NCBI RefSeq assembly: GCF_000384235.1
Contig: NZ_KB913033.1
Coordinates: forward strand, 1,619,164 to 1,683,163
Length of the DNA: 64,000 nt
Source: Hydrogenovibrio halophilus DSM 15072
GTDB taxonomy: Bacteria > Pseudomonadota > Gammaproteobacteria > Thiomicrospirales > Thiomicrospiraceae
Direction: 5' to 3'
Shown here: positions 1-64,000 of the stretch, one piece after another
How positions within the stretch are numbered: the first letter of the stretch is position 1
Layout of the letters: each line of letters opens with the position of its first letter
Notes under the pieces: generated by a model
Told to the model about the DNA's origin: nothing
What the model saw: only the letters and a program-made list of their open reading frames with translations
The model's database searches: none
Position numbers and translations under genes: made by a program

Positions 1-8
1 CGGGGTCA

Positions 9-977
9 TTGCCTTACGTATGGTCATCGACCGAAGCGACGCAGGCATGGGAAGCCTGTTATTTCGACCGCGGCGGGTTGTATGGCGACGGGTTTTTTAC
101 CACTCTGCTGGTCTGGCAGGGCAAGGTGCTGAACTGGCCGGCGCATTGGCAGCGTCTGGCCGAGAGCGCCCGGCGTCTGGGTTTTCCGGCCCTGGATGAA
201 GCCACGTTGCGCCGGGATCTGGTCCGCTGTTATCAGGCAGGCCCGTTGCCTCAAACGCGTGAAGTGGTGAAGATCGTGATCACGCGCGGTCAGGGCGGGC
301 GCGGCTATGCGCCACCATCCGAGCCGACACCTTTCAGGCGGATTTACCGTTTGCCGTATCCAGAAGCGGTTTCCGGAGAATTTTCCGGGGAGGTGGACGC
401 GCCCAGATGGGATTTGAGTTTGTCTGCCAGTCCGGTGCAATGGGGACGGCAGCCCTTGCTGGCCGGACTCAAACACCTGAATCGACTGGAGAATGTGCTG
501 GCGCAACAGCACGTGTCCCAGCAGATGACGGCACGGCCGGGCACGCTGGCCGATGCGGTCATGACCGATGACCGGGAACAGGTGATTTCGACCACCCAGG
601 CCAATCTGGTGCTGGTGAAGGGCGATCAGTTGCTGACCCCGAAACTGGATCACTGCGGCGTGGCCGGCACCTGTCTGAGTCAACTGCCTCAGGCGTTGGC
701 CGCTGACCCGGTTACTGCCCATTTTGCCCTGAGCGCGACCCGACTGAGCTGGAACGATATGATCGAAGCCGAAGCGGTTTTTGCCACCAACGCCGTGCGC
801 GGAGTGATGCCGGTACGCTTTGTGCGCACATCGGCGGCGGAGCACAAAAAAAGCCCGGCACCGGTCTTGCCGATTCACCAGGCCTGGTTAAAATGGCAGG
901 CGGACACGGCGCTTTCGTTCGTCGAATTCGAAAACCCACATATTGAACACCCAAACATCGAGACCCCAAACGCATGA
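9..977 (+). CDS. pabC: aminodeoxychorismate lyase (class IV PLP enzyme)
   Basis: Probable 4-amino-4-deoxychorismate lyase, which releases pyruvate to make p-aminobenzoate for folate synthesis in the cytoplasm. Near the N-terminus DRGGLYGDGFFTT matches the family motif DRxxxxGDGxFTT, and AGLKHLNRLENVLA (about residues 153-166) carries the expected PLP-binding lysine. The first codon used is TTG at 9. The frame is open to the window edge, so the true start may lie outside. The C-terminus is longer than in the E. coli enzyme (269 aa), with a repetitive NPHIEHPNIETPNA tail. The stop overlaps the mltG start (ATGA), indicating translational coupling. PabC cannot be separated from D-amino-acid transaminase by sequence alone, but the neighbours mltG-tmk-holB favour PabC. 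Confidence 0.88.
   Translation: MPYVWSSTEATQAWEACYFDRGGLYGDGFFTTLLVWQGKVLNWPAHWQRLAESARRLGFPALDEATLRRDLVRCYQAGPLPQTREVVKIVITRGQGGRGYAPPSEPTPFRRIYRLPYPEAVSGEFSGEVDAPRWDLSLSASPVQWGRQPLLAGLKHLNRLENVLAQQHVSQQMTARPGTLADAVMTDDREQVISTTQANLVLVKGDQLLTPKLDHCGVAGTCLSQLPQALAADPVTAHFALSATRLSWNDMIEAEAVFATNAVRGVMPVRFVRTSAAEHKKSPAPVLPIHQAWLKWQADTALSFVEFENPHIEHPNIETPNA
877..888. repeat. iterated palindrome ACCAGGCCTGGT, copy 1
   Basis: Exact 12-bp palindrome inside pabC. The reading frame turns it into His-Gln-Ala-Trp. Confidence 0.9.
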
Positions 978-1990
978 ATACAAGCAAATGGAAACTGTTG
1001 ACCCTGACGTTGGTTTCGAGCGGCCTGGTGATCTGGCTCTCGGTCGAAGGCTGGGCCTTTCGCCAGTTTCTGACCCAACCGATTTCATCGCTGTCCGAAC
1101 CCAAAGTGGTCAGCATCCCTCAGGGCACCACCACCCGTCAGGCCGCCCAAAGACTGCATCAGGCGCAATTGCTGCGTCATCCCGAATGGTTTGTCTGGGT
1201 GATGAAATGGCAGGGGCTGGACGGACAGATCAAAGCCGGTGAAATGGAAATCCAGCCGCAATGGGACCTGACGACGCTGATGGATGCGCTGGTGCAGGGC
1301 AAAACCGTGACTTATCCCTTTACCCTGATTGCGGGCGAAACCCTGGCACAGGCGCTCGAGCGCGTCCAGAAACTGGACAAGGTCAGGCAAACGCTGACCC
1401 CGCTCAACGAGCAGACGCTGGCCGACGCGTTGGGTCAGGAACCCCCACTGGAAGGACAGTTTTTGCCTGAAACCTATTTTTATGCCGCCGAAGAGGCCGA
1501 TGTGACCTTACTGAAACGGGCCTATCAAGCGCTGCAACGTCGACTTGACCAGGCCTGGTCACAGCGAGATGATAATCTGCCCTATCAGACGCCTTATGAG
1601 GCCTTGATTCTGGCTTCGATTGTGGAAAAAGAAAGCGGTTATGCGGCCGAACGCAGCAAAATCGCCGGGGTGTTTGTCAATCGGTTGCGTCTGGGCATGC
1701 GCCTGCAATCGGACCCGACCGTGATTTATGGGATGCAAGAACGGTACGATGGCAACATCCGCAAAAAAGACCTGCAGACCAAAACCCCCTGGAATACCTA
1801 CCGGATCAACGGCCTGCCACCGACACCGATTGCGTTGCCCAGTGCCGATGCGATTGATGCGGTGATGCAACCGGAAGAAACCGAGGCGCTGTATTTCGTG
1901 TCCAAAGGCAATGGCGAGCATTATTTTTCCAAAACACTGGCCGAACACAACCGCGCAGTGCGAAAATACATTCTCAATATCGTACCCTGA
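974..1990 (+). CDS. mltG: endolytic murein transglycosylase MltG
   Basis: YceG/MltG family inner-membrane lytic transglycosylase, thought to cut nascent glycan strands and set their length. One N-terminal membrane segment lies at about residues 8-26 and anchors a periplasmic domain. The region ILASIVEKESG holds the catalytic glutamate, at residue 218 (codon 1625-1627), the same number as in E. coli MltG. The downstream block QSDPTVIYG is also typical. Length (338 aa) is normal. It sits between pabC (4-bp overlap) and tmk, the usual gammaproteobacterial order. Residues Asp-Gln-Ala-Trp at 1548 are encoded by an iterated palindrome. Confidence 0.95.
   Translation: MNTSKWKLLTLTLVSSGLVIWLSVEGWAFRQFLTQPISSLSEPKVVSIPQGTTTRQAAQRLHQAQLLRHPEWFVWVMKWQGLDGQIKAGEMEIQPQWDLTTLMDALVQGKTVTYPFTLIAGETLAQALERVQKLDKVRQTLTPLNEQTLADALGQEPPLEGQFLPETYFYAAEEADVTLLKRAYQALQRRLDQAWSQRDDNLPYQTPYEALILASIVEKESGYAAERSKIAGVFVNRLRLGMRLQSDPTVIYGMQERYDGNIRKKDLQTKTPWNTYRINGLPPTPIALPSADAIDAVMQPEETEALYFVSKGNGEHYFSKTLAEHNRAVRKYILNIVP
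1548..1559. repeat. iterated palindrome ACCAGGCCTGGT, copy 2
   Basis: Exact copy inside mltG, read as Asp-Gln-Ala-Trp. The palindrome extends to TGACCAGGCCTGGTCA. Confidence 0.9.
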
Positions 1991-2009
1991 ATCCCGTGAG
2001 GCTCTCAGG

Positions 2010-2039
2010 CCCGAATGTTTCATGAAATATTCGGGTTAG
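2010..2039. repeat. remnant of the 169-bp inverted-repeat element (ends fused)
   Basis: CCCGAATGTTTCA is followed directly by TGAAATATTCGGG, so the left and right ends of the element seen at 9927 and 29752 are joined with no interior. It lies in the short mltG-tmk gap and forms a perfect 7-bp stem, so it could act as a hairpin in the mRNA. Whether it arose by internal deletion or as a minimal insertion cannot be told. Confidence 0.7.
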
Positions 2040-2053
2040 AAAAAAGGCAACGC

Positions 2054-2716
2054 ATGACAAACGCTACCAGGCCTGGTCAATTCATTACTTTGGAAGGCAC
2101 CGAAGGGGCAGGCAAATCCACCAATCTGGCTTTCATCGAGCAGTGGCTGTCGCAGAGAGGTGTGCCTTTGCTGGTGACGCGGGAACCCGGTGGCACCGAA
2201 CTCAGCGAAGCCATCCGCGGACTGCTGCTGGACAAACACTACAGCGACATGACCGATCTGACCGAACTGCTATTGATGTTTGCAGCCCGGCATCAGCACC
2301 TGCACCGCAAAATTCTGCCGGCACTGGAAGCGGGCACCTGGGTGGTGTGTGATCGCTTTACCGATGCCACCTATGCCTATCAGGGCGCCGGGCGCGGCAT
2401 GAACCCGGAAGTGATCGCGCAACTCGAAACTCTGGTTCAAGATGATTTTCGTCCGGATCTGACGCTGATCATGGATCTGCCAGTCGCCACAGGTCAGGCG
2501 CGGGTGAACGCCCGCAGCGCGGCCGGAGGCCCGGAAGTCGACCGATTTGAGCAGGAACGCACAGCCTTTTTCGAAGCGGTGCGCGGTGCCTATCTGCTCC
2601 GGGCAGAAGCCGAACCCGACCGTTACGCCGTGATCGATGCCAGTCGGTCACTGGAATCGGTGCAAACCCAGACCCAGGCGGTTCTGGAAAAGGCACTGGA
2701 GGTCTGGCAAGGATGA
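2054..2716 (+). CDS. tmk: thymidylate kinase
   Basis: Phosphorylates dTMP to dTDP using ATP. The P-loop GTEGAGKST follows FITLE near the N-terminus, and the LID region has the arginine-rich stretch [10 protein letters not shown] with DRFEQE. ATG 2054 is chosen over an in-frame upstream ATG at 2015 because the latter falls in the repeat remnant and only 2054 gives the normal family N-terminus and 220 aa. Residues 5-8 (Thr-Arg-Pro-Gly) are encoded by an iterated palindrome just after the start. The stop overlaps the holB start (ATGA). Confidence 0.95.
2066..2077. repeat. iterated palindrome ACCAGGCCTGGT, copy 3
   Basis: Exact copy starting 12 bases into tmk, read in the Thr-Arg-Pro-Gly frame. 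It lies in a non-conserved N-terminal stretch. Confidence 0.9.
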
Positions 2717-3714
2717 GCACCACGGCGTTTATCAAGGTGTATCCCTGGCAGCAGACGGTCTGGGAGCAATGGCAGTCGCAACTGGGTCAGGTCGGGCAGG
2801 CGTATCTGCTGGCGGGTCAGGCCGGTACCGGGCTGGAAGGATTGGTGCACGGTCAGATGCAGAGTCTTTTGTGTCAGGCCACAGCGACACTGCCTCCTTG
2901 CGGCGAATGCCCGGCCTGCCGCTCGTTTGCCAACCAGACTCACCCGGATGCGCTGTTTTTGCGGCCGCCGGAAGACAAAACGGTGATCCCGATTGATGCG
3001 GTGCGGGCGTTCAATGAAAAGGTGTTTACCACCTCGCATCAGGGCGGACGCAAAGTCGGCCTGATTGCGCCCGCCGAAGCGCTGAGCGAATCGGCCTTCA
3101 ATGCGCTGCTGAAAACCCTGGAAGAGCCGCCTGCGGGCACGGTGCTGATTCTGCTGACCCATGCCCCCAGCCGCTTGCCCGCCACCATCATCAGCCGCTG
3201 TCGGCTCTGGTCGGTGCCTTCGCCCACGCGTCAGCAGGCTCTGGAATGGTTGCAGTCGGCCTGTCCCGAGGCCGATGCACCCTTGCTGAAAAAAGCCCTG
3301 TCGGTCAATTGGGGCGCACCGCTGGAAGCCCGGCGCTGGATCGACGAGAAAGGCTTTGAGTTCGAAGCCCAATGGCAGGCCGATCTGAAAGCGCTGCAAC
3401 AGAACCAGCAGACCGTGACTCAGCGGGTGGAAAACTGGCTGAAACAGGCCGAGCCACAAAGAGTGCTGGATTATTTTTACCTGTGGACGGTTCAGCGTAT
3501 CCGCGCCGCGCTCTATCAACAGAAATTGCCGCTGGATCCTAACTGGCTGTCTTTTCAAAAATCGGTGCTTCAGGCCCGGACCTATTGGCACAGCAACGTC
3601 AACCAGACGTTGTTGCTGGAAGCCCTGACCCAGGAATGGCTGGCCCACCAGCAACCTGATTATGTGCCGTCGGCGGCCCTTCAAGGCCATTTGATTCGCG
3701 GTCGGGGCATTTAA
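2713..3714 (+). CDS. holB: DNA polymerase III subunit delta'
   Basis: Clamp-loader subunit of the replicative polymerase. The zinc-binding cluster [10 protein letters not shown] with the following HPD is clear at about residues 62-77. The nucleotide-binding loop is degenerate (GQAGTGLEG, no GKS/T), as expected for delta', which does not hydrolyse ATP. A typical AAA+ sensor region (LLKTLEEPP) follows. At 333 aa it matches the E. coli protein. The start overlaps the tmk stop. No PilZ gene lies between holB and the following hydrolase, unlike in many relatives. Confidence 0.93.
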
Positions 3715-3751
3715 TTATTTTTCTGCAACGTTACGACCAACAGGAGTGTCT

Positions 3752-4546
3752 ATGACCCTGATTGACTCGCACTGTCATTTGAATATTCTGCCCGAGGATT
3801 TCGGCGGCCCGGCCCAGGTGATTGCCAACGCGCATCAAACCGGCGTGGATCGGATGATGTGTGTGGCCATCGGCCCGGATGGCTGGTCGGAGATTCTGGA
3901 ATTGTGCGACCAACATCCCGAAGTCTATGCCGCCATCGGCATTCATCCCTGTGAACCCAAAACGGTGACGGTGACCGATGCGCAACTGATCGAAGCGGCC
4001 AGTCATCCCAGGGTGCTGGCCATTGGCGAGACCGGACTGGATTACCATCATTTCGATGCCGAAGCCGAAGACATGACCTGGCAGGCCGACCGCTTTCGTC
4101 AGATGATCCGGGTGGCCAAACAATTGAAAAAGCCGATTGTGATTCACACCCGGCATTCCACGCCCGACTGTCTGCGGATTCTGAAAGAGGAAGGGGCGGA
4201 CGAAGTCGGCGGGATCATGCATTGTTTTGTCGAGGATTGGGCCATCGCCAAAGCAGCGCTGGAGTTGAATTTTTACATTTCCTTTTCCGGCATCGTGACC
4301 TTCAAAAACGCCAAATCGGTCAAGGCCGTGGCGCAACAGGTGCCGCTGGATCGGATTCTGGTGGAGACGGACGCGCCTTATCTGGCGCCGGTACCCTATC
4401 GCGGCAAGCCCAATCAACCCGCTTACACCCGCTATGTGGCCGAAGAGATTGCCCAATTGCGTGGCCTGTCGCTGGACGAAGTGGCCGACGCCACCAGTGC
4501 CAATTTTGAACGGCTGATGGGCAAGCTGGATCCACGGTCCTTCTGA
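3752..4546 (+). CDS. ycfH: TatD-family metal-dependent hydrolase (YcfH type)
   Basis: TIM-barrel metal hydrolase of the TatD family, with DNase or related phosphoesterase activity reported for members. Seen in order: DSHCHL (metal ligands), AIGIHP, AIGETGLDYH (metal-binding glutamate), IVIHTR, GIMHCFV and ETDAPYLAP (final aspartate). ATG 3752 is preferred to GTG 3746 because CAGGAG (3741-3746) is correctly spaced for it. Its TGA overlaps the ATG of the ABC exporter by one base (TGATG). The physiological substrate is not evident. Confidence 0.9.
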   Translation: MTLIDSHCHLNILPEDFGGPAQVIANAHQTGVDRMMCVAIGPDGWSEILELCDQHPEVYAAIGIHPCEPKTVTVTDAQLIEAASHPRVLAIGETGLDYHHFDAEAEDMTWQADRFRQMIRVAKQLKKPIVIHTRHSTPDCLRILKEEGADEVGGIMHCFVEDWAIAKAALELNFYISFSGIVTFKNAKSVKAVAQQVPLDRILVETDAPYLAPVPYRGKPNQPAYTRYVAEEIAQLRGLSLDEVADATSANFERLMGKLDPRSF

Positions 4547-6378
4547 TGACCGACCACGCCGCAGAGACCGCACAAGGCCGAGACGACAGGCCCAATGAGA
4601 TCGTGACCCATCCCGGTGAATACACCTGGCGGCGTATTTTCGAGCGGGTGATCGAGCACAAACCGGCACTGATCAAGGCCCATCTGATCGCGCTGCTGGC
4701 GATGTTGGCCACCGTGCCTTTGCCGCTGCTGCTGCCGCTGATGGTGGATGAAGTGCTGCTGGCACAGCCAGGGGCGATTGTGGCGTTTCTGGACAGTTGG
4801 ATGCCGCAAAACTGGCAGGGCGCGGTGGGTTACATTGTGACGATCACCGTCATCACCATGTTGCTGCGCGTCATCGGCACCGGCCTGGGCGTCTGGCAGG
4901 TGCAGCAATTCACCTACATCGCCAAGGACGTCACTTTCGGCATACGCCGTGATCTGCTGGCTCGGGTACAGGGTGTGGCCATGAGCCGGTACGAGTCCAT
5001 GGGCAGCGGCAGTGTGACCGCCACCATGGTCAATGACGTGGACACGCTCGACACCTTTCTCGGTACCACCGTCGGCAAGCTGGTCCTGGCGTTGTTTTCG
5101 CTGGTGGGGGTCACCGCGGTCCTGTTGTGGCTGCACTGGCAATTGGCCCTGTTTATTCTGCTGATGAACCCGCTGGTGATTTACTTCACCCTGCGCATGG
5201 GGCGTCACGTCAAGACGTTGAAACGGGACGAGAACACGGCGGTGGACGCGTTTCAGCAATCGCTGGGTGAAACCCTGGATGCGTTGCAACAGGTGCGGGC
5301 CGCCAATCAGGACCGGGCGTTTTTTCAGCGCATCCGCACCTCGGCCCAATCGATCAAGGAACGCTCCCAGGCGTTTGGCTGGAAGTCCGAAGCCGCCAGT
5401 CGCGTGTCGTTTCTGATTTTCCTGCTGGGCTTTGACCTGTTTCGGGGCGTCAGTTTTCTGATGGTGGTGTTTTCCGACCTGAGCATCGGGCAGATGATGG
5501 CGGTGTTCGGTTACCTGTGGTTTATGATGGGCCCGGTGCAGGAAATTCTGGCGATTCAGTATGCCTACAATGCGGGCAGTGGTGCTCTGTCACGGATCAA
5601 TCAGGTGCTGGATCTGGAGCAGGAACCGCAATACCCGGCCCTGCAAAACCCGTTTACCGCCGAGCGCGTCAGTGTGCAGGTCAAGGGGGTGAACTTTCAC
5701 TATCCTGGTCATGAAAAGCCAGTGCTGCGCGATCTGACGTTTGAATTGCAGGCCGGGGAAAAGCTGGCCTTTGTCGGTGCCAGCGGTGGCGGCAAAACCA
5801 CACTGGTGCAACTGCTGCTGGGGTTCTACCAGCCGGATGGCGGGCAGATCTGCTATCACCATGTCCCGATTGAACAGATCGGTCAGGCCCGCATTCGGGA
5901 ACAGGTGGCGACGGTGTTGCAGCAGCCGGTGATGTTTCAGCAGAACGTGCGCTTCAATCTGACCCTGGGGCAGCCGATCGACGAAGATCGACTCTGGCAA
6001 GCACTGGAAATGGCGCAATTGAAGGACACCATCGTCGCCTTGCCCGATGGCCTGGAAACGGTGGTCGGGCGCAACGGAATCAAACTTTCCGGTGGTCAGC
6101 GCCAGCGATTGGCGATTGCGCGCATGATTCTGCAGGACCCCAAAGTGGTGATCATGGACGAGGCCACTTCCGCTCTGGACATGGCCACCGAACGGCATCT
6201 GTACGAAGCGCTGGCCCCGTTTCTGGCCGGGCGCACCACCTTGATTGTGGCCCATCGTTTGAGCTCGATCAAGCAGGCCGACCGGATTCTGGTGTTCGAA
6301 GACGGGCACATTATTGAGTCGGGCAGTCACGAAGACCTGGTCGAAGCCGGCGGCACCTACCAGCGTTTGTATCGTTAG
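4546..6378 (+). CDS. ABC exporter, fused membrane and ATPase domains (MsbA-like)
   Basis: Half-transporter that would act as a homodimer in the inner membrane. An N-terminal six-helix membrane domain (about residues 40-330) is followed by a nucleotide-binding domain with Walker A GASGGGKTT (near 411), signature LSGGQRQR (near 513), Walker B VVIMDEATSALD and switch histidine IVAHRLS. It resembles the MsbA/MdlB-type lipid or drug exporters, but the substrate cannot be read from the sequence. It is the last gene of the housekeeping operon, coupled to the TatD-family gene. Confidence 0.9.
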   Translation: MTDHAAETAQGRDDRPNEIVTHPGEYTWRRIFERVIEHKPALIKAHLIALLAMLATVPLPLLLPLMVDEVLLAQPGAIVAFLDSWMPQNWQGAVGYIVTITVITMLLRVIGTGLGVWQVQQFTYIAKDVTFGIRRDLLARVQGVAMSRYESMGSGSVTATMVNDVDTLDTFLGTTVGKLVLALFSLVGVTAVLLWLHWQLALFILLMNPLVIYFTLRMGRHVKTLKRDENTAVDAFQQSLGETLDALQQVRAANQDRAFFQRIRTSAQSIKERSQAFGWKSEAASRVSFLIFLLGFDLFRGVSFLMVVFSDLSIGQMMAVFGYLWFMMGPVQEILAIQYAYNAGSGALSRINQVLDLEQEPQYPALQNPFTAERVSVQVKGVNFHYPGHEKPVLRDLTFELQAGEKLAFVGASGGGKTTLVQLLLGFYQPDGGQICYHHVPIEQIGQARIREQVATVLQQPVMFQQNVRFNLTLGQPIDEDRLWQALEMAQLKDTIVALPDGLETVVGRNGIKLSGGQRQRLAIARMILQDPKVVIMDEATSALDMATERHLYEALAPFLAGRTTLIVAHRLSSIKQADRILVFEDGHIIESGSHEDLVEAGGTYQRLYR

Positions 6379-6403
6379 CGCCTGTTGTTTTAACCCCTTT
6401 TTG

Positions 6404-6415
6404 ACCAGGCCTGGT
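6404..6415. repeat. iterated palindrome ACCAGGCCTGGT, copy 4
   Basis: Exact copy between the ABC exporter and the rhodanese gene. The symmetry extends to 18 bp (6401-6418, TTGACCAGG/CCTGGTCAA). It is followed by AATAAACCCTTTTT, so it might assist termination. Confidence 0.9.
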
Positions 6416-6447
6416 CAATAAACCCTTTTTAACGGTCATAAAAAACC

Positions 6448-6479
6448 TTGTTCATGATCCGGTTGTCTCTGGTTATAAT
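6448..6479 (+). promoter_or_regulatory. candidate sigma-70 promoter of the rhodanese gene
   Basis: A perfect -10 TATAAT at 6474-6479 lies 36 bases before the start codon. The best -35 candidate, TTGTTC at 6448-6453, has a long 20-base spacer, so the -35 assignment is weak. Confidence 0.4.
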
Positions 6480-6515
6480 AGCGTACTGATTTATCAATGG
6501 AATGGGGTGTGGTGT

Positions 6516-6932
6516 ATGAAAGGTGTCTATCGTTTGGCCAGTCTGGTGTTGCTGTCGGGGTTGGCCTGGAATGCCCAGGCCAAAGAGGATTCGCCCAAAA
6601 ACATTGATGGGGCCACGACCGTTCAGGCGGCGGATGTGAAAAAACTCTGGCGCCAGGGTGTGGCCATCATTGACACTCGCAAGGACGAGGATTGGGAAGC
6701 CGGGCGCATTCCCGGTGCCTACCACGTCAACATCAAGAAACCCGAATTCAACCCCGAGCGCATTGGCCGGTTTGTCGGCAAGAACGAACCGGTGGTGACC
6801 TACTGCAATGCCAAGAAATGCCATCGCGCCGCCAATGCGGCCAAAAAACTGGTGTCATTCGGCTACACCCAGGTGCATTATTTTCGCGGCGGTTTTCCGG
6901 CCTGGAAAAACGCCGGCTACCCTTATGAATGA
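6516..6932 (+). CDS. periplasmic single-domain rhodanese
   Basis: A 138-aa sulfurtransferase-like protein. A signal peptide (hydrophobic LASLVLLSGLAW, cleavage likely after AQA) is followed by one rhodanese domain. IIDTRKDEDWEAGRIPGA is the CH2A-like block and VVTYCNAKKCHRA contains the persulfide-forming active-site cysteine loop. ATG 6516 is preferred over GTG 6507 because GGGG at 6504-6507 is correctly placed and the signal peptide begins there. It is likely to carry sulfane sulfur in the periplasm, in line with the sulfur genes at 20-22 kb. It appears to be monocistronic. Confidence 0.85.
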   Translation: MKGVYRLASLVLLSGLAWNAQAKEDSPKNIDGATTVQAADVKKLWRQGVAIIDTRKDEDWEAGRIPGAYHVNIKKPEFNPERIGRFVGKNEPVVTYCNAKKCHRAANAAKKLVSFGYTQVHYFRGGFPAWKNAGYPYE

Positions 6933-7057
6933 TATGAAGCAAAAACACCAATCACGGCTGGCAGGTTTTTTGCTGAACGCTTGACGCTCCCCCGATTCGA
7001 TGCCCTCGGACCCTCTGAAAACAGGTTTTTGGGCCAAAAAAAACAGGAATAATGTTT

Positions 7058-9397
7058 ATGTCTGTGGCCAAACATTCGTCACTTCGAAAAGAGCTGGAAC
7101 TGTTTACCATTGCGGTGGTGGTTGTCACCATTGCCATTCTGATGACCATTTTTTATTTCAATCATGCTCAGTCCCAGAAGCATTTGCAGCAGGCGCTGTC
7201 GAGCAAAATGGCCTCGGTCTCGGACATGATGGTGACCTCGGCCCAGGAAAAGATGGAAAAGGCAATCTTCTCGTTTACCCGCGACAGCATTTTGCTCGAT
7301 GGAGTGCGCGATAACGATCTGGACGCCATTGCCTCGCGCGCCAATACCACCGCCAATCTGTTGGAAGCCACGGGAATCATTTCCAATATTCGTGTGTTGT
7401 CGCCACAGGGGCAGGTGTTGTTCACCCGCAATGCCGAGGAGGTGGGCAAAAAACTGTCCTCCCGTCTGGTCGAGCAGGCCGCCACGGAACTGAATCTGGT
7501 CCGGGGGCTGGAAAAAATCGGTTCCGCGCCTCTGCAGGTGCATTTTGTGTTGCCGATTGCGCCCAAGGGTCAGTTGCTGGCGGTGGTGGACATGGCGCTG
7601 GATTATCAGTCGCTGGTCGGCCCTTCTGCTAAGGTGAGCGGGACGCCACTGGCCCTGTTTGACCATGCGGGTCAGCCGCTGACGGCTTCGGACAAATCCC
7701 TGCTGGCTCAAATTGAACAAAGTGCGTTTGAGGTGACGGGGCAGGCACTGGGTCAGGTGGAAACGGATCAGAGTGCCTTCACCCTGTCGTCTTTGCCTTT
7801 GACCACCGCGCAGGGCAAGACGGTGGCGTATCTGGTGGCGGCCGATGACACCACCGATCTGACCGCGGCACAGAATCTGGCCTTTTATGGCGGTCTGGCC
7901 GCGGTGATCCTGTGGGCTTTGGTGGCTTTTCTGGCGATCAAGTGGATTCTGGTTCGGGCGTTCAAACCGCTGGAAGCCATGCAGCAAACCGTGGCGATCA
8001 TTCAGCAGAAGGGCGATTTGAGTACGCGGGTGCCAGTGGAAAATCAGAATGAGGTCGGTCAGGCCGCAGAGGCGATCAACCGTATGCTCGACACGCTGGA
8101 TTCGGTGTTCTCCGACAGCAATCGGGTGATGCAGGCGGTGAGCGAAGGCGATTTCAGTCAATCGATTCGCACGGATCGGTTTGCCGGCGACTTTGCCCGA
8201 CTGACCCAGAACATCAATGCCTCCACCCAGAGTCTGTCGTTTACCATGAGCGAACTGGAAAAAGTGGTAATCGGCCTGGAAAAAGGCGACCTGGGTCTGC
8301 GCATGGACGCTCAGGTGAAAGGTGAGATTCGACGCCATGTGGACACGGCCATGCAGAGCATGCAAAAAGTCATCGCCGACATTGTCATGGTGCTGGAACA
8401 CATGGCGCAGGGCGACTTTACTCGTCAGGTGACGGTGGAAGCGCAGGGCGATTTCAAGCAGTTGGCCGGGCACGTGAATAACCGGGTCAAGCAGACCCAC
8501 GACGCGCTGGAAGACATTGCCAAAGTAGTGGAAGCCATGTCCAATGGCGATTTGACGCAACGCGTTCAGGGCGATTACGCCGGCAAATTCGGCGAAGTGT
8601 CCGATCTGCTGGACCGTTCGGCCCAGAACCTGTCCGAACTGCTGGCGCGAACCCGCTCCACCGCGCAAACCCTGATCAGCAACGTCGGCCAGATTTATCA
8701 GGGCGCGCGCGATCTGAACGACCGGACGCAGCGACAGGCCGCGTCGCTGGAACAGACCACGTCGATGATGCAGAAGATCACCGATGCGGTCACCCAGACC
8801 ACCGAACACGCCCAGTCGGCCAATCAGCAATCGACGTCGGCACGCAACCAGGCTGAAAACGGGGCCGAAGTGATGCGGGCCACGGTGCATTCCATGGGCG
8901 ACATCCGTGAAGCGTCACACAAAATCGAAGAGATCATTACCCTGATTGACAGCATTGCCTTTCAGACCAACCTGCTGGCATTGAACGCCGCGGTGGAAGC
9001 GGCGCGGGCTGGTGAGCACGGGCGCGGATTTGCGGTGGTGGCGGGCGAAGTCCGGTCACTGGCCGGCAAATCGGCGGACGCGGCCAAAGACATCAAGGCC
9101 CTGATTGAAAACGCGGTTGCGGCCGTGGACGAAGGCACTCAGAAAGCCGAAGCCTCGGACAAGGCGCTTCAGGGCATTACCGATGTGATCCGCCAGGTCA
9201 GCGACAGTGTGGCCGAAATCAGTGCCGCATCCGATGAGCAGACCCGTTCGATTCAGCAGATCAGTCAGGCGGTTTCGGAGATCGACGAGGTGACTCAGCA
9301 AAACGCCGCGCTGGTGGAACAGACCTCGGCGGCCTCCGAAAGCATGAAAGAAGAAGCCGAAGCCCTGCAGGAGCAGGTCAGTCACTTCAAAACCTGA
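7058..9397 (+). CDS. methyl-accepting chemotaxis protein
   Basis: Transmembrane chemoreceptor of 779 aa. Membrane helix 1 lies at about residues 12-35, a periplasmic sensor of about 235 residues follows, and helix 2 is at about 274-296. A HAMP domain and further HAMP-like repeats come next (note DLSTRV, DFSQSI, DLGLRM, DFTRQV, DLTQRV at regular intervals), then the signalling domain with hairpin tip [24 protein letters not shown] 7058 is preferred over ATG 7052 because AGGA at 7045-7048 gives 9-base spacing. No CheA/CheW genes are in the window. The ligand is unknown. Confidence 0.92.
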
Positions 9398-9447
9398 TCG
9401 AAAGTCCGGTTGAACGGCACCGGCTTTTTGCTGGTTGCCGCAAAGCA

Positions 9448-9473
9448 AAAAACCACCAGGCCTGGTGGTTTTT
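9448..9473. terminator. bidirectional terminator built on an iterated palindrome
   Basis: A perfect 26-bp palindrome, AAAAACCACCAGG/CCTGGTGGTTTTT, lies between two convergent genes. It gives a GC-rich stem flanked by A and T runs on both strands, as expected of a shared intrinsic terminator. The central 12 bp are an exact ACCAGGCCTGGT copy (9455-9466). Confidence 0.8.
9455..9466. repeat. iterated palindrome ACCAGGCCTGGT, copy 5
   Basis: Exact copy forming the core of the terminator hairpin between the chemoreceptor and the convergent small gene. Confidence 0.9.
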
Positions 9474-9502
9474 GCCTTTCTGACATCCGCGTGGTGGCCG
9501 GA

Positions 9503-9901
9503 TTAATGATTGGCCAGCGCCGTGACCCAGTCTTCCATGTTTTGTTGCGCCACCGGATTGGGGGCGTGCATAAAGTTGACCACAAAATCGTCCTGGCGTT
9601 CGGTGATGCCAATGGAACGCGGACGCACGGCCACCGGATCGGGCGAAGGCAGTTCCCAGCCAAAACAGAAAATCAGGTTTTTGACTGCGAGAATGTCTTC
9701 GGCAATGCTGCCGTCCACGCTTTCTGTGTGGGCATAATGATCAAAATGGGCGATTTCTGTGGCTTTGGGGTGGTCGGCGATGGCCTGACTCAATCTCTCC
9801 AGTATCTGATCCACGCTGTCAAAACGGGTCTGCGTTTTGGCCAGAGTCAGTTCGTAAATCGGATAGGTGTCTTTGAAGGTTTTGCGTTGCAGTGCGCTCA
9901 T
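9503..9901 (-). CDS. conserved small protein, DUF6858-like
   Basis: A 132-aa soluble protein with no signal peptide or membrane segment. From memory it resembles DUF6858 proteins of sulfur and microaerophilic bacteria. Recognisable blocks are FKDTYPIYEL, a central FDHYAHT, FCFGWELP and AVRPRSIGI. The ribosome-binding site AGGAGAG sits 6 bases before the ATG. It is convergent with the chemoreceptor and followed by the shared palindromic terminator. The biochemical role is unknown. Confidence 0.7.
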   Translation of the reverse strand: MSALQRKTFKDTYPIYELTLAKTQTRFDSVDQILERLSQAIADHPKATEIAHFDHYAHTESVDGSIAEDILAVKNLIFCFGWELPSPDPVAVRPRSIGITERQDDFVVNFMHAPNPVAQQNMEDWVTALANH

Positions 9902-9926
9902 GAATCTCTCCTGAAAAAATCGTGAT

Positions 9927-10095
9927 CTAGCCCGAATATTTCACACATTTGCACCGATCTCGCTTGCCCCTTGATTCCACAAGAAATATTTTCTCAGTTT
10001 ATCGTAATCAAGGATACGACGCGCCTTCGAAAATTTCCTTGTGAAAACAAGTTCCTGCGCGACCTCAGCACAAATTCATGAAACATTCGGGCTAG
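9927..10095 (+). mobile_element. 169-bp MITE-like element, copy A
   Basis: Bounded by CTAGCCCGAATATTTCA and its inverted copy TGAAACATTCGGGCTAG (16 of 17 match). There is no ORF. An internal inverted pair CCTTGATT (9969-9976) / AATCAAGG (10006-10013) and a small CTTGT-GAAA-ACAAG hairpin suggest a structured transcript. It is the same length as, and about 90% identical by eye to, 29752-29920 in inverse orientation. It lies between two minus-strand genes. No transposase in the window would mobilise it. Confidence 0.85.
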
Positions 10096-10169
10096 GTTAT
10101 TATCCATAAACTTCAGTAATTGGTAAATAAGTTTTATTTATCGCAAGGCATGAGGCGGTTTGGGCAACG

Positions 10170-10535
10170 CTACCAGCCGCCAAAAGCGTTGGGCAGCCAT
10201 TGCGGCTGGGTCTGGTTGCCGACAAAGGTCAGCAGATCAAAACGCATGGGGCAGGATTGGTAGGCGGGGTGCTGCTGCAAAAACCATTGTGCGGCGTGGT
10301 AAAGCCGCTGTTGTTTTTTGGCGGTCAGGGCTTCGGCCGGGTGACCGTGAAACGTGGTCTGACGGTGCTTGACCTCAAAAAAGACCAGAAGGCCGTCGGA
10401 GGTTTGGCCGATCAGATCGATTTCACCGCCTTTGCAGCGGTAATTGCTCATCACCAGGGCGATACCCTGTTGTTTCAACCAGACAGCGGCCTGGTTTTCC
10501 TTGCGCTGACCGATTCGCTGGCTCAGCCAGCCCAT
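10170..10535 (-). CDS. yraN: YraN/UPF0102 family endonuclease-like protein
   Basis: A 121-aa protein of the UPF0102 family, with a restriction-endonuclease-like fold. The family core is present: [12 protein letters not shown], then [10 protein letters not shown], supplying the acidic and E-x-K catalytic-type residues. The cellular role of the family is unsettled, although a link to DNA processing is proposed. The start ATG overlaps the lpoA stop (TGATG), and yraN next to lpoA is the conserved order in Gammaproteobacteria. Confidence 0.9.
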
Positions 10536-12442
10536 CAGCGCGTTTCTTCAGAAGATTGGCCGGGTTGGTCAGGCGTGGCGGATGCTGCGGGCGTTTGAGC
10601 CGGTTGAATTAGCCCGGATGCGTCATAGCTGGCCCAGCGCAGATGCCGCTGGTAATGGTCATTGTCCCAGCCAATCCGGCCGGTAGCGGTCTGATGGAAA
10701 CAGCGATCCGGTTGCAGCCAGTCACCATGATGCAGAAGCGTCAGCGCATCCCAGCCGTAGGCTTCAAAGGCGGTATGGGCGTCATGCTGGCCAAATGCTG
10801 CGGTCATGGCAGGAAAGCGCATGCCCGCCAGATCTGGAGCCGGTTCAAAAGGCTGGAACGGGCTGGGCATGGCTTCGGAGGTGCTGTAAACCGGCAGGGT
10901 CAGATCAAAAAAATCAAACTGAGGCAGAAAAACGGCCAGCTGGGTGCGATGGGTGACCAGCACGATGGCGTCCAGGTCCTGGCGTGGGCGCGGTGTGAAA
11001 TCAATGGGCTGTTTCAGCAGCCAGCGCAGATTGTTTTTCCGGGCCTGACTTTCGGTTTCGTTGATGAGGGCCCCAAGGGCCTCACGCAGATTGGGATTGC
11101 GCTCCGGGAAGGTGCGCAGAACCGTTTTGGCGGGCGTTTCCGTGGCGTCCGCCGAAAGGTTCGAAAGAAGGTTCGGAGAATGGTGCGATCCGGTTTCTGC
11201 TGGCGTCCTGTCGTTGGCTGCGACCGTTTCGGTCAGATCGAGATAAGGCGAATCGAGGTTTTCGGCGGACGGCTCCGACGAGGTTCTGACTTCGGCTTCC
11301 GTGCTACCCTGAGAAGTGTGGGTTTCTGCGGAGACGCTGGCCTCTCTGCGTTCAGCCTGCAAGGCTTCCACGTTCTGGCGGGCCTGAACTTTGAAGGCAC
11401 CGGCAATGGCCGAGGCTTTCTGTGCATAGCGATTTTCGGCATTGGTCAGAATGCCAATGCGCCGGTGCTGAGCGCTCAGCAAGCGCTTGGCCACCTGTTG
11501 GGCCTCGCTTTTTGTGGGAAACAAAAAGGGCTTGATGGCAAGAGGCACCTCAGAATCGTCAGAATCCGCCAGTGGTGAGTCTGTCGGCCATTCCACCGGC
11601 AATTCATTGAGTGCCAGTAACGGCCGTGCCAATTCGGGGTGCTGTTGCCAGTGGCTCAGCACGGCTTCAATCCGGTCCGATTGCACAGGTCCCAGAATCG
11701 CATCGACGTTTTGTTCGCTGGCGGCCTGTAACTGAGATGGCAGCGCCTGACGGTCACTGGTGTTGTAAAAACGCAACCGGATCGGCGGCTCGGCCTGAAA
11801 CTGGTATTTGAGCAGACCGTTGCGGATTTGCTCGGCCACGCTCTGGTAGTCTCCTGACAAGGGCAGAAACACCGCATAATGCCGGGGGCGCTCAAGCTGT
11901 TCCTGCAGGTAGGGCAGCAATTGCGGGGCAAACCACTGGTCGGAATAAAACAGCGAAAAATCCTGCAGGCCCAGACGATGCAAGCTGCCGGAACCCTGAC
12001 GCAAGTCCGCCAGTGCCAGCCAGGCCTGCAGGGATTCCGCTTCCGGGTGCTTGTCGGCCAGGGCGTTTCGGGTGGTTTCGGGCAGGGCTTCCAGCGTGCT
12101 GAGGGTGGCCTGCGCCGTTTCCAGACGTTTCTCTGTCTCTTCCTGATTTTGCCATACCGCCTTTTGGTAACGAAGGTATTTTAACCAGGCCTGGTTGTTT
12201 TTGGCCTGGGAAGCGGCTCTCTGATAGGTTTCCAGCGTGGAGAGTCCGCGCAGGGGTTCGTCGGCGGGGTCATCCGCCGGCGATTCGGTGTCGGACGGCG
12301 TTGGCGGGGTCGGACTGCAAGCCGTCAATAGCAGGGCCGTCAGCAGTGCTGTCAGTAACGCCGCCGCCAATCCCGGCAGGCGTCCCGGTTGAAAACGACG
12401 GCCAGTCAGGTGGAACAGAAACGATGGATGAGAAGGTGTCAT
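10535..12442 (-). CDS. lpoA: LpoA-type lipoprotein activator of penicillin-binding protein
   Basis: Outer-membrane lipoprotein expected to stimulate PBP1A from outside the sacculus. The signal sequence has a long Ala/Leu-rich core and lipobox LTAC, with the lipidated cysteine at residue 42, followed by a Pro/Ser/Asp-rich linker. Then come a helical TPR-like N-domain and a periplasmic-binding-like C-domain ([18 protein letters not shown] near the start of that domain). ATG 12442 is chosen over TTG 12448. Position and orientation between yraN and divergent rsmI match known lpoA loci. A low-complexity Ser/Glu/Thr-rich insert (about residues 365-430) is unusual. Copy 6 of the palindrome encodes Asn-Gln-Ala-Trp in the N-domain. 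Confidence 0.85.
12184..12195. repeat. iterated palindrome ACCAGGCCTGGT, copy 6
   Basis: Exact copy inside lpoA, read on the minus strand as Asn-Gln-Ala-Trp. The symmetry extends to AACCAGGCCTGGTT. Confidence 0.9.
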
Positions 12443-12595
12443 AATCAATGCAGAAATTCTTTACAATACCGGCATTATAACGAATTTCAGCCAGCGCTTA
12501 TCCCTGAATTCGCACTGCCACCTTGCGGTTCGTCGAGGCTCTGATCACAGTCCGTGAGTGAGGGTGTTGGGCGTGATCTCTTTTGGAGTTGTTTT

Positions 12596-13513
12596 ATGTC
12601 ATCCAACATTTTGTCCGACCCTGATCTGACGGTGTCATTGCGGGTCCAGGGGCCGGACAATCCGACCGAAAGCGGGTGTCTGTATGTGATTGCGACCCCC
12701 ATCGGTCACCTGGAAGATTTGTCTGCGCGCGCGACCCGCTTGCTGGACGAGGTGGACTGGATTGCGGCCGAAGACACGCGTCACAGTCAGACCCTGTTGC
12801 AGGCTTTGGGCCTGAAAACGCCCTTGATCAGCCTGCATGAGCACAACGAAGCGGCACGCACCCAGACTCTGCTGCCGCGTTTGCAGGCGGGCGAGGTCGG
12901 CGCCCTGATTTCCGATGCCGGAACGCCTTTGATCAATGACCCGGGGTACACGCTGGTGCGCAGCCTGCGACAGGCCAATGTGCCGGTGGTACCGGTGCCG
13001 GGGCCGAGCGCGGTGATTGCGGCATTGAGCGCGGCCGGGCTGCCCACGGATCGCTTTGCTTACGAAGGCTTTTTGCCCGCCAAGGCTGGCAAGCGTCAGC
13101 AGGCACTGAAGGCTTTGCTTCGTGAGACTCGCACCTTGGTGTTTTACGAAAGCCCGCATCGGCTGCTGGCCAGCTTGCAGGCCATGGCCGAATGCTTTCC
13201 GGAGCGTGAACTGGTGGTGGCCAAAGAATTGACCAAACGCTTTGAAGCGTTTGTGTCCGGTTTGAGCCCGGAGGTTCATCAATGGTTCTGCGACCATCCG
13301 GAGACGGTACGGGGCGAATTTGTGCTGATGCTGAGCGGGGCCGACAGTAAGCGCTCGGAAGCCGAAGATGGCTGTGATCTGGAAGCCCTGATCGATGCGA
13401 TGCTGGCCCAGGGATTGCCGGTCAAACAGATTGCGGAAATCCTGACGCTGGCCACGGAGCACAAGAAAAAAGCCTTGTATCAATGGGTTCAAACGCGCAA
13501 AGATCGGGCCTGA
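12596..13513 (+). CDS. rsmI: 16S rRNA (cytidine1402-2'-O)-methyltransferase
   Basis: SAM-dependent tetrapyrrole-methylase-fold enzyme that 2'-O-methylates C1402 in the ribosomal P site. It shows LYVIATPIGHLEDLS, AEDTRHS, SLHEHNE and SDAGTPLINDPG, then VVPVPGPSA. At 305 aa it has the usual length. ATG 12596 is preceded by GGAG (12585-12588) with 7-base spacing, and an upstream in-frame start at 12554 gives no conserved residues. It is divergent from lpoA across about 150 bp, the classic arrangement. Confidence 0.95.
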   Translation: MSSNILSDPDLTVSLRVQGPDNPTESGCLYVIATPIGHLEDLSARATRLLDEVDWIAAEDTRHSQTLLQALGLKTPLISLHEHNEAARTQTLLPRLQAGEVGALISDAGTPLINDPGYTLVRSLRQANVPVVPVPGPSAVIAALSAAGLPTDRFAYEGFLPAKAGKRQQALKALLRETRTLVFYESPHRLLASLQAMAECFPERELVVAKELTKRFEAFVSGLSPEVHQWFCDHPETVRGEFVLMLSGADSKRSEAEDGCDLEALIDAMLAQGLPVKQIAEILTLATEHKKKALYQWVQTRKDRA

Positions 13514-13602
13514 AACGGGGGCGATCCCGGCACTGGCCTGTTGGCGGAAATCGGTGCGAAAACCGACAAAAAATTTTGACAAAAAAAGTCTGATGTGACG
13601 AC

Positions 13603-13631
13603 TTGATAGTTTCCATTATTTGCACTATATT
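13603..13631 (+). promoter_or_regulatory. nrdA promoter
   Basis: TTGATA (13603-13608), a 17-base spacer, then TATATT (13626-13631). The -10 falls inside the first NrdR-like box. Transcription from here would give an untranslated leader of about 190 bases before nrdA. Confidence 0.6.
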
Positions 13632-13668
13632 TGGTCTATCTCATCGCCCGCTCATCAATATATTGTGT
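13622..13668 (+). promoter_or_regulatory. paired NrdR boxes
   Basis: Box 1 is GCACTATATTTGGTCT (13622-13637) and box 2 is CATCAATATATTGTGT (13653-13668). Against the known consensus ACAC-(A/T)ATAT-(A/T)-TGTGT type, they match at about 12 and 13 of 16 positions. Their starts are 31 bp apart, the spacing described for NrdR tandem sites. Box 1 covers the promoter -10 and box 2 lies just downstream, consistent with repression of nrdA. The nrdR gene itself is not in the window. Confidence 0.7.
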
Positions 13669-13829
13669 TTATGGGCGAATAAACCACGACAGCTGGTTTG
13701 TGGCTGGCGTCGGGTTTTAATGCGGTATACCCCTAGATTTTTCTAACTGTCTGATTGCGCAACAAGTTTCTTTTGCGGTTTCTTTTGCATTTGGACAGCC
13801 CCGAAAACGAATCGGAAAAGAAGCGACCT

Positions 13830-16112
13830 ATGTCTACAGAAAACATGAACGTGACCAAACGCCATGGCAAAACCGAACCGCTGGATTTGGAAAAAATTCA
13901 CCGGGTGATTTCCTGGGCGGCCGAAGGGCTGGAAAATGTGTCGGTCTCCGAAGTCGAATTGCGCTCTCACATCCAGTTTTACGATGGCATGAAGACCGCC
14001 GACATTCACGAGACGATCATCAAATCGGCGGCGGATCTGATTTCGGAAAACTCACCGGATTACCAGCATCTGGCGGCGCGTCTGGCGATTTTCCATTTGC
14101 GCAAAAAAGCGTTTGGGCGTTTTTCGCCCCCGGAACTGTTTGAACACGTCAATAAAATGGTGCGGGCCAAACTGTATGACCCGGAGTTGCTGGAAGCCTA
14201 CAGCAAGATCGAATTCGAAGAACTGAACGATTACATCGACCATAATCGGGACATGAATTTCAGTTATGCGGCGGTCAAACAGCTGGAAGGCAAGTATCTG
14301 GTCCAGAACCGGGTGACCGGAAAGATCTATGAGAGTCCGCAGTTCATTTACATGCTGATTCCGATGGCGCTGTTTTCGCATTACCCCAATGAAGGTGCGC
14401 CTGGCACCACCCGGCTGGACACCATCAAGCGTTTTTACGATGCAGTGTCTCAGTTCAAATTGTCGCTGCCGACCCCGATCATGTCGGGCGTGCGCACGCC
14501 GACTCGTCAATTCAGTTCCTGTGTGCTGATCGAGTGTGGGGATTCACTGGATTCGATCAATGCCACCTCGTCTTCCATCGTCAAATACGTATCGCAACGT
14601 GCCGGGATCGGGGTCAATGTCGGGCGCATTCGGGCACAGGGGTCCGAGATTCGCGGGGGCGAGGCCTATCACACCGGGATGATTCCGTTTATCAAACATT
14701 TTCAGACCGCGGTCAAATCCTGCTCTCAGGGCGGGGTGCGCGGCGGGGCGGCTACCCTGTTTTTCCCGATCTGGCATCTGGAAGTGGAATCGCTGGTGGT
14801 GCTCAAAAACAACCGCGGCGTGGAAGAAAACCGGGCCCGTCATCTGGATTACGGCGTCCAGATCAACAAATTGATGTATCAGCGCATGATCGAAGGCGGC
14901 ACCATTTCTCTGTTCAGCCCGTCCGATGTGCCGGGGCTGTATGACGCCTTTTTCGAAGATCAGGAAGAGTTTGAACGGCTGTACAAAATTTACGAAGCTG
15001 ACGACAGCATTCGCAAGAAAACCCTCAAGGCCATTGATCTGTTTACCCAGATTGCGCAGGAACGTGCGCAGACGGGACGCATCTATGTACAGAATGTGGA
15101 CCACTCCAACACCCACAGTTCGTTTGACCCCAAGCAGGCACCGATTCATCAGTCCAACCTGTGTCTGGAAATCACTCTGCCGACGCATTCGCTGGAAACG
15201 CTGGATGACCCGGACGGTGAAATCGCTTTGTGTACCCTCTCGGCGTTCAATCTGGGGGCGTTGGACAATCTGGACGAACTGGAAGACCTGTCCGATCTGA
15301 TTGTGCGCGCACTGGACAGTCTGCTGGATTATCAGGACTATCCGGTCGAGGCCGCGCGACGGGCCAGCATGGGGCGACGCACTCTGGGCGTTGGTGTCAC
15401 CAACCTGGCGTATTATCTGGCCAAAAACCACACAAAATATTCGGACGGTTCGGCCAATGGGCTGGTCCACCGAACTTTTGAAGCGATCCAGTATTACCTG
15501 CTCAAAGCGTCGGTCAATCTGGCCAAGGATCACGGAGCCTGTGAACTGTTCGATCAGACCAAATACGCTCAGGGCATTTTGCCGATCGACACCTACAAAA
15601 ACGAACTGGATGACGTCTGTCAGGAGCCGTTGCACCTGGACTGGGAAACGCTGCGTTCCGAGATTCAGACGCACGGTCTGCGCAACTCGACCATGACCGC
15701 ATTGATGCCATGCGAAACCTCATCGCAGATCACCAATTCGACCAACGGGATTGAGCCACCGCGTGGGTATGTGTCGGTGAAAGCCTCCAAGGATGGCATT
15801 CTCAAACAGGTGGTGCCCGGTTTCAAAGAACACAAAGACGACTATGAGTTGTTGTGGCAGATTCCGGACAACAAAGGCTATCTGCAGCTGGTGGGCATCA
15901 TGCAGAAGTTTGTGGATCAGGCCATTTCAGCCAATACCAACTACGATCCCGCCAAGTTCGAAGACGGGCGTGTGCCGATCAAGCTGATTTTGCAGGATCT
16001 GCTTTATGCCTACAAAATGGGGCTCAAGACCCTTTATTACCACAATACCCGTGATGGGGCCTCGGACGGCAACGACGACGACGGCTGTGCCGGGGGTGCC
16101 TGTAAGTTGTAA
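13830..16112 (+). CDS. nrdA: class Ia ribonucleoside-diphosphate reductase, alpha subunit
   Basis: Large catalytic subunit that reduces NDPs to dNDPs. At 760 aa it is near identical in length to E. coli NrdA. An ATP-cone begins with VTKRHGKTEPLDLEKIH (allosteric activity site). Then come FSSCVLIECGDSLDSIN (redox cysteine), SNLCLEITLP (active-site Asn, Cys, Glu), and a C-terminal swinging-arm pair in DGCAGGACKL. ATG 13830 is chosen because the upstream in-frame extension to 13755 is not family-like. The beta subunit gene nrdB is not adjacent, which is unusual, so NrdB must be encoded elsewhere. Control by NrdR is indicated by the upstream boxes. Confidence 0.95.
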   Translation: MSTENMNVTKRHGKTEPLDLEKIHRVISWAAEGLENVSVSEVELRSHIQFYDGMKTADIHETIIKSAADLISENSPDYQHLAARLAIFHLRKKAFGRFSPPELFEHVNKMVRAKLYDPELLEAYSKIEFEELNDYIDHNRDMNFSYAAVKQLEGKYLVQNRVTGKIYESPQFIYMLIPMALFSHYPNEGAPGTTRLDTIKRFYDAVSQFKLSLPTPIMSGVRTPTRQFSSCVLIECGDSLDSINATSSSIVKYVSQRAGIGVNVGRIRAQGSEIRGGEAYHTGMIPFIKHFQTAVKSCSQGGVRGGAATLFFPIWHLEVESLVVLKNNRGVEENRARHLDYGVQINKLMYQRMIEGGTISLFSPSDVPGLYDAFFEDQEEFERLYKIYEADDSIRKKTLKAIDLFTQIAQERAQTGRIYVQNVDHSNTHSSFDPKQAPIHQSNLCLEITLPTHSLETLDDPDGEIALCTLSAFNLGALDNLDELEDLSDLIVRALDSLLDYQDYPVEAARRASMGRRTLGVGVTNLAYYLAKNHTKYSDGSANGLVHRTFEAIQYYLLKASVNLAKDHGACELFDQTKYAQGILPIDTYKNELDDVCQEPLHLDWETLRSEIQTHGLRNSTMTALMPCETSSQITNSTNGIEPPRGYVSVKASKDGILKQVVPGFKEHKDDYELLWQIPDNKGYLQLVGIMQKFVDQAISANTNYDPAKFEDGRVPIKLILQDLLYAYKMGLKTLYYHNTRDGASDGNDDDGCAGGACKL

Positions 16113-16141
16113 CCGCAGACAGGTCCTTGATTTTGTTTTAA

Positions 16142-16168
16142 CAAAGCGCCTTTTCAGGCGCTTTTTTT
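16142..16168 (+). terminator. intrinsic terminator of nrdA
   Basis: AAAGCGCC-TTTTCA-GGCGCTTT stem-loop followed by a T-run, 30 bases after the nrdA stop. Confidence 0.88.
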
Positions 16169-16310
16169 GTGTCCACGCGAAAAAAAGAAGAAAATATGCA
16201 AAAAAAGATTAAAGTTCCATGAAGAAGGTCGTTAACATCTACGTAAAGCTCTATTTTTAAAGGTGGCGCAATAAAAACAATAACCGGGCGCGAACCGGGA
16301 GGTTAATGTT

Positions 16311-17000
16311 ATGGCAATATCCAATATTCCCGCCGGGGCGGCGGCATACAGTAAGCACTCAGAAATGCCCGCTACACAGGTCTCGAATCAGACGCCTGCG
16401 GCCGACAAATCCGGGCAAGGTTCAAACCAGTCCGTAAACAGTTCTGAAGTGCGTCAACAGAACCAGGCCAGTCTGGTGTCGCACTTGTTTGGCGACGGCA
16501 AACGTGCGCTGGAAGGGGCCATGAAAATGACCTTTCAGGCGACCATGGAGCAGTTGAACCAGGCATTGGAACCGGACCTGGGGCCAGAGGCGATCAGTCA
16601 GGCACGTCTGCAGGAAACCGGGATCGAGTATTGGAACCCGGAAAACACCGCTGACCGGATTTTTCAGGGAGCGTCCGGTTTCCTGCCAGCGTTTCAGCGC
16701 GCCAACCCCGATCTGGAGGGCGAAGCGCTGATGGACAAGTACATGAATGTGGTGGGCGGAGGTCTGCAGAAAGGCTTTGACGAAGCCAAAGGCATTCTCG
16801 GCGAGATGAAATTGTTTGAAGGCAACATTGCCGATTCTTTTCAGGAAACCATGGACCGGGTGTTCAAGAGTATGGAAAACTTCCGTCGCGAGCAGTTGGG
16901 CCTGCCGCCACTGAAAGATGAAACAGCGCCGGCGCAGGATGCGTCCGCAGAAAATGCTGAAGCGGCTGCGCCAGAAGTGTCGTCCGGTGACAAGTCGTAA
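16311..17000 (+). CDS. DUF5610-domain protein
   Basis: A 229-aa soluble protein with no signal peptide. A low-complexity Ser/Gln/Asn-rich N-terminus (residues 1-60) precedes a conserved domain that I recognise as DUF5610-like from the block YWNPENTADRIFQGASGF and a later GGGLQKGFDEAKGILG. An acidic Ala/Glu/Pro-rich tail follows. GGGAGG (16297-16302) sits 8 bases before the ATG, a strong start. The domain is often met in proteins with low-complexity N-termini resembling flagellar-associated factors, but its function is unknown. It stands alone between the nrdA terminator and folD (convergent). Confidence 0.75.
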   Translation: MAISNIPAGAAAYSKHSEMPATQVSNQTPAADKSGQGSNQSVNSSEVRQQNQASLVSHLFGDGKRALEGAMKMTFQATMEQLNQALEPDLGPEAISQARLQETGIEYWNPENTADRIFQGASGFLPAFQRANPDLEGEALMDKYMNVVGGGLQKGFDEAKGILGEMKLFEGNIADSFQETMDRVFKSMENFRREQLGLPPLKDETAPAQDASAENAEAAAPEVSSGDKS

Positions 17001-17044
17001 ACCGCCTCTGGTGGATGTCAGCAGAGGCTGGAAAGGGGTTTTTG

Positions 17045-17056
17045 ACCAGGCCTGGT
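17045..17056. repeat. iterated palindrome ACCAGGCCTGGT, copy 7
   Basis: Exact copy in the convergent gap between the DUF5610 gene and folD, 45 bases after the stop and preceded by GGGGTTTTTG. It extends to TGACCAGG/CCTGGTCA (17043-17058). It may double as a terminator stem. Confidence 0.9.
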
Positions 17057-17122
17057 CAGCGTCGAATTGAAATCTTCGATCTAGCAGCTTGTCGGCTTAA
17101 GCCAATCGGCTGCCAAGTCGGG

Positions 17123-17971
17123 TCAGTCACCATAAGCCGCTTTGAGCGTGTTTTGCAGCAGGGTGGCGATGGTCATGGGGCCGACGCCGCCCGGTACCGG
17201 CGTAATCCAGCTGGCGTTGGCTTTGGCGGTCTCAAACTCTACGTCACCGCAAAGCGACCCATCGTCCAGTCGGTTGATGCCGACATCGATGACAATCGCA
17301 CCGGATTTGATCCAGTGCCCTGGAATCATATTCGGACGTCCGACGCCGACCACCACCAATTCCGCATCACGCACTTTCTGTTCCAGGTCCTTGGTGGCAC
17401 TGTGGCAGACCGTGACTGTGGCGCGCGCGTTCAGAAGTTCCAGTGCCATGGGCACGCCGACAATGTTGGACGCGCCCACGATCACCGCATTCAACCCACG
17501 CAGCGGCAATCCGGTCTTTTCCAGCATGGTCATCACGCCGTGGGGCGTGCAGGGCGCCAGCACCGGCATACGGGTCGCCAGGCGGCCCATGTTGTAGGGG
17601 TGAAACCCATCCACGTCCTTGTGCGGGGCAATGCGCTCGATAATGGTTTCCGGGTCGATGTGATCCGGTACCGGCAGTTGCACAATGATGCCATGCACAT
17701 CGTCCCGGGCATTGAGTTCATCGATGCGTGACAGCAAGGCTTCTTGGGTGGTGTCTTCCGCCAACACTTCCGAGACATCCAGAAAACCGGCTTTTTCACA
17801 GGCCAGTTTTTTGTTGCGCACATACACCGCCGAAGCCGGGTCTTCGCCCACCATGATCACCGCCAGTCCCGGCGGTCGTTGCCCTTCGGCGACTTTCTGT
17901 TCAACGGTTTGACGAATGGATTCGCGCAATGCCAGCGCAATGGCTTTGCCATCAAGAATCTGTGCGGACAT
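17123..17971 (-). CDS. folD: bifunctional methylenetetrahydrofolate dehydrogenase/cyclohydrolase
   Basis: Interconverts methylene-THF, methenyl-THF and formyl-THF, supplying one-carbon units. Family blocks in order: [14 protein letters not shown] (catalytic Lys), [46 protein letters not shown] (NADP site), and the C-terminal [13 protein letters not shown]. At 282 aa it is standard. AAGGA stands 9 bases before the ATG. It is a single gene, convergent with the DUF5610 gene. Confidence 0.97.
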
Positions 17972-18126
17972 GAATTGGGTTCCTTGGTGTTGAGAATCGG
18001 CGGGTCAGCGCAGACAAACCCGCATCGATGGCGTATCTGACTGGGTGACAACGCTCACAATGATACCGCATTTGGTCCATGCATCGCAAAGGATGGCGGG
18101 GGCGTGAAAATTATCAAAGGAACATA

Positions 18127-18155
18127 TTGACAGTTTCCCCGGCGCTCTATACAAT
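18127..18155 (+). promoter_or_regulatory. tRNA operon promoter
   Basis: TTGACA, a 17-base spacer and TACAAT, followed by the GC-rich discriminator ACGCCGC just before tRNA-Pro. This is near consensus and has the GC-rich discriminator typical of stringently controlled stable-RNA promoters. Confidence 0.85.
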
Positions 18156-18171
18156 ACGCCGCATCTTATTT

Positions 18172-18248
18172 CGGAGTATAGCGCAGTCTGGTAGCGCACC
18201 TGTTTTGGGTACAGGTGGTCGGGGGTTCAAATCCCTCTACTCCGACCA
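18172..18248 (+). tRNA. tRNA-Pro(TGG)
   Basis: 77 nt with a full cloverleaf. The acceptor CGGAGTA pairs with TACTCCG, the anticodon arm is CCTGT-TTTGGGT-ACAGG with anticodon TGG, the T-loop is GTTCAAAT, and CCA is encoded. Confidence 0.95.
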
Positions 18249-18331
18249 GTTTTCAGTATGAGTCCTTCGCATCGCGCAAGGGTTTGGTATGTTGAGCGCG
18301 CCTCAGCAGGCTATAAGAAGTTCGTAAGCGA

Positions 18332-18408
18332 GCGCCCATAGCTCAACTGGATAGAGCATCGCCCTTCTAAGGCGAGGGTTGCAGGTTCGAGTCCTGCTGG
18401 GCGCGCCA
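18332..18408 (+). tRNA. tRNA-Arg(TCT)
   Basis: 77 nt. The acceptor GCGCCCA pairs with TGGGCGC. The anticodon stem is TCGCC/GGCGA around CTTCTAA, giving anticodon TCT. The T-loop is GTTCGAGT and CCA is encoded. Second gene of the three-tRNA unit. Confidence 0.94.
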
Positions 18409-18435
18409 TTTATTGGCACGCCCCTTTTCATCTAT

Positions 18436-18512
18436 GGCGGATGTAGCTCAGTTGGTAGAGCCCAGGATTGTGATTCCTGTTGTCGCGGGTTCGATCCCCG
18501 TCATTCGCCCCA
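18436..18512 (+). tRNA. tRNA-His(GTG)
   Basis: The anticodon arm CAGGA-TTGTGAT-TCCTG gives GTG. The extra 5' G (18436) pairs with the discriminator C, the hallmark of tRNA-His. CCA is encoded at 18510-18512. Last of the three tRNAs. Confidence 0.94.
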
Positions 18513-18725
18513 TTTTCTTTCTGTTTCAATTCCTTTTGAGTTTGAGTCTGGCTTTTCGGCCCGCTCGTGCATTTTTTCCTTTCAAACGAATCAAACAAGC
18601 GCGGCTCTGTTTTTCTGATTTTGCCTTTCCGCCCGGTTGTGGCCGTTTGCCAAAATACCCTAAGTTTGTTATGGTTTATTCGGTCGGTTGCACTGAAATC
18701 ATCCGAAACGGCGAGGGGTCACAGC

Positions 18726-19328
18726 ATGGGAATCAACCTGAACGTTCACCATTGTTCCAGACTGACATCCAGTCACATCTGTCACCAGATCGGATCGGTC
18801 AATCTGTCACCCACACTCAACAACTGCCAATCCGCCTTCACAAACGATCAGTTGATTGCGTTTTCATGCAACGCTCACGCCCATCCCGGCGACCCGGATC
18901 AACCGGAACTCCAACAGCGCAGCGTCAATGACTGGGTTTGCCGTCTGTGCCGCGCCCCGATTCGGGTTGAAATCACCGATCAACAGGAAATCATCGCCAT
19001 CGCTCTGGGTCAGGACGACGGTGTCTACTGGGATGCAGGGGAGGATGAAGAGAGTTTGCTTTTGGCTCAAAGCGAGGTCAAGCGCATTGCGGCCTTTGAA
19101 TTCTACTTTCTCGACAGGGTGCCCACTGATTCGTGGGAACTCGGCGAGCAGTATGCCGGGCTTCATGCCTACACGCTGATCAAGCAACTCAGTCGTGAAT
19201 ACGCACGGGAACTCGGGTTCGATGACATCACAGAGGAAGCTCTGCCCATGATGGCTCTGGGGTCTGACAAACTGTCAAGTCAGGAAACCCAGGTCAAATT
19301 CAAGCGAACGGCTTGTCACTGTTGCTAG
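18726..19328 (+). CDS. hypothetical protein, 200 aa, Cys-rich C-terminus
   Basis: I do not recognise this family. ATG 18726 is preceded by GAGGGG with about 8-base spacing. The upstream extension of the frame runs back into the tRNA 3' region and is not coding-like. The N-terminal third is rich in His, Cys and Ser. A short CRLC motif (VCRLCRAPIRV) and an acidic middle follow, then FEFYFLDRVP and a tyrosine-rich helix (REYARELG). The protein ends in CHCC after a basic stretch, a possible metal or redox site. No signal peptide or membrane segment is seen. It is convergent with the methyltransferase of the sulfur operon. Confidence 0.65.
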   Translation: MGINLNVHHCSRLTSSHICHQIGSVNLSPTLNNCQSAFTNDQLIAFSCNAHAHPGDPDQPELQQRSVNDWVCRLCRAPIRVEITDQQEIIAIALGQDDGVYWDAGEDEESLLLAQSEVKRIAAFEFYFLDRVPTDSWELGEQYAGLHAYTLIKQLSREYARELGFDDITEEALPMMALGSDKLSSQETQVKFKRTACHCC

Positions 19329-19386
19329 TCAGCGCCACCGAACGAACCTTTTTTGTGATGAATCGGGTTTTCAGGTCAGGAGAGGG

Positions 19387-19965
19387 TCAGTGCTTGTGTG
19401 CAATCAGTGCGAAATGGTGGGGACAGCTGGCGGAAATGTCGGGTTGTTCGATCTGGGCAAACCCGGCCCGATGGGCCCAGTGTTTGCATTCCTGCGGTTT
19501 GGGACGGATATCAAGCGACGGGCCTCTGGGCGTGGGTTGATCGCTGCGCCAGTGAAGCATCAGCAGTCGCCCGCCAGGGGTGAGCACCCGAAAGGCTTCG
19601 GCCAGCAATAGCACTGGATGGGGCAGGTGCAGCAGATTAAACACCACAACCAGTGATTGTGATGCACGTGGCAGCCCAAACCCCTGTTCCAGAAAATCAC
19701 CGCAATGAACTCGCAAACGTGACAAATCGGACGTGCGTTTGAGCGTCCGCAGTTGCGTACACAGCGCCGATTCAATCTCCCAGGCATGAACGTTGCCAGT
19801 AACGGAGTCGTGAATGGCGGGTGTGAAGGTGCCATAGCCTGCACCCAGTTCGAGTGCATCGCCAGCAATTGGCGCGTCTGGCACCAGTGTTTCCAGCAAC
19901 GTTTCCGGATCAAAAAAACTGGCCCAAAGTTCGGTTTCAGGCATGTCGCTTTCGGGTATTTTCAT
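19387..19965 (-). CDS. class I SAM-dependent methyltransferase
   Basis: A 192-aa methyltransferase-like protein. Motif I is LELGAGYGTFT, an acidic residue ends the second strand (AWEIE), VHCGDFLE follows, and FRVLTPGGRLLMLHW is the post-motif typical of small-molecule methyltransferases. It starts 14 bases after the transporter stop with AGGGA upstream, so it is the third gene of the persulfide dioxygenase operon. A role in methylating a sulfur or other metabolite is possible but not shown by the sequence. Confidence 0.8.
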   Translation of the reverse strand: MKIPESDMPETELWASFFDPETLLETLVPDAPIAGDALELGAGYGTFTPAIHDSVTGNVHAWEIESALCTQLRTLKRTSDLSRLRVHCGDFLEQGFGLPRASQSLVVVFNLLHLPHPVLLLAEAFRVLTPGGRLLMLHWRSDQPTPRGPSLDIRPKPQECKHWAHRAGFAQIEQPDISASCPHHFALIAHKH

Positions 19966-19979
19966 TCAACCGATCCCTG

Positions 19980-21077
19980 TTATTGCCAGTGTTTTTCCAG
20001 TTTGACGCCGACCCAGGCACCCGCAAGGATGGCGGCCAGCGCCATAAAGGATCCGAGTGCCAGTGTGGCTGTGCCGGTGAGGCCATGCCCGATGGAACAG
20101 CCCATGGCCAGTACGGCCCCAAATCCGACCATGACCGCGCCTACTGTCGAAAGCCATGCGTCTTTGATCGAGGCAAACCCTTTCCACTGGAATGTTCCCT
20201 GCATCAATGCGCTGATCAGGGAGCCGATGGCCAGCCCGAACACCGCAATCACGCCAAAGGTGACCAATGCCCATTGCGGGTCACTGAAATAATACACCAC
20301 ATCGCCCATGGGGGCGGCAAAGGTGAACGACTGGGTGGCCAGACCGTTTGGTGGGGTTTCCATAAACATGGCCTCTTCCTGCAGGTATTGGCCATAGTCA
20401 CCACCGGTCAGGACAAAGGCCGCTGCGACCACGCCGCCGATGACCAGAGACGTGAGGACAGGACCGGGTCGGCGAAAGGCGGAAAAGCGCCACAGCAAAA
20501 ACGCCAATAGAGCCAACCCGATCACGCTGCCCAGCCAGAGTCTGGCGGATTCGACGGAATCGCTGCTGGCCAGAAGTGTGCCCAGGTCCTGCTGTCCGGC
20601 AGACAGGGTGGTGGTCATGGGGGCGACCACAGGCAGGACCCAGCTGGCAAAAAATTCGGTGCGGGTCATGATGTAGGCGACCACGGACATGACGGCGACC
20701 AGCCACAGGGCTTTGAAACTGCCTTCGCCCACCCGGATCAGATTGCGCATACTGCAACCGGCAGCCAGTACCATGCCGAACCCAAAGACAAACCCGCCGA
20801 TCAAATAACGGCCCCAGGCCAGGTCGCCACTGCGATAAGGCGGCGTGGTTGTGTTGAGACTGACCAGTCCGGCCGCTTCCAGCCAGGCGGTGATCGCAAT
20901 GACCACACCGATGGCACCAAAATAGGTGGCCAGTCGCACCGGATTGCGCTCTTTCACCCACTCTCTGATGCCGCCGACGGGGCAGAAAGCGCTGCGCTGT
21001 GCGGCGAACCCAAAGATCAATGCCAGCGCCAGCACCATTAAAAAGTACGGCCAAAAAACCGAAAGCAATGATTCCAT
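19980..21077 (-). CDS. YeeE/YedE-family sulfur transporter
   Basis: Inner-membrane protein of 365 aa with about nine or more hydrophobic helices. Two inverted-repeat-like cores, AAGCSMRNLIRVGEG and AMGCSIGHGLTGT, each carry the conserved cysteine in a GC-S motif that relays thiosulfate or sulfane sulfur in YeeE (TsuA). RNPVRLATYFG also fits the family. AAGGAG lies 9 bases before the ATG. It follows the persulfide dioxygenase by 59 bases. It probably imports a reduced sulfur species for oxidation or assimilation. Confidence 0.88.
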   Translation of the reverse strand: MESLLSVFWPYFLMVLALALIFGFAAQRSAFCPVGGIREWVKERNPVRLATYFGAIGVVIAITAWLEAAGLVSLNTTTPPYRSGDLAWGRYLIGGFVFGFGMVLAAGCSMRNLIRVGEGSFKALWLVAVMSVVAYIMTRTEFFASWVLPVVAPMTTTLSAGQQDLGTLLASSDSVESARLWLGSVIGLALLAFLLWRFSAFRRPGPVLTSLVIGGVVAAAFVLTGGDYGQYLQEEAMFMETPPNGLATQSFTFAAPMGDVVYYFSDPQWALVTFGVIAVFGLAIGSLISALMQGTFQWKGFASIKDAWLSTVGAVMVGFGAVLAMGCSIGHGLTGTATLALGSFMALAAILAGAWVGVKLEKHWQ

Positions 21078-21136
21078 TTTTAAGACTCCTTTGTCTGCAA
21101 GGCCTTGCCCGCAAATCGGGCAAGGTCAATGGTCTG

Positions 21137-21880
21137 CTAGCTGGCCTTGGCCGGGTTGACGTTAAAGCCGATGATGTCCTGCATTTCAGGCGGTTGCGGC
21201 AGAATGGCGCCCAACACCTCTTTGACAAAATCGTCTTTGCTCATACTCAGGCTGGCATTGTGCTTTTTCTCAAAGCCGATGGTGGAAAACGGCTTGCCGC
21301 TGATGCCGGCCCCGCAGACGCTGCCAGCCTGGGCACCAGGAAGAATTTCCATGGTGTCGGGCAAAGGCAGCAGACGGTTGTGAATGGAGTCATACAGCTT
21401 GTTGGCCATTTCCTCCGCGCGGCCTTTCAGGTCGGGACGGCCGACGCTGCCGACAAACAGGGTGTGACCGGTGACCAGAAACCAGGGTTCGTCGGTACGG
21501 GAGCGGTCCGTGACCATCAGCGTGATGCTGTCTTCTGTGTGGCCCGGTGTGTAGAGCACTTCGACCGCCACATTGCCTGCGGTCAGTTCCTGATTGTCCT
21601 CCAATGGCAGGAACTCACAGGTCGCAGGCGAATCCTTGTGCAGTGCGTACTGTCCGCCTGAACGCTGAGCCAGCTCATAGCCGCCTGTGTAATGGTCGGC
21701 GTGAACGTGGGTGTCAATCACATAGGCGATTTTAATGCCCTTTTGTGCCGCAATCTTCATGTAAAGATCGACTTCGTCCTGATGCACGTCAACGACAATG
21801 CCCAGGCCCTGGCCGACGCAGCCCAGCAGGTAAGAAAGGGAGCCGGGTTCGGATTCTGGCGTGTGTTGAAACAAAAACAT
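21137..21880 (-). CDS. persulfide dioxygenase-like metallo-beta-lactamase-fold protein
   Basis: A 247-aa ETHE1/Blh-type enzyme expected to oxidise glutathione persulfide to sulfite. The metal-binding signature THVHADHYTGG (residues 57-67), CTPGHTEDS-like LYTPGHTEDS, and the family block TLFVGSVGRPDL are all present, followed by the product-site region LPLPDTMEILPGA. CAGGAG lies 7 bases before the ATG. It is first gene of the operon with the YeeE/YedE transporter and methyltransferase, and divergent from an MFS gene across operator palindromes. It is not fused to a rhodanese. The periplasmic rhodanese at 6.5 kb is unlinked. Confidence 0.9.
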   Translation of the reverse strand: MFLFQHTPESEPGSLSYLLGCVGQGLGIVVDVHQDEVDLYMKIAAQKGIKIAYVIDTHVHADHYTGGYELAQRSGGQYALHKDSPATCEFLPLEDNQELTAGNVAVEVLYTPGHTEDSITLMVTDRSRTDEPWFLVTGHTLFVGSVGRPDLKGRAEEMANKLYDSIHNRLLPLPDTMEILPGAQAGSVCGAGISGKPFSTIGFEKKHNASLSMSKDDFVKEVLGAILPQPPEMQDIIGFNVNPAKAS

Positions 21881-21940
21881 AACGTACTCCTGATCGTGAT
21901 TGAGAAAAGTTCAACGTTTGGTCTGGAGAAGAACTCTATA

Positions 21941-21958
21941 TTCAACCAGGTAGTTGAA
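21941..21958. promoter_or_regulatory. operator palindrome 1 (TTCAAC-N6-GTTGAA)
   Basis: Perfect inverted repeat TTCAACCAGGTAGTTGAA, flanked by A and T to give ATTCAAC...GTTGAAT. It lies downstream of the presumed start site of the persulfide dioxygenase operon, a roadblock position. Confidence 0.7.
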
Positions 21959-21983
21959 TGATGTCACTTTAGCGGTTTCCGCG

Positions 21984-22012
21984 ATTATATTCAACGGATT
22001 AGTTGATTTAAT
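21984..22012 (-). promoter_or_regulatory. candidate promoter of the persulfide dioxygenase operon
   Basis: On the minus strand a TATAAT -10 occupies 21989-21984, with weak -35 ATTAAA at 22012-22007 and a 17-base spacer. Operator 2 exactly fills the spacer. Confidence 0.45.
21990..22007. promoter_or_regulatory. operator palindrome 2 (TTCAAC-N6-GTTGAT)
   Basis: TTCAACGGATTAGTTGAT differs from the perfect repeat at one position. It fills the -10/-35 spacer of the minus-strand promoter, so a bound protein would block RNA polymerase. Confidence 0.7.
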
Positions 22013-22050
22013 TTTTTTAAAGCAGATAAAAAAATTTGGCACAGGAATGT

Positions 22051-22079
22051 TTGCAATTTGCGCGCGCCTCACTTAGTGT
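22051..22079 (+). promoter_or_regulatory. candidate promoter of the MFS gene
   Basis: TTGCAA (22051-22056), a 17-base spacer, then TAGTGT (22074-22079). Operator 3 begins at the last base of the -10. The hexamers are only moderate matches. Confidence 0.35.
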
Positions 22080-22096
22080 TCAACTAAATGGTTGAA
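22079..22096. promoter_or_regulatory. operator palindrome 3 (TTCAAC-N6-GTTGAA)
   Basis: Perfect repeat TTCAACTAAATGGTTGAA, 14 bases before the MFS start codon and overlapping its predicted transcription start. Confidence 0.7.
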
Positions 22097-22110
22097 TAAG
22101 GGACGCAACG

Positions 22111-23421
22111 ATGAGCGAGCAAATGCAACAGCAAACCGATCCGATCCAACATGGGATCAAAGCCAATCTGGATCAGATTATCCAGCAACTCATTCAGGTG
22201 TTTCTGGTGGGGTTGGCCATCGGGATGACCCGTACGGTGGTACCAGGCCTGGCAGAAACCGAGTTTGGGCTGGCCGAGCAGGCGTTTATGAGTCTGGCCC
22301 TGTTTGTGGTGGTGTTTGGGTTGGTGAAAGCCAGTATGAACCTGCTGGCGGGGCATCTGAGTGATCAGTTCGGGCGTCGGCGTCTGCTGGTTGCGGGCTG
22401 GTTGTTGGCGATTCCGGTGCCGTTTTTGATTTTCTATGCGCAAAACTGGTGGTGGATCATTGCGGCCATGGTGTTTTTGGGGCTGAACCAGGGGCTGTGC
22501 TGGTCAATGGCGCTCAATTCCAAGCTGGACCTGGCCAAGGCCAGTCAAAAAGGGTTGGTCAATGGCTTTAATGAGTTTTCAGGCTATGCCGCCGTGGGGC
22601 TGGCCGGCTGGATTACGGCTTGGATGGCCGAACAGATGGGCGCACGTGAGGCCTTGTTGGTGTTTGGTCTGGTGGTCATTGCGCTGGGGCTGTTTCTGGC
22701 GATTGTCAAAGTGATCGATACCCATCCCTGGTCGCAACTGCACCAGCAGAAGCATCAGGAAGCACAGGCCGAAAAGGCGGCGGAAAATGGTCAGGCGGTC
22801 GAGCCGACCCAAAAAGCCACTTTGGGTGCGATGATGGTGTACGCCACGTTCAAACAGCCGCAATTGATGGCGCTCAACCAGGCAGGCCTGGTCGAAAAGT
22901 TCATTGATGCACTGGTGTGGGTGTTTATGCCGGTGTTCCTGATTTCGCAGTCGCAAACGCTGGTGCAGGCCAGTGCGATCATTGCTATTTATGGCGTGGT
23001 CTGGGGCGGTTCCCAGTTGATCACCGGCCCTTTGTCCGACAAATGGGGACGTCGCGGGCTGATCGTCGGTGGCTTCTGGCTGTGTGCGATCACCAGTTTC
23101 GGCTTTGTGATGACCGACAGTGCCTGGGTCTGGTCTGTGCTGGCGGGCTTGATGGGCTTTGGCATGGCCATGCTTTATCCCACGCTGGGGGCGGCTGTGG
23201 CCGACGTCAGTGAACCACGGGTGCGTGCCAGTGTGCTGGGGATTTACCGTTTCTGGCGTGATTTCGGTTATGCGGCCGGGGCCTTTTTAATGGGGTTGCT
23301 GGCGTTTTATTCCGAATCTGTGGTCTGGCCGTTTTACTTTGTCGGGGGTATGATGTTCCTGTCCGGCCTTTGGGTGTGGGTGGCCTTGTCGCCCAAAGCC
23401 ATGGAAGCCGGTAAAAAATAA
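22111..23421 (+). CDS. MFS transporter
   Basis: A 436-aa major facilitator with about twelve hydrophobic helices. The signature loops are present in both halves: GHLSDQFGRRRLLV between helices 2 and 3, and GPLSDKWGRRGLIV in the second half. A hydrophilic Gln/Glu-rich central loop lies at about residues 208-235. The substrate is not evident. Sharing operators with the divergent persulfide dioxygenase operon suggests it moves a sulfur compound, a related toxicant or a metal. AAGGGA precedes the ATG. A near match of the iterated palindrome at 22242 encodes Pro-Gly-Leu. Confidence 0.88.
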   Translation: MSEQMQQQTDPIQHGIKANLDQIIQQLIQVFLVGLAIGMTRTVVPGLAETEFGLAEQAFMSLALFVVVFGLVKASMNLLAGHLSDQFGRRRLLVAGWLLAIPVPFLIFYAQNWWWIIAAMVFLGLNQGLCWSMALNSKLDLAKASQKGLVNGFNEFSGYAAVGLAGWITAWMAEQMGAREALLVFGLVVIALGLFLAIVKVIDTHPWSQLHQQKHQEAQAEKAAENGQAVEPTQKATLGAMMVYATFKQPQLMALNQAGLVEKFIDALVWVFMPVFLISQSQTLVQASAIIAIYGVVWGGSQLITGPLSDKWGRRGLIVGGFWLCAITSFGFVMTDSAWVWSVLAGLMGFGMAMLYPTLGAAVADVSEPRVRASVLGIYRFWRDFGYAAGAFLMGLLAFYSESVVWPFYFVGGMMFLSGLWVWVALSPKAMEAGKK

Positions 23422-23428
23422 CAAGTAC

Positions 23429-23501
23429 GATCAATAGCCCTTTGCACGGGATGCTAGGGACGCTTGAAGAGTTCTTTGACCTTGTGCAAAGGACGTTGAT
23501 T
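23429..23501 (+). other. long imperfect stem-loop before the hydrolase gene
   Basis: CCTTTGCAC (23439-23447) pairs perfectly with GTGCAAAGG (23484-23492), and ATCAA (23430-23434) pairs with TTGAT (23496-23500) as an outer stem around a loop of about 36 bases. The structure ends just before the AAGGAGG ribosome-binding site of the next gene, so it could be a leader element, a terminator of the MFS gene (no T-run) or an operator. Confidence 0.45.
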
Positions 23502-23518
23502 CCTTAAGGAGGATTACG

Positions 23519-24436
23519 ATGCAATCATTGAAATATACTCGACGTCTGGCCGCATTGGCGCTGGGCAGTGTTTTGTCTTTGTCGACCTGGGCGGTTCAGG
23601 CGGAAGAAAAAGAAGTGAAACAGACCCTGGACGGGCAGACGCTCAATGCCAATCTGACGCTTTCCGATGACGGCTATCAGGGCGATGTGGTGCTTTTGTT
23701 GCACGGCACCTTGACCCATAACGAACGTTCCACCTATGCGCAACTGCAGAATAATCTGAAGGCCTACGGCATGACGTCTCTGGCGATCAATCTGTCGCTG
23801 GGGGTGGACGACCGTCACGGCGAGTATGACTGTGCGACCACCCATACCCACAAACACACCGATGCTCTGAAAGAACTGGGCCTGTGGATGGGCTGGCTCG
23901 AAAACAAAGGCGCGGAGAACATTACGTTGATGGGCCATTCCCGCGGTGGCAACCAGGCCGCTTGGTATGCTTCGGAAGCGCAGCGCCCCAGTTTGAAACA
24001 CCTGGTGTTGGTTGCTCCGGCCACCGGCGAGCAGCAGTCGCCTGCCGACTACAAAAAGAAATACGGTGTGGCGCTGGAATCCGTGCTGGACAAGGCCGAA
24101 GCGTTAGTGAAACAAGGCAAGGGCGACGAAGTGATGAAAGGCGAGGACTTCATTTATTGTGAAGACACCAATGTGACCGCAGAAGCCTTTGTGGATTACT
24201 ACGCCCAGCGTCCACAGTTTGACACGCCGACGTTGCTGCAGAACCCGGTTGTGCCCACGCTGGTGATCATGGGTACGGAAGACAATGTCGTGGCGGATTT
24301 GCCCGAAAAAATCGCCCCCGTCGCCGAACAGCAGGATCTGGTGACCACTGTGACACTTGACGGCGCCGATCACTTCTTCCGGGATTTCTTCAACGAGGAC
24401 ATCGCGATTGAGACGGAGCAATTCATTGCCGACTAA
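23519..24436 (+). CDS. secreted alpha/beta hydrolase
   Basis: A 305-aa protein with a signal peptide (AALALGSVLSLSTWAVQA, cleavage near residue 28). The alpha/beta-hydrolase core follows: VVLLLHG oxyanion block, nucleophile elbow LMGHSRGG (Ser141), catalytic Asp likely in IMGTEDNVV, and His in GADHFF. Two cysteines (in YDCAT and IYCED) could form a disulfide. The consensus AAGGAGG lies 8 bases before the ATG, which predicts strong translation. The substrate is unknown; DUF3530/esterase-like is one possibility. It overlaps the next gene. Confidence 0.82.
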   Translation: MQSLKYTRRLAALALGSVLSLSTWAVQAEEKEVKQTLDGQTLNANLTLSDDGYQGDVVLLLHGTLTHNERSTYAQLQNNLKAYGMTSLAINLSLGVDDRHGEYDCATTHTHKHTDALKELGLWMGWLENKGAENITLMGHSRGGNQAAWYASEAQRPSLKHLVLVAPATGEQQSPADYKKKYGVALESVLDKAEALVKQGKGDEVMKGEDFIYCEDTNVTAEAFVDYYAQRPQFDTPTLLQNPVVPTLVIMGTEDNVVADLPEKIAPVAEQQDLVTTVTLDGADHFFRDFFNEDIAIETEQFIAD

Positions 24437-24971
24437 ATGCTGGCCGACTGAATGGTGGCAATCACTGGGACTGACAGTGCTGTGTGCGCTGGCACCGCCT
24501 GCCTTGGCACAGTCGGCATCACAGCAGGGAGTGTCGGTTGAGATCACGCCGCTGCCTTCGGAACAGGTGACGGCGTTTTATCTTAACCGCGGTTTCAGTG
24601 AATCGGAGATTGAGGCGTATCGGTCGGCCTGTGTGTTTTCTGTGATTCTGCGCAATACGCACGAAACGGCCCCGCTGACATTGGACCAGTCTGACTGGCA
24701 ATGGCAGCAGGCCGATGGCCAGTCCGTCAAACCGAAACCCACCGATCAATGGCTGGCAGAGATGCGTGAAGCCGGTATTGCCAAAGGGCCAAGGGTGGCG
24801 TTTCGCTGGGCCCAGTTTCCGGCGGAACAGACCTATCATCCCAAGGACTGGAATCAGGGCATGCTGGCTCTGCCAGTGGCATCGGGCACCGAATTGTCGG
24901 TGACTCTGCGCTGGCAAAGGTCTGGACAGCCCCAGACTCTGACCCGCCATTCACTGACCTGTGCTCCCTGA
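24426..24971 (+). CDS. hypothetical periplasmic protein
   Basis: A 181-aa protein of no family I recognise. TTG 24426 is the likely start because GGAG (24415-24418) is 7 bases upstream and a clean signal peptide begins there (SLGLTVLCALAPPALA, cleavage before QSA). The frame is open further upstream but only inside the hydrolase gene. The mature part has VSVEITPLPSEQV, a cysteine in RSACVFS and a C-terminal cysteine in SLTCAP, possibly a disulfide. It overlaps the hydrolase stop by 11 bases and precedes the TlpA-like gene, so the three probably act together in the periplasm. Confidence 0.65.
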   Translation: MPTKCWPTEWWQSLGLTVLCALAPPALAQSASQQGVSVEITPLPSEQVTAFYLNRGFSESEIEAYRSACVFSVILRNTHETAPLTLDQSDWQWQQADGQSVKPKPTDQWLAEMREAGIAKGPRVAFRWAQFPAEQTYHPKDWNQGMLALPVASGTELSVTLRWQRSGQPQTLTRHSLTCAP

Positions 24972-24994
24972 ACAGAGCCACAAAGGACGTTTGT

Positions 24995-25606
24995 ATGATC
25001 GACGACAAAACCATTTTTGACCAGGCCTGGTTAAAATCCGATTTGACCAGCCGGCCATGGCTCAGTGCTTTCATCGGATTGTTTTTGCTGGCAGCGTTTG
25101 GCCATGCTCAGGCCGCCGGTAAGGACCATGACAAGCCAATGAATGCGGTGGCGAACCCCTGGCAAGCTCCGGACACGACCTTGCCGGATTTGGACGGCAC
25201 CGCTCAGTCATTGAGCCAGTTGGTGGCCAAAGGCGGTGTGGTTGTGGTCAATTTCTGGGCCAGCTGGTGTCCGCCTTGTCGCGAAGAAATGGCGTCACTG
25301 GCACGGCTGGAGCAGACGTTACGCAAAGCCGGAGACCGTGATGGTCAGCCCCTGGCGCGCGTGGTGGCCATCAATGTGGGGGAGGACGAAAACACCGTGT
25401 TTTCGTTTTTGGGGGAAATCGATCCCATGCCGGATTTTGCGATTCTGCTTGATCAGAACAGTGAGGCCGTTGACGCCTGGCGGGTCAGAGGTCTGCCGAC
25501 CACGTATGTGATGGATGGCGAAGGCAAGGTCCGTTATCGTGCCATTGGCGGTCGTGACTTTGACCAACCGCAAATCGCCCGCCAGATCAAGGACTTGATT
25601 CAATAA
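24995..25606 (+). CDS. TlpA/ResA-like thioredoxin-fold protein
   Basis: A 203-aa membrane-anchored or exported thioredoxin. After a polar 20-residue N-terminus comes one hydrophobic segment (about residues 22-40) ending AQAA, then a TlpA domain with active site WCPPC (Cys92 and Cys95) and the cis-proline loop RGLPTTYV. NVGEDENTV replaces the usual insertion. It probably reduces or isomerises periplasmic thiols. Residues 9-12 (Asp-Gln-Ala-Trp) are encoded by an iterated palindrome, so the unusual N-terminal extension partly consists of palindrome-derived sequence. Confidence 0.87.
   Translation: MIDDKTIFDQAWLKSDLTSRPWLSAFIGLFLLAAFGHAQAAGKDHDKPMNAVANPWQAPDTTLPDLDGTAQSLSQLVAKGGVVVVNFWASWCPPCREEMASLARLEQTLRKAGDRDGQPLARVVAINVGEDENTVFSFLGEIDPMPDFAILLDQNSEAVDAWRVRGLPTTYVMDGEGKVRYRAIGGRDFDQPQIARQIKDLIQ
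25020..25031. repeat. iterated palindrome ACCAGGCCTGGT, copy 8
   Basis: Exact copy near the 5' end of the TlpA-like gene, read as Asp-Gln-Ala-Trp, flanked by TTTTG and TTAAAAT. Confidence 0.9.
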
Positions 25607-25700
25607 GCCTTTGGCACGAGCTCAGAAGCGACTGACGTCGCTGACATTCCGTTGTTCAGCATTGCGTCGTATGGCCATCGGTCATCGCCGTGTTGTCCGT

Positions 25701-25722
25701 CCGTCGGTTTGAACACCGACGG
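25701..25722. terminator. weak hairpin in the convergent gap
   Basis: CCGTCGGT-TTGAAC-ACCGACGG followed by CTTTCCCC, between the TlpA-like gene and the convergent GGDEF-EAL gene. The T-run is poor. A second small hairpin, AGCGAC-TGAC-GTCGCT, is at 25627-25642. Confidence 0.35.
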
Positions 25723-25855
25723 CTTTCCCCGATCCCTTTTCCAGCTATCCTCAAATTAACGCAAACGCATCGGCGACTCAAACGCACGGTGCCAGTGTGT
25801 GTTTTTCTGGAGCCGGGTGTTCTGGACGTTTGGAACAGGCACCGATTCGAGCGTT

Positions 25856-28693
25856 TCAGGTCAGGTTCTGAATCATGTCGTCGGCGGGTACCGGCTTGCT
25901 GTAGTAGAAGCCCTGATACGCGTGGCACCCGAGTTCGGCCAGCCGCTGTTGGTGGGCCTCGGTTTCCACGCCTTCGGCGATCACGTCCAGTTTCAGGGTT
26001 TTGGCCAGTGAAATCACCGTGGTGACAATGGCTTCGTCGTTTTCGTCGTCCAGCAGGTCGCGCACAAAGGTCTGGTCGATTTTCAGCTGGTCCAGCGGCA
26101 GGGATTTCAGGTACGACAGGGACGAATAACCCGTACCGAAATCGTCCAGCGCAAAGCGGATGCCCACGGCCTGCAACTCGGCCATTTTCTGGCCGATCAG
26201 GTCGGGCTGGGTGATGAACACGTTTTCGGTCAGTTCCAGTTCCAGCTGATGCGGATTGGCATTGGCCTGATGCAATGCCTTGAGTGTTTTGCTAACAAAA
26301 CTGTCCTGCATGAACTGGTCGATGCTGACATTCACCGCAATAGTCAGATGCGCGGTTTCGGGCTGTTTTGACCAGGCCTGGAGCTGGCGGCAGGCCGATT
26401 GAATCACCCAGTCGCCGATGGCCACAATCTGCCCGGTTTCTTCGGCAAAGGGGATGAAGTCAAATGGTGGCACCATCCCGCGCTCAGGGTGGTGCCAGCG
26501 GATCAGGGCTTCGGCCCCGACCAGAGCGCTTTCCGGCCCGATTTGAGGTTGGTAGTAAAGCACAAACTGATCCTGTTCCAGCGCCAGATCGATGTCGCGT
26601 TGGAGTTGCTTTTTCTTCTGTACGGCCAGATCAATGTCGTCGGTATAGATCTGCAGTTGGTTTTTGCCCGAACGTTTGGCGTAATACATGGCCTGGTCGG
26701 CTTTCTTCATGATTTCGGTCACGTCCTCGGTCTCGGGCGTGATCACCACCATGCCAATGCTGGGACTGGAACGGTAGGTTTTGCCCTCCAGCTCCATCGG
26801 GCTGTTCAGGGCGCGGCGGATCGCCAGTCCCTGGGCCTGATAGGCTTGTTCCGGCAGGTCCTTGAGCGAGACGGCCACGAATTCGTCCCCACCCAGACGG
26901 GCCAGCAGGCGGTCTTCTTCCGGCATCACGGTACGCAACTGCTCGGCCACTTTGAACAGAAACAGATCGCCGATTTCATGCCCCCGGCTGTCGTTGAGGT
27001 CCTTGAAATCGTCCAGATCAATAAAGAAGACGGCCGCATGGCGGTTTTCGGCTTTCAGCTGCTTGAGCAGTGCGTCCAGCTGCGAAAACAACTTGCGCCG
27101 GTTGGCCAGATGGGTCAGGGGGTCGTAAAACGCCAGCTGGGTGATCTGTTCTTCGGCGGCCTTTTTGTCGGTAATGTCCTGAGCCGTTGCCAGATAATGG
27201 GTGGCCTCGCCCTGATCGTTTTTGACGGCGGTGATGGTCAGCCACTGAGGGTAAATGTCGCCGTTCTTGCGCCGGTTCCAGATTTCGCCCGACCAATGGC
27301 CATCCTGGGTCAGTTGCTGCCACATCTGCCGGTAAAAGGCCGCATCATGACGACCGGATTTGAACAGGTTGGGTTTTTGCCCAATCAGCTCCCGAACCGA
27401 CCAGCCGGCCATGGCGGCATAGGCTTTGTTGGCTTGAATGATGATGTTGTGGGGGTCGGTGATCACCATGCCCACATTGGATTCAAACATTTTGGCCGAG
27501 ATTTTCAGGTCTTCTTCCCGAGCCTGAATTTCATCGACCATGCTGTTGTAGGCATTGGCCAGCTGCCCCATTTCGTTTTTGCTGCGAACATCGATTTTGT
27601 GCCGGTAATCGCCTTGCTGGATTCGGCCAATGCCGCGCATGAGTTTGGACAGGGGGCGATGCAGCGTGTGGTGAAAGACCGCGTAGTTGAGCGGCAAAAC
27701 CAGCAGAATCAATGCGATCAGCGACCACCACAGAGCCGAATAGGCCTGTTGCAGCTCCTGATTGAAAAGGTCGGTGGGGTACAGAAACACCGCTTCCAGC
27801 TGGCGCTGGCCGAATGCGGCTTCGAAATGCTGAATCAGGCCGTACTGGGTTTCGATCAGGCGACCGTCATGCGGCAATTTGGCCACCTCTTCCCACTGAA
27901 AGGGCAGTCTGGTGTCGGTGTGAACGATCGGCTGGCCGGTTTTCTGGTCAAAGACCGCCAGTTTCAGGTCGTCAAACAGCTTGTCATCGGTCAAAGGTGC
28001 CAGGGACGCCATCAGCACCAGTCGACCGGCGGGTTCACCCGACAGGGTTTGAATGCGGCTGACCGAAGCCATCAGCCAGTCATCCGGTTGAAAGGGCGAT
28101 TCCGTCAGAAAAAAGGCCTGGCTGCTGGCGGGGGTTTGTGCGGAGATCAGGACGTCTTCCGATTGCGCCCAAATCCGTTCAGCGTCCTGGAACACCTCGG
28201 AAGTGGGGCGTTCATTCCGGCTTTTGAAGCGCAGCGTCTGCGTCTGATGGCCGCCGGGCTGATAGCCATACAGGGTTTGCGCCCTGTGGTTCTGAAAGAA
28301 ACTGATCAGATCGCCATTGGGCTTGAACAGATAAGCCTGCTGGTAGCGCCCCAGTAAAAAGCCCTCATTCAGGTTTTGGGTCAGCTCTTCTTTTTCGTGG
28401 TCAAACAGATAGGCCTGTGCGTTTTGCGGGGTTTCGTATTCCTCAATCACGCGCACGCTGGGCAGAAAACTCTGGTGCTGGTAAAGCCCGGTCTTGGCCA
28501 CGATCAGGTTGGCCTTGAGTTTGGACAGGGTTTCTTCAAACGCATAAAAACCGGAATTCATCTGCGCCTGTGCCTGATCATGGTGGTAGGTTTTCAGCGA
28601 GTGGTAAAACAACGCGCCGAGCCCCAGTAATGAAGCGAGGGTGATCAAAACCACGAACAGACTGAACTGTGTGCGAAGAGAGTGCAAAGGCAT
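25856..28693 (-). CDS. membrane PAS-GGDEF-EAL cyclic-di-GMP protein
   Basis: A 945-aa inner-membrane signalling enzyme. Two membrane helices (about residues 9-32 and 315-340) flank a large periplasmic sensor of cache type. Then come HAMP (HRPLSKLMRG), PAS (NVGMVITDPHNIIIQAN), GGDEF with an intact LGGDEF motif, and EAL with GAEALIRWHHPE. Both catalytic signatures look complete, so it may make or break c-di-GMP. ATG 28693 overlaps the TGA of the upstream binding-protein gene by one base, so the pair is translationally coupled and TTG 28696 is less likely. A near match of the iterated palindrome is at 26371. Confidence 0.9.
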   Translation of the reverse strand: MPLHSLRTQFSLFVVLITLASLLGLGALFYHSLKTYHHDQAQAQMNSGFYAFEETLSKLKANLIVAKTGLYQHQSFLPSVRVIEEYETPQNAQAYLFDHEKEELTQNLNEGFLLGRYQQAYLFKPNGDLISFFQNHRAQTLYGYQPGGHQTQTLRFKSRNERPTSEVFQDAERIWAQSEDVLISAQTPASSQAFFLTESPFQPDDWLMASVSRIQTLSGEPAGRLVLMASLAPLTDDKLFDDLKLAVFDQKTGQPIVHTDTRLPFQWEEVAKLPHDGRLIETQYGLIQHFEAAFGQRQLEAVFLYPTDLFNQELQQAYSALWWSLIALILLVLPLNYAVFHHTLHRPLSKLMRGIGRIQQGDYRHKIDVRSKNEMGQLANAYNSMVDEIQAREEDLKISAKMFESNVGMVITDPHNIIIQANKAYAAMAGWSVRELIGQKPNLFKSGRHDAAFYRQMWQQLTQDGHWSGEIWNRRKNGDIYPQWLTITAVKNDQGEATHYLATAQDITDKKAAEEQITQLAFYDPLTHLANRRKLFSQLDALLKQLKAENRHAAVFFIDLDDFKDLNDSRGHEIGDLFLFKVAEQLRTVMPEEDRLLARLGGDEFVAVSLKDLPEQAYQAQGLAIRRALNSPMELEGKTYRSSPSIGMVVITPETEDVTEIMKKADQAMYYAKRSGKNQLQIYTDDIDLAVQKKKQLQRDIDLALEQDQFVLYYQPQIGPESALVGAEALIRWHHPERGMVPPFDFIPFAEETGQIVAIGDWVIQSACRQLQAWSKQPETAHLTIAVNVSIDQFMQDSFVSKTLKALHQANANPHQLELELTENVFITQPDLIGQKMAELQAVGIRFALDDFGTGYSSLSYLKSLPLDQLKIDQTFVRDLLDDENDEAIVTTVISLAKTLKLDVIAEGVETEAHQQRLAELGCHAYQGFYYSKPVPADDMIQNLT

Positions 28694-29622
28694 CAAAAGA
28701 TCGGCTCCACTTGATTGGCCAGTTCGGGCGTGACCATTTGGTGTTCAATGGTCACCTGCTTGGGGACGGGCTGACCGTCGAGAATTTTTTCCACAATGGC
28801 CGCGCCCTGTTTGCCGCCGGTGGGATAAGTGTAGCTGACGCTCTGTTGCCCCGCAAGCAAGGCCTCTCTGGCGGGTTGAATGTAATCAATGCCCACGATC
28901 ACCAGGTCGGCCGGATCAATGCCATGCTTTTGCAGGGCCAGACGTGCGCCAATCGCCATGCTGTCGCTGTGCGCGTAAATGGCGGCAAAGCGCTCACCGG
29001 ATTCAAGCAACTGGTCAGTGGCCACCAATGCCCGGGAACGGATAAAATCGCCCCGACGCTCAATCACTTTGAAATCAGGGTTCAGCGTGTCCAGAAAAGC
29101 ACGTGTGCGGGCGCGGGTGACCGAATTGCCTGCCACACCGGACAGCATGAATATTTTTGCGCCCTCTGGCAGGGTCTGGTTAAGGTAACCGGCGGCCTCT
29201 TTGGCAATGGCTTGGTTATCAGGGCTGATGAACGTGGTATAGGCGTCGTAGTCGATTTTGCGCCCCTGAAGCACCACCGGGATGCCGGCCTGATGGGCTT
29301 CTCTGATCACTTCGGAAAGGCCACGTGATTCACGGGGACTGGCAATCAGCACATCCACCTTGTCCGCAATCAATTGCTTGATCTGCTGCATTTGCACGGC
29401 GGTATTGCCGCCCGCATCGCGATGGATGAACTGGATGTCTTCACGGTGGGCCAGATGTTTGCGGACGTCCATCACCTGCTGATGGCGCCAGTCATTGGTC
29501 ATGTCGTCCTGTGAGAAGGCCACGACCTTGACGGCTTCCGCCAAAACCGGCGAGGTCACGGTCAACAGCGCCAGCAAACCGATGGCGTGGACAAAACCTG
29601 AGTGGATGATTCGATGCATCAT
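28693..29622 (-). CDS. periplasmic sugar-type binding protein (Peripla_BP_4/LacI-like fold)
   Basis: A 309-aa secreted protein with a signal peptide ending SPVLAEA. The mature part has the two-lobed type I binding fold: a VVAFSQDDMTNDWRHQQ start, LIADKVDVLIASP at the first lobe, a hinge around KIFMLSGVAGNSVTRAR, and VIVGIDYIQPA. No ABC permease or ATPase is nearby. It is coupled (TGATG) to a membrane GGDEF-EAL sensor, suggesting that it presents a ligand to that sensor, as LuxP does to LuxQ. The ligand is unknown. ATG 29619 is an equally possible start. Confidence 0.85.
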   Translation of the reverse strand: MMHRIIHSGFVHAIGLLALLTVTSPVLAEAVKVVAFSQDDMTNDWRHQQVMDVRKHLAHREDIQFIHRDAGGNTAVQMQQIKQLIADKVDVLIASPRESRGLSEVIREAHQAGIPVVLQGRKIDYDAYTTFISPDNQAIAKEAAGYLNQTLPEGAKIFMLSGVAGNSVTRARTRAFLDTLNPDFKVIERRGDFIRSRALVATDQLLESGERFAAIYAHSDSMAIGARLALQKHGIDPADLVIVGIDYIQPAREALLAGQQSVSYTYPTGGKQGAAIVEKILDGQPVPKQVTIEHQMVTPELANQVEPIF

Positions 29623-29751
29623 GCAATAATCGCGCCTTTTTTGGCGGTGAATGACTGGCAGTGACAGGCCGTTTGCCAGCCCTATCCAGAGGCACCAACC
29701 ATACCGAAAAACGCGGCAAAAATAAAGGGATTTGCTTTGTATAAAGGTGTT

Positions 29752-29920
29752 TTAACCCGGATGTTTCATGAATTTGTGCTGAGGTCGCACAGGAACTTGT
29801 TTTCACAAGGAAATTTTCGAAGAAGCGTCGTATCCATGATTACGACCGACTGAGAAAATATTGCTTGTGGAATCAAGGGGCAAGCGAGGTCGGTGCAAAT
29901 TCATGAAATATTCGGGTTAA
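29752..29920 (-). mobile_element. 169-bp MITE-like element, copy B
   Basis: Ends are TTAACCCGGATGTTTCA and TGAAATATTCGGGTTAA (15 of 17 positions complementary). It has the same length as copy A at 9927 in opposite orientation, with about 17 differences counted by eye. The interior hairpin arms are kept. It sits between the binding-protein gene and tRNA-Arg. Its right end touches an iterated palindrome. Confidence 0.85.
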
Positions 29921-29931
29921 CCAGGCCTGGT
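29920..29931. repeat. iterated palindrome ACCAGGCCTGGT, copy 9
   Basis: Exact intergenic copy, sharing one base with the end of MITE-like copy B (GGGTTAACCAGG). Confidence 0.9.
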
Positions 29932-29991
29932 CATTATTTGAACGGGAAAGGGATTGTATCGGAGTATGAAGGAAAAACCGGGAAAAGGAAA

Positions 29992-30068
29992 TGGCGCGCC
30001 CAGGAGGATTTGAACCCCCGACCTTTGCCTCCGGAGGGCAACGCTCTATCCAGCTGAGCTATGGGCGC
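29992..30068 (-). tRNA. tRNA-Arg(CCG)
   Basis: 77 nt on the minus strand. The acceptor GCGCCCA pairs with TGGGCGC, the anticodon arm is TTGCC-CTCCGGA-GGCAA with anticodon CCG, the T-loop is GTTCAAAT, and CCA is encoded. Its acceptor matches that of tRNA-Arg(TCT) at 18332. Confidence 0.95.
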
Positions 30069-30169
30069 GTGACATCGACGCACATTATAAGGTTTTCCCT
30101 GCTCAATTAACAGGGCTAATTCCCGCTCAGTGCAACCGGAATGGTGACGTCGTTTCAGCCTGGCTTTGG

Positions 30170-30478
30170 TTATCGTATTTCCGGGATCTCAAACAGTTTC
30201 TGGAACTGGGCGATTTCCAGGGCATTCTGTACCGAGTCGGATAAGTGAACCAGTTGAATCCTGCCGCTCTGTCCGACCCGTTGCCGCAGCAACAAAAGCA
30301 GGCCCAAAGCGGCACTGTCCAGATGGTCGGTCATGGAAAAATCCAGTATGTAGAGCGCCGTGGACTCAATGTGATCCTTGTAGGCATCATTGAAATCATG
30401 ATACGTCGTCATATTGAACGTTTTCGGCAGGTGGAGGGTGAGCGTATCGCCGGATTTGTCTGCTCGAACCTGTGTCAT
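30170..30478 (-). CDS. STAS-domain protein (anti-sigma-antagonist type)
   Basis: A 102-aa single STAS domain. LYILDFSMTDHLDSAALGLLLLLR contains the family block in which a serine (DSA) is the usual phosphorylation site, and LVHLSDSVQNALEIAQFQKLFEI is the C-terminal helix. ATG 30478 is chosen because an upstream extension to 30556 is not STAS-like. It lies 75 bases after the PAS chemoreceptor on the same strand and may act with it or with an unlinked Ser kinase/phosphatase. No anti-sigma factor gene is adjacent. Confidence 0.85.
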   Translation of the reverse strand: MTQVRADKSGDTLTLHLPKTFNMTTYHDFNDAYKDHIESTALYILDFSMTDHLDSAALGLLLLLRQRVGQSGRIQLVHLSDSVQNALEIAQFQKLFEIPEIR

Positions 30479-30552
30479 AAAGTTGTCTCTCTGAATCTGA
30501 AATAATGGTTTGACGGGGCTGACGCCAAACTCACGAAAACCAGGGCCGGGGT

Positions 30553-32799
30553 TCAATCCCGTTTCCGGTAGGTGAGTCCGGGCGCGGAAGTGGCATTGCC
30601 GGTCGTTTTGAAATAGGCCATGTCGTCAGACAAGATTTTAGCCTGTTCGCTCATGCTTTTGGAAGCGGCTGTGGTTTCGTCCACCAGTGCCGCGTTCTGC
30701 TGAGTAACCTGATCGATGTCGGTAATGGCATCGTGAACCTGATGAATGCCCGTGGCCTGTTCATTGGAGGCTTTGGCAATGTCTTTGATCATGGATGTGA
30801 TTTCGTCCACCGAGCCGACAATGGTGTTCAGGAACTCGCCTGATCTGGACGCCAGTTTGGTGCCGTGATCAATGCGCTTGGTGCTTTCATCAATCAGCGC
30901 GGTGATGTCTTTGGCGGCCTCGGCCGATTTTTGCGACAGGGAACGGACTTCCCCCGCGACCACGGCAAAGCCGCGCCCGTGCTCACCGGCACGAGCGGCT
31001 TCGACCGCGGCGTTCAGAGCCAGCAGATTGGTCTGGAACGCGATGCTGTCAATCATGGTGACGATTTCCGAAATTTTGTGACTGGAGTCCTGAATCTGTC
31101 CCATGGCTTCAATGGTTTCGGTCATCACTTCCGAGCCTTCTCTGGCTTTGGATTGAACGTCTGTGGCCACGCTGGAAGCCTGATTGGCGTTGTCGGTGTT
31201 GTTTTTGATGGCCGCGTTCATCTCGTCCATGGTGGCCGAGGTCTGCTCAATCGCCGCCGCCTGCTGTTGCACTCGGTCGCTCAAGTCTGTGGAGCCCTGC
31301 GACACTTCGCGTGAAGCCGAATCCACCACTTTGGCCGCTTCCACGGCCACGGAGACAATGCCGTCCAGACGTGAAATGGAGCTGTTGACGGCTTCTTTCA
31401 GTTCGCCCAGTTCGCCTTCATAAGGTTTGTCGATCACCTGTGTCAGGTCGCCTTCTGCCATGCCGGTCGTCACCCGAACCACTTCGTTCATTGCATCCTG
31501 TATGGCGTCCAGCAGATCGTTGATGGAGTGGCTCAAATCGTGTGCGACCCCTTCGACATCGCTCAAGTCTATGCGTCTGCCCAGATGTCCCTTTTGAGCC
31601 TGGCCGACAACCTGATGCACACTGTCCAGCAGTTGGGCTTCCTGTGTGCGATCAATCCACTCCACCAACATGGCGGTGCGAACGCCTGAACGGTTGTGGA
31701 TCGGGATCATATTCAGCTTCAAGTGAATGCCGGCAAGCGTTAAAGTAATGCTGTCCGGTTCTTTCATGGCATCCAGCATTTTTCGCTGGTGTGAGGGCGT
31801 CGAATGAAACAGATCAATGTTCGCGCCCTCTATGGTCGCCATATCGAACGCCGGGACCACTTCCTTGATTTTATCTTCACCCGCTGCAAAAAACGCTTTC
31901 ATGCTATCGTTCAGGTACATGATGTTGTAATCATGGTCGACCATCATCACGTTGGTTTGCATCTTATCCATGGCCAGCTTGATCTGCTGCGCCTGATCCA
32001 GTTGATAGGCACTTTCTTCCCGGCTTTCCAGAAAGGCCAGGTTCAAAGACACTTCTGCATTGCGCAATTTTCCAAAGAAGGTGGTTGGGTCGTAGTTTTT
32101 TTCCGGCAAATTCTGCTTGCTGGCAATCCGGCGCAAATTGCCGATTGCGTTGTCGATTGTGTGGGTCACAAAACGGCCATATCCCACCATGGCCCCCAGC
32201 AGGATCAGCGACATCACCAGAGAGGCTTCGGCGGCAAAATTGACCAGGCCTGCTGTGGCCAGAGCGGTGGGGATCACCGAAAAGATCACGCCGATCACCG
32301 CCAGCAGCCAGACGGGCGACAAGCGGGTGAAAGGGTTCAGGTTTGGCATCGACGGCCCGGTGGTGATCTGACCATGGCGGATTCCGGCTTTGCCGGCGGC
32401 AATGGCCTGATACGCCTGAGCGGCGGCCTGTTTTTCCGCCTCGGTGGCGCAACTGCGAATCGACATATAGCCGGTGACCCGACCGTTTTCAAACAAAGGT
32501 GTGGCCTGGGCCTTGACCCAATAGTAGCCCCCGTCCTTGCGTCGGTTTTTCACAAACTGGGTCCAGGGACGACCGTGCTTCAGGTCCTGCCACATGTCGG
32601 CAAAAACGGCCGACGGCACATCCGGGTGGCGGATGATGTTGTGCGGTTGGCCGATTAATTCCGCCCGGGTAAAGCCACTGGCGGCCTCAAAGGCGTCGTT
32701 GCATTCCAGTATGGTGCCGGCCAGATCGGTTTTGGATACCAGTATCTGGCCTTCTTTGACCTGGTATTCGTGGTCGTTGACAGGTTGGTTGTTGCGCAT
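30553..32799 (-). CDS. PAS-containing methyl-accepting chemotaxis protein (Aer-like start)
   Basis: A 748-aa receptor. An N-terminal cytoplasmic PAS of Aer type (ASGFTRAELIGQPHNIIRHPD) comes first. A hydrophobic pair (about residues 170-215) without a large periplasmic domain follows, then a second PAS (NVMMVDHDYNIMYLND), a HAMP-like region and the signalling domain with tip [21 protein letters not shown]. The Aer-like layout suggests sensing of redox or energy state rather than an external ligand. FAD binding is possible but the residues cannot be judged by eye. It is followed by the STAS gene and divergent from the kinase array. Confidence 0.9.
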   Translation of the reverse strand: MRNNQPVNDHEYQVKEGQILVSKTDLAGTILECNDAFEAASGFTRAELIGQPHNIIRHPDVPSAVFADMWQDLKHGRPWTQFVKNRRKDGGYYWVKAQATPLFENGRVTGYMSIRSCATEAEKQAAAQAYQAIAAGKAGIRHGQITTGPSMPNLNPFTRLSPVWLLAVIGVIFSVIPTALATAGLVNFAAEASLVMSLILLGAMVGYGRFVTHTIDNAIGNLRRIASKQNLPEKNYDPTTFFGKLRNAEVSLNLAFLESREESAYQLDQAQQIKLAMDKMQTNVMMVDHDYNIMYLNDSMKAFFAAGEDKIKEVVPAFDMATIEGANIDLFHSTPSHQRKMLDAMKEPDSITLTLAGIHLKLNMIPIHNRSGVRTAMLVEWIDRTQEAQLLDSVHQVVGQAQKGHLGRRIDLSDVEGVAHDLSHSINDLLDAIQDAMNEVVRVTTGMAEGDLTQVIDKPYEGELGELKEAVNSSISRLDGIVSVAVEAAKVVDSASREVSQGSTDLSDRVQQQAAAIEQTSATMDEMNAAIKNNTDNANQASSVATDVQSKAREGSEVMTETIEAMGQIQDSSHKISEIVTMIDSIAFQTNLLALNAAVEAARAGEHGRGFAVVAGEVRSLSQKSAEAAKDITALIDESTKRIDHGTKLASRSGEFLNTIVGSVDEITSMIKDIAKASNEQATGIHQVHDAITDIDQVTQQNAALVDETTAASKSMSEQAKILSDDMAYFKTTGNATSAPGLTYRKRD

Positions 32800-32885
32800 A
32801 ACATGATCGCCTTTGTGAAAAACTTATACAGACTGTGTTAGCCTGTATGAATTCTGTCTAGTTGGTAGTCTAGTTGAAAGCAGTG

Positions 32886-32931
32886 TTTATGCCAAGAAGT
32901 TAATGCATAAAATTATTTTAACTGGCATAAA
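32886..32931. other. AT-rich two-part hairpin in the chemoreceptor/kinase divergent gap
   Basis: TTTATGCC (32886-32893) pairs with GGCATAAA (32924-32931), and inside it AGTTAA pairs with TTAACT. The 353-bp gap 32800-33152 also holds a CTAGTTG direct repeat (near 32858-32876) and ATACAG/CTGTAT arms near 32825-32850. No gene is seen in it. The role may be operator or leader structure. Confidence 0.4.
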
Positions 32932-33035
32932 AAACCTATTTAAGCAATTGATTCGTTTTGTTCGGTATTTTCTGTAAGATGGGTACTTAGTAGTCGGTTT
33001 GCGTTGTGCGTCATTTGAGCGAGCATGATTATTGG

Positions 33036-33065
33036 TTGACAGCTTCACAAAAGAACCCCTAGTAT
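33036..33065 (+). promoter_or_regulatory. sigma-70 promoter of the signalling array
   Basis: TTGACA, an 18-base spacer and TAGTAT, about 90 bases before the first kinase start. It is the best promoter seen ahead of the array. Confidence 0.6.
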
Positions 33066-33152
33066 GCACCGGGTTGTTACAGTTGAGTTCTGTCTGTCAA
33101 TGCAACGCCAAGCCCATCCAAATTTTAAGAAGCGTTTTGCCCGGTCTTGCCT

Positions 33153-37790
<4,638 letters not shown>

Positions 37791-37794
37791 CATA

Positions 37795-40700
37795 ATGAAA
37801 CGGTTTTACAATCTTTTGGCGGGCATCTGCCTGATTCTGGCGGCAAGCTCTCTTCACGCCGCTGTGCCCACGTTTGAGCGGGTGTTTGAAAACCATCCTT
37901 TGCCGATGCTGCTGATCGATCCCGGCAAAGGGCAGATTGTAGAGGTCAACGCCCAGGCGGTGGATTTTTATGGCTATTCCAATGATGTCCTGACCGAGAT
38001 GACGATCCAGCAGATCAATACCTTTACGCCGGAACAGGTGGCGGTCGAGCGTCAGGCCGCAGCCGAAGAGAATCGTCATTTTTTCATCTTCCGTCATCGT
38101 CTAGCGTCAGGGGAAACGCGACGGGTGCAGGTGTATTCCTATCCTTATGAAATCGGTCAGCGGTCTCTGCTGCTGTCGATGATCATGCCTCTGAAAGAAC
38201 TGGCGCTGGGCGACGACTCACTGGCCCGCTATCAGGCCAATCTGGAAGCACAGGTGGATGAGCAGATGCAGGCGTTGCAGCAAAGCAAAACTTACCAGGC
38301 CTGGTGGTTTTCGGCTTTGGCCGTCGTGCTGTTGCTTGCCTGGCTGGCGCAATCGGTGGCCTGGCGACGTGAAAAGCGGGAACGCCAGCACAATCAGGAA
38401 CTGTTGCAGACGTATTTTGAACAATCCCCAGCCGCCATTATGGTGCATGACCCCAGTACGGGGGAGCTTTTGCGGGCCAATCAGCAGACTTTGCACTTTT
38501 ATGGTTGTGAATCACTTCAGCATCTGAAGCAGGCCAAGTTGTTTGGTGATCCGCCGTTCTCGGAAACAGACGCACTCAACTGGATCCACCGGGCCGCGCA
38601 TCGCGGTCCGCAACAATTCGAATGGAAGACGCGGACCGCCTCGGGCGAAGAACGGTGGGAGTGGGTGCAGTTGACCAAAGCCACCCTGGAAGGGCAGCCT
38701 CGCGTCGTTGCCACGGCGGTGGACATTACGGTGCTCAAACACGCTCAGACGCAATTGGACGAACTCAATAAAAAGTTTGTGGTGCTGCTGGAAAACACGT
38801 CCGACTTTATTTTCTTCAAAGACGCGCAGCATCGGTTTGAATTCAGTTCGCAGACGGTGGCCGACATCAATGGTTATGCGTCCTGGCGTGAACTGATTGG
38901 CAAAACCTCGCTGGAGGTGTTTCCGGAAGCCCTGGGATCACGTTACCACAGGGACGAACAATGGGTGTTAAGTCATGGTCGGCCATTGCTGGACAAGGAG
39001 GTCCCTTATCTGAACAAATATGGCGAAAAAGGCTGGGTTCAGGCCAGCAAGTGGCCGGTCTTTGCCGAAGACGGTCACACGGTGACGGGGTTGTTTGGCA
39101 TTAACCGCGACATCACCGCCCGGATCGAAATGGAATCGGCGTTGAAACAGGCCAAGGACAAAGCCGAGGCCGCCAATAAGGCCAAATCGCAATTTCTGGC
39201 CAATATGAGCCACGAACTGCGCACGCCCATGAACGGCATCATCGGTCTGAGCGAGCTGGTGCCGCATGAAAACGATCCCGATCAGGTGGGGTCCATGGTC
39301 CGCCAGATCAATCATTCCGCCAGATTGCTGCTGCGTCAGTTGGACGATGTGCTGGATCTGGTCAGTCTGGACTCGGACGAACTGCCCATTCAGGCCAGAC
39401 CGTTTTACCTGAGTCAGTTGCTGCAGAATCTGGAAAGTCTGTTTCAGCATCAGGCCAAAGCCCGGCATCTGCGTTTTCAGGTGGTCAATGACGGTTTGGG
39501 CCATGACTGTTACGTGGCCGATGCCGATCGGTTGGCACAGGTCCTGAGTCACCTGCTCAGCAATGCGCTCAAGTTTACGTTTCAGGGGCATATGGTACTG
39601 TCGGTGACGCATCAGGCCCACGCTGATTCACAAACGCTGGTGTTTGAGGTGGAAGACACTGGCACGGGCATCAGTGAGGCACAACAGGAACATTTGTTTG
39701 AAATGTTTGAAATGGGCGACGCCAGCAATACCCGCCATCAGTCGGGCATCGGCATCGGGTTGGTGATGTCGCAGAAACTGATTCGGCGTATGGGCGGTGA
39801 CATTGACATCGAATCCAAAGAGGGACACGGCACCAGGGTTCGGGTTGTGTTGCCGGCCAAACCCTGTGACAAATCCGAGGAAGCGAGCCTGATTGAAACG
39901 ACGAGCCAGCCGATGACCGGTGGCAGACAGCGCGTGCTGATTGTGGAGGACAATGCGGTCAACCAGAAGGTGGTGGCCGCCTTTGTGACCCGTATGGGAC
40001 TGGATTATTTGACCGCCGACAATGGCGAGCAGGCGGTGGATTTGAGCCGGGTCAAGCATTTTGATCTGGTGTTGATGGACATTCAGATGCCGGGCATGGA
40101 TGGGTATGAGGCCACCCGCAAAATTCGTCAGTACCAGCCGGATGTGCCCGTGATTGCGGTCACCGCCGCTGCCATGATCGAAGACCGGGAAAAGTCTCAG
40201 GCCGCAGGCATGAACGAACATTTAAGCAAACCTATTATGTGGGCGTCTTTTACCCGGGCCGTGAGCAAGTGGCTGGATTTGTCAGCCGAACAGGCTTCGG
40301 CCAATTCTCAATCCGATCTGTCTGAACAACCCGTTGACGCAGAAATCACGGTGCAGGCGCAGCAAAGTGACACCGAATCGAGACGTTCACGGATACTGGT
40401 GGTGGACGATGCAAAAACCAACCTCAAGGTACTGGCCAATGCGTTGAAACCCGATTATGCGGTGCAGGTTGCCGATTCGGGCGAAGCGGCGTTGAAGGTG
40501 GTGCATCATGGTCCTGCGCCGGATTTGATTCTGCTGGACATTATGATGCCTGAGATGGACGGTTTTGAGGTATGTCGCGTGCTGAAAAATGATCCGCAAA
40601 CCCAAGATATTCCAGTGATTTTTGTGACTGCGTTGGATTCAGAAACGGACGAGTCCAAAGGGTTTGAGGCCGGTGGTGTGGACTTTATTGTGAAACCGTT

Positions 40701-41301
40701 CAAGGTGCCGGTGGTATTGGCTCGGGTGCGGAACCATCTGAAACTCAAGCAACGCACCGACATGCTGGAAATGATGTCGCACATCGATGGGCTGACCCAG
40801 GTGCCCAATCGTCGCCAGCTGGACGAGACACTGAAAAAGGAAATGGGCCGCCTGCATCGGGAACAGAGTCCGCTGGGCGTGATTATGATCGACATCGATC
40901 ACTTCAAGCCCTACAACGACCATTACGGGCACGGTCGCGGCGATGAATGTCTGGAAAAGGTCGCCGGTCTGATGCAGAGCACGCTCAAGCGCCCTGGTGA
41001 CTTTCTGGCCCGCTATGGCGGTGAGGAATTTGTGGTGCTCCTGCCCGAAACCGACGCCGAGGGCACCCGCAAAGTGGGCGAAGCCCTGCGGGCGGCGGTG
41101 GCAGCGGCCAATCTGCGTCACGATTATTCGTCCGTGGCCAATCACGTCACCATCAGTCTGGGCGGTTTCTGCGAAGTGGTGAACGGTCAACGCACCAGAC
41201 AGGACTGGCTGGAGCAGGCGGATCGGGCACTCTACGAAGCCAAGCATCTCGGTCGTAACCGGATGGTCGTTTACACAGAGGAAAGTCAAAACGATGTTTA
41301 A
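37795..41301 (+). CDS. hybrid histidine kinase with two receivers and a GGDEF output
   Basis: A 1168-aa membrane sensor. A signal or anchor helix lies at residues 4-22, a periplasmic PAS-like sensor follows ([17 protein letters not shown]), and a second membrane helix starts near 168. Two cytoplasmic PAS domains precede HisKA with His473 ([11 protein letters not shown]) and HATPase. Then come receiver 1 (Asp762), receiver 2 (Asp915, [10 protein letters not shown]) and a GGDEF domain with GGEEF at 1075-1079. The second receiver plus GGDEF forms a WspR/PleD-like output fused in cis, so phosphorelay could drive c-di-GMP synthesis within one protein. GGAG is 10 bases before the ATG. It overlaps the next gene by 8 bases. 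Confidence 0.92.
38294..38305. repeat. iterated palindrome ACCAGGCCTGGT, copy 10
   Basis: Exact copy in the second kinase of the array, read as Tyr-Gln-Ala-Trp at the start of a membrane helix. Confidence 0.9.
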
Positions 41302-43909
41302 CGACAGACGCCATCATCGTCTGGGGCGAAAGCTGGGGCCAACCGCCGTGTTTTCCTCCATGCTCAGTGCCATACTGGTCAGTGTGGGGTTGCTTGCTAT
41401 GCCGACGGCGTTTGCGGATGAAGACGTGTACCATATCGGCATTTTTCAGCATCAGGACAAGGCCATGCTGAAAGAAAAATACCGGCCTTTGATCGCACAT
41501 CTGGAGCAGCAGCTGCCGGGCTATCGGCTGGAATACCGTCTGCTGACCGAGCCGGAAATGCTGGAAGCGATTCGCCTGAATCAGCTGGATCTGCTGTTTA
41601 CCAACCCCAGTCTCTATCAGATCATTCGTCATCAGAATGCGTTGGCGTCCCCCATTGCAACGGTGGAGCGCCTTCATCAGGGCCAGAAGGTCAGCAGTCT
41701 GGGCGGGGTGATTTTTACCAGGCCTGGTGAAAATTACCAGAATCTGAGTGATCTGACCGACGCCACCATTGCGGTGCCTTCCAAACACCATGCGGGCGGC
41801 TTTCGGGTACCTGCTTATGAGTTTTTCAAAGCCGGGATCAATGTTGAACAATTGGCATTCAAAGAAGTAGGTGAGCATGAAGCAGTCGTAGAGGCGGTAT
41901 TGAGTGGGCAGGCAGATGCCGGGTTTGTTCGCACCAGTATTCTGGAATATATGGTCGCTGAAAAAGGCCATCAGATGAGCGATTTTAAGGTGATTCATCT
42001 CCGTCCTTTGAGTGCTTACCCGTTTGTGGTGTCTTCAACGTTGGTGCCGGAATGGCCGTTTTTTGCGTTGGCGCATGTGGACACCGAGACAGTGAAAAAG
42101 ATGACAGTGGCATTGTTTGGTTTGCAGGCATCGGACCCCGGCATGAAGGCTTTGAATTTTGCCGGGTTTGTGCCACCTCAGGACTACTTGGGGCTGGAAC
42201 GCATGCTGCGAGACATGGGCTTGCCTCCGTTCGATCTCAAGCGACAGGTCAGTTGGACCGAAATCTGGCATCAATACCGCTGGACCCTGGTGTCGGTGGG
42301 CAGTTTGATCGGTTTGCTGCTGGTTGGGTATTTCATTCTGGGCTGGTTGAACCGGCGGTTGCGACAGAGTCAGGCTCAGATGCGGGCCGCGCAGGTGGAG
42401 GCCCAGAAAGCCAATCAGGCCAAGTCCGAGTTTCTGGCCAATATGAGCCATGAAATACGCACGCCGATGAACGCGATTCTGGGGATGAGCGAACTGGGAC
42501 AAAATGACACCACCGTCAAAGCATTGCGAGTCCGTCTGAAAAAGATTGATCAGGCCGCCCGGCTGTTGCTGGGCATCATCAATGACATTCTGGATTTCTC
42601 CAAAATCGAAGCAGGCAAAATGGCTCTGGAGTCTCGCCTGTTTGACTTGCAGACCGACATTGACCAACTCAAGGACGTGTTTTTGCCTCTGGCTGAAGAA
42701 AAGGGGCTGGACTTCTCGGTTCAGCTTGACCCCGGAGCGGCGTCTTATTATCGCGGCGACAGCATGCGATTGCGCCAGATCCTGACCAATCTGCTGGGTA
42801 ACGCCTTCAAGTTCACCCCTCAGGGGGCCGTTCGATTGACAATCACGGCCGGGCAAAGCGCTTCTGACCAGGCCTGGTTAATCTTCGAGGTTTCGGACAC
42901 CGGAATTGGCATGGACGCACAACAGCAACAACGGCTGTTTCAGGCATTCAGTCAGGCCGACACCTCCATCAGCCGTGAATTCGGTGGTACCGGGTTGGGG
43001 CTGGTGATCAGTCAGCAACTGGTACAGGCGATGGGCGGGGAGTTGATCGAGCTGGAAAGCTCGCCGGGACAGGGTTCGACCTTCCGTTTCCGTCTGCCAC
43101 TGGCACGTCCCCCGGCAGAAGCGATTCGGGACTGGAAGGCGCAACAGGACACGTCTTCTCAAGCGTTGGCGCATCTTTCGGGTCGGGTGCTACTGGTGGA
43201 AGACAACCCCATTAACCAGGAGGTGGTCGCCGAGCATCTTCAGCAGCTGGGGCTGGTCGTCGATGTGGCCGCACAAGGCGAACAGGGGCTGCAAATGGTG
43301 ACTCAACAGGCGTATGATCTGGTTCTGATGGACATTCAAATGCCGGGTATGAACGGCTATGAGGCCACTCGTCACATTCGCGAGCAGGACAGCAATATCC
43401 CGGTCATTGCCTTGACAGCAGCGGCCATGGTTGAGGATCGTGAAAAAGCCTTGCAGGCAGGGATGAATGACCATTTGGGCAAACCGATTGACCAGTCTGC
43501 CTTGTCGCAGGCGCTGGCACGCTGGCTGCCAGTGTCAGGGACGTCGACATCGTCCGCATCGGGTCGGGAATGGGCGGTGTTTGCGTCCGCGCAACCGGAA
43601 GAGTTCAAAGATTGGATGAAACTGGCCAAGTCGGATTTTCGGGTCAAGGTGATTCGGGATGTGCCGACGCTGAAAACCTTTCTGAAGGAGGGGGGTGCCC
43701 CTCGGATGGTCGTGGTGTCGACCGATTTCTGTGACGCGCTCAAGCAGGAAACCGAGGCCATGCAGGGTGAATTCTGGGTGAAAGGCGAATGCGCCTGGCA
43801 GTCCCCAGAAACGGGGTCGATGGTGATTCGATCGATGGAGACGCAACAGGCGTTTGAGCAGGCACTAACCAGCATTAAGCGTGTTTCGTTTCGTGAAAAG
43901 GACTCATGA
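41294..43909 (+). CDS. hybrid histidine kinase with fused PhnD-like binding domain
   Basis: An 871-aa protein. A signal anchor is followed by a phosphonate/phosphate-type periplasmic binding domain (residues 45-310; [18 protein letters not shown] start, [24 protein letters not shown]). A membrane helix follows at about 330-350, then HisKA with His386, HATPase ([15 protein letters not shown]) and a receiver with Asp680. The last 110 residues look like a degenerate receiver without clear acidic pocket. The binding domain is the sensor, so no transporter is needed. Two iterated palindromes lie in it, one in the binding domain and one just before the ATP-binding G1 box. Confidence 0.9.
41717..41728. 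repeat. iterated palindrome ACCAGGCCTGGT, copy 11
   Basis: Exact copy in the PhnD-like domain of the third kinase, read in the Thr-Arg-Pro-Gly frame. Confidence 0.9.
42867..42878. repeat. iterated palindrome ACCAGGCCTGGT, copy 12
   Basis: Exact copy in the ATPase domain of the third kinase, read as Asp-Gln-Ala-Trp directly before the G1 box. Confidence 0.9.
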
Positions 43910-43944
43910 AGTCAAGACCATTCAGACAATGATGACGGAGTTTG

Positions 43945-43990
43945 CCTTTTTCGCTCTTTTAGTTCGTTTTTTAGCGAAAAGGTCGTTTTT
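43945..43990 (+). terminator. candidate terminator inside the array
   Basis: CCTTTTTCGCT (43945-43955) pairs imperfectly with AGCGAAAAGG (43973-43982), followed by TCGTTTTTTT. The loop is long (17 bases). It marks the only sizable gap in the first half of the array and may separate two transcription units. Confidence 0.4.
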
Positions 43991-44030
43991 TTGATAAACT
44001 GTTTTTTGATGGATAATAATGAGGTGAGGC

Positions 44031-45095
44031 ATGCCCGAAATGGCGAAGGCATTGGAAGCGTCCAGCATTCTGGTGGTGGATGACAATGCGACCAATATTC
44101 AGGTGATTGAGGCGACGCTGAAGTCCGCCGGGTATGAACGTATTACCTCTGTGACCAAGCCGTTGGAACTGACGCAGCATTTTGTTCAGAGCCAATACGA
44201 CTTGGTGCTGCTGGACATCAATATGCCGTTGATGGATGGGTTTGCGGTGTTGTCGCTGATGAGCCAGATGCTCGACAGGGATCGGTTTCCCCCTGTGGTC
44301 ATGCTCACCGCCCAAGCCGACGAAGACAGTCGGATCAAAGCGCTGGACAACGGTGCCAGCGATTACATTACCAAACCTTTTAACCGCACCGAACTTTTGA
44401 AACGGGTGAACATTCATCTGGAAAACTGGCATTTCAAGCGTCGTTTGCGCGAAGAAAACCAGACGCTTGAAGTCAAGGTGCAGGAACGCACCCAGGCACT
44501 GGAAACCGCGCAGCTGGAAATGATTTATCGCCTGGGTCGCGCGGCGGAATACCGGGACAATGAAACCGGCAATCATGTCAAACGGGTCAGTCTGTTTGCT
44601 CAGGCCATTGCCGAAGAGTACGGCATGGACAAGCACTTCTGTGATCTGATCGGCATTGCTTCCCCCATGCACGATGTGGGCAAAATCGGCGTGTCGGACA
44701 CCATTTTGCTGAAGCCGGGCAAGCTGACAGACGACGAGTATCTCGTGATGAAAGAGCATGTGACCATTGGCGGCGAAATTCTGTCAAATGGCCAATCCGA
44801 GCTTTTGCAGCTGGCCGCTGAAATTGCCTTGACCCACCATGAAAAATACAATGGCAAAGGCTATCCCCATGGCCTGAAAGGCGAGGCCATTCCCTTGTCT
44901 GGACGCATTGTCGCCATTGCGGACGTGTATGACGCGCTGACCTCCACCCGCCCCTACAAAGAAGCCTGGCCCAGTGAAAAAGCAGTGGGGTTGATTGAGC
45001 GAGAAAAAGGCGAGCACTTCGACCCACAGCTGGTGGACGCGTTTCTTCAGGTATTGCCTCGCATACGCGAGATCAGTGCCGATTATCAGGACTGA
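44031..45095 (+). CDS. response regulator with HD-GYP phosphodiesterase domain
   Basis: A 354-aa soluble regulator. The N-terminal receiver has phospho-acceptor Asp62 in LVLLDINMPLMDG, with the acidic pair in VVDDNATN and switch Lys in ITKPF. A short coiled linker precedes an HD-GYP domain with HD in MHDVGKIG and a full HHEKYNGKGYPHGLKG motif (GYP near residue 280), so c-di-GMP hydrolysis is likely. It opposes the GGDEF enzymes of the region. ATG 44031 lies close behind GAGGTGAGG; ATG 44040 is an alternative. TTGATA and TAATAA at 43991-44019 might be its own promoter. It lacks a dedicated kinase other than its array neighbours. Confidence 0.93.
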   Translation: MPEMAKALEASSILVVDDNATNIQVIEATLKSAGYERITSVTKPLELTQHFVQSQYDLVLLDINMPLMDGFAVLSLMSQMLDRDRFPPVVMLTAQADEDSRIKALDNGASDYITKPFNRTELLKRVNIHLENWHFKRRLREENQTLEVKVQERTQALETAQLEMIYRLGRAAEYRDNETGNHVKRVSLFAQAIAEEYGMDKHFCDLIGIASPMHDVGKIGVSDTILLKPGKLTDDEYLVMKEHVTIGGEILSNGQSELLQLAAEIALTHHEKYNGKGYPHGLKGEAIPLSGRIVAIADVYDALTSTRPYKEAWPSEKAVGLIEREKGEHFDPQLVDAFLQVLPRIREISADYQD

Positions 45096-45097
45096 TC

Positions 45098-47758
45098 ATG
45101 CTAAAAACGTCCCTTTTGCGACATAATCGCCAGCTGATTATTTTCAGTCTGATTCTGCTGCTGCTTCTGGGGGCCTTGGCCACCTGGGGCGCTCACCAGC
45201 ATTTTCTTGCCAAAACCCAATCCGATCATGTCGCCACCCAGACGGCTTTGCTCAAGGAACGCATCGACAAAAAAGAGAAAATTCTGCATGGGGTTATGCT
45301 GGCCCTGTCCCAGAATTCGGCGATTCAGAAGGCCCTGGCGTACGAAGACCGTGATGCGCTGGATCGGGAATTGGGGCACTTGCGTGATACCTTTTCGACC
45401 TGGACCGGGTTTGACAATTATGGTTTTCATGCCATTACTTTTGATGGCCGTTCGCTCTATCGTTCTTACGATCTGGATTCCTTCGGTCAGGATGTCAGCA
45501 CCCATCCGATGCTTCAGCAAGCCATGACCGATCTGACAGAGGCGGTGACGCGACTGGAATTGAGCGGATTTGGTGACGCCTATCGAGTGGTTAGTATTCA
45601 GCCCGTGTTTGCCGTTGACGACCCGCAGGAACTGGTGGGGTTTATTACGGTTTCACAGGGGTTGAAACAGGTTCTGAATGAATTTTCCGATCAGGGACAT
45701 GCGTACGCGGTGTTTCGAAAAGGGCGCGTGGCCGATTCTGACAGTGCATCAAGCTGGGGGGTGGATAACGCGGCTTATTTTTCCGGGCAGGCTGTGTCCG
45801 ATTGGCGTTTGAATGCGCAATCCATGCGTGCCGGTGAGCTTCACGAAAAAGGTCAGTGGTTCTATTTTGTCCAGCCATTGAATTTTGATGCGTCCGGAGA
45901 CGCGCCGGAGGCCTACCATCTGGTTGCCACGCCCAGGGAACGTTTGCTGGACCAGGCCTGGGAAAAAACCTTTCAGGTGATCTGGGTGCTGATTGCGGCA
46001 CTGATCGCTCTGGTTCTGGGCGGGCTCATGCAGTTGGGCCTGTTGCATTTTAATGTGCTGAAACCTCTGCGCGGATTGACTCAGACCATGCGCAACATCG
46101 TCGATACCCAGCGTTATGACCAGCCGGTCTGGATCGACAAGGACGATGAAATCGGGGAGGTGTCGCAGGCGTTCAATCAGTTGTTGCAAAAAACCAATCG
46201 CGTGTTGTTCGATCTGAAATACCTGAAAATCGCGATCGACCAGACGCTGATCGTTTCCCGGGCGGCCCCCACCGGCACCATTACCGACGTGAACGACAAT
46301 TTCTGTCAGATCAGTGGTTATGCGCGTGAAGAACTGATCGGACAGCCGCACAGTATTATTCGCCACCCCGACACGCCGTCGGAGACGTTTCGCGATTTGT
46401 GGGCCACCATTCAGCGTCATCGGATCTGGTCGGGTGAGATTCAGAATCGGCGCAAAGACGGCAGCAGCTACCATGTGATGTCGCACATTATCCCGATCCT
46501 GGACGCGGAAGGCCGATTGGTGGAATACCTGTCAATCCGCCAGGACATTTCATTGATTGTGTCGCTACGGGAAAGTCTGCAGGCTTCGGTCGAAGAAGCG
46601 CAGAAGGAAAAAGCCCTCGCTCAGGAAGCCAACCAAGCCAAATCCCAGTTTCTGTCGTCCATGAGCCACGAGTTGCGCACGCCTTTGAATGCGATCATCG
46701 GGTTTTCACAGTTGATGGAACTGTCGGAAATGGAGGCGCAGCAGACGCAGCAGCTTCAGACCATTCAGGCCAGCGGCAAACATCTGCTGCAGTTGATCAA
46801 TGACATTCTGGAGTTTGCCAAACTGGAAGTGGGGCAGTTGCCGATGCAGTTTGCGGTGACCGACATGGTGGCACTGACCGATGAGGCCACCCAGCTGATC
46901 GCCGCCGACGCCAAAGCGCAGGGCATTCGGCTGGAAAGCGAGCATCAGTCCGGTGCAGCTTTCGCTTATGTGGATGCTTTGCGTGCGAGGCAGGTGATGA
47001 TCAATCTGCTCAGCAACGCGATCAAGTACAACCGTCCAGAGGGTCGGGTATCGGTCACCTCCAGACAGGTTGACACAGTAGACGGCCAGGCCTGGCAATT
47101 GCAGGTGGCCGATACCGGCATTGGCATGTCACCGGAACAATTGTCGCAGCTGTTTGAGCCATTCAACCGTCTGGGCCAGGAATCTTCCGGGGTGGAGGGC
47201 ACCGGCATTGGCCTGAGTATTACCCGCGATTTGATTGAACAGATGCATGGCCGAATCGAGGTGCGCAGCCAGCCGGATCAGGGCACAGCCTTTCTGGTTT
47301 ACTTCCCATTGGTGGAAGCCGGGGAGAGCGTTGATCCTGACAGTGACAGGCCAGTGCCTGATCCGGCTGCAAGAAAAGCCAGCGGCCAGACGGTGATGGT
47401 GTTGTGTGTGGATTCCGATCCGGGGCGTATGGCGGCCCTGTCCGAGGCGGTGGAACCGTTTGACCGGGTGACCCTGACAATCGCGCCCACCTGGGACAAT
47501 GCGCAGGACCAGTGGCGGCACAGTTGGCCTCATGTGGTGGTGTTGAATGCCTGTGACTCGGAGGTGCCAGAGCGGGTGGCGACCCTGAAGGCCGAATACG
47601 AGGAAGCCGGACACGCTCTGCAATTATACGGGATGGTGGAAAAAACCGATCAGGCCGTGGCGTTGTGTCATCAGACGCTGTTTGATGCCTTGCTGCCCCT
47701 GCCGATTGATCAGGCGCATCTGCACGCACGTCTGACCGCAGTGAGGTTGGGTCTGTGA
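45098..47758 (+). CDS. membrane sensor histidine kinase with C-terminal pseudo-receiver
   Basis: An 886-aa protein. Membrane helix 1 lies at about residues 13-32, a double-cache-like periplasmic sensor of about 260 residues follows, helix 2 is at about 293-318, then HAMP, and PAS of the Aer-like type (DNFCQISGYAREELIGQPHSIIRHPD). HisKA has His524 ([12 protein letters not shown]) and HATPase has NLLSNAIKY and ADTGIGM. The last 115 residues resemble a receiver, but the expected aspartate is replaced (VVVLNACD) and the acidic pair is reduced, so phosphoryl transfer there is doubtful. It starts 2 bases after the HD-GYP gene and overlaps the next gene (GTGA). Confidence 0.9.
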   Translation: MLKTSLLRHNRQLIIFSLILLLLLGALATWGAHQHFLAKTQSDHVATQTALLKERIDKKEKILHGVMLALSQNSAIQKALAYEDRDALDRELGHLRDTFSTWTGFDNYGFHAITFDGRSLYRSYDLDSFGQDVSTHPMLQQAMTDLTEAVTRLELSGFGDAYRVVSIQPVFAVDDPQELVGFITVSQGLKQVLNEFSDQGHAYAVFRKGRVADSDSASSWGVDNAAYFSGQAVSDWRLNAQSMRAGELHEKGQWFYFVQPLNFDASGDAPEAYHLVATPRERLLDQAWEKTFQVIWVLIAALIALVLGGLMQLGLLHFNVLKPLRGLTQTMRNIVDTQRYDQPVWIDKDDEIGEVSQAFNQLLQKTNRVLFDLKYLKIAIDQTLIVSRAAPTGTITDVNDNFCQISGYAREELIGQPHSIIRHPDTPSETFRDLWATIQRHRIWSGEIQNRRKDGSSYHVMSHIIPILDAEGRLVEYLSIRQDISLIVSLRESLQASVEEAQKEKALAQEANQAKSQFLSSMSHELRTPLNAIIGFSQLMELSEMEAQQTQQLQTIQASGKHLLQLINDILEFAKLEVGQLPMQFAVTDMVALTDEATQLIAADAKAQGIRLESEHQSGAAFAYVDALRARQVMINLLSNAIKYNRPEGRVSVTSRQVDTVDGQAWQLQVADTGIGMSPEQLSQLFEPFNRLGQESSGVEGTGIGLSITRDLIEQMHGRIEVRSQPDQGTAFLVYFPLVEAGESVDPDSDRPVPDPAARKASGQTVMVLCVDSDPGRMAALSEAVEPFDRVTLTIAPTWDNAQDQWRHSWPHVVVLNACDSEVPERVATLKAEYEEAGHALQLYGMVEKTDQAVALCHQTLFDALLPLPIDQAHLHARLTAVRLGL

Positions 47759-50571
47759 ATCAGTCAGTCAAACGGCCCGATCTGACTCTGGAGGGGCAGA
47801 AACTGTATTTGCTCAGCCCGGATTGTACCGGCTCGGATCTGTTGCACACAGAACGCTTGCGGTCTCTGTGTCATGCCTTGGCGGCCAGACAGATTGAACC
47901 GGTGGTGATCACGCGTTTTGATGAACTGGCGGCCATCTGGCACCAATCGGAGCCGCCGGCCATGCTGGTGTTTGATGCCTGCGAGGATACACGGTGGCGT
48001 TTGTATGACTGGTTGACTCAGGTTTCGGACACATTGTCTCAGCGTACCTCTCTGGTGTGGATGGAAACGATTGATCGACTTGATGCGCGTCTGGAACTGT
48101 ACCAGCAGGGGGTGTGCGAGGTGCTCGACCCCGGTCAACCCGTGCAATGGCTGGTGGAAAAGCTGGCAGAAAGGCTGATGTTGCAACAGACGGACCCTTA
48201 CCGGGCCTTGCTACTGGACGACAGTGATGTGGCGTTGCAGATTCAGACGGCGTTGTTGGAAGAGGCCGGGTTTGTGGTGGTGGGCCACAGCGATCCGCAT
48301 CAGGCGTTTGCGGAACTGAGCGGGTTTGAACCGGATGTGCTGGTACTGGATTTGTACATGCCCGACGTTTCCGGTCAGGCGTTTGCCTGGGCGGTCAGGC
48401 AGGGTCGTACCGACGCCGAATTGCCCATTGTGTTTGTGTCTGGGGAAGACGCGTTTTCGCATCAGTTGTCCGCGTTACAGCAGGGTGGGGACGATTTTCT
48501 GGTCAAGCCGGTCAATCCGCACGCATTTGTGGAAACCGTGCGCCTGCGCGCGCATCGGGCCCGCCAGTATCGCTATCTGTCGGAAAACATTCGCCATCGG
48601 CTTTATGAACAGCAACGCCTCAATGATGCGCTGGACCATCATGCCATTGTCAGTGTGGCCGATCGGGCCGGACGCATCACCCAGGTCAATGACCGTTTCT
48701 GTCAGATCAGCGGTTATCGCCGTGAAGAATTGCTGGGGCATACCCATCGACTGATCAAATCCGACCGCCACCCGCCCGAATTTTTCAGGACACTCTGGCG
48801 CACCATCGCTTCGGGAAAAGTCTGGCAGGGCGAAGTCTGCAATCTGAGCAAAAGGGGGGAGGAATACTGGGTTTATTCTACCATCACCCCGTTTCTGGAT
48901 GAGACGGGCAAAATTTATCAGTATGTGTCGATCCGAACCGACATGACCCATGTCAAGGCGATTGAGCAGGAGCTGCAAAACCGGGTCTGGGAATTGAACG
49001 AGCGGGTCAAAGAAAACCGTTGTCTGAACCAAGTGATGCAGACGTTGGCCGATGACACCCTGGAAGAATCGACGATGCTGCAGCAGGTTGTGGCGCAAAT
49101 GCCAGCAGGATGGCGCTTTCCCGAGTTGACTCAGGTCAGGTTGACGCTTGGGGACCGCATCTGGCAGAGCCACGACTTTGTTGAAACCGACGGTTGCCGG
49201 GAGGCCACCTTGTCGGTGGGCGAACGCGAGGGCCATTTGCAGGTATGTGTGCAGGCTCAAGACGATGAAGCGTGCGATTCCAGTGCCCGTTTTTTGGCGG
49301 AAGAAGAAACGTTGTTGTCACAGATTGCGCTGCAGGTCAGTCTGGCTCTGGGACGGCGGGAGGATCAGATCCGGTTGCTGCAGACCAAATTGCAGGCGGA
49401 AGAGGCCAACCAGGCCAAGTCGGAATTTTTGTCGTCCATGAGCCATGAATTGCGCACGCCGCTGAATGCGATCATCGGGTTTGCCCAGTTGCTGGCCTCA
49501 CAGAAGTTGCCTGCGCCAGTCCCGGCGCAGGTGCGGACGATTGAGCGCAGTGCCAACCATCTGCTGCAGTTGATCAATGATGTGCTAGCCTTTGCCAAAC
49601 TGGAAAGCGGCAAGGCCGAATGCCAGCGGCAACCGGTTTCGGTGGCGCCAATTCTGTCGGAAATCATGGCCATTGTGGAATCGGATGCCATGCACCATGA
49701 GATTCGACTGGAGATGGCGGATATGGCCTCTGCGCCGGTCATTCTGGCCGACCCTCTCAGACTGAAACAGGTGCTGTTGAATCTGATGTCCAATGCGATC
49801 AAATACAACCGCCAGGGAGGCAGGGTGTCGTTGGACTGGCATCAAAGTCATCGCGAAGACATCCCTTGCTGGTGTCTGAACATCGCCGATACCGGCGTGG
49901 GCATGACCCAAAACCAGTTGGCACGATTGTTTGAACCCTTTGACCGGCTGGGGTATGAAACATCCGAGATTGAGGGCAGCGGCATTGGTCTGAGCATCAG
50001 CAAGGATCTGGTTGAGCTGATGGGAGGCTGGCTTGAGGTGGAAAGCGTGCCGGATGAAGGCAGTGAGTTTTGCCTGTGCCTGCCTCTGGCGGAAAACGAT
50101 GCAACCCAGGCGTCAACGGGTATAAACACCGACATCGACGCTTCGGCGAAATCGAACCCGCTTGCCAGCCGCGAAATAAAACTGCTGGACATTGTGGACC
50201 GTCCCCAGGCCATGGCGCTGACCGCCTCTGTGGTGGAACCCATGCCGCAGGTGACGCTGAAAATTGCGCCGTCGCTGAAAAACGGTCTGGAGCAGATTTC
50301 CGCCTGGCTGCCCGATATGATTCTGCTGGATGTGCCCCTGGCCGAAAAGCAGGACGGCCAGGCGCTGACGGCGTTGCGGGATCAGCTGAAAGGCCGCCCC
50401 GTGCCGGTTTACGCCATGACCGAGGAGGTCACCGGACAACAGATTGAACAGCTTGAACAGGCCGGGTTTGATGGTGTTTTGACCAGGCCTGGTGACGCAT
50501 CGGTTTTGCAGGCTCTGATTGAGCAACGACAACAACAATTGATTGAAAGTGAGAATGACAATGAAAGCTGA
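47755..50571 (+). CDS. soluble receiver-PAS-GAF-like histidine kinase with C-terminal pseudo-receiver
   Basis: A 938-aa cytoplasmic kinase. The first 140 residues look like a degenerate receiver (KLYLLSPDCTG). A true receiver with Asp199 (LVLDLYMPDVSG) and switch Lys in FLVKPVNP follows. Then come PAS (DRFCQISGYRREELLGHTH), a GAF-like segment, HisKA with His564, HATPase (NLMSNAIKY, ADTGVGM) and a second degenerate receiver (MILLDVPLAE). With no membrane segment and an N-terminal receiver, it probably takes phosphate from a neighbour and acts in the middle of a relay. The GTG start overlaps the previous stop. Confidence 0.88.
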   Translation: MNQSVKRPDLTLEGQKLYLLSPDCTGSDLLHTERLRSLCHALAARQIEPVVITRFDELAAIWHQSEPPAMLVFDACEDTRWRLYDWLTQVSDTLSQRTSLVWMETIDRLDARLELYQQGVCEVLDPGQPVQWLVEKLAERLMLQQTDPYRALLLDDSDVALQIQTALLEEAGFVVVGHSDPHQAFAELSGFEPDVLVLDLYMPDVSGQAFAWAVRQGRTDAELPIVFVSGEDAFSHQLSALQQGGDDFLVKPVNPHAFVETVRLRAHRARQYRYLSENIRHRLYEQQRLNDALDHHAIVSVADRAGRITQVNDRFCQISGYRREELLGHTHRLIKSDRHPPEFFRTLWRTIASGKVWQGEVCNLSKRGEEYWVYSTITPFLDETGKIYQYVSIRTDMTHVKAIEQELQNRVWELNERVKENRCLNQVMQTLADDTLEESTMLQQVVAQMPAGWRFPELTQVRLTLGDRIWQSHDFVETDGCREATLSVGEREGHLQVCVQAQDDEACDSSARFLAEEETLLSQIALQVSLALGRREDQIRLLQTKLQAEEANQAKSEFLSSMSHELRTPLNAIIGFAQLLASQKLPAPVPAQVRTIERSANHLLQLINDVLAFAKLESGKAECQRQPVSVAPILSEIMAIVESDAMHHEIRLEMADMASAPVILADPLRLKQVLLNLMSNAIKYNRQGGRVSLDWHQSHREDIPCWCLNIADTGVGMTQNQLARLFEPFDRLGYETSEIEGSGIGLSISKDLVELMGGWLEVESVPDEGSEFCLCLPLAENDATQASTGINTDIDASAKSNPLASREIKLLDIVDRPQAMALTASVVEPMPQVTLKIAPSLKNGLEQISAWLPDMILLDVPLAEKQDGQALTALRDQLKGRPVPVYAMTEEVTGQQIEQLEQAGFDGVLTRPGDASVLQALIEQRQQQLIESENDNES
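50482..50493. repeat. iterated palindrome ACCAGGCCTGGT, copy 13
   Basis: Exact copy in the C-terminal pseudo-receiver of the soluble kinase, read in the Thr-Arg-Pro-Gly frame. Confidence 0.9.
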
Positions 50572-52465
50572 TGCCATGATCCGCTGGGTAGAGCGGTTGT
50601 CGCCCTTGATTGCGGTGTTTCTGATTCTGGGGATTTCCGTGGTTTTCTGGCTGCATTATGTGCAGACGGAGCAACGTTCGCATCGCATTGCCGTGGAAGA
50701 CGCGTCCAATTTTTCCCATTCGGTTGCTCAGTACCGCAATTTTTACGCCACCCAGATCATTCCGGCTCTGGATCAGTATGACGTGCCGGTCACGCACGAT
50801 TATGCGATCGAAGACGGCAGCATTCCGCTGCCGGCCACCTTTGCCATTGATTTTGGTGACAAGCTGTCGGAAGAATCGCAGTACAGGGTCCGTCTCTACA
50901 GCGACCAACCTTTTGCCTGGCGGGAAAACGGGGGCATTCGGGATGCGTTTCAAAAAGACGCGATGGACTATCTGCGCGACCACCCGGCTGAAAGCTACAG
51001 CCGCTATGAAGTGATCGACGAGCAGAAGGTGCTGCGGTTTGCGGTGGCCGATGTGTTTAAAGACCAGGCCTGTGTCAGCTGTCACAACAGCTATCCGGGC
51101 ACCCCCAGAACCGATTGGGTGCTGGGCGATGTGCGCGGGGTGCTGGAAGTGCAGCGTCCGGTGTCGTCTCTGCAGGCGGTGAGCAATCAGTCGGCCTGGG
51201 TCACCTTTGGGGCCATGTTGCTGATGGCGCTGACGGCCACACTGATTCTGTCTCTGGTGCTGCGACGGATGAAACAGGCCCTGGCCACATCGCGCCAGCA
51301 ACAGAAAGCCTTGTCGCAAGCGCGGGATGAAGCCGAAAGGGCCAACCAGGCCAAATCCGATTTTCTTTCGGCCATGAGCCATGAGTTGCGCACCCCACTG
51401 AATTCGATCATCGGCTTTTCGCAGTTGCTGGAACTGGAAGATCTGAGCGCGGATCAGAAAAACCAGATCGGCATCATTCATGGCAGTGGCAAGCATTTGC
51501 TGCAACTGATTGACGATGTGCTGGCGTTCGCCAAACTGGAAAGCGGTCAGCTTCGAATCCAGATCGAAGAAGTCAACGTCAAGTCCGTGATTCAAGAGGT
51601 GCTGACCCTGACGCAGCAGGAGCGTGATGCGAGGGGGATCGAACTGGTATTTGAACCGGTCCGGTCCGAAGAATATCTGAATGTGGATCGCCTGCGATTG
51701 AAACAGGTGGTCCTGAACCTGATGAGCAACGCGATCAAATACAACCGCGAAGGCGGGCAGATTCGATTGAGTTGTCGAACGCTGACGCAAGAGGGTCGAC
51801 CCTACTGGGCGATGACCATCGCGGATACGGGAGAAGGCATTGCGCCGGACAAACTGGAGCAGTTGTTTGAACCCTTCAACCGGCTGGGATATGAAAATTC
51901 GGACATTGAGGGCACCGGCATTGGGTTGAGCATTACCAAAGATCTGGTGGAAACCATGGAAGGCTCGATTGAGGTCGAAAGCCAAGTGGGCGTTGGGACG
52001 ACATTTTCCATTGCGTTTCCACTGGCCCGGGAAACGGCCCGGACCGGGTCCTGTGATGCGTCCACTGAAGCCTCCGCTCAGGAGTCGATGGCCAGTTGTG
52101 TTTATGCCGCAACCGACCCTCAGGCTCTGCAGGCGGTGTCGCAATGGGCCGAAACCGCTGGCGCGCAGCTGGCGTTGCGCATTGCCCCGACCCGGAACAA
52201 TCTTCTGGATCAGCTGGCTCAGCGTCCGCCTGATGCGGTGATGCTGGATGTGGCTTTTGTGCTGGCTCAGCCGGATGCTCAGCATTTTTTGACTCAGTTG
52301 AACGAGCGCTTGACGACGCAACCGGTGCTGTTTCTGTATCAAACCCGGGAACAGGCCGATTTTTGCCAGGCCTGGTTGTCGTATCAGCCCGCCTGGGCGT
52401 GTCGGGAGTTTGAAGCCGAGGCGGTGAGCGAATTCTGGCAGGCTCATTTGTTGAATGACATCTGA
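50561..52465 (+). CDS. heme c-sensor histidine kinase (Tll0287/DUF3365-like) with pseudo-receiver
   Basis: A 634-aa membrane kinase. Helix 1 lies at about residues 14-34. The periplasmic domain resembles the Tll0287/DUF3365 heme-sensor fold and carries CVSCH (Cys171, Cys174, His175), a covalent c-type heme attachment motif. Helix 2 is at about 207-230. HisKA with His274 ([12 protein letters not shown]), HATPase (NLMSNAIKY, ADTGEGI) and a C-terminal receiver-like domain (AVMLDVAFV) follow. It probably senses redox state, oxygen or NO. ATG 50561 is chosen; ATG 50555 is possible. It overlaps the gene before it and its stop lies 17 bases before the next start. Confidence 0.88.
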   Translation: MKADAMIRWVERLSPLIAVFLILGISVVFWLHYVQTEQRSHRIAVEDASNFSHSVAQYRNFYATQIIPALDQYDVPVTHDYAIEDGSIPLPATFAIDFGDKLSEESQYRVRLYSDQPFAWRENGGIRDAFQKDAMDYLRDHPAESYSRYEVIDEQKVLRFAVADVFKDQACVSCHNSYPGTPRTDWVLGDVRGVLEVQRPVSSLQAVSNQSAWVTFGAMLLMALTATLILSLVLRRMKQALATSRQQQKALSQARDEAERANQAKSDFLSAMSHELRTPLNSIIGFSQLLELEDLSADQKNQIGIIHGSGKHLLQLIDDVLAFAKLESGQLRIQIEEVNVKSVIQEVLTLTQQERDARGIELVFEPVRSEEYLNVDRLRLKQVVLNLMSNAIKYNREGGQIRLSCRTLTQEGRPYWAMTIADTGEGIAPDKLEQLFEPFNRLGYENSDIEGTGIGLSITKDLVETMEGSIEVESQVGVGTTFSIAFPLARETARTGSCDASTEASAQESMASCVYAATDPQALQAVSQWAETAGAQLALRIAPTRNNLLDQLAQRPPDAVMLDVAFVLAQPDAQHFLTQLNERLTTQPVLFLYQTREQADFCQAWLSYQPAWACREFEAEAVSEFWQAHLLNDI

Positions 52466-52481
52466 TGGTGGAGTGAAAATC

Positions 52482-53300
52482 GTGCGTTGGATGATGGTTA
52501 TAGGAATGGGGTGGCTTCTGGCCGGTCAGGTCTGGGCGCAAGACCGCCTGATACTGGGTGTGGTGCCGCAACAAAGCCCGTTAAAGCTTTATCAGAACTG
52601 GCAACCGGTCGCGGCGCATCTGTCAGGCGTGACCGGTCGGGAAGTGGTGTTTGAAACCGAAAAGTCGATTGCCGAGTTCGAAACCCAGTTGGCCAAGGGG
52701 CGCTACGATATGGCTTACATGAACCCTTATCATTATGTCGTGGCGCACCAACAACAGGGGTATCTGGCCAGGTTCCGCCGGGAAGGCGATATTCGGGGCA
52801 TACTGGTGTCAACCCATTCCACGTTTGAACCGCAGAAACTTCTGGCCAGACCGGTGCTGTTTCCTTCGCCCAATGCGTTTGCCGCGACTCTGGTGATCAA
52901 ATACGAAATGCTGGAAAACTTTGATCTGGCGATTGAGGCCAAAGGGCTGGTCCGTTATGTGAATTCGCATGACTCGGTTTACAAAGGCGTGGCCAGAGGC
53001 GTGGGCGACTATGGCGGGGGCGTGGAACGAACGTTTCGTGCTTTTGATGCGGACGAAGACAAAGGCAAACTGCAGGTGGTGTATCGCACGGCCCCTTATC
53101 CCAGCCATCCGATTGCGTTTCATCCCCGCCTGACGCCTGCCACGGCCAGCCAGTTGACGCAGGCCTGGCAAACCCTGCCGCAGAAGGTGATGGATCCATT
53201 GGGGTTTGCGCGTCTGATGCCAGTGGAGGATGACGATTATGCGCCGATTCGTGCCTTGCGGGCGCGTCTGTCGGTGAAACCTGTGAGCGAAGGAAAGTAA
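52482..53300 (+). CDS. PhnD-like periplasmic binding protein
   Basis: A 272-aa secreted protein with a signal peptide ([16 protein letters not shown]), then a phosphate/phosphite/phosphonate-type binding fold: [51 protein letters not shown] 52482 is chosen because GGAG (52470-52473) is 8 bases upstream and the signal peptide follows; ATG 52455 has no ribosome-binding site. No ABC partner is present. Its stop overlaps the start of the next kinase (TAATG), so it is likely to be a ligand-presenting subunit for that kinase. It is the stand-alone counterpart of the fused domain in the kinase at 41294. Confidence 0.87.
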
Positions 53301-55537
53301 TGTCGTTTCGTTACAAATTCCTGCTGACGTTCATTCTCGCCGAAGTGCTGTTTGTGTCCGCCATCGTGGCTTTGAATTTTGCGGCCCTGAAAGAGACCTC
53401 AGGCAAACTGGTTTCAGACCAGTTGACCTCTTCCGGTCAATTGATGGCCGAGTCGGCCAAGGTGCCGTTGCTGGTCAGGGATCTGGCCACATTGGACAAC
53501 GCCCTTGAAACCTTCATCGGACTGAAAAACATTGTCGCCGCCGGGGTTTGGGATGAGGAAGGGCGACCGTTGTCGATAAAAGGCAACAAGGCATTGCTTG
53601 ATCAGTTCTCCACCCTGATGCGTTCACACAACCTGAATCGGGAAAAAACCTGGCTGGCGCTGTCTGCGCCTGACATGCAGGCATCGCAATCGCTGCTGGG
53701 ACACCAGGTGGATGTGACCATGGAAGAACACCGGTTGGGGCAGGTTCGCTTTGTGTACGATGCCTCCTCACTGGTGGCCATTACCGAACGCAACCGCAAC
53801 TGGACGCTGAGTGTGTTTGCGATTGAAATGCTGTTGGCCACCATTGTGGCGTTGTGGCTTGGGTGGCGGATCACCCGTTCCCTGAGCACGTTGACCGGTA
53901 CGGCGATGAAGGTGTCCCGGCATCACGATCTGAGCGAAAGCGATTTTCCCAGAAGCAATGATGAAATCGGACAGCTTTCCGAGGCCATGAAAATCATGGC
54001 CGACCAAATTGCCGAGCGCACGCAAAAGCTGCAGCAAGCGCAAAGTTCGGCGGAAGCGGCGAATCGGGCCAAATCCGAGTTTGTGGCCAATATGAGCCAT
54101 GAAATCCGCACGCCATTGAACGGCATTATCGGCTTGAGCCAGTTGCCCAAACAATCGGTTTCAAGAGAGGAAATGGCCGGTCGACTGGAAAAGGTCTGTG
54201 CTTCCGGTCAGCTGCTGTTGACCATCATCAATGACATTCTGGATTTTTCCAAAATCGAAGCGGGCAAGATGACGGTGTCGCCGCAACCGACCGATTTGAA
54301 AGCGTTGGTAAAGGACTTGTCGGGTTTGTTTGAGACATTGGCGCAGAGCAAGGGGCTGGCGCTGAAAGTGGAGCTGGAAGAACCGCTTTCACCGTGTGTG
54401 ACCCTGGACGCCATGCGTTTGAAGCAGGTGTTGAGCAATCTGATCAATAATGCGATTAAGTTTACCGAGCAGGGTGGCATTGCGATCACAGTGCGAGGGC
54501 ACAAAGCCGATGATCACCAGGCCTGGTTGTTTTTTGAGGTCGCAGACACAGGCATCGGCATGACCGAAGCGCAACAGACACAGCTGTTTCAGGCGTTCAG
54601 TCAGGCGGATACGAGCATCACCCGTGAATATGGCGGCACGGGTCTGGGATTGGTGATCAGCCAGAAACTGGTGCGACTGATGGGGGGCGATGCGATTGCC
54701 CTGGACAGCCAGCCCGGAAAAGGCTCACGGTTTTCGTTTGCTCTGCCTTATGCGGCCTGTTCGGAATCCGAAACACTCGATACGGACTCAGACACATCGC
54801 CTTCGAAGAGCATTGAACCGGAACAACAGCGCTTTCAGGGGCAGGTGCTGCTGGTGGAGGACAATCTGATCAATCAGGAAGTGGCCAAAGCCATGCTCAA
54901 GGCGTTGGGATTGTCGCCAGTGGTGGTCAGTCGTGGGGCCGAAGCGGTTGAGGTGTGTCAGAAGCAGTCGTTTGATCTGATTTTAATGGACATTCAGATG
55001 CCGGGCATGGACGGCTATGAAACCACGCGCCGCATTCGTCAGAGACATCCGGCGGTCCCGATCATTGCGCTGACGGCAGCGGCACTGATCGAAGACCGCG
55101 ACAAAGCACTGGAAGCCGGGATGAATGAGCATTTGCCCAAACCCATTGATTTTCCCAGTCTGTCGCACTGTCTGAGTCAGTACCTGCCTTGTCAGAACGA
55201 AGCGGGTCAGGTGGGTCAGAAAGGGTTGTTGCTCTGGGCCGCCGATCCGAACTGGCTCAAACCCTGGTTGCATCGGTTCAAAGCGCATTCGCGCGTGTAT
55301 GTGGCCCCCGATCGCCAAAAGGTGAAAGCACTTCTCGACAAAGAAGCCAACATTCACCTGGTCGCGATCGTCGACCCGATACCGGAACAGGAGATTCTGC
55401 TGTTGCGAGAACGTCATCCCCGGATCGATTGGCTGATTCTGATGTCGGACAACGACGATGCCGAAGTGGACTGCGAACAAAACGGACTGAGCCGTCTGAC
55501 CCCGAAAGCGCTTTTGGATGCCATGCGACAGTCATGA
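53300..55537 (+). CDS. hybrid histidine kinase coupled to the PhnD-like protein
   Basis: A 745-aa protein. Helix 1 lies at about residues 7-28, a periplasmic domain of about 140 residues follows, helix 2 is at about 170-192, then HAMP. HisKA has His267 ([11 protein letters not shown]), HATPase has [16 protein letters not shown] and GTGLGL, and the receiver has Asp564 ([13 protein letters not shown]). A C-terminal tail of about 120 residues again looks like a degenerate receiver ([11 protein letters not shown] start). One base of overlap with the binding-protein gene indicates coupling. It is last kinase of the array, 100 bases before the HTH-receiver gene. An exact palindrome lies before the G1 box. 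Confidence 0.91.
54516..54527. repeat. iterated palindrome ACCAGGCCTGGT, copy 14
   Basis: Exact copy in the ATPase domain of the last kinase, read as His-Gln-Ala-Trp, at the position homologous to copy 12. Confidence 0.9.
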
Positions 55538-55637
55538 CGAATAGGGTGATGGATGCGCTTTTTCTGTTACTTTTATGCGTTTGGTTTCTTTTGTTGCGTT
55601 CTTTTGTCGTAAAATAGACCAAAACGAATCATGGTAA

Positions 55638-56261
55638 ATGGCCAAGGTGAATAAACGCATTATGACGGAAACAACCAGAATGACTTCGGACGACTTTATC
55701 ACAACCACCAAAGCCTGCGAGCTACTGGGTGTGTCCAAAACCGTGATCAAACGGATGGTGGATCAGGGAGAGATTGATTCATGGCGAACCACAGGTGGCC
55801 ACAGGCGTTTGAGCAAAGCGTCGGTGATGGCGCATCTGGAAGCCATCCGCGGGACTTCCAACACGGTGGTCCCGGCGGATCACACGGTTCGCGTGATGAT
55901 TCTGGATGACGATCCCGTGACCCAGTCCATCATTGCCAACTATCTGGATCGGTTTTTTGCTGACGTGGATTACGAACAGGCCATGGATGGGTATGAAGGG
56001 CTGATCAAAGCCGGTCAGGGCAATTTTGATCTGATTCTGGTGGATCTGCACATGCCGAAAATGGACGGCTATGCCGCCATTGATGCACTGCAATCTCTGG
56101 ACACCACTCAGCATACCACCATCGTGGTCATCACCGCCGATGAGCGCAAAGACGTGGATATGGATCGGTTGGGTGATGAAAAAGTGGTGCTGACCAAGCC
56201 GCTGGCGCTGGATGTCATCGGCCAGTTTGTGCGTTATGAAAAGGCGATTAAGTCAGTCTGA
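55638..56261 (+). CDS. HTH (excisionase/MerR-type)-receiver protein
   Basis: A 207-aa protein with an N-terminal DNA-binding domain of the excisionase/HTH_17 type (TTTKACELLGVSKTVIKRMV, then IDSWRTTGGHRRLS). A C-terminal receiver with phospho-acceptor Asp136 (LILVDLHMPKMDG), acidic residues in MILDDDPV and switch Lys in VVLTKPLA follows. The order is reversed from usual response regulators. As the first gene after the kinases and the only DNA-binding regulator nearby, it is the natural end point of their relay. ATG 55662 is an alternative start; no strong ribosome-binding site decides. Confidence 0.88.
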   Translation: MAKVNKRIMTETTRMTSDDFITTTKACELLGVSKTVIKRMVDQGEIDSWRTTGGHRRLSKASVMAHLEAIRGTSNTVVPADHTVRVMILDDDPVTQSIIANYLDRFFADVDYEQAMDGYEGLIKAGQGNFDLILVDLHMPKMDGYAAIDALQSLDTTQHTTIVVITADERKDVDMDRLGDEKVVLTKPLALDVIGQFVRYEKAIKSV

Positions 56262-56289
56262 CTGAGCCATCATTGCACGGGTTCCCTGG

Positions 56290-56420
56290 ACGAAACGAAG
56301 CACTCGGAGCCGGGAAGCGAAATACTCGACGTCCGAAGAAGCACATCGAGAAAACAGGTTCCTGCGCGACCTCTGCACAAATTCATGAATCGAAGAAACG
56401 ACAGTCAACATTCAGGTTAG
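56290..56420. mobile_element. decayed copy of the 169-bp element
   Basis: AAAACAGGTTCCTGCGCGAC and the following CTCTGCACAAATTCATGAA closely match the right part of copy A. After TGAA an extra stretch of about 16 bases (TCGAAGAAACGACAGTCA) separates it from the terminal ACATTCAGGTTAG. The left part is only weakly alike and no left terminal repeat is seen, so the left boundary is approximate. Confidence 0.65.
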
Positions 56421-56602
56421 GCGATTTGACGTCCCTTCCGTTCCAAAAAGCGACGGAACTGTCTGGTCGCGCGATCCGGCGTGGCCATATTGATGCGGCA
56501 GTGAGAACACTGCAGATAAAAGCAATCGGCTTCTGAGGGTTTCGGGATAAGCCTGCCGATTTTGCAGGCCTGGCAGAGGGGATGTTGGTTGATTTGTGAC
56601 AC
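56417..56602 (-). CDS. small zinc-ribbon-like protein
   Basis: A 61-aa ORF starting at GTG 56602, with AAGGA 9-11 bases upstream. Two CxxC pairs, CQAC (residues 10-13) and CSHC (32-35), with a further cysteine at 27, make a plausible zinc ribbon, followed by a basic tail (TRQFRRFLERKGRQ). Its TAA stop lies within the terminal repeat of the decayed 169-bp element, so the element may have supplied the 3' end. The length is too short for certainty and no family is recognised. Confidence 0.5.
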   Translation of the reverse strand: MSQINQHPLCQACKIGRLIPKPSEADCFYLQCSHCRINMATPDRATRQFRRFLERKGRQIA

Positions 56603-57326
56603 GTGATCGGTTCCTTTTGTATTTGTCTCCGGGGCACCGATTCCCGAGAGCTATTTTTTGAGCGTTCTTCGTGTCATGAGCAAAGAACGCCTGCTTGATA
56701 TGGCCCAATTGTAAGGAGTGCAACCCTGGGCTTTCGTTCGTTCTACCTTTTCGATACGAACTGAAGGGCATTATGTTCGATTGATTCAAAAAAACAAATC
56801 CGATCTTTTTTCCCTCCAATAAAAAAAATTCATTTTAGTGTTCACTGATGTTTGTGTCTTATCGAGTGAAGGGCGTACCAGACAGATGCATAACTCAGCC
56901 GGGCAGATCCGATTTTTCCATCCTTTCCTTTATCGGGATAATGAGTCAAAGAATTTGTATTTGCAGAACCTGAATGCCTGTTTTTTAAAAACAGGGTATT
57001 TAGCTTATGAGGTATCGCCTTTTTATGATTGACTTGTTGCGGTTATTGAGATTAAAATTTATTATGTATTTTCCTTGTTTTTTCAATTTTTGAATGACTG
57101 CCGATACCATGAGCATTATTACGAGAAGAGATTGTTCGTCCCAAAGTTGAACAAAATCTGTCTCAGGAAGACCTTTTCCGTTTTGATTTTTTCGTTTTGA
57201 TAAAGCGCAAGGTTGTTCATACATTGCCGAATCTGAAAAATAGGTCCTGTCTGGTGAATACTTGTGTTTTTTGTTCATGGTTGTTTGGTGGATAATAGGG
57301 TATTTAAGAATATTAAAAGGATGGTT
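56603..57326. other. AT-rich stretch without a convincing gene
   Basis: About 720 bases visibly poorer in GC than the flanks. A plus frame at 56838-57032 and a minus frame at 57000-57278 (92 aa, basic, no ribosome-binding site) are open, but neither has a recognisable domain or a supported start. It lies between the HTH-receiver gene with its decayed repeat and a small basic protein, and may be an old insertion or a boundary of transferred DNA. Confidence 0.5.
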
Positions 57327-57608
57327 ATGAAAAAAGCACTCGAAAAATGGATGCAGCAAAATCCGGAGAAATCCATGGGCCGTGGCCGAAAAAGCCGTTT
57401 TACCGAGTTTGAAGACGAATTGGTTGCGCTGTTGAAAGCCGGTTACACCACGCAAAAAGTGGCGCAGTATCTGAACGAGGTCGAAAAAGTGCCTTTCAAG
57501 AAAAAAGACGGCAAATATGTGGTCGCCGCTCTGTCAAACTATTTGCGCGATCTGTCGCAAAAACACGGCATTGTCCGCAAACGAGGTCGTGCTGCGATTT
57601 CCAGCTGA
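57327..57608 (+). CDS. small basic protein, possible HTH DNA-binding
   Basis: A 93-aa protein, rich in Lys and Arg. ATG 57327 is preceded by AAAAGG with 6-base spacing; ATG 57321 is too close. The core reads as two or three helices (FEDELVALLKAGYTTQKVAQYLNE), with GYTTQKVAQYL resembling a helix-turn-helix, flanked by basic RGRKSR and VRKRGR ends. This suggests nucleic-acid binding. I do not recognise the family. A strong terminator follows, so it is monocistronic. It stands beside an AT-rich stretch, which may indicate acquisition by transfer. Confidence 0.7.
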   Translation: MKKALEKWMQQNPEKSMGRGRKSRFTEFEDELVALLKAGYTTQKVAQYLNEVEKVPFKKKDGKYVVAALSNYLRDLSQKHGIVRKRGRAAISS

Positions 57609-57688
57609 TCCTTCTGCAAATAAGTCTGCAATAAAAGGGAACGAATGGACACGGCTGGCCGATGCCAGCCCATGATCCGTTTCCATTC

Positions 57689-57736
57689 AGCCTCTCAGAG
57701 AATTTCTTCTATGGCATTCTCTGAGAGGCTTTTTGC
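57689..57736 (+). terminator. strong intrinsic terminator
   Basis: A perfect 15-bp stem, AGCCTCTCAGAGAAT / ATTCTCTGAGAGGCT with a 12-base loop, then TTTTTGC. It separates the small basic protein from the phytochrome gene. Confidence 0.92.
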
Positions 57737-57773
57737 TTTCTATGAGTTGCACAACTCGTTTTGATTTAGGCAA

Positions 57774-57801
57774 TTGTCCCGTTGTGTAATATGCTTATAA
57801 T
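57774..57801 (+). promoter_or_regulatory. promoter of the bacteriophytochrome gene
   Basis: TTGTCC, a 16-base spacer and TATAAT. The predicted transcript starts near 57808, so the in-frame ATGs at 57791 and 57800 would not be transcribed. This supports ATG 57830. Confidence 0.6.
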
Positions 57802-57829
57802 GGTTGCAAACCGTGATGAGCATACGAGT

Positions 57830-59323
57830 ATGAAAGACAACGCTGTGTCCGATCCTTCCGGATTGCATCCTTGTGAAAAAGAAAAATTGCCTTGGTCAGG
57901 CCAGATTCAGCCATTCGGTGCCTTGATCGGGGTGGACAAAACCACCTTGAGCGTGACCCATGCCAGTGCCAATACGGCAGAGGTGTTGGGTCGGGCTCCC
58001 GAAACACTGTTTGGCCTGTCGGTGGAGGCCCTGTCATCCCAGCTGGCTGTGATTCTGGAGGAGATGGCATTTGAACCCACCGATCAGGTGTTTGAACGCC
58101 AGGTGGCCCTGGATGCCCATCCTTACTGGTTGCGGATCAGCCAGGATGCCCGTCATTACGTCATCGACATTCAATCCTACGACAAATCCGTTCAGGTGGC
58201 AGGCGCTTCGCCGGAACTCACACAAAAGCTGGCCTATTCTCCCGATACCGAAGAAGGCGCGCAATCCCTGTTCGATGCACTGGTAACGCTGGTTCGGCAA
58301 TTGACCGGTTATGACCGGGTGATGTTGTATCAGTTTCAACCGGATTGGAGCGGTCAGGTGGTGGCGGAAATCCGACGCTCGCGGCTTGGCAGTTACCTGG
58401 ATTTGCGCTTTCCAGCCTCGGACATCCCCAGAATTGCCCGGGATCTGTATGTGAAAAATGCCTCACGCACCATTTGCGATGCAAAAATGGACCCGGTTCC
58501 GATCTTGTCGGCCACGCAACAACCCATTGACCTGACCCATTCCGATACCCGCAGTGTGTCTCCTGTGCATTTGCAGTACCTTCAGAATATGGGGGTCTCG
58601 GCTTCCTTTTCCCTGCCGATTGTGATCCATCAATCCCTCTGGGGGCTGGTGGCCTGCCATCATTACACCCCCAAGCATCTGTTGCCCCAGGTCAAAAAAC
58701 AGGCGGTCACCCAGGTAGACCGATTCCGCAGGGCACTGCACGGTTATCTGGCCAAACGCAAAATGCAGCATTATGATCAGCGTGAGGCGGTTCTCAATCA
58801 ATTGGCCAATCGTCTGGGCCGTCTGTCCGACCGCCAGGCACTGCTTGACCAGTCGGCACCGGAAGTACTGGGGCTGTTGCATGCGCAGGGGTTTGCCTGG
58901 GTGGATGACGGTGCAATGCTGACAGCGGGCATTGTGCCCGACGCCTCGGCATTGAAAAAACTGGATGAATGGTTTCAGCAGGGCTGTGATGATTCGGATG
59001 TGTTTGTGAGCGACAGCCTGAAACGCGATGCTTTCGAAGACACAGGCCTTAAGGATGTGGCCGGGATGCTCGCAGTGCGGGTATGGAAGCAGCATCAATG
59101 GCAGCGTTGTTACTGGTTTAAGGAAGAAGTCGTGCGTGATCTGGTCTGGGCGGGAAATCCGGACAAACCGATCATGGAAAACGCAGACGTGGCCTCTTTG
59201 TCTCCCCGACGGTCATTTGACCGATGGGTGGAAACCCGCCGGGATCACAGTGCGCCTTTTGAGGATTTCGATGCGCTGACAGCCAGGCGGTTTATTCATG
59301 TGCTTTCCGAACGCGTGGGTTAA
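57830..59323 (+). CDS. bacteriophytochrome photosensory module without output domain
   Basis: A 497-aa protein covering only PAS, GAF and PHY domains. Near the start LHPCEKEKL has Cys15 at the biliverdin-attachment position of bacteriophytochromes, followed by SGQIQPFGALI. The GAF domain has the hallmark PASDIPRIARDLYV and the pocket block VSPVHLQYLQNMGV with the conserved His. The PHY tongue has PRRSFDRW, matching PRxSF. No kinase, GGDEF or other output follows, so signalling would need a partner protein. It is separated by 155 bases from a CheB-CheR fusion. No heme oxygenase is in the window. Confidence 0.92.
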   Translation: MKDNAVSDPSGLHPCEKEKLPWSGQIQPFGALIGVDKTTLSVTHASANTAEVLGRAPETLFGLSVEALSSQLAVILEEMAFEPTDQVFERQVALDAHPYWLRISQDARHYVIDIQSYDKSVQVAGASPELTQKLAYSPDTEEGAQSLFDALVTLVRQLTGYDRVMLYQFQPDWSGQVVAEIRRSRLGSYLDLRFPASDIPRIARDLYVKNASRTICDAKMDPVPILSATQQPIDLTHSDTRSVSPVHLQYLQNMGVSASFSLPIVIHQSLWGLVACHHYTPKHLLPQVKKQAVTQVDRFRRALHGYLAKRKMQHYDQREAVLNQLANRLGRLSDRQALLDQSAPEVLGLLHAQGFAWVDDGAMLTAGIVPDASALKKLDEWFQQGCDDSDVFVSDSLKRDAFEDTGLKDVAGMLAVRVWKQHQWQRCYWFKEEVVRDLVWAGNPDKPIMENADVASLSPRRSFDRWVETRRDHSAPFEDFDALTARRFIHVLSERVG

Positions 59324-59350
59324 GGCGAGCTAAGGCGGGCCAAGGCGGGT
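59321..59350. repeat. three tandem 10-bp units
   Basis: TAAGGCGAGC, TAAGGCGGGC and CAAGGCGGGT follow one another. The phytochrome stop codon TAA is the first three bases of unit 1. Confidence 0.7.
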
Positions 59351-59478
59351 AAAAAATTTGGTAGCGATTGAAAAAGACGTTACGATGGGGTTGTGTGTAT
59401 GGCATTTGTACAGATGTTGTAATGATTGAAGGTTTGTCGGGATCGCCAGTGTGACTGGGATCGTTTGAAGGATTAGAA

Positions 59479-62337
59479 ATGACAGAACAACCGTATTGGT
59501 TATTTTTGGGGGCGTCAGCCGGTGGGCTGGAAGCGCTCAAACAGTTTTTATTGCACTTTCGCGCGTATGACCGCTGTTGTGTGGTCATCGCCCAGCATCT
59601 GGACCCCAAGCACCCGACCATTCTCAAGGATCTGTTGGAGCGGGTGACCGAAACGCCGATTGAAATGGTCGACAAGCCGGTTCGTCCCCAGGCAGGGCGG
59701 GTGTATATCATTTCTCCCGGGTTCAATGCACAAGTACACGATCACACCATTGAACTGACCCCCGCCGCTGCTGTGGGCCCCAAACCTTCCATTGATGTGT
59801 TGTTGCACTCGGCCGCTGAAGCCTTGCAGGAGCAGGCCGTCGTGGGCATTCTGTCCGGCACTGGGTCGGATGGTGCACGTGGAGCCATGGCGATCAAATC
59901 CAATAACGGCCTGGTGTTTGCCCAGAATGAAAGCACGGCCAGATACGCCGGTATGCCTCTGGCGGCAGTGGAAGCCGGTGCTGTCGATAAAACCGGCTCC
60001 CCGCAGGAATTGGCGGAGGACATTGCCGCGTTTCTGGAAACGGGCCACAAGGATTATCAATCGGTACGTCCCGATCCGAAAACCGATCTGGAGAAGATTT
60101 TTCAGCGTATTTATGACGTCACCGGTCATGATTTCAGTGGCTACAAGCTCAAGACCATTCGCCGGAGGCTGGCCAGACGCATGGCGGTCAATCAATTGAG
60201 CGCGGTAAAGGAGTATGTGCACCTGATTGAAACGTCGGAAGACGAAGTGCAGCACCTGTTCAAAGACATGATGATTTCGGTGACTGCGTTTTTCCGGGAC
60301 CGGGAGGCCTTCCAGGCATTGGAGACCCTGCTGGAAAACGCCATCCGTGAGCAGGAGGAAGACCGTCCCTGGCGAATCTGGGTGCCGGGGTGTGCCAATG
60401 GTGAAGAGCCGTATTCGATTGCGATTGTGATGCATCGGATCAAGACCCGCCTCAACCGCGATATCGAATACCAGATTTTTGCTTCCGACATTGACGAGTA
60501 CGCCCTGTCTCAAGCCCGAAAAGGGGTGTTCTCCGAAGCACAGGTCATGGATATGGATCCGGAAGTTCTGGATAATTATTTTATTCGGCGCGACCGCACC
60601 TATCAGCTTTCCAAAAAAGTGCGGGATCGGGTGGTGTTTGCCCGGCAGAACCTGATTATGGAACCGCCTTTTTCCCGTCTCGACCTGATCAGTTGTCGCA
60701 ATCTGATGATTTATTTTTCCACCGAATTGCAACGTCAGGTGCTGCAAACGTTTCATTTTGCTCTCAATCCGCAGGGATTGCTGTTTATGGGCAAATCCGA
60801 ATCAGCGTCCAGCACGGCTCCGCAACTGTTTGAAACCCTGGACAAAAAAGCCCAGTTGTATCAGCGCAAAGCGACCAACCTTTCCCAGCGCAGTGACCGC
60901 ATTCAGAGCGCCAATGCGATCAAGCGTCAGGAACGCCCCACGGCCGTGACCGATACCGACCCGGAGGAAAAACAGACCATTGCCCACAAACTGGAGCAGA
61001 CCCTGCTCAATGACATGGTGCCGGTGGCAATTGTGGTGGACAAGTCGGGTCAGATTCTGCACATTCGGGGCGATGTGAACCGATATTTGAATTTTCCTCA
61101 GGGTCGGATCGATACCAATATGCTGACCCTGGCCCGGGATGACATCAAGGTGGATTTGCGTGCGCTGATGGAAAAAGCCAAAAAAGACGGTGAAGCCTCC
61201 TCACAAGCGTTGTTTTACAAGGATTCTGATCAGGACATGGTCTTGTTCCTGTCTATCAAGCGCATGCGTTTTTCCGAGTCGCACAACAATCTTTATGTGG
61301 TGGCGTTTATTCCTACCGAACTGAGTTTGCCCTTTGTGGAACCGGGTGGGGGGCTGACGTCGGAGCAACATGCTTCCAAAAAACAGTTGCAGAAAGAAGT
61401 GGCTGTGTTCAAGGAACGCTTGCAGGCTTCGGTGGAAGACCTGGAGACCACCAACGAAGAACTGCAGTCCACCAATGAAGAACTGCAATCCTCCAACGAA
61501 GAGCTCCAGTCTTCGAACGAGGAGTTGCAAACCGCGAACGAAGAATTGCAGTCGACCAACGAAGAGCTTTCCACGGTCAACGAAGAACTCGAAGTCAAAA
61601 CCCACGAGCTTGAGCAGGTCAATACCGATCTGCAAAGCATGCTTGAGAATATGAGCGAACACATTCTGTTGCTTGACAGCCGTTTGCGTCTGTTGCGGTT
61701 CACCCGACCGGCGAGCGAACTGTTTTCGCTGGATTCGTCCCATCTGCATCAGACTGTGACCACATTGGGGCTGGAGTTGGATGTGCCCAATCTGCGTCAG
61801 GAGCTGCTGAGTGTGCTGGAAAACGACCGAACAAACCAGCTTCGAGTGCGCGTGCTGAGCGATGTGTTCTGTTTGCGTCTGGTGCCGCATCAGTCGCCGG
61901 AGCGAGGCACCAGAGGGGTACTGATGTTCTTTGACCGTCCCGGGCAGTCAATGGATCAGAATGGCGATCAGGCCGAACAGATGCTGCGGCTTTTGGGAGA
62001 ACAGCTGGGGTGTGGTCTGGTGGTGATTGACCAGAATGGGGTCATGACCTATGCCAATCAACAGATCAGGACGTATCTGGGGTATGACTGGGACGACATG
62101 GCGCTTCAGAATGTGAAGATGCTGATGCCGGACCCCTATCGCAGTCACCATGACAGTTACCTGGAAGATTACCAGAAAGGCGAGAATCAGGGGCTGATTG
62201 GCCAGTGGCGGGATGTGACCGCCCAGAAAAAGGACGGTCGCCGCCGCTTGCTGAAACTGAGAACCGAAGAAATCCGCCTGCATAACGAGTGCTATTATCT
62301 CGGCTTTTTGAAACCGACGGAGGGCGCACATGAATGA
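59479..62337 (+). CDS. CheB-CheR-coiled coil-PAS fusion protein
   Basis: A 952-aa soluble protein joining both adaptation enzymes. The CheB methylesterase domain (residues 1-185; LGASAGGLEAL with Ser13, AQHLDPKH, GTGSDGARG) lacks its usual receiver. The CheR methyltransferase follows (about 195-475; KTIRRRLARRM, WVPGCANGEEPYSIAI, SCRNLMIYF). A PAS-like domain (VVDKSGQILHI) comes next, then an iterated coiled coil of NEELQ(S/T)-type repeats (about 655-715), and two further PAS domains at the C-terminus. Such fusions occur with hybrid kinases and phytochromes in soil and aquatic bacteria. The targets could be the two chemoreceptors or a kinase. AAGGA is 8 bases before the ATG. Confidence 0.93.
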   Translation: MTEQPYWLFLGASAGGLEALKQFLLHFRAYDRCCVVIAQHLDPKHPTILKDLLERVTETPIEMVDKPVRPQAGRVYIISPGFNAQVHDHTIELTPAAAVGPKPSIDVLLHSAAEALQEQAVVGILSGTGSDGARGAMAIKSNNGLVFAQNESTARYAGMPLAAVEAGAVDKTGSPQELAEDIAAFLETGHKDYQSVRPDPKTDLEKIFQRIYDVTGHDFSGYKLKTIRRRLARRMAVNQLSAVKEYVHLIETSEDEVQHLFKDMMISVTAFFRDREAFQALETLLENAIREQEEDRPWRIWVPGCANGEEPYSIAIVMHRIKTRLNRDIEYQIFASDIDEYALSQARKGVFSEAQVMDMDPEVLDNYFIRRDRTYQLSKKVRDRVVFARQNLIMEPPFSRLDLISCRNLMIYFSTELQRQVLQTFHFALNPQGLLFMGKSESASSTAPQLFETLDKKAQLYQRKATNLSQRSDRIQSANAIKRQERPTAVTDTDPEEKQTIAHKLEQTLLNDMVPVAIVVDKSGQILHIRGDVNRYLNFPQGRIDTNMLTLARDDIKVDLRALMEKAKKDGEASSQALFYKDSDQDMVLFLSIKRMRFSESHNNLYVVAFIPTELSLPFVEPGGGLTSEQHASKKQLQKEVAVFKERLQASVEDLETTNEELQSTNEELQSSNEELQSSNEELQTANEELQSTNEELSTVNEELEVKTHELEQVNTDLQSMLENMSEHILLLDSRLRLLRFTRPASELFSLDSSHLHQTVTTLGLELDVPNLRQELLSVLENDRTNQLRVRVLSDVFCLRLVPHQSPERGTRGVLMFFDRPGQSMDQNGDQAEQMLRLLGEQLGCGLVVIDQNGVMTYANQQIRTYLGYDWDDMALQNVKMLMPDPYRSHHDSYLEDYQKGENQGLIGQWRDVTAQKKDGRRRLLKLRTEEIRLHNECYYLGFLKPTEGAHE
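61440..61600 (+). repeat. NEELQ-type coding repeats
   Basis: About seven near-identical heptad units, each reading NEELQ(S/T)(T/S/A) or close, form a long coiled coil inside the CheB-CheR fusion. At DNA level they differ mainly at third positions, so the repeat is old or under codon drift rather than freshly amplified. Confidence 0.8.
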
Positions 62338-64000
62338 TTCCCGTCGTGTCAGCTGGATTCTGAATGACATCGAAGCCTTTCGTGATGAAAACACGCGTCT
62401 GGTGGATGCGCTCAATGCCTGTGAAAGCGAGCGCAGCCTGTTGGGGCAGCAGGTCAGTGAACTGGAAAACGAATTTGAATTGATCGAGCGCGAACACCGT
62501 GCTTCGCTGCACAACTCGGATCTGTATCAGAAGATGTTTGACATCAGTCCGGTGCCCAAACTCCTGCTCACGCCCAATATGGACATCATGGTGGCCAATC
62601 CCGCGGCGAGAAAGTTTCTGAACCGGGAAATCGACGAATCGGTCAAATCCTTTCGCAAATATTTGCTCAAGGACGACAGTGTGGCGTTCATCAAGGCGTT
62701 TCGCCATTGGCAGTTGTCTGAGCGCTTTCCGCCCGAGCAGGTGTTTACCCTCAAAAGCGGTCAGTCGTTTACCGTGGAAATTCAATCATTGGACAATGTG
62801 TTTGAGACCACGAAATCTCCTGTGTTCATGGTGTTGTATCCGGTGGATTTCACCCGCATTACCGACCAGACGATGCGCCTGTCGCAACTGGCATTGCAAC
62901 AGTTGCGCGAAGCGGTGATGATCACCGACAGCCAAAGCCGCATCATCAGTGTCAATCAGGCCTTTTGTGAAATCACCGGTTATGAGAGTGAAGAGGTGCT
63001 GGGGCACAACCCGTCTGTTTTGAAATCCGGGCGTCAGTCAGACCATTTTTATCAGGATTTGTGGCAGCATCTGCAGGAGCACGGCTGGTGGCATGGTGAA
63101 ATCTGGAACAAACGCAAAAACGGCGATGTGTTTCCCGAATGGCTGCAAATCACCAAGCTTTGGGACAGTTATTCCAACCAGACCTATTATGTGGCCACGT
63201 TTTCGGACATTTCACCCAGAGTGGAAACGCAGAAACGCCTGGACCGTCTGGCCTTTTTTGACAGCCTGACCAATCTGCCCAACCGTTATTCGCTGCACAA
63301 TCATCTCGACAACCTTTTGCTGCGCAAGCGTCAGAAAGACTCCGAGCGGGCTTTTGCCGTGTTGTTTCTGGACCTGGACAAGTTCAAGGAGGTCAACGAT
63401 GCCTATGGTCACAGCGAGGGCGACCGGGTTCTGATTGAGGCGACACAGCGGATCACCGTCAATTTACGGGACGACGATTACGCGGCGCGTATTGGCGGCG
63501 ATGAGTTTGTGGTGGTATTGACCGATCTGGAAGGGGTCGATGTACCGGAGCTTTGTCAGCGGCTGATTACGGCTTTGAATGCGCCGTTCAACATCGGTCC
63601 ACGACAGCACTTTCTGAGCGCTTCCATCGGCATTGCGTGTTACCCGGAACACGGCTTTGAAACCGAAGATCTGCTGCGCCGGGCCGATGCGGCCATGTAT
63701 GGGGCCAAGTCCCTCGGGCGCAATCGCTATCATTGGTTTGATATGGCGCTGGAAGAAAAAACCGCGTCCAATCACGACATGCTTCAGTTGTTGCGTACGG
63801 CCATTGAACAGCCATTAAACGTGATCGAAATGCATTACCAGCCCATTTTCTGCAAAGGTCATCAGTGGCAGGAAGTGGAAGCATTGGTGCGTCTGAAAAA
63901 CGAGCAGGGACTGGTGATGCCGGGGGCGTTCATTGAATTGGCCGAGCATCACGGTTTGATTCAGCCTCTGGGGCTGGCGCTGTTTGAACGCATCTGTGCC
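62330..64000 (+). CDS. PAS-GGDEF-EAL protein, 3' end outside the window
   Basis: Open from ATG 62330 to the window edge (557 codons), overlapping the CheB-CheR stop by 8 bases. Residues 1-60 form a coiled coil. PAS domains start near residues 65 (YQKMFDISPVPKLLL) and 195 (AVMITDSQSRIISVN). A GGDEF domain follows (LAFFDSLTNLPNR, IGGDEFVVV), and the start of an EAL domain is seen (EALVRLKNEQGLVMPG). It has no membrane segment. With a probable active GGDEF and an EAL still incomplete, direction of c-di-GMP turnover cannot be judged. Genomic coupling suggests it is the c-di-GMP output of the phytochrome/CheB-CheR unit. Confidence 0.9.
   Translation, partial: MNDSRRVSWILNDIEAFRDENTRLVDALNACESERSLLGQQVSELENEFELIEREHRASLHNSDLYQKMFDISPVPKLLLTPNMDIMVANPAARKFLNREIDESVKSFRKYLLKDDSVAFIKAFRHWQLSERFPPEQVFTLKSGQSFTVEIQSLDNVFETTKSPVFMVLYPVDFTRITDQTMRLSQLALQQLREAVMITDSQSRIISVNQAFCEITGYESEEVLGHNPSVLKSGRQSDHFYQDLWQHLQEHGWWHGEIWNKRKNGDVFPEWLQITKLWDSYSNQTYYVATFSDISPRVETQKRLDRLAFFDSLTNLPNRYSLHNHLDNLLLRKRQKDSERAFAVLFLDLDKFKEVNDAYGHSEGDRVLIEATQRITVNLRDDDYAARIGGDEFVVVLTDLEGVDVPELCQRLITALNAPFNIGPRQHFLSASIGIACYPEHGFETEDLLRRADAAMYGAKSLGRNRYHWFDMALEEKTASNHDMLQLLRTAIEQPLNVIEMHYQPIFCKGHQWQEVEALVRLKNEQGLVMPGAFIELAEHHGLIQPLGLALFERICA

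Follow-up and report, generated by a model that had tools for sequence, protein, structure and literature searches.

Three near-identical palindromes between a persulfide dioxygenase (PDO) operon and a divergent MFS transporter gene of Hydrogenovibrio halophilus DSM 15072 are, in our judgement, probably the sites through which an ArsR-rhodanese fusion protein encoded elsewhere in the genome represses transcription until its rhodanese cysteines take up sulfane sulfur. Our confidence in this explanation as a whole leans on the pairing of operator and regulator and on repression as the direction of control. The stretch of 64,000 nucleotides that was analysed is referred to below as the window, and the three palindromes are tentatively referred to as operators O1, O2, and O3 (Table 1).

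Three probable operators over two predicted promoters

O1 and O3 are perfect copies of TTCAAC-N6-GTTGAA and O2 deviates from it at one position, and in our sequence scan the positions and mismatch numbers were exactly those given in an earlier note on this DNA, which had proposed three operators here. A first-order Markov model (200 runs of the window) predicts 0.015 perfect sites and 0.27 sites with at most one mismatch per 64 kb, as compared with the 2 and 3 observed, all inside 156 bp; the three palindromes are genuine and far exceed chance expectation. The number of sites with three mismatches in the window is ordinary (39, against a shuffle mean of 30.9, with 39 reached in 9 of 100 shuffles), and therefore only near-perfect sites carry meaning. 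The earlier note had also called for a search of the genome for this motif, and across all 2,356,686 bp the only perfect copies are O1 and O3.

The leftward operon begins with the PDO-type gene, whose product matches ETHE1 (4chl, 2.5e-17) and an MBL-rhodanese protein (3tp9, 1.2e-34) by phmmer. The methyltransferase gene that ends the trio in Table 1 is found within the PDO operon of several relatives too (neighbourhood map), and in some relatives an operator precedes the gene for the alpha/beta hydrolase. A separate palindrome, CCAGGCCTGG, occurs 19 times in the window (including at 878, 1549, 2067, 6405, 9456, 12185, 17046, 22243, and 25021) and 599 times in the 2.36-Mb genome, or about once per 3.9 kb; the reversed control occurs once. 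The core CAGGCCTG of this palindrome is found often in the L119 and L124 stretches of relatives and not at all in L147 and L151; we take CCAGGCCTGG to be a highly iterated palindrome, HIP1-like.

Table 1. Genes, predicted operators, and predicted promoter elements in the window
Feature	Position	Strand	Evidence or remark
SAM-dependent methyltransferase, third leftward-operon gene	19387..19965	-	PF13649 2e-10
YeeE/TsuA-like sulfur transporter, second leftward-operon gene	19980..21077	-	PF04143 1.7e-50; 6leo 3.9e-14
Persulfide dioxygenase (PDO)-type MBL-fold protein, first leftward-operon gene	21137..21880	-	Lactamase_B
Operator O1 (predicted)	21941..21958	.	TTCAACCAGGTAGTTGAA, perfect; at predicted PDO-operon start site
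PDO-operon -10 (predicted), TAAAGT, 4/6	21966..21971	-	17-locus comparison
PDO-operon -35 (predicted), TTGAAT, inside O2	21989..21994	-	Phylogenetic footprint
Operator O2 (predicted)	21990..22007	.	TTCAACGGATTAGTTGAT, one mismatch; overlaps predicted PDO-operon -35
MFS -35 (predicted), TTGCAA	22051..22056	+	Nine-locus comparison
MFS -10 (predicted), TAGTGT, weak	22074..22079	+	Nine-locus comparison; last base is first base of O3
Operator O3 (predicted)	22079..22096	.	TTCAACTAAATGGTTGAA, perfect; overlaps predicted MFS -10
MFS transporter, divergent from PDO	22111..23421	+	PF07690 3.1e-42
Alpha/beta hydrolase, after MFS	23519..24436	+	PF00561

Promoters were compared across 17 loci, the window included, at which PDO and MFS genes are divergent and both are more than 65% identical, with the operator picked at each locus for the best match to a PDO promoter. 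In all 17, a -35 element of TTGAAT or TTGATT lies inside one operator and is followed by a -10 hexamer 17 bp on, and the operator that holds the -35 is the middle one at 9/9 loci with three sites. The -10 hexamer is TATAGT or TATATT (5/6 matches) at 14 loci, and matches at four or more positions at 16 (two of them at 4/6, the window's hexamer among these) and at 3/6 in the remaining one. Under this conserved reading, O1 lies over the start site predicted for the PDO operon. Spacing at the nine three-site loci, which come from eight genomes including that of the window, is 46-50 bp from O1 to O2 and 89-101 bp from O2 to O3; a fourth, weak operator site is present in L151 and L152. The earlier note had the middle site filling the -10/-35 spacer, a placement that gives way here to a predicted -35 inside the middle operator, as in the relatives. 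The spacer reading would use TATAAT at 21984-21989 as an alternative PDO -10, which is a 6/6 match in the window only; it is not conserved in relatives, and could still hold for the window genome alone, where TATAAT adjoins O2.

On the MFS side, all nine three-site loci have TTG[CT]NN, 17 bp, and then a hexamer that ends on the first T of the site, so that the earlier description of the last site as abutting the MFS -10 is borne out by an overlap common to this group. The hexamer has at least four matches to TATAAT at eight of the nine loci, the window being the one with three; both -10 hexamers predicted in the window are weak. None of the 8 loci that have one or two sites fits this MFS layout (-35 match at 1-2 of 6). 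As judged from sequence, all three operators would overlap a predicted core promoter or start site, which is the arrangement that a repressor would need.

An ArsR-rhodanese fusion linked to the operator

None of the six proteins around the site is a regulator, in agreement with the earlier note, and none of the genome's four PF01022 matches is in the window. PF12840 gives five matches: four exceed the cut-off and coincide with the PF01022 loci, and a fifth, at C1:471187, is weak and falls below it. One of these ArsR-type genes (C1:976780-977439; L005:1429-2091), about 664 kb from O1-O3, encodes an ArsR domain (PF01022 1e-8; NF033788 80.4 bits, cut-off 55) followed by a C-terminal rhodanese domain (PF00581 6.9e-18) with a catalytic Cys loop. 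An AlphaFold2 model of the orthologue in Thiomicrospira sp. WB1 (32 sequences; mean pLDDT 86.4, pTM 0.77) has one ArsR-like and one rhodanese-like half, and its best PDB matches in Foldseek are ArsR proteins, including 2kko, CzrA, and SqrR, with rhodanese-domain proteins lower.

The genome has nine instances of the pattern TTCAAC-N6-GTTNAW, three of which are O1-O3 and two of which belong to the ArsR-rhodanese locus. The site at the fusion's own gene, TTCAACTGAGTGGTTTAT, ends 9 bp before the ATG and overlaps a TATAAT; it carries two mismatches and is self-complementary at only 4/9 positions, and it recurs in G008 as TTCAACCAAGTGGTATAT, also with a TATAAT. The second site, TTCAACTAATCGGTTGAT, has one mismatch and lies 985 bp upstream of the first and 37 bp before moxR, which heads a MoxR-DUF58-VWA-VWA/TPR operon (L037 469-7731; C1:968468-975730); exact operator copies precede moxR in L119, L122, L124, and L128. 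A stress-type operon is thereby tied to the sulfur regulon. Of the remaining four places, 793987 is inside a called gene, and C1:374192, 782726, and 1022573 are intergenic by ORF calls. Among the matches listed (up to 1,557,632) there are at least six further one-mismatch sites, with four inside ORFs, one overlapping an ORF 3' end, and one (C1:374192) intergenic, so mismatch count alone cannot single out the locus of the fusion. With two mismatches allowed, the genome-wide search found 147 forward places, and 57 with the reversed control, which makes this threshold too loose to use. The loci of two other ArsR-type genes (C1:460268 and C1:1042558) contain no site with fewer than three mismatches. 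The ArsR-type gene in L003 344-1803 (C1:459111-460570) is divergent from a gene for a permease-like membrane protein, and the two perhaps form a separate metal(loid) system.

We searched 62 genomes of the family, which is probably Thiomicrospiraceae, given that Thiomicrospira, Thiomicrorhabdus, and Hydrogenovibrio are among its named members; widening the search to the order yielded these 62 again. The fusion is present in 44 of them (E 1e-20) and PDO in 24 (E 1e-40). The refined palindrome TTCAACYANNTRGTTGAA has 33 exact places in 22 of the 62 genomes, and all 22 have the fusion (52-100% identity). Measured from the called start (that of the longest ORF) of a regulon gene, every one of the 33 places falls between 400 bp upstream and 60 bp inside, the regulon genes being PDO, MFS, ArsR-rhodanese, alpha/beta hydrolase, and moxR. 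With the helix read in some, though not every, distant homologue, 28 genomes count as having a Lys-type recognition helix (see below), and the exact site is present in 22/28 of these versus 0/34 others (Fisher p 1e-11, a value that, like the locus counts, overstates independence because of relatedness among genomes and among loci, with L151 and L152 both from a single genome); the other six Lys-type genomes have near-consensus sites.

At 17 family loci the fusion is encoded behind PDO in the same direction. It adjoins PDO or follows one small ORF at ten of them (L119, L120, L121, L123, and L128; L134, L145, L147, L154, and L160), and comes after YeeE, with or without the methyltransferase, at seven (L124, L127, L139, L150, L151, L152, and L158). 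Unlike at these loci, the fusion in the window's genome stands apart from the PDO operon. G059 retains only fragments of PDO and fusion, side by side (L132 6199-6764), with no operator of at most one mismatch in that stretch and no exact site in the genome; there PDO and fusion may have been lost together, as one module. In G056, a separate rhodanese whose loop reads CNGPWC is encoded downstream of the ArsR-rhodanese gene (L124 12921-13619).

Outside the family, the motif was found in one of 181 Gammaproteobacteria (from a background sample of 184), namely in G105, which falls outside the low-contamination set of the background search. There it lies 24 bp before an ArsR-rhodanese gene whose product has 45% identity and a Lys-type helix; G105 was the only one of these genomes in which the fusion was sought.

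A recognition-helix residue that tracks one operator base

The recognition helix was compared with the operator at family loci that have a fusion and a site passing a filter blind to the sixth base. Among the loci with the helix ANVSKHL (Lys), 21 of 22 show TTCAAC..GTTGAA, with GTTGAT in L156; the 22nd, L147, has hybrids among its filtered sites, such as TTCAATCAATTGGTTGAA, but TTCAACTAAACGGTTGAA is also present. All six loci with ANTSRHL (Arg) show TTCAAT with ATTGAA or ATTGAG, and the Arg type is also seen, at the same MFS promoter, in members of the genus to which the window belongs (L161 and L164). Sites that were absent or dropped by the filter leave out some Lys loci of the family (L126, L131, L140, L141, L143, and L150, of which L131, L140, and L150 do have sites that the filter dropped) and some Arg loci (L133, L135, L136, and L162, with L133 combining an Arg helix with the hybrid TTCAACGATTTAATTGAA, which the filter dropped).

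An alignment-based search of contigs yielded a wider set of 66 fusion loci (a single-protein query returned none), of which 61 were scanned, 17 from the family and 44 others. In the latter group, 8/8 loci with Lys or Arg and a filtered site obey the same rule (3/3 Lys and 5/5 Arg); L194, L197, L198, L199, L205, and L211 are Arg loci outside the family that lack a filtered site, and the Gln-type loci L187, L219, and L223 have other palindromes. Paraliobacillus and Jeotgalibacillus, with an NTSK or NASK helix, have TTCAAC, and Paenibacillus, with an NVSR helix, has TTCAAT. In these three genera, which we take to be Bacillota, Thr or Ala accompanies Lys and Val accompanies Arg, and thus it is Lys/Arg, not Val/Thr, that tracks the operator base.

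Taken together, the restriction of the sites to one gene set, their link to the fusion, and the tracking of the operator base by the helix, all read from sequence, indicate that O1-O3 very probably belong to the ArsR-rhodanese protein.

Proposed repression and sulfur sensing, and related regulators

That the fusion acts as a repressor has strong odds in our view, given that its predicted sites coincide with core promoter elements. That the signal is read by the rhodanese dithiol seems fairly likely. The loop CRGPYC (CRGPFC in one sequence) begins with Cys176 and ends, six residues long, with Cys181, and both cysteines are present in 40/40 fusions from loci fetched after a whole-protein search; a 41st aligned row is a stand-alone rhodanese and was left out of this count. 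Cys38 occurs in only 19 of the 41 rows, including that of the rhodanese that is no fusion. For the 66-locus set the invariance of the cysteines is biased, as one of the two patterns behind it contained YCRGPYC, and the 40/40 count is relied on instead.

In the mechanism that we infer, from DNA binding and repression to inducer and cysteine chemistry, a fusion dimer would occupy O1 and O2 when sulfane sulfur is lacking, at the start site and the -35 of the PDO-YeeE-methyltransferase operon, and likewise O3 at the MFS -10 and start, and RNA polymerase would be excluded. The fusion would also repress its own gene and the MoxR-DUF58-VWA operon. Sulfur from persulfide or thiosulfate would then load Cys176, with Cys181 as partner, and the fusion would change shape and leave the DNA, so that the genes for PDO, the sulfur transporter, and the MFS protein would be turned on.

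It is unlikely that the fusion binds O1-O3 as an activator or dual regulator instead, or that it reads metal, redox state, or sulfite. ArsR members can activate, as with HlyU, a transcriptional activator according to the available text of PMC10509353, and the rhodanese domain could act as an ordinary redox dithiol; against this, the three operators have the layout of a repressor, and the regulon includes PDO and the sulfur transporter.

The earlier note had pointed to persulfide-sensing ArsR-type repressors of the BigR/SqrR kind. Control by an ArsR-type protein, in trans, of the PDO operon and the divergent MFS gene agrees with our results; the identification with BigR/SqrR does not, as the motif is linked to an ArsR-rhodanese fusion that lacks their cysteine pair, and the operator reads ATTC-N12-GAAT. 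There is common ground, in that BigR of Xylella and Agrobacterium and SqrR of Rhodobacter, as far as the available accounts describe them, share with the fusion an ArsR winged helix-turn-helix, a persulfide dioxygenase-type target, and a site in the core promoter, and that, by gene content and sites, the predicted targets of the fusion are likewise genes for persulfide oxidation and sulfur transport. BigR is reported to recognise the -10 region and to sense through Cys42/Cys108 (available text of PMC5823870), a pair that the fusion lacks: the first position is Asp31, invariant in 19/19 aligned fusions, and residues 84-117 contain no common Cys (one sequence each at 88 and 99, n=32). The fusion scores 54.7 bits on the BigR model (cut-off 155), about the same as on the TsoR model (55.7 bits, cut-off 115), and BigR and SqrR have no rhodanese domain. 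The SqrR site is reported as ATTC-N8-GAAT (available text of PMC9774250), as opposed to ATTC-N12-GAAT at O1. The cysteines, the model score, and the spacing of the operator, together with the absence of a correlation, led us to reject the BigR/SqrR assignment.

Also close is YgaV of E. coli, which the available text of PMC9774250 describes as a sulfide-responsive, self-regulating ArsR-type repressor beside a rhodanese. YgaV and YgaP are two separate proteins, however, whereas ArsR and rhodanese are fused in the window genome, and YgaV is reported to sense with Cys31/Cys98, whereas in the fusion Asp31 takes the place of a Cys of the genome's HlyU/YgaV-like protein. SoxR and sHdrR of Hyphomicrobium are likewise ArsR-type, sulfane-sulfur-responsive repressors of sulfur oxidation genes; the available descriptions do not present them as rhodanese fusions.

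The HlyU/YgaV-like protein itself (103 aa, C1:206022-206330; L004:1423-1731) is the candidate for a BigR/SqrR/YgaV-type repressor that would bind O1-O3 by way of an ArsR-domain cysteine pair, which we regard as very improbable: it is ArsR-type, reaches 62 bits against the BigR model when a longer start is used (cut-off 155), matches the structures of HlyU, YgaV, and BigR by sequence, and has two cysteines that align with those of HlyU, a persulfide-responsive protein (available text of PMC10509353), but it is present in 60/62 family genomes as compared with 22 for the motif and so does not track it, its recognition helix differs (NISQH), its 3.1-kb locus has no site with at most two mismatches, and ATTC-N8-GAAT as reported for SqrR (PMC9774250, available text) is not the spacing at O1.

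ArsR-family control of persulfide oxidation is already known, and the new part is apparently a member that is fused to a rhodanese and has an operator code of its own; our literature search, which covered mostly journals outside subscription, found no title or abstract on an ArsR-rhodanese fusion regulator. We lean towards the broader view that such fusions are widespread, apparently uncharacterised sulfane-sulfur-sensing repressors in which the CRGPYC dithiol has replaced the ArsR-domain cysteine pair as the sensor, and which would bind 18-20 bp of (A)TTCAAY-N6-RTTGAA(T), with the sixth base set by a Lys/Arg switch in a code common to Pseudomonadota and Bacillota. If the rhodanese loop is the sensor, an enzyme domain that accepts thiosulfate or persulfide sulfur would directly gate transcription. 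The analysis thus offers a testable model with a sulfurtransferase domain as the sensor in place of a cysteine pair in the DNA-binding domain, together with a simple specificity switch of one residue and one base. For this family of reduced-sulfur chemolithoautotrophs, it names a likely regulator, an operator, and a core regulon for the detoxification of sulfide and persulfide, and would tie a MoxR-DUF58-VWA operon without obvious sulfur function to the same signal.

Follow-up and report, generated by a model that had tools for sequence, protein, structure and literature searches.

An output-less bacteriophytochrome adjoining CheB-CheR-PAS and GGDEF-EAL genes: a probable light-signalling unit in Thiomicrospira and other Pseudomonadota

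The DNA analysed here (the window) is a 64-kb stretch, C1:1619164-1683163, of the complete 2.36-Mb genome (G000) of a sulfur-oxidizing bacterium assigned to the Thiomicrospira genus group. Open reading frames and Pfam searches place three consecutive genes on its + strand, encoding a phytochrome, a CheB-CheR-PAS protein and a GGDEF-EAL protein, as an earlier note made from the sequence had described, and the three genes stand in identical order at the corresponding locus of the congener Thiomicrospira sp. WB1 (G008). The upstream gene is closed by an intrinsic-terminator-like inverted repeat (57690-57739, + strand), found in a direct reading of the sequence since its 12-nt loop exceeds the limit of the terminator scan; a 14-bp perfect stem (57690-57703 / 57716-57729) is followed by the T tract of TTTTTGCTTT. 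Immediately 5' of the phytochrome gene lies a sigma-70-like promoter, TTGTCC-16-TATAAT (57774-57801, + strand), called on consensus alone (10 of 12 matches). The phytochrome and CheB-CheR genes are spaced by 155 bp, in which the scan saw no + strand terminator-like site, and the two effector genes, which the earlier note had also reported to overlap, share 8 bp (59479-62337 and 62330-64519) in GCACATGAATGA. The layout of the three genes is consistent with a single transcription unit.

Two further features lie upstream. A cluster at 50543-56261, kept in WB1, encodes a Tll0287-like histidine kinase, a phosphonate-type binding protein, a HAMP hybrid kinase and a response regulator that carries an excisionase-type HTH N-terminally. 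At 57264-57608 is the gene of a 114-aa protein without a Pfam family, which is 84% identical in WB1 and thus better conserved than the adjoining phytochrome.

The first gene of the unit (57830-59323, + strand) encodes an output-less bacteriophytochrome of 497 aa with the architecture PAS-GAF-PHY, identified by Pfam, motifs, an AlphaFold2 model and Foldseek. Pfam domains are PAS_2, GAF (7e-16) and PHY (1e-32, residues 320-492), and the pocket motifs, whose residues are conserved in an alignment of the output-less clade members, comprise Cys15, PASDIP (195-200), RSVSPVH (241-247), the ACHHY histidine and the PRRSF tongue (459-463). The model (pLDDT 83.6, pTM 0.79) matches solved bacteriophytochrome photosensory modules (Foldseek, E 3e-43, TM about 0.8). 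These results agree with the earlier note, which had described a PAS-GAF-PHY module with Cys15, PASDIP and PRxSF ending after PHY; a C-terminal output domain (histidine kinase, GGDEF, PAS etc.) is absent. Because PHY terminates at residue 492 of 497, as it does at the end of the protein throughout the clade, WB1 included, the protein is, on its domain content, a photosensory module only and not a canonical BphP kinase; its score against the NCBIfam BphP equivalog is 233.8, below the cut-off of 1040. Frameshift or truncation is ruled out by the WB1 ortholog (71% identical) and all clade members, which end at the identical place. From its sequence we infer bilin binding and red/far-red photoconversion.

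The second gene (59479-62337, + strand) encodes a protein of 952 aa arranged as CheB-CheR-PAS-coil-PAS-PAS, to which Pfam assigns CheB, CheR, PAS_10 and PAS, with matches to solved structures. The CheB methylesterase domain (59503-60024, + strand; Pfam and motif alignment) carries the catalytic-site motifs GASAGG, AQHL and SGTGSDG, and the CheR methyltransferase domain (60085-60846, + strand; Pfam, motifs and solved structures), all-alpha plus SAM-binding, carries GCANGEEPYS, ASDID and CRNLMIYF. Amino acids 630-724 (61366-61650, + strand) are predicted by AlphaFold2, with moderate confidence, to form a single long helix with seven x-x-E-E-L-x-x heptads; for the protein as a whole the prediction (pLDDT 64.6, pTM 0.31) is too weak to read domain packing. 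The C-terminal PAS (aa 835-945; 61981-62313, + strand), a feature absent from the earlier note's description, matches FixL (E 4e-14), and its His891 and Arg911 align with the heme-proximal His and distal Arg of FixL.

The third gene extends beyond the window, from 62330 through 64000 and onward to a true end at 64519 in window coordinates (+ strand), and was completed from the genome sequence. The CheB/CheR and GGDEF/EAL domains proposed earlier as the activities of the two effector genes are both present, and the run of the GGDEF-EAL gene past the window end is a correction to the earlier account. The resulting PAS-PAS-GGDEF-EAL protein of 729 aa has intact GGDEF, RxxD I-site, EAL and DDFGTG motifs (the I-site of the WB1 ortholog is KxxD), and is by these motifs predicted to act as a dual c-di-GMP enzyme.

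A phytochrome of this kind needs its chromophore, and no heme oxygenase was found within the 64-kb window, as the earlier note had said. Looking further, as that note had advised, we found by profile search exactly one heme oxygenase in the whole genome, of 210 aa (C1:1912894-1913496), 234 kb from the unit; its PF01126 score of 25.3 bits lies above the gathering cut-off of 23, and its proximal His21 is invariant, together with Gly127/131, across 12 homologs. A reading in which the genome has no chromophore source is thereby ruled out. The oxygenase gene lies directly 5' of a second phytochrome (L007 7894-11343, equivalent to C1:1912894-1916343), a PAS-GAF-PHY-PAS-GGDEF protein of 904 aa with the conserved Cys and its own GGDEF output. 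The syntenic locus of WB1 (L127 8354-9344) has no second phytochrome and retains the oxygenase, which is 58% identical. A role for the oxygenase in serving the output-less phytochrome would fit, because WB1 retains the enzyme though the only PHY match in its genome is the output-less phytochrome; the enzyme may also serve heme use in some other way. Among the 14 genomes that bear a unit (see below), 13 have a heme oxygenase, which in ten is encoded directly 3' of the phytochrome gene. These ten of 14 units resemble BphO-BphP operons, from which Thiomicrospira differs in having its sole heme oxygenase 234 kb away beside the second phytochrome.

We searched for PHY domains in four overlapping genome sets, 63 from the order, 369 from the class, 398 from the phylum and 151 from a different order, which amount to about 950 Pseudomonadota genomes; two further searches, made later, used a profile built from the output-less clade. 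All complete phytochromes with a length between about 480 and 580 aa were retrieved with about 8 kb flanks, as were 23 output-bearing phytochromes for comparison. CheB-CheR and GGDEF-EAL adjoin all 14 output-less phytochromes and none of the 23 output-bearing ones, a difference to which we attach no p-value because the comparison set is non-random and the cases share ancestry. Both effector parts accompany each of the first 13 cases, which include one (G803) whose phytochrome reads as two ORFs. The fourteenth (L170, G1035) came from the profile search after the pattern had been seen; its 519-aa phytochrome frame (566 bits with the clade profile) is overlapped by the gene of a 1503-aa CheB-CheR-GGDEF-EAL protein, with a heme oxygenase behind. 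Contig-edge fragments (G435 C3, G435 C6, G952 C85) were left out of the count, as was the short phytochrome of G424 (L028), whose PHY match is incomplete and which is followed, 54 nt downstream, by a GGDEF ORF; it was rejected as an output-less case because it looks like a disrupted phytochrome-GGDEF gene.

The units are spread over nine family codes (f1, f79, f136, f139, f146, f168, f171, f208 and f272). CheB-CheR and GGDEF-EAL form a single chain of about 1500 aa in ten of them and are separate ORFs in the two Thiomicrospira genomes, G207 and G435, the split in the last looking like a frameshift. The phytochrome gene mostly abuts or overlaps the effector gene (4-8 nt overlap in L100, L101, L102 and L105); it stands first in Thiomicrospira and behind the effector elsewhere. 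The unit is thus real and recurrent, and the conserved three-gene order anticipated in the earlier note holds for gene content; the order itself differs, and CheB-CheR and GGDEF-EAL are mostly fused. In favour of a functional link, some other phytochromes (L032, L117) combine the photosensory module and GGDEF-EAL within one chain; against it, a search for a single-chain fusion of phytochrome and CheB-CheR found none. Two loci have peculiarities of their own. In G803 (L105 8323-9809) the two phytochrome ORFs (PAS-GAF and PHY) overlap by 4 nt, a frameshift or a genuine split, and G894 (L109 8313-12955) has tandem phytochrome kinases, the second with the degraded pocket motifs PRSDIP, RSISRM and CWN.

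All 12 output-less phytochromes usable for a tree fall into one clade (branch support 100/99, 0 of 500 shuffles). Outside Thiomicrospira the CheB-CheR tree repeats the phytochrome subclades, including a matching split of the f168 members, and pairwise distances of phytochromes and CheB-CheR proteins are correlated (r 0.91 for 12 pairs and 0.97 for the 10 pairs without Thiomicrospira, permutation p 5e-5). Because of these matching subclades and correlated distances the partners appear to have travelled together; correlated divergence of this sort can arise through joint inheritance alone. As the identical partnership recurs in many unrelated bacteria, the comparison suggests that this output-less receptor lineage relies on a separate partner protein for its signalling. 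We therefore consider it probable, with some reserve, that the three genes constitute one light-signalling unit, in which the output-less phytochrome would act in trans on the effector and alter the c-di-GMP level.

Relatives that have the effector genes and no phytochrome weigh against this reading. In the tree the window CheB-CheR lies within a group of copies that are about 48-54% identical and come from ten genomes of its family without a phytochrome, and it is nearer to these than to the fused effectors. All ten keep CheB-CheR adjacent to GGDEF-EAL (or GGDEF), and two of them, G011 and G012, belong to the genus of the window and carry the pair at the syntenic position. Hence a restriction of CheB-CheR to the phytochrome genomes of the family is ruled out. 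Because these ten genomes, two of them congeneric and syntenic, keep the pair without any phytochrome, the pair can do without one and is predicted to have inputs other than light; in the family of the window the phytochrome was either repeatedly lost or gained beside a resident pair. In six phytochrome-less genomes the pair is followed on its 3' side by a protein of 190-207 aa without a Pfam family (L142 12559-13140; also L143, L144, L145, L146 and L149), which has a conserved YRCDSP and two CxxC motifs and may be an alternative partner. In G012 (L151) the CheB-CheR and GGDEF-EAL genes are both interrupted, by decay or assembly error.

Among 11 CheB-CheR proteins of the family, phytochrome-less genomes included, the proximal His of the FixL-like PAS is kept in nine and the distal Arg in ten, and the motif, looked for in the fused effectors, is absent there. 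We infer that oxygen or heme serves as an input in this bacterial family alone. The window domain keeps these two positions as in the heme-PAS oxygen sensors FixL and DosP, and differs in that its heme is predicted from sequence and its output would be CheB-CheR and the neighbouring GGDEF-EAL. The pair could then be primarily an oxygen sensor controlling c-di-GMP, with the Thiomicrospira phytochrome a neighbour that has a different target, such as another kinase or the second phytochrome. The occurrence of the pair without a phytochrome in ten relatives, the aligned His and Arg in nine of 11 proteins and the 155-bp gap before CheB-CheR all speak for such an arrangement. We nevertheless regard it as unlikely, given that all other phytochromes of the clade adjoin CheB-CheR-GGDEF-EAL, mostly overlapping or abutting it, that the gap is free of a + strand terminator-like site, and that oxygen sensing is compatible with light input. 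With a FixL-like heme PAS at the C terminus of the window CheB-CheR, this effector may be a point of convergence for light and oxygen.

The role of the CheB and CheR domains admits several readings. Paired glutamates in chemoreceptors undergo methylation, and EE heptads, which are common in CheB-CheR fusions generally, resemble them; the seven of the window protein have four to six counterparts in most fused effectors. By this analogy the EE-rich coil is a candidate methylation substrate, and self-methylation a hypothesis. CheB is usually activated by CheA through phosphorylation of a receiver domain; a Pfam search of the 952-aa protein for Response_reg gave no match, and because this domain is absent, control of the fused CheB by CheA in the usual way is unlikely. 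The same absence weakens the proposal that CheB-CheR acts on ordinary MCPs, which would make the unit a phototaxis adaptation module with GGDEF-EAL as a second branch to motility. Unit genomes lacking chemotaxis were sought as a means of discriminating the substrate, and none occurred among 13, all of which have CheW and many MCP genes as this proposal would have it; chemotaxis genes are so common that their presence discriminates little, the EE-rich coil is a nearer substrate in the same chain, and we judge the proposal improbable. Somewhat less doubtful, if still not favoured, is that CheB and CheR persist as structural relics and that the unit is simply a light-regulated GGDEF-EAL switch made of two proteins. 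Sensor fusions commonly contain CheB-CheR domains, and we know of none with a demonstrated methylation function; against their being relics, the CheB and CheR signature motifs are kept in all 13 aligned effectors, save that L103 and L104 have F in place of C at one position of CheR.

Under the light-signalling reading that we prefer, the phytochrome would bind biliverdin, sense red/far-red light and bind the effector in a way comparable to PapB on PapA, with PAS domains or the coiled coil as the probable contact site. The light state would shift the GGDEF/EAL balance and so change c-di-GMP synthesis versus hydrolysis, CheR and CheB would methylate and demethylate glutamates as adaptation, perhaps in the effector's own EE-rich coil, and in Thiomicrospira the FixL-like heme PAS would supply oxygen as a second input. 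A more far-reaching version, which we hold only tentatively and think rather doubtful, is that a distinct ancient phytochrome lineage serves as the dedicated photoreceptor subunit of a self-methylating CheB-CheR-GGDEF-EAL effector with chemoreceptor-like adaptation, the Thiomicrospira effector also reading oxygen via heme.

Accounts of bacterial phytochrome signalling usually place the output on the chain of the photosensor itself. PadC (e.g. of Idiomarina A28L) and BphG-type phytochrome-GGDEF-EAL proteins likewise link a photosensory module, of close fold, to c-di-GMP enzymes, and differ in having their output behind PHY on one chain, whereas here the proteins are separate and include CheB-CheR. 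CheB-CheR-PAS sensor fusions share with the window protein the presence of CheB, CheR, an EE-rich coil and PAS within one chain; the window protein is in addition linked (elsewhere fused) to GGDEF-EAL and has a phytochrome beside it. In principle the nearest described system is that of Rhodopseudomonas palustris, in which the stand-alone BLUF photosensor PapB governs the separate EAL protein PapA via complex formation (PMC8846402). There, too, a photosensor without an output domain is paired with a c-di-GMP enzyme on another protein, but the sensor is a blue-light flavin protein and the effector a solo EAL without CheB-CheR; for the window unit a red/far-red phytochrome is expected, and the pairing is known from gene linkage and correlated divergence. 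A search of the open-access literature found no description of a phytochrome paired with CheB-CheR/GGDEF-EAL. Phytochrome control of c-di-GMP is already known, and what would be new here is the placing of sensor and effector on separate proteins, CheB-CheR included.

If the output of this lineage is always a separate CheB-CheR/GGDEF-EAL effector, it would constitute an in-trans phytochrome route to c-di-GMP with built-in methylation enzymes, one that is directly testable in vitro and possibly useful for optogenetics. The unit also offers a handle on the role of the widespread CheB-CheR-PAS fusions, and it would mean that a sulfur oxidizer which does not photosynthesize senses red light, and perhaps oxygen as well.
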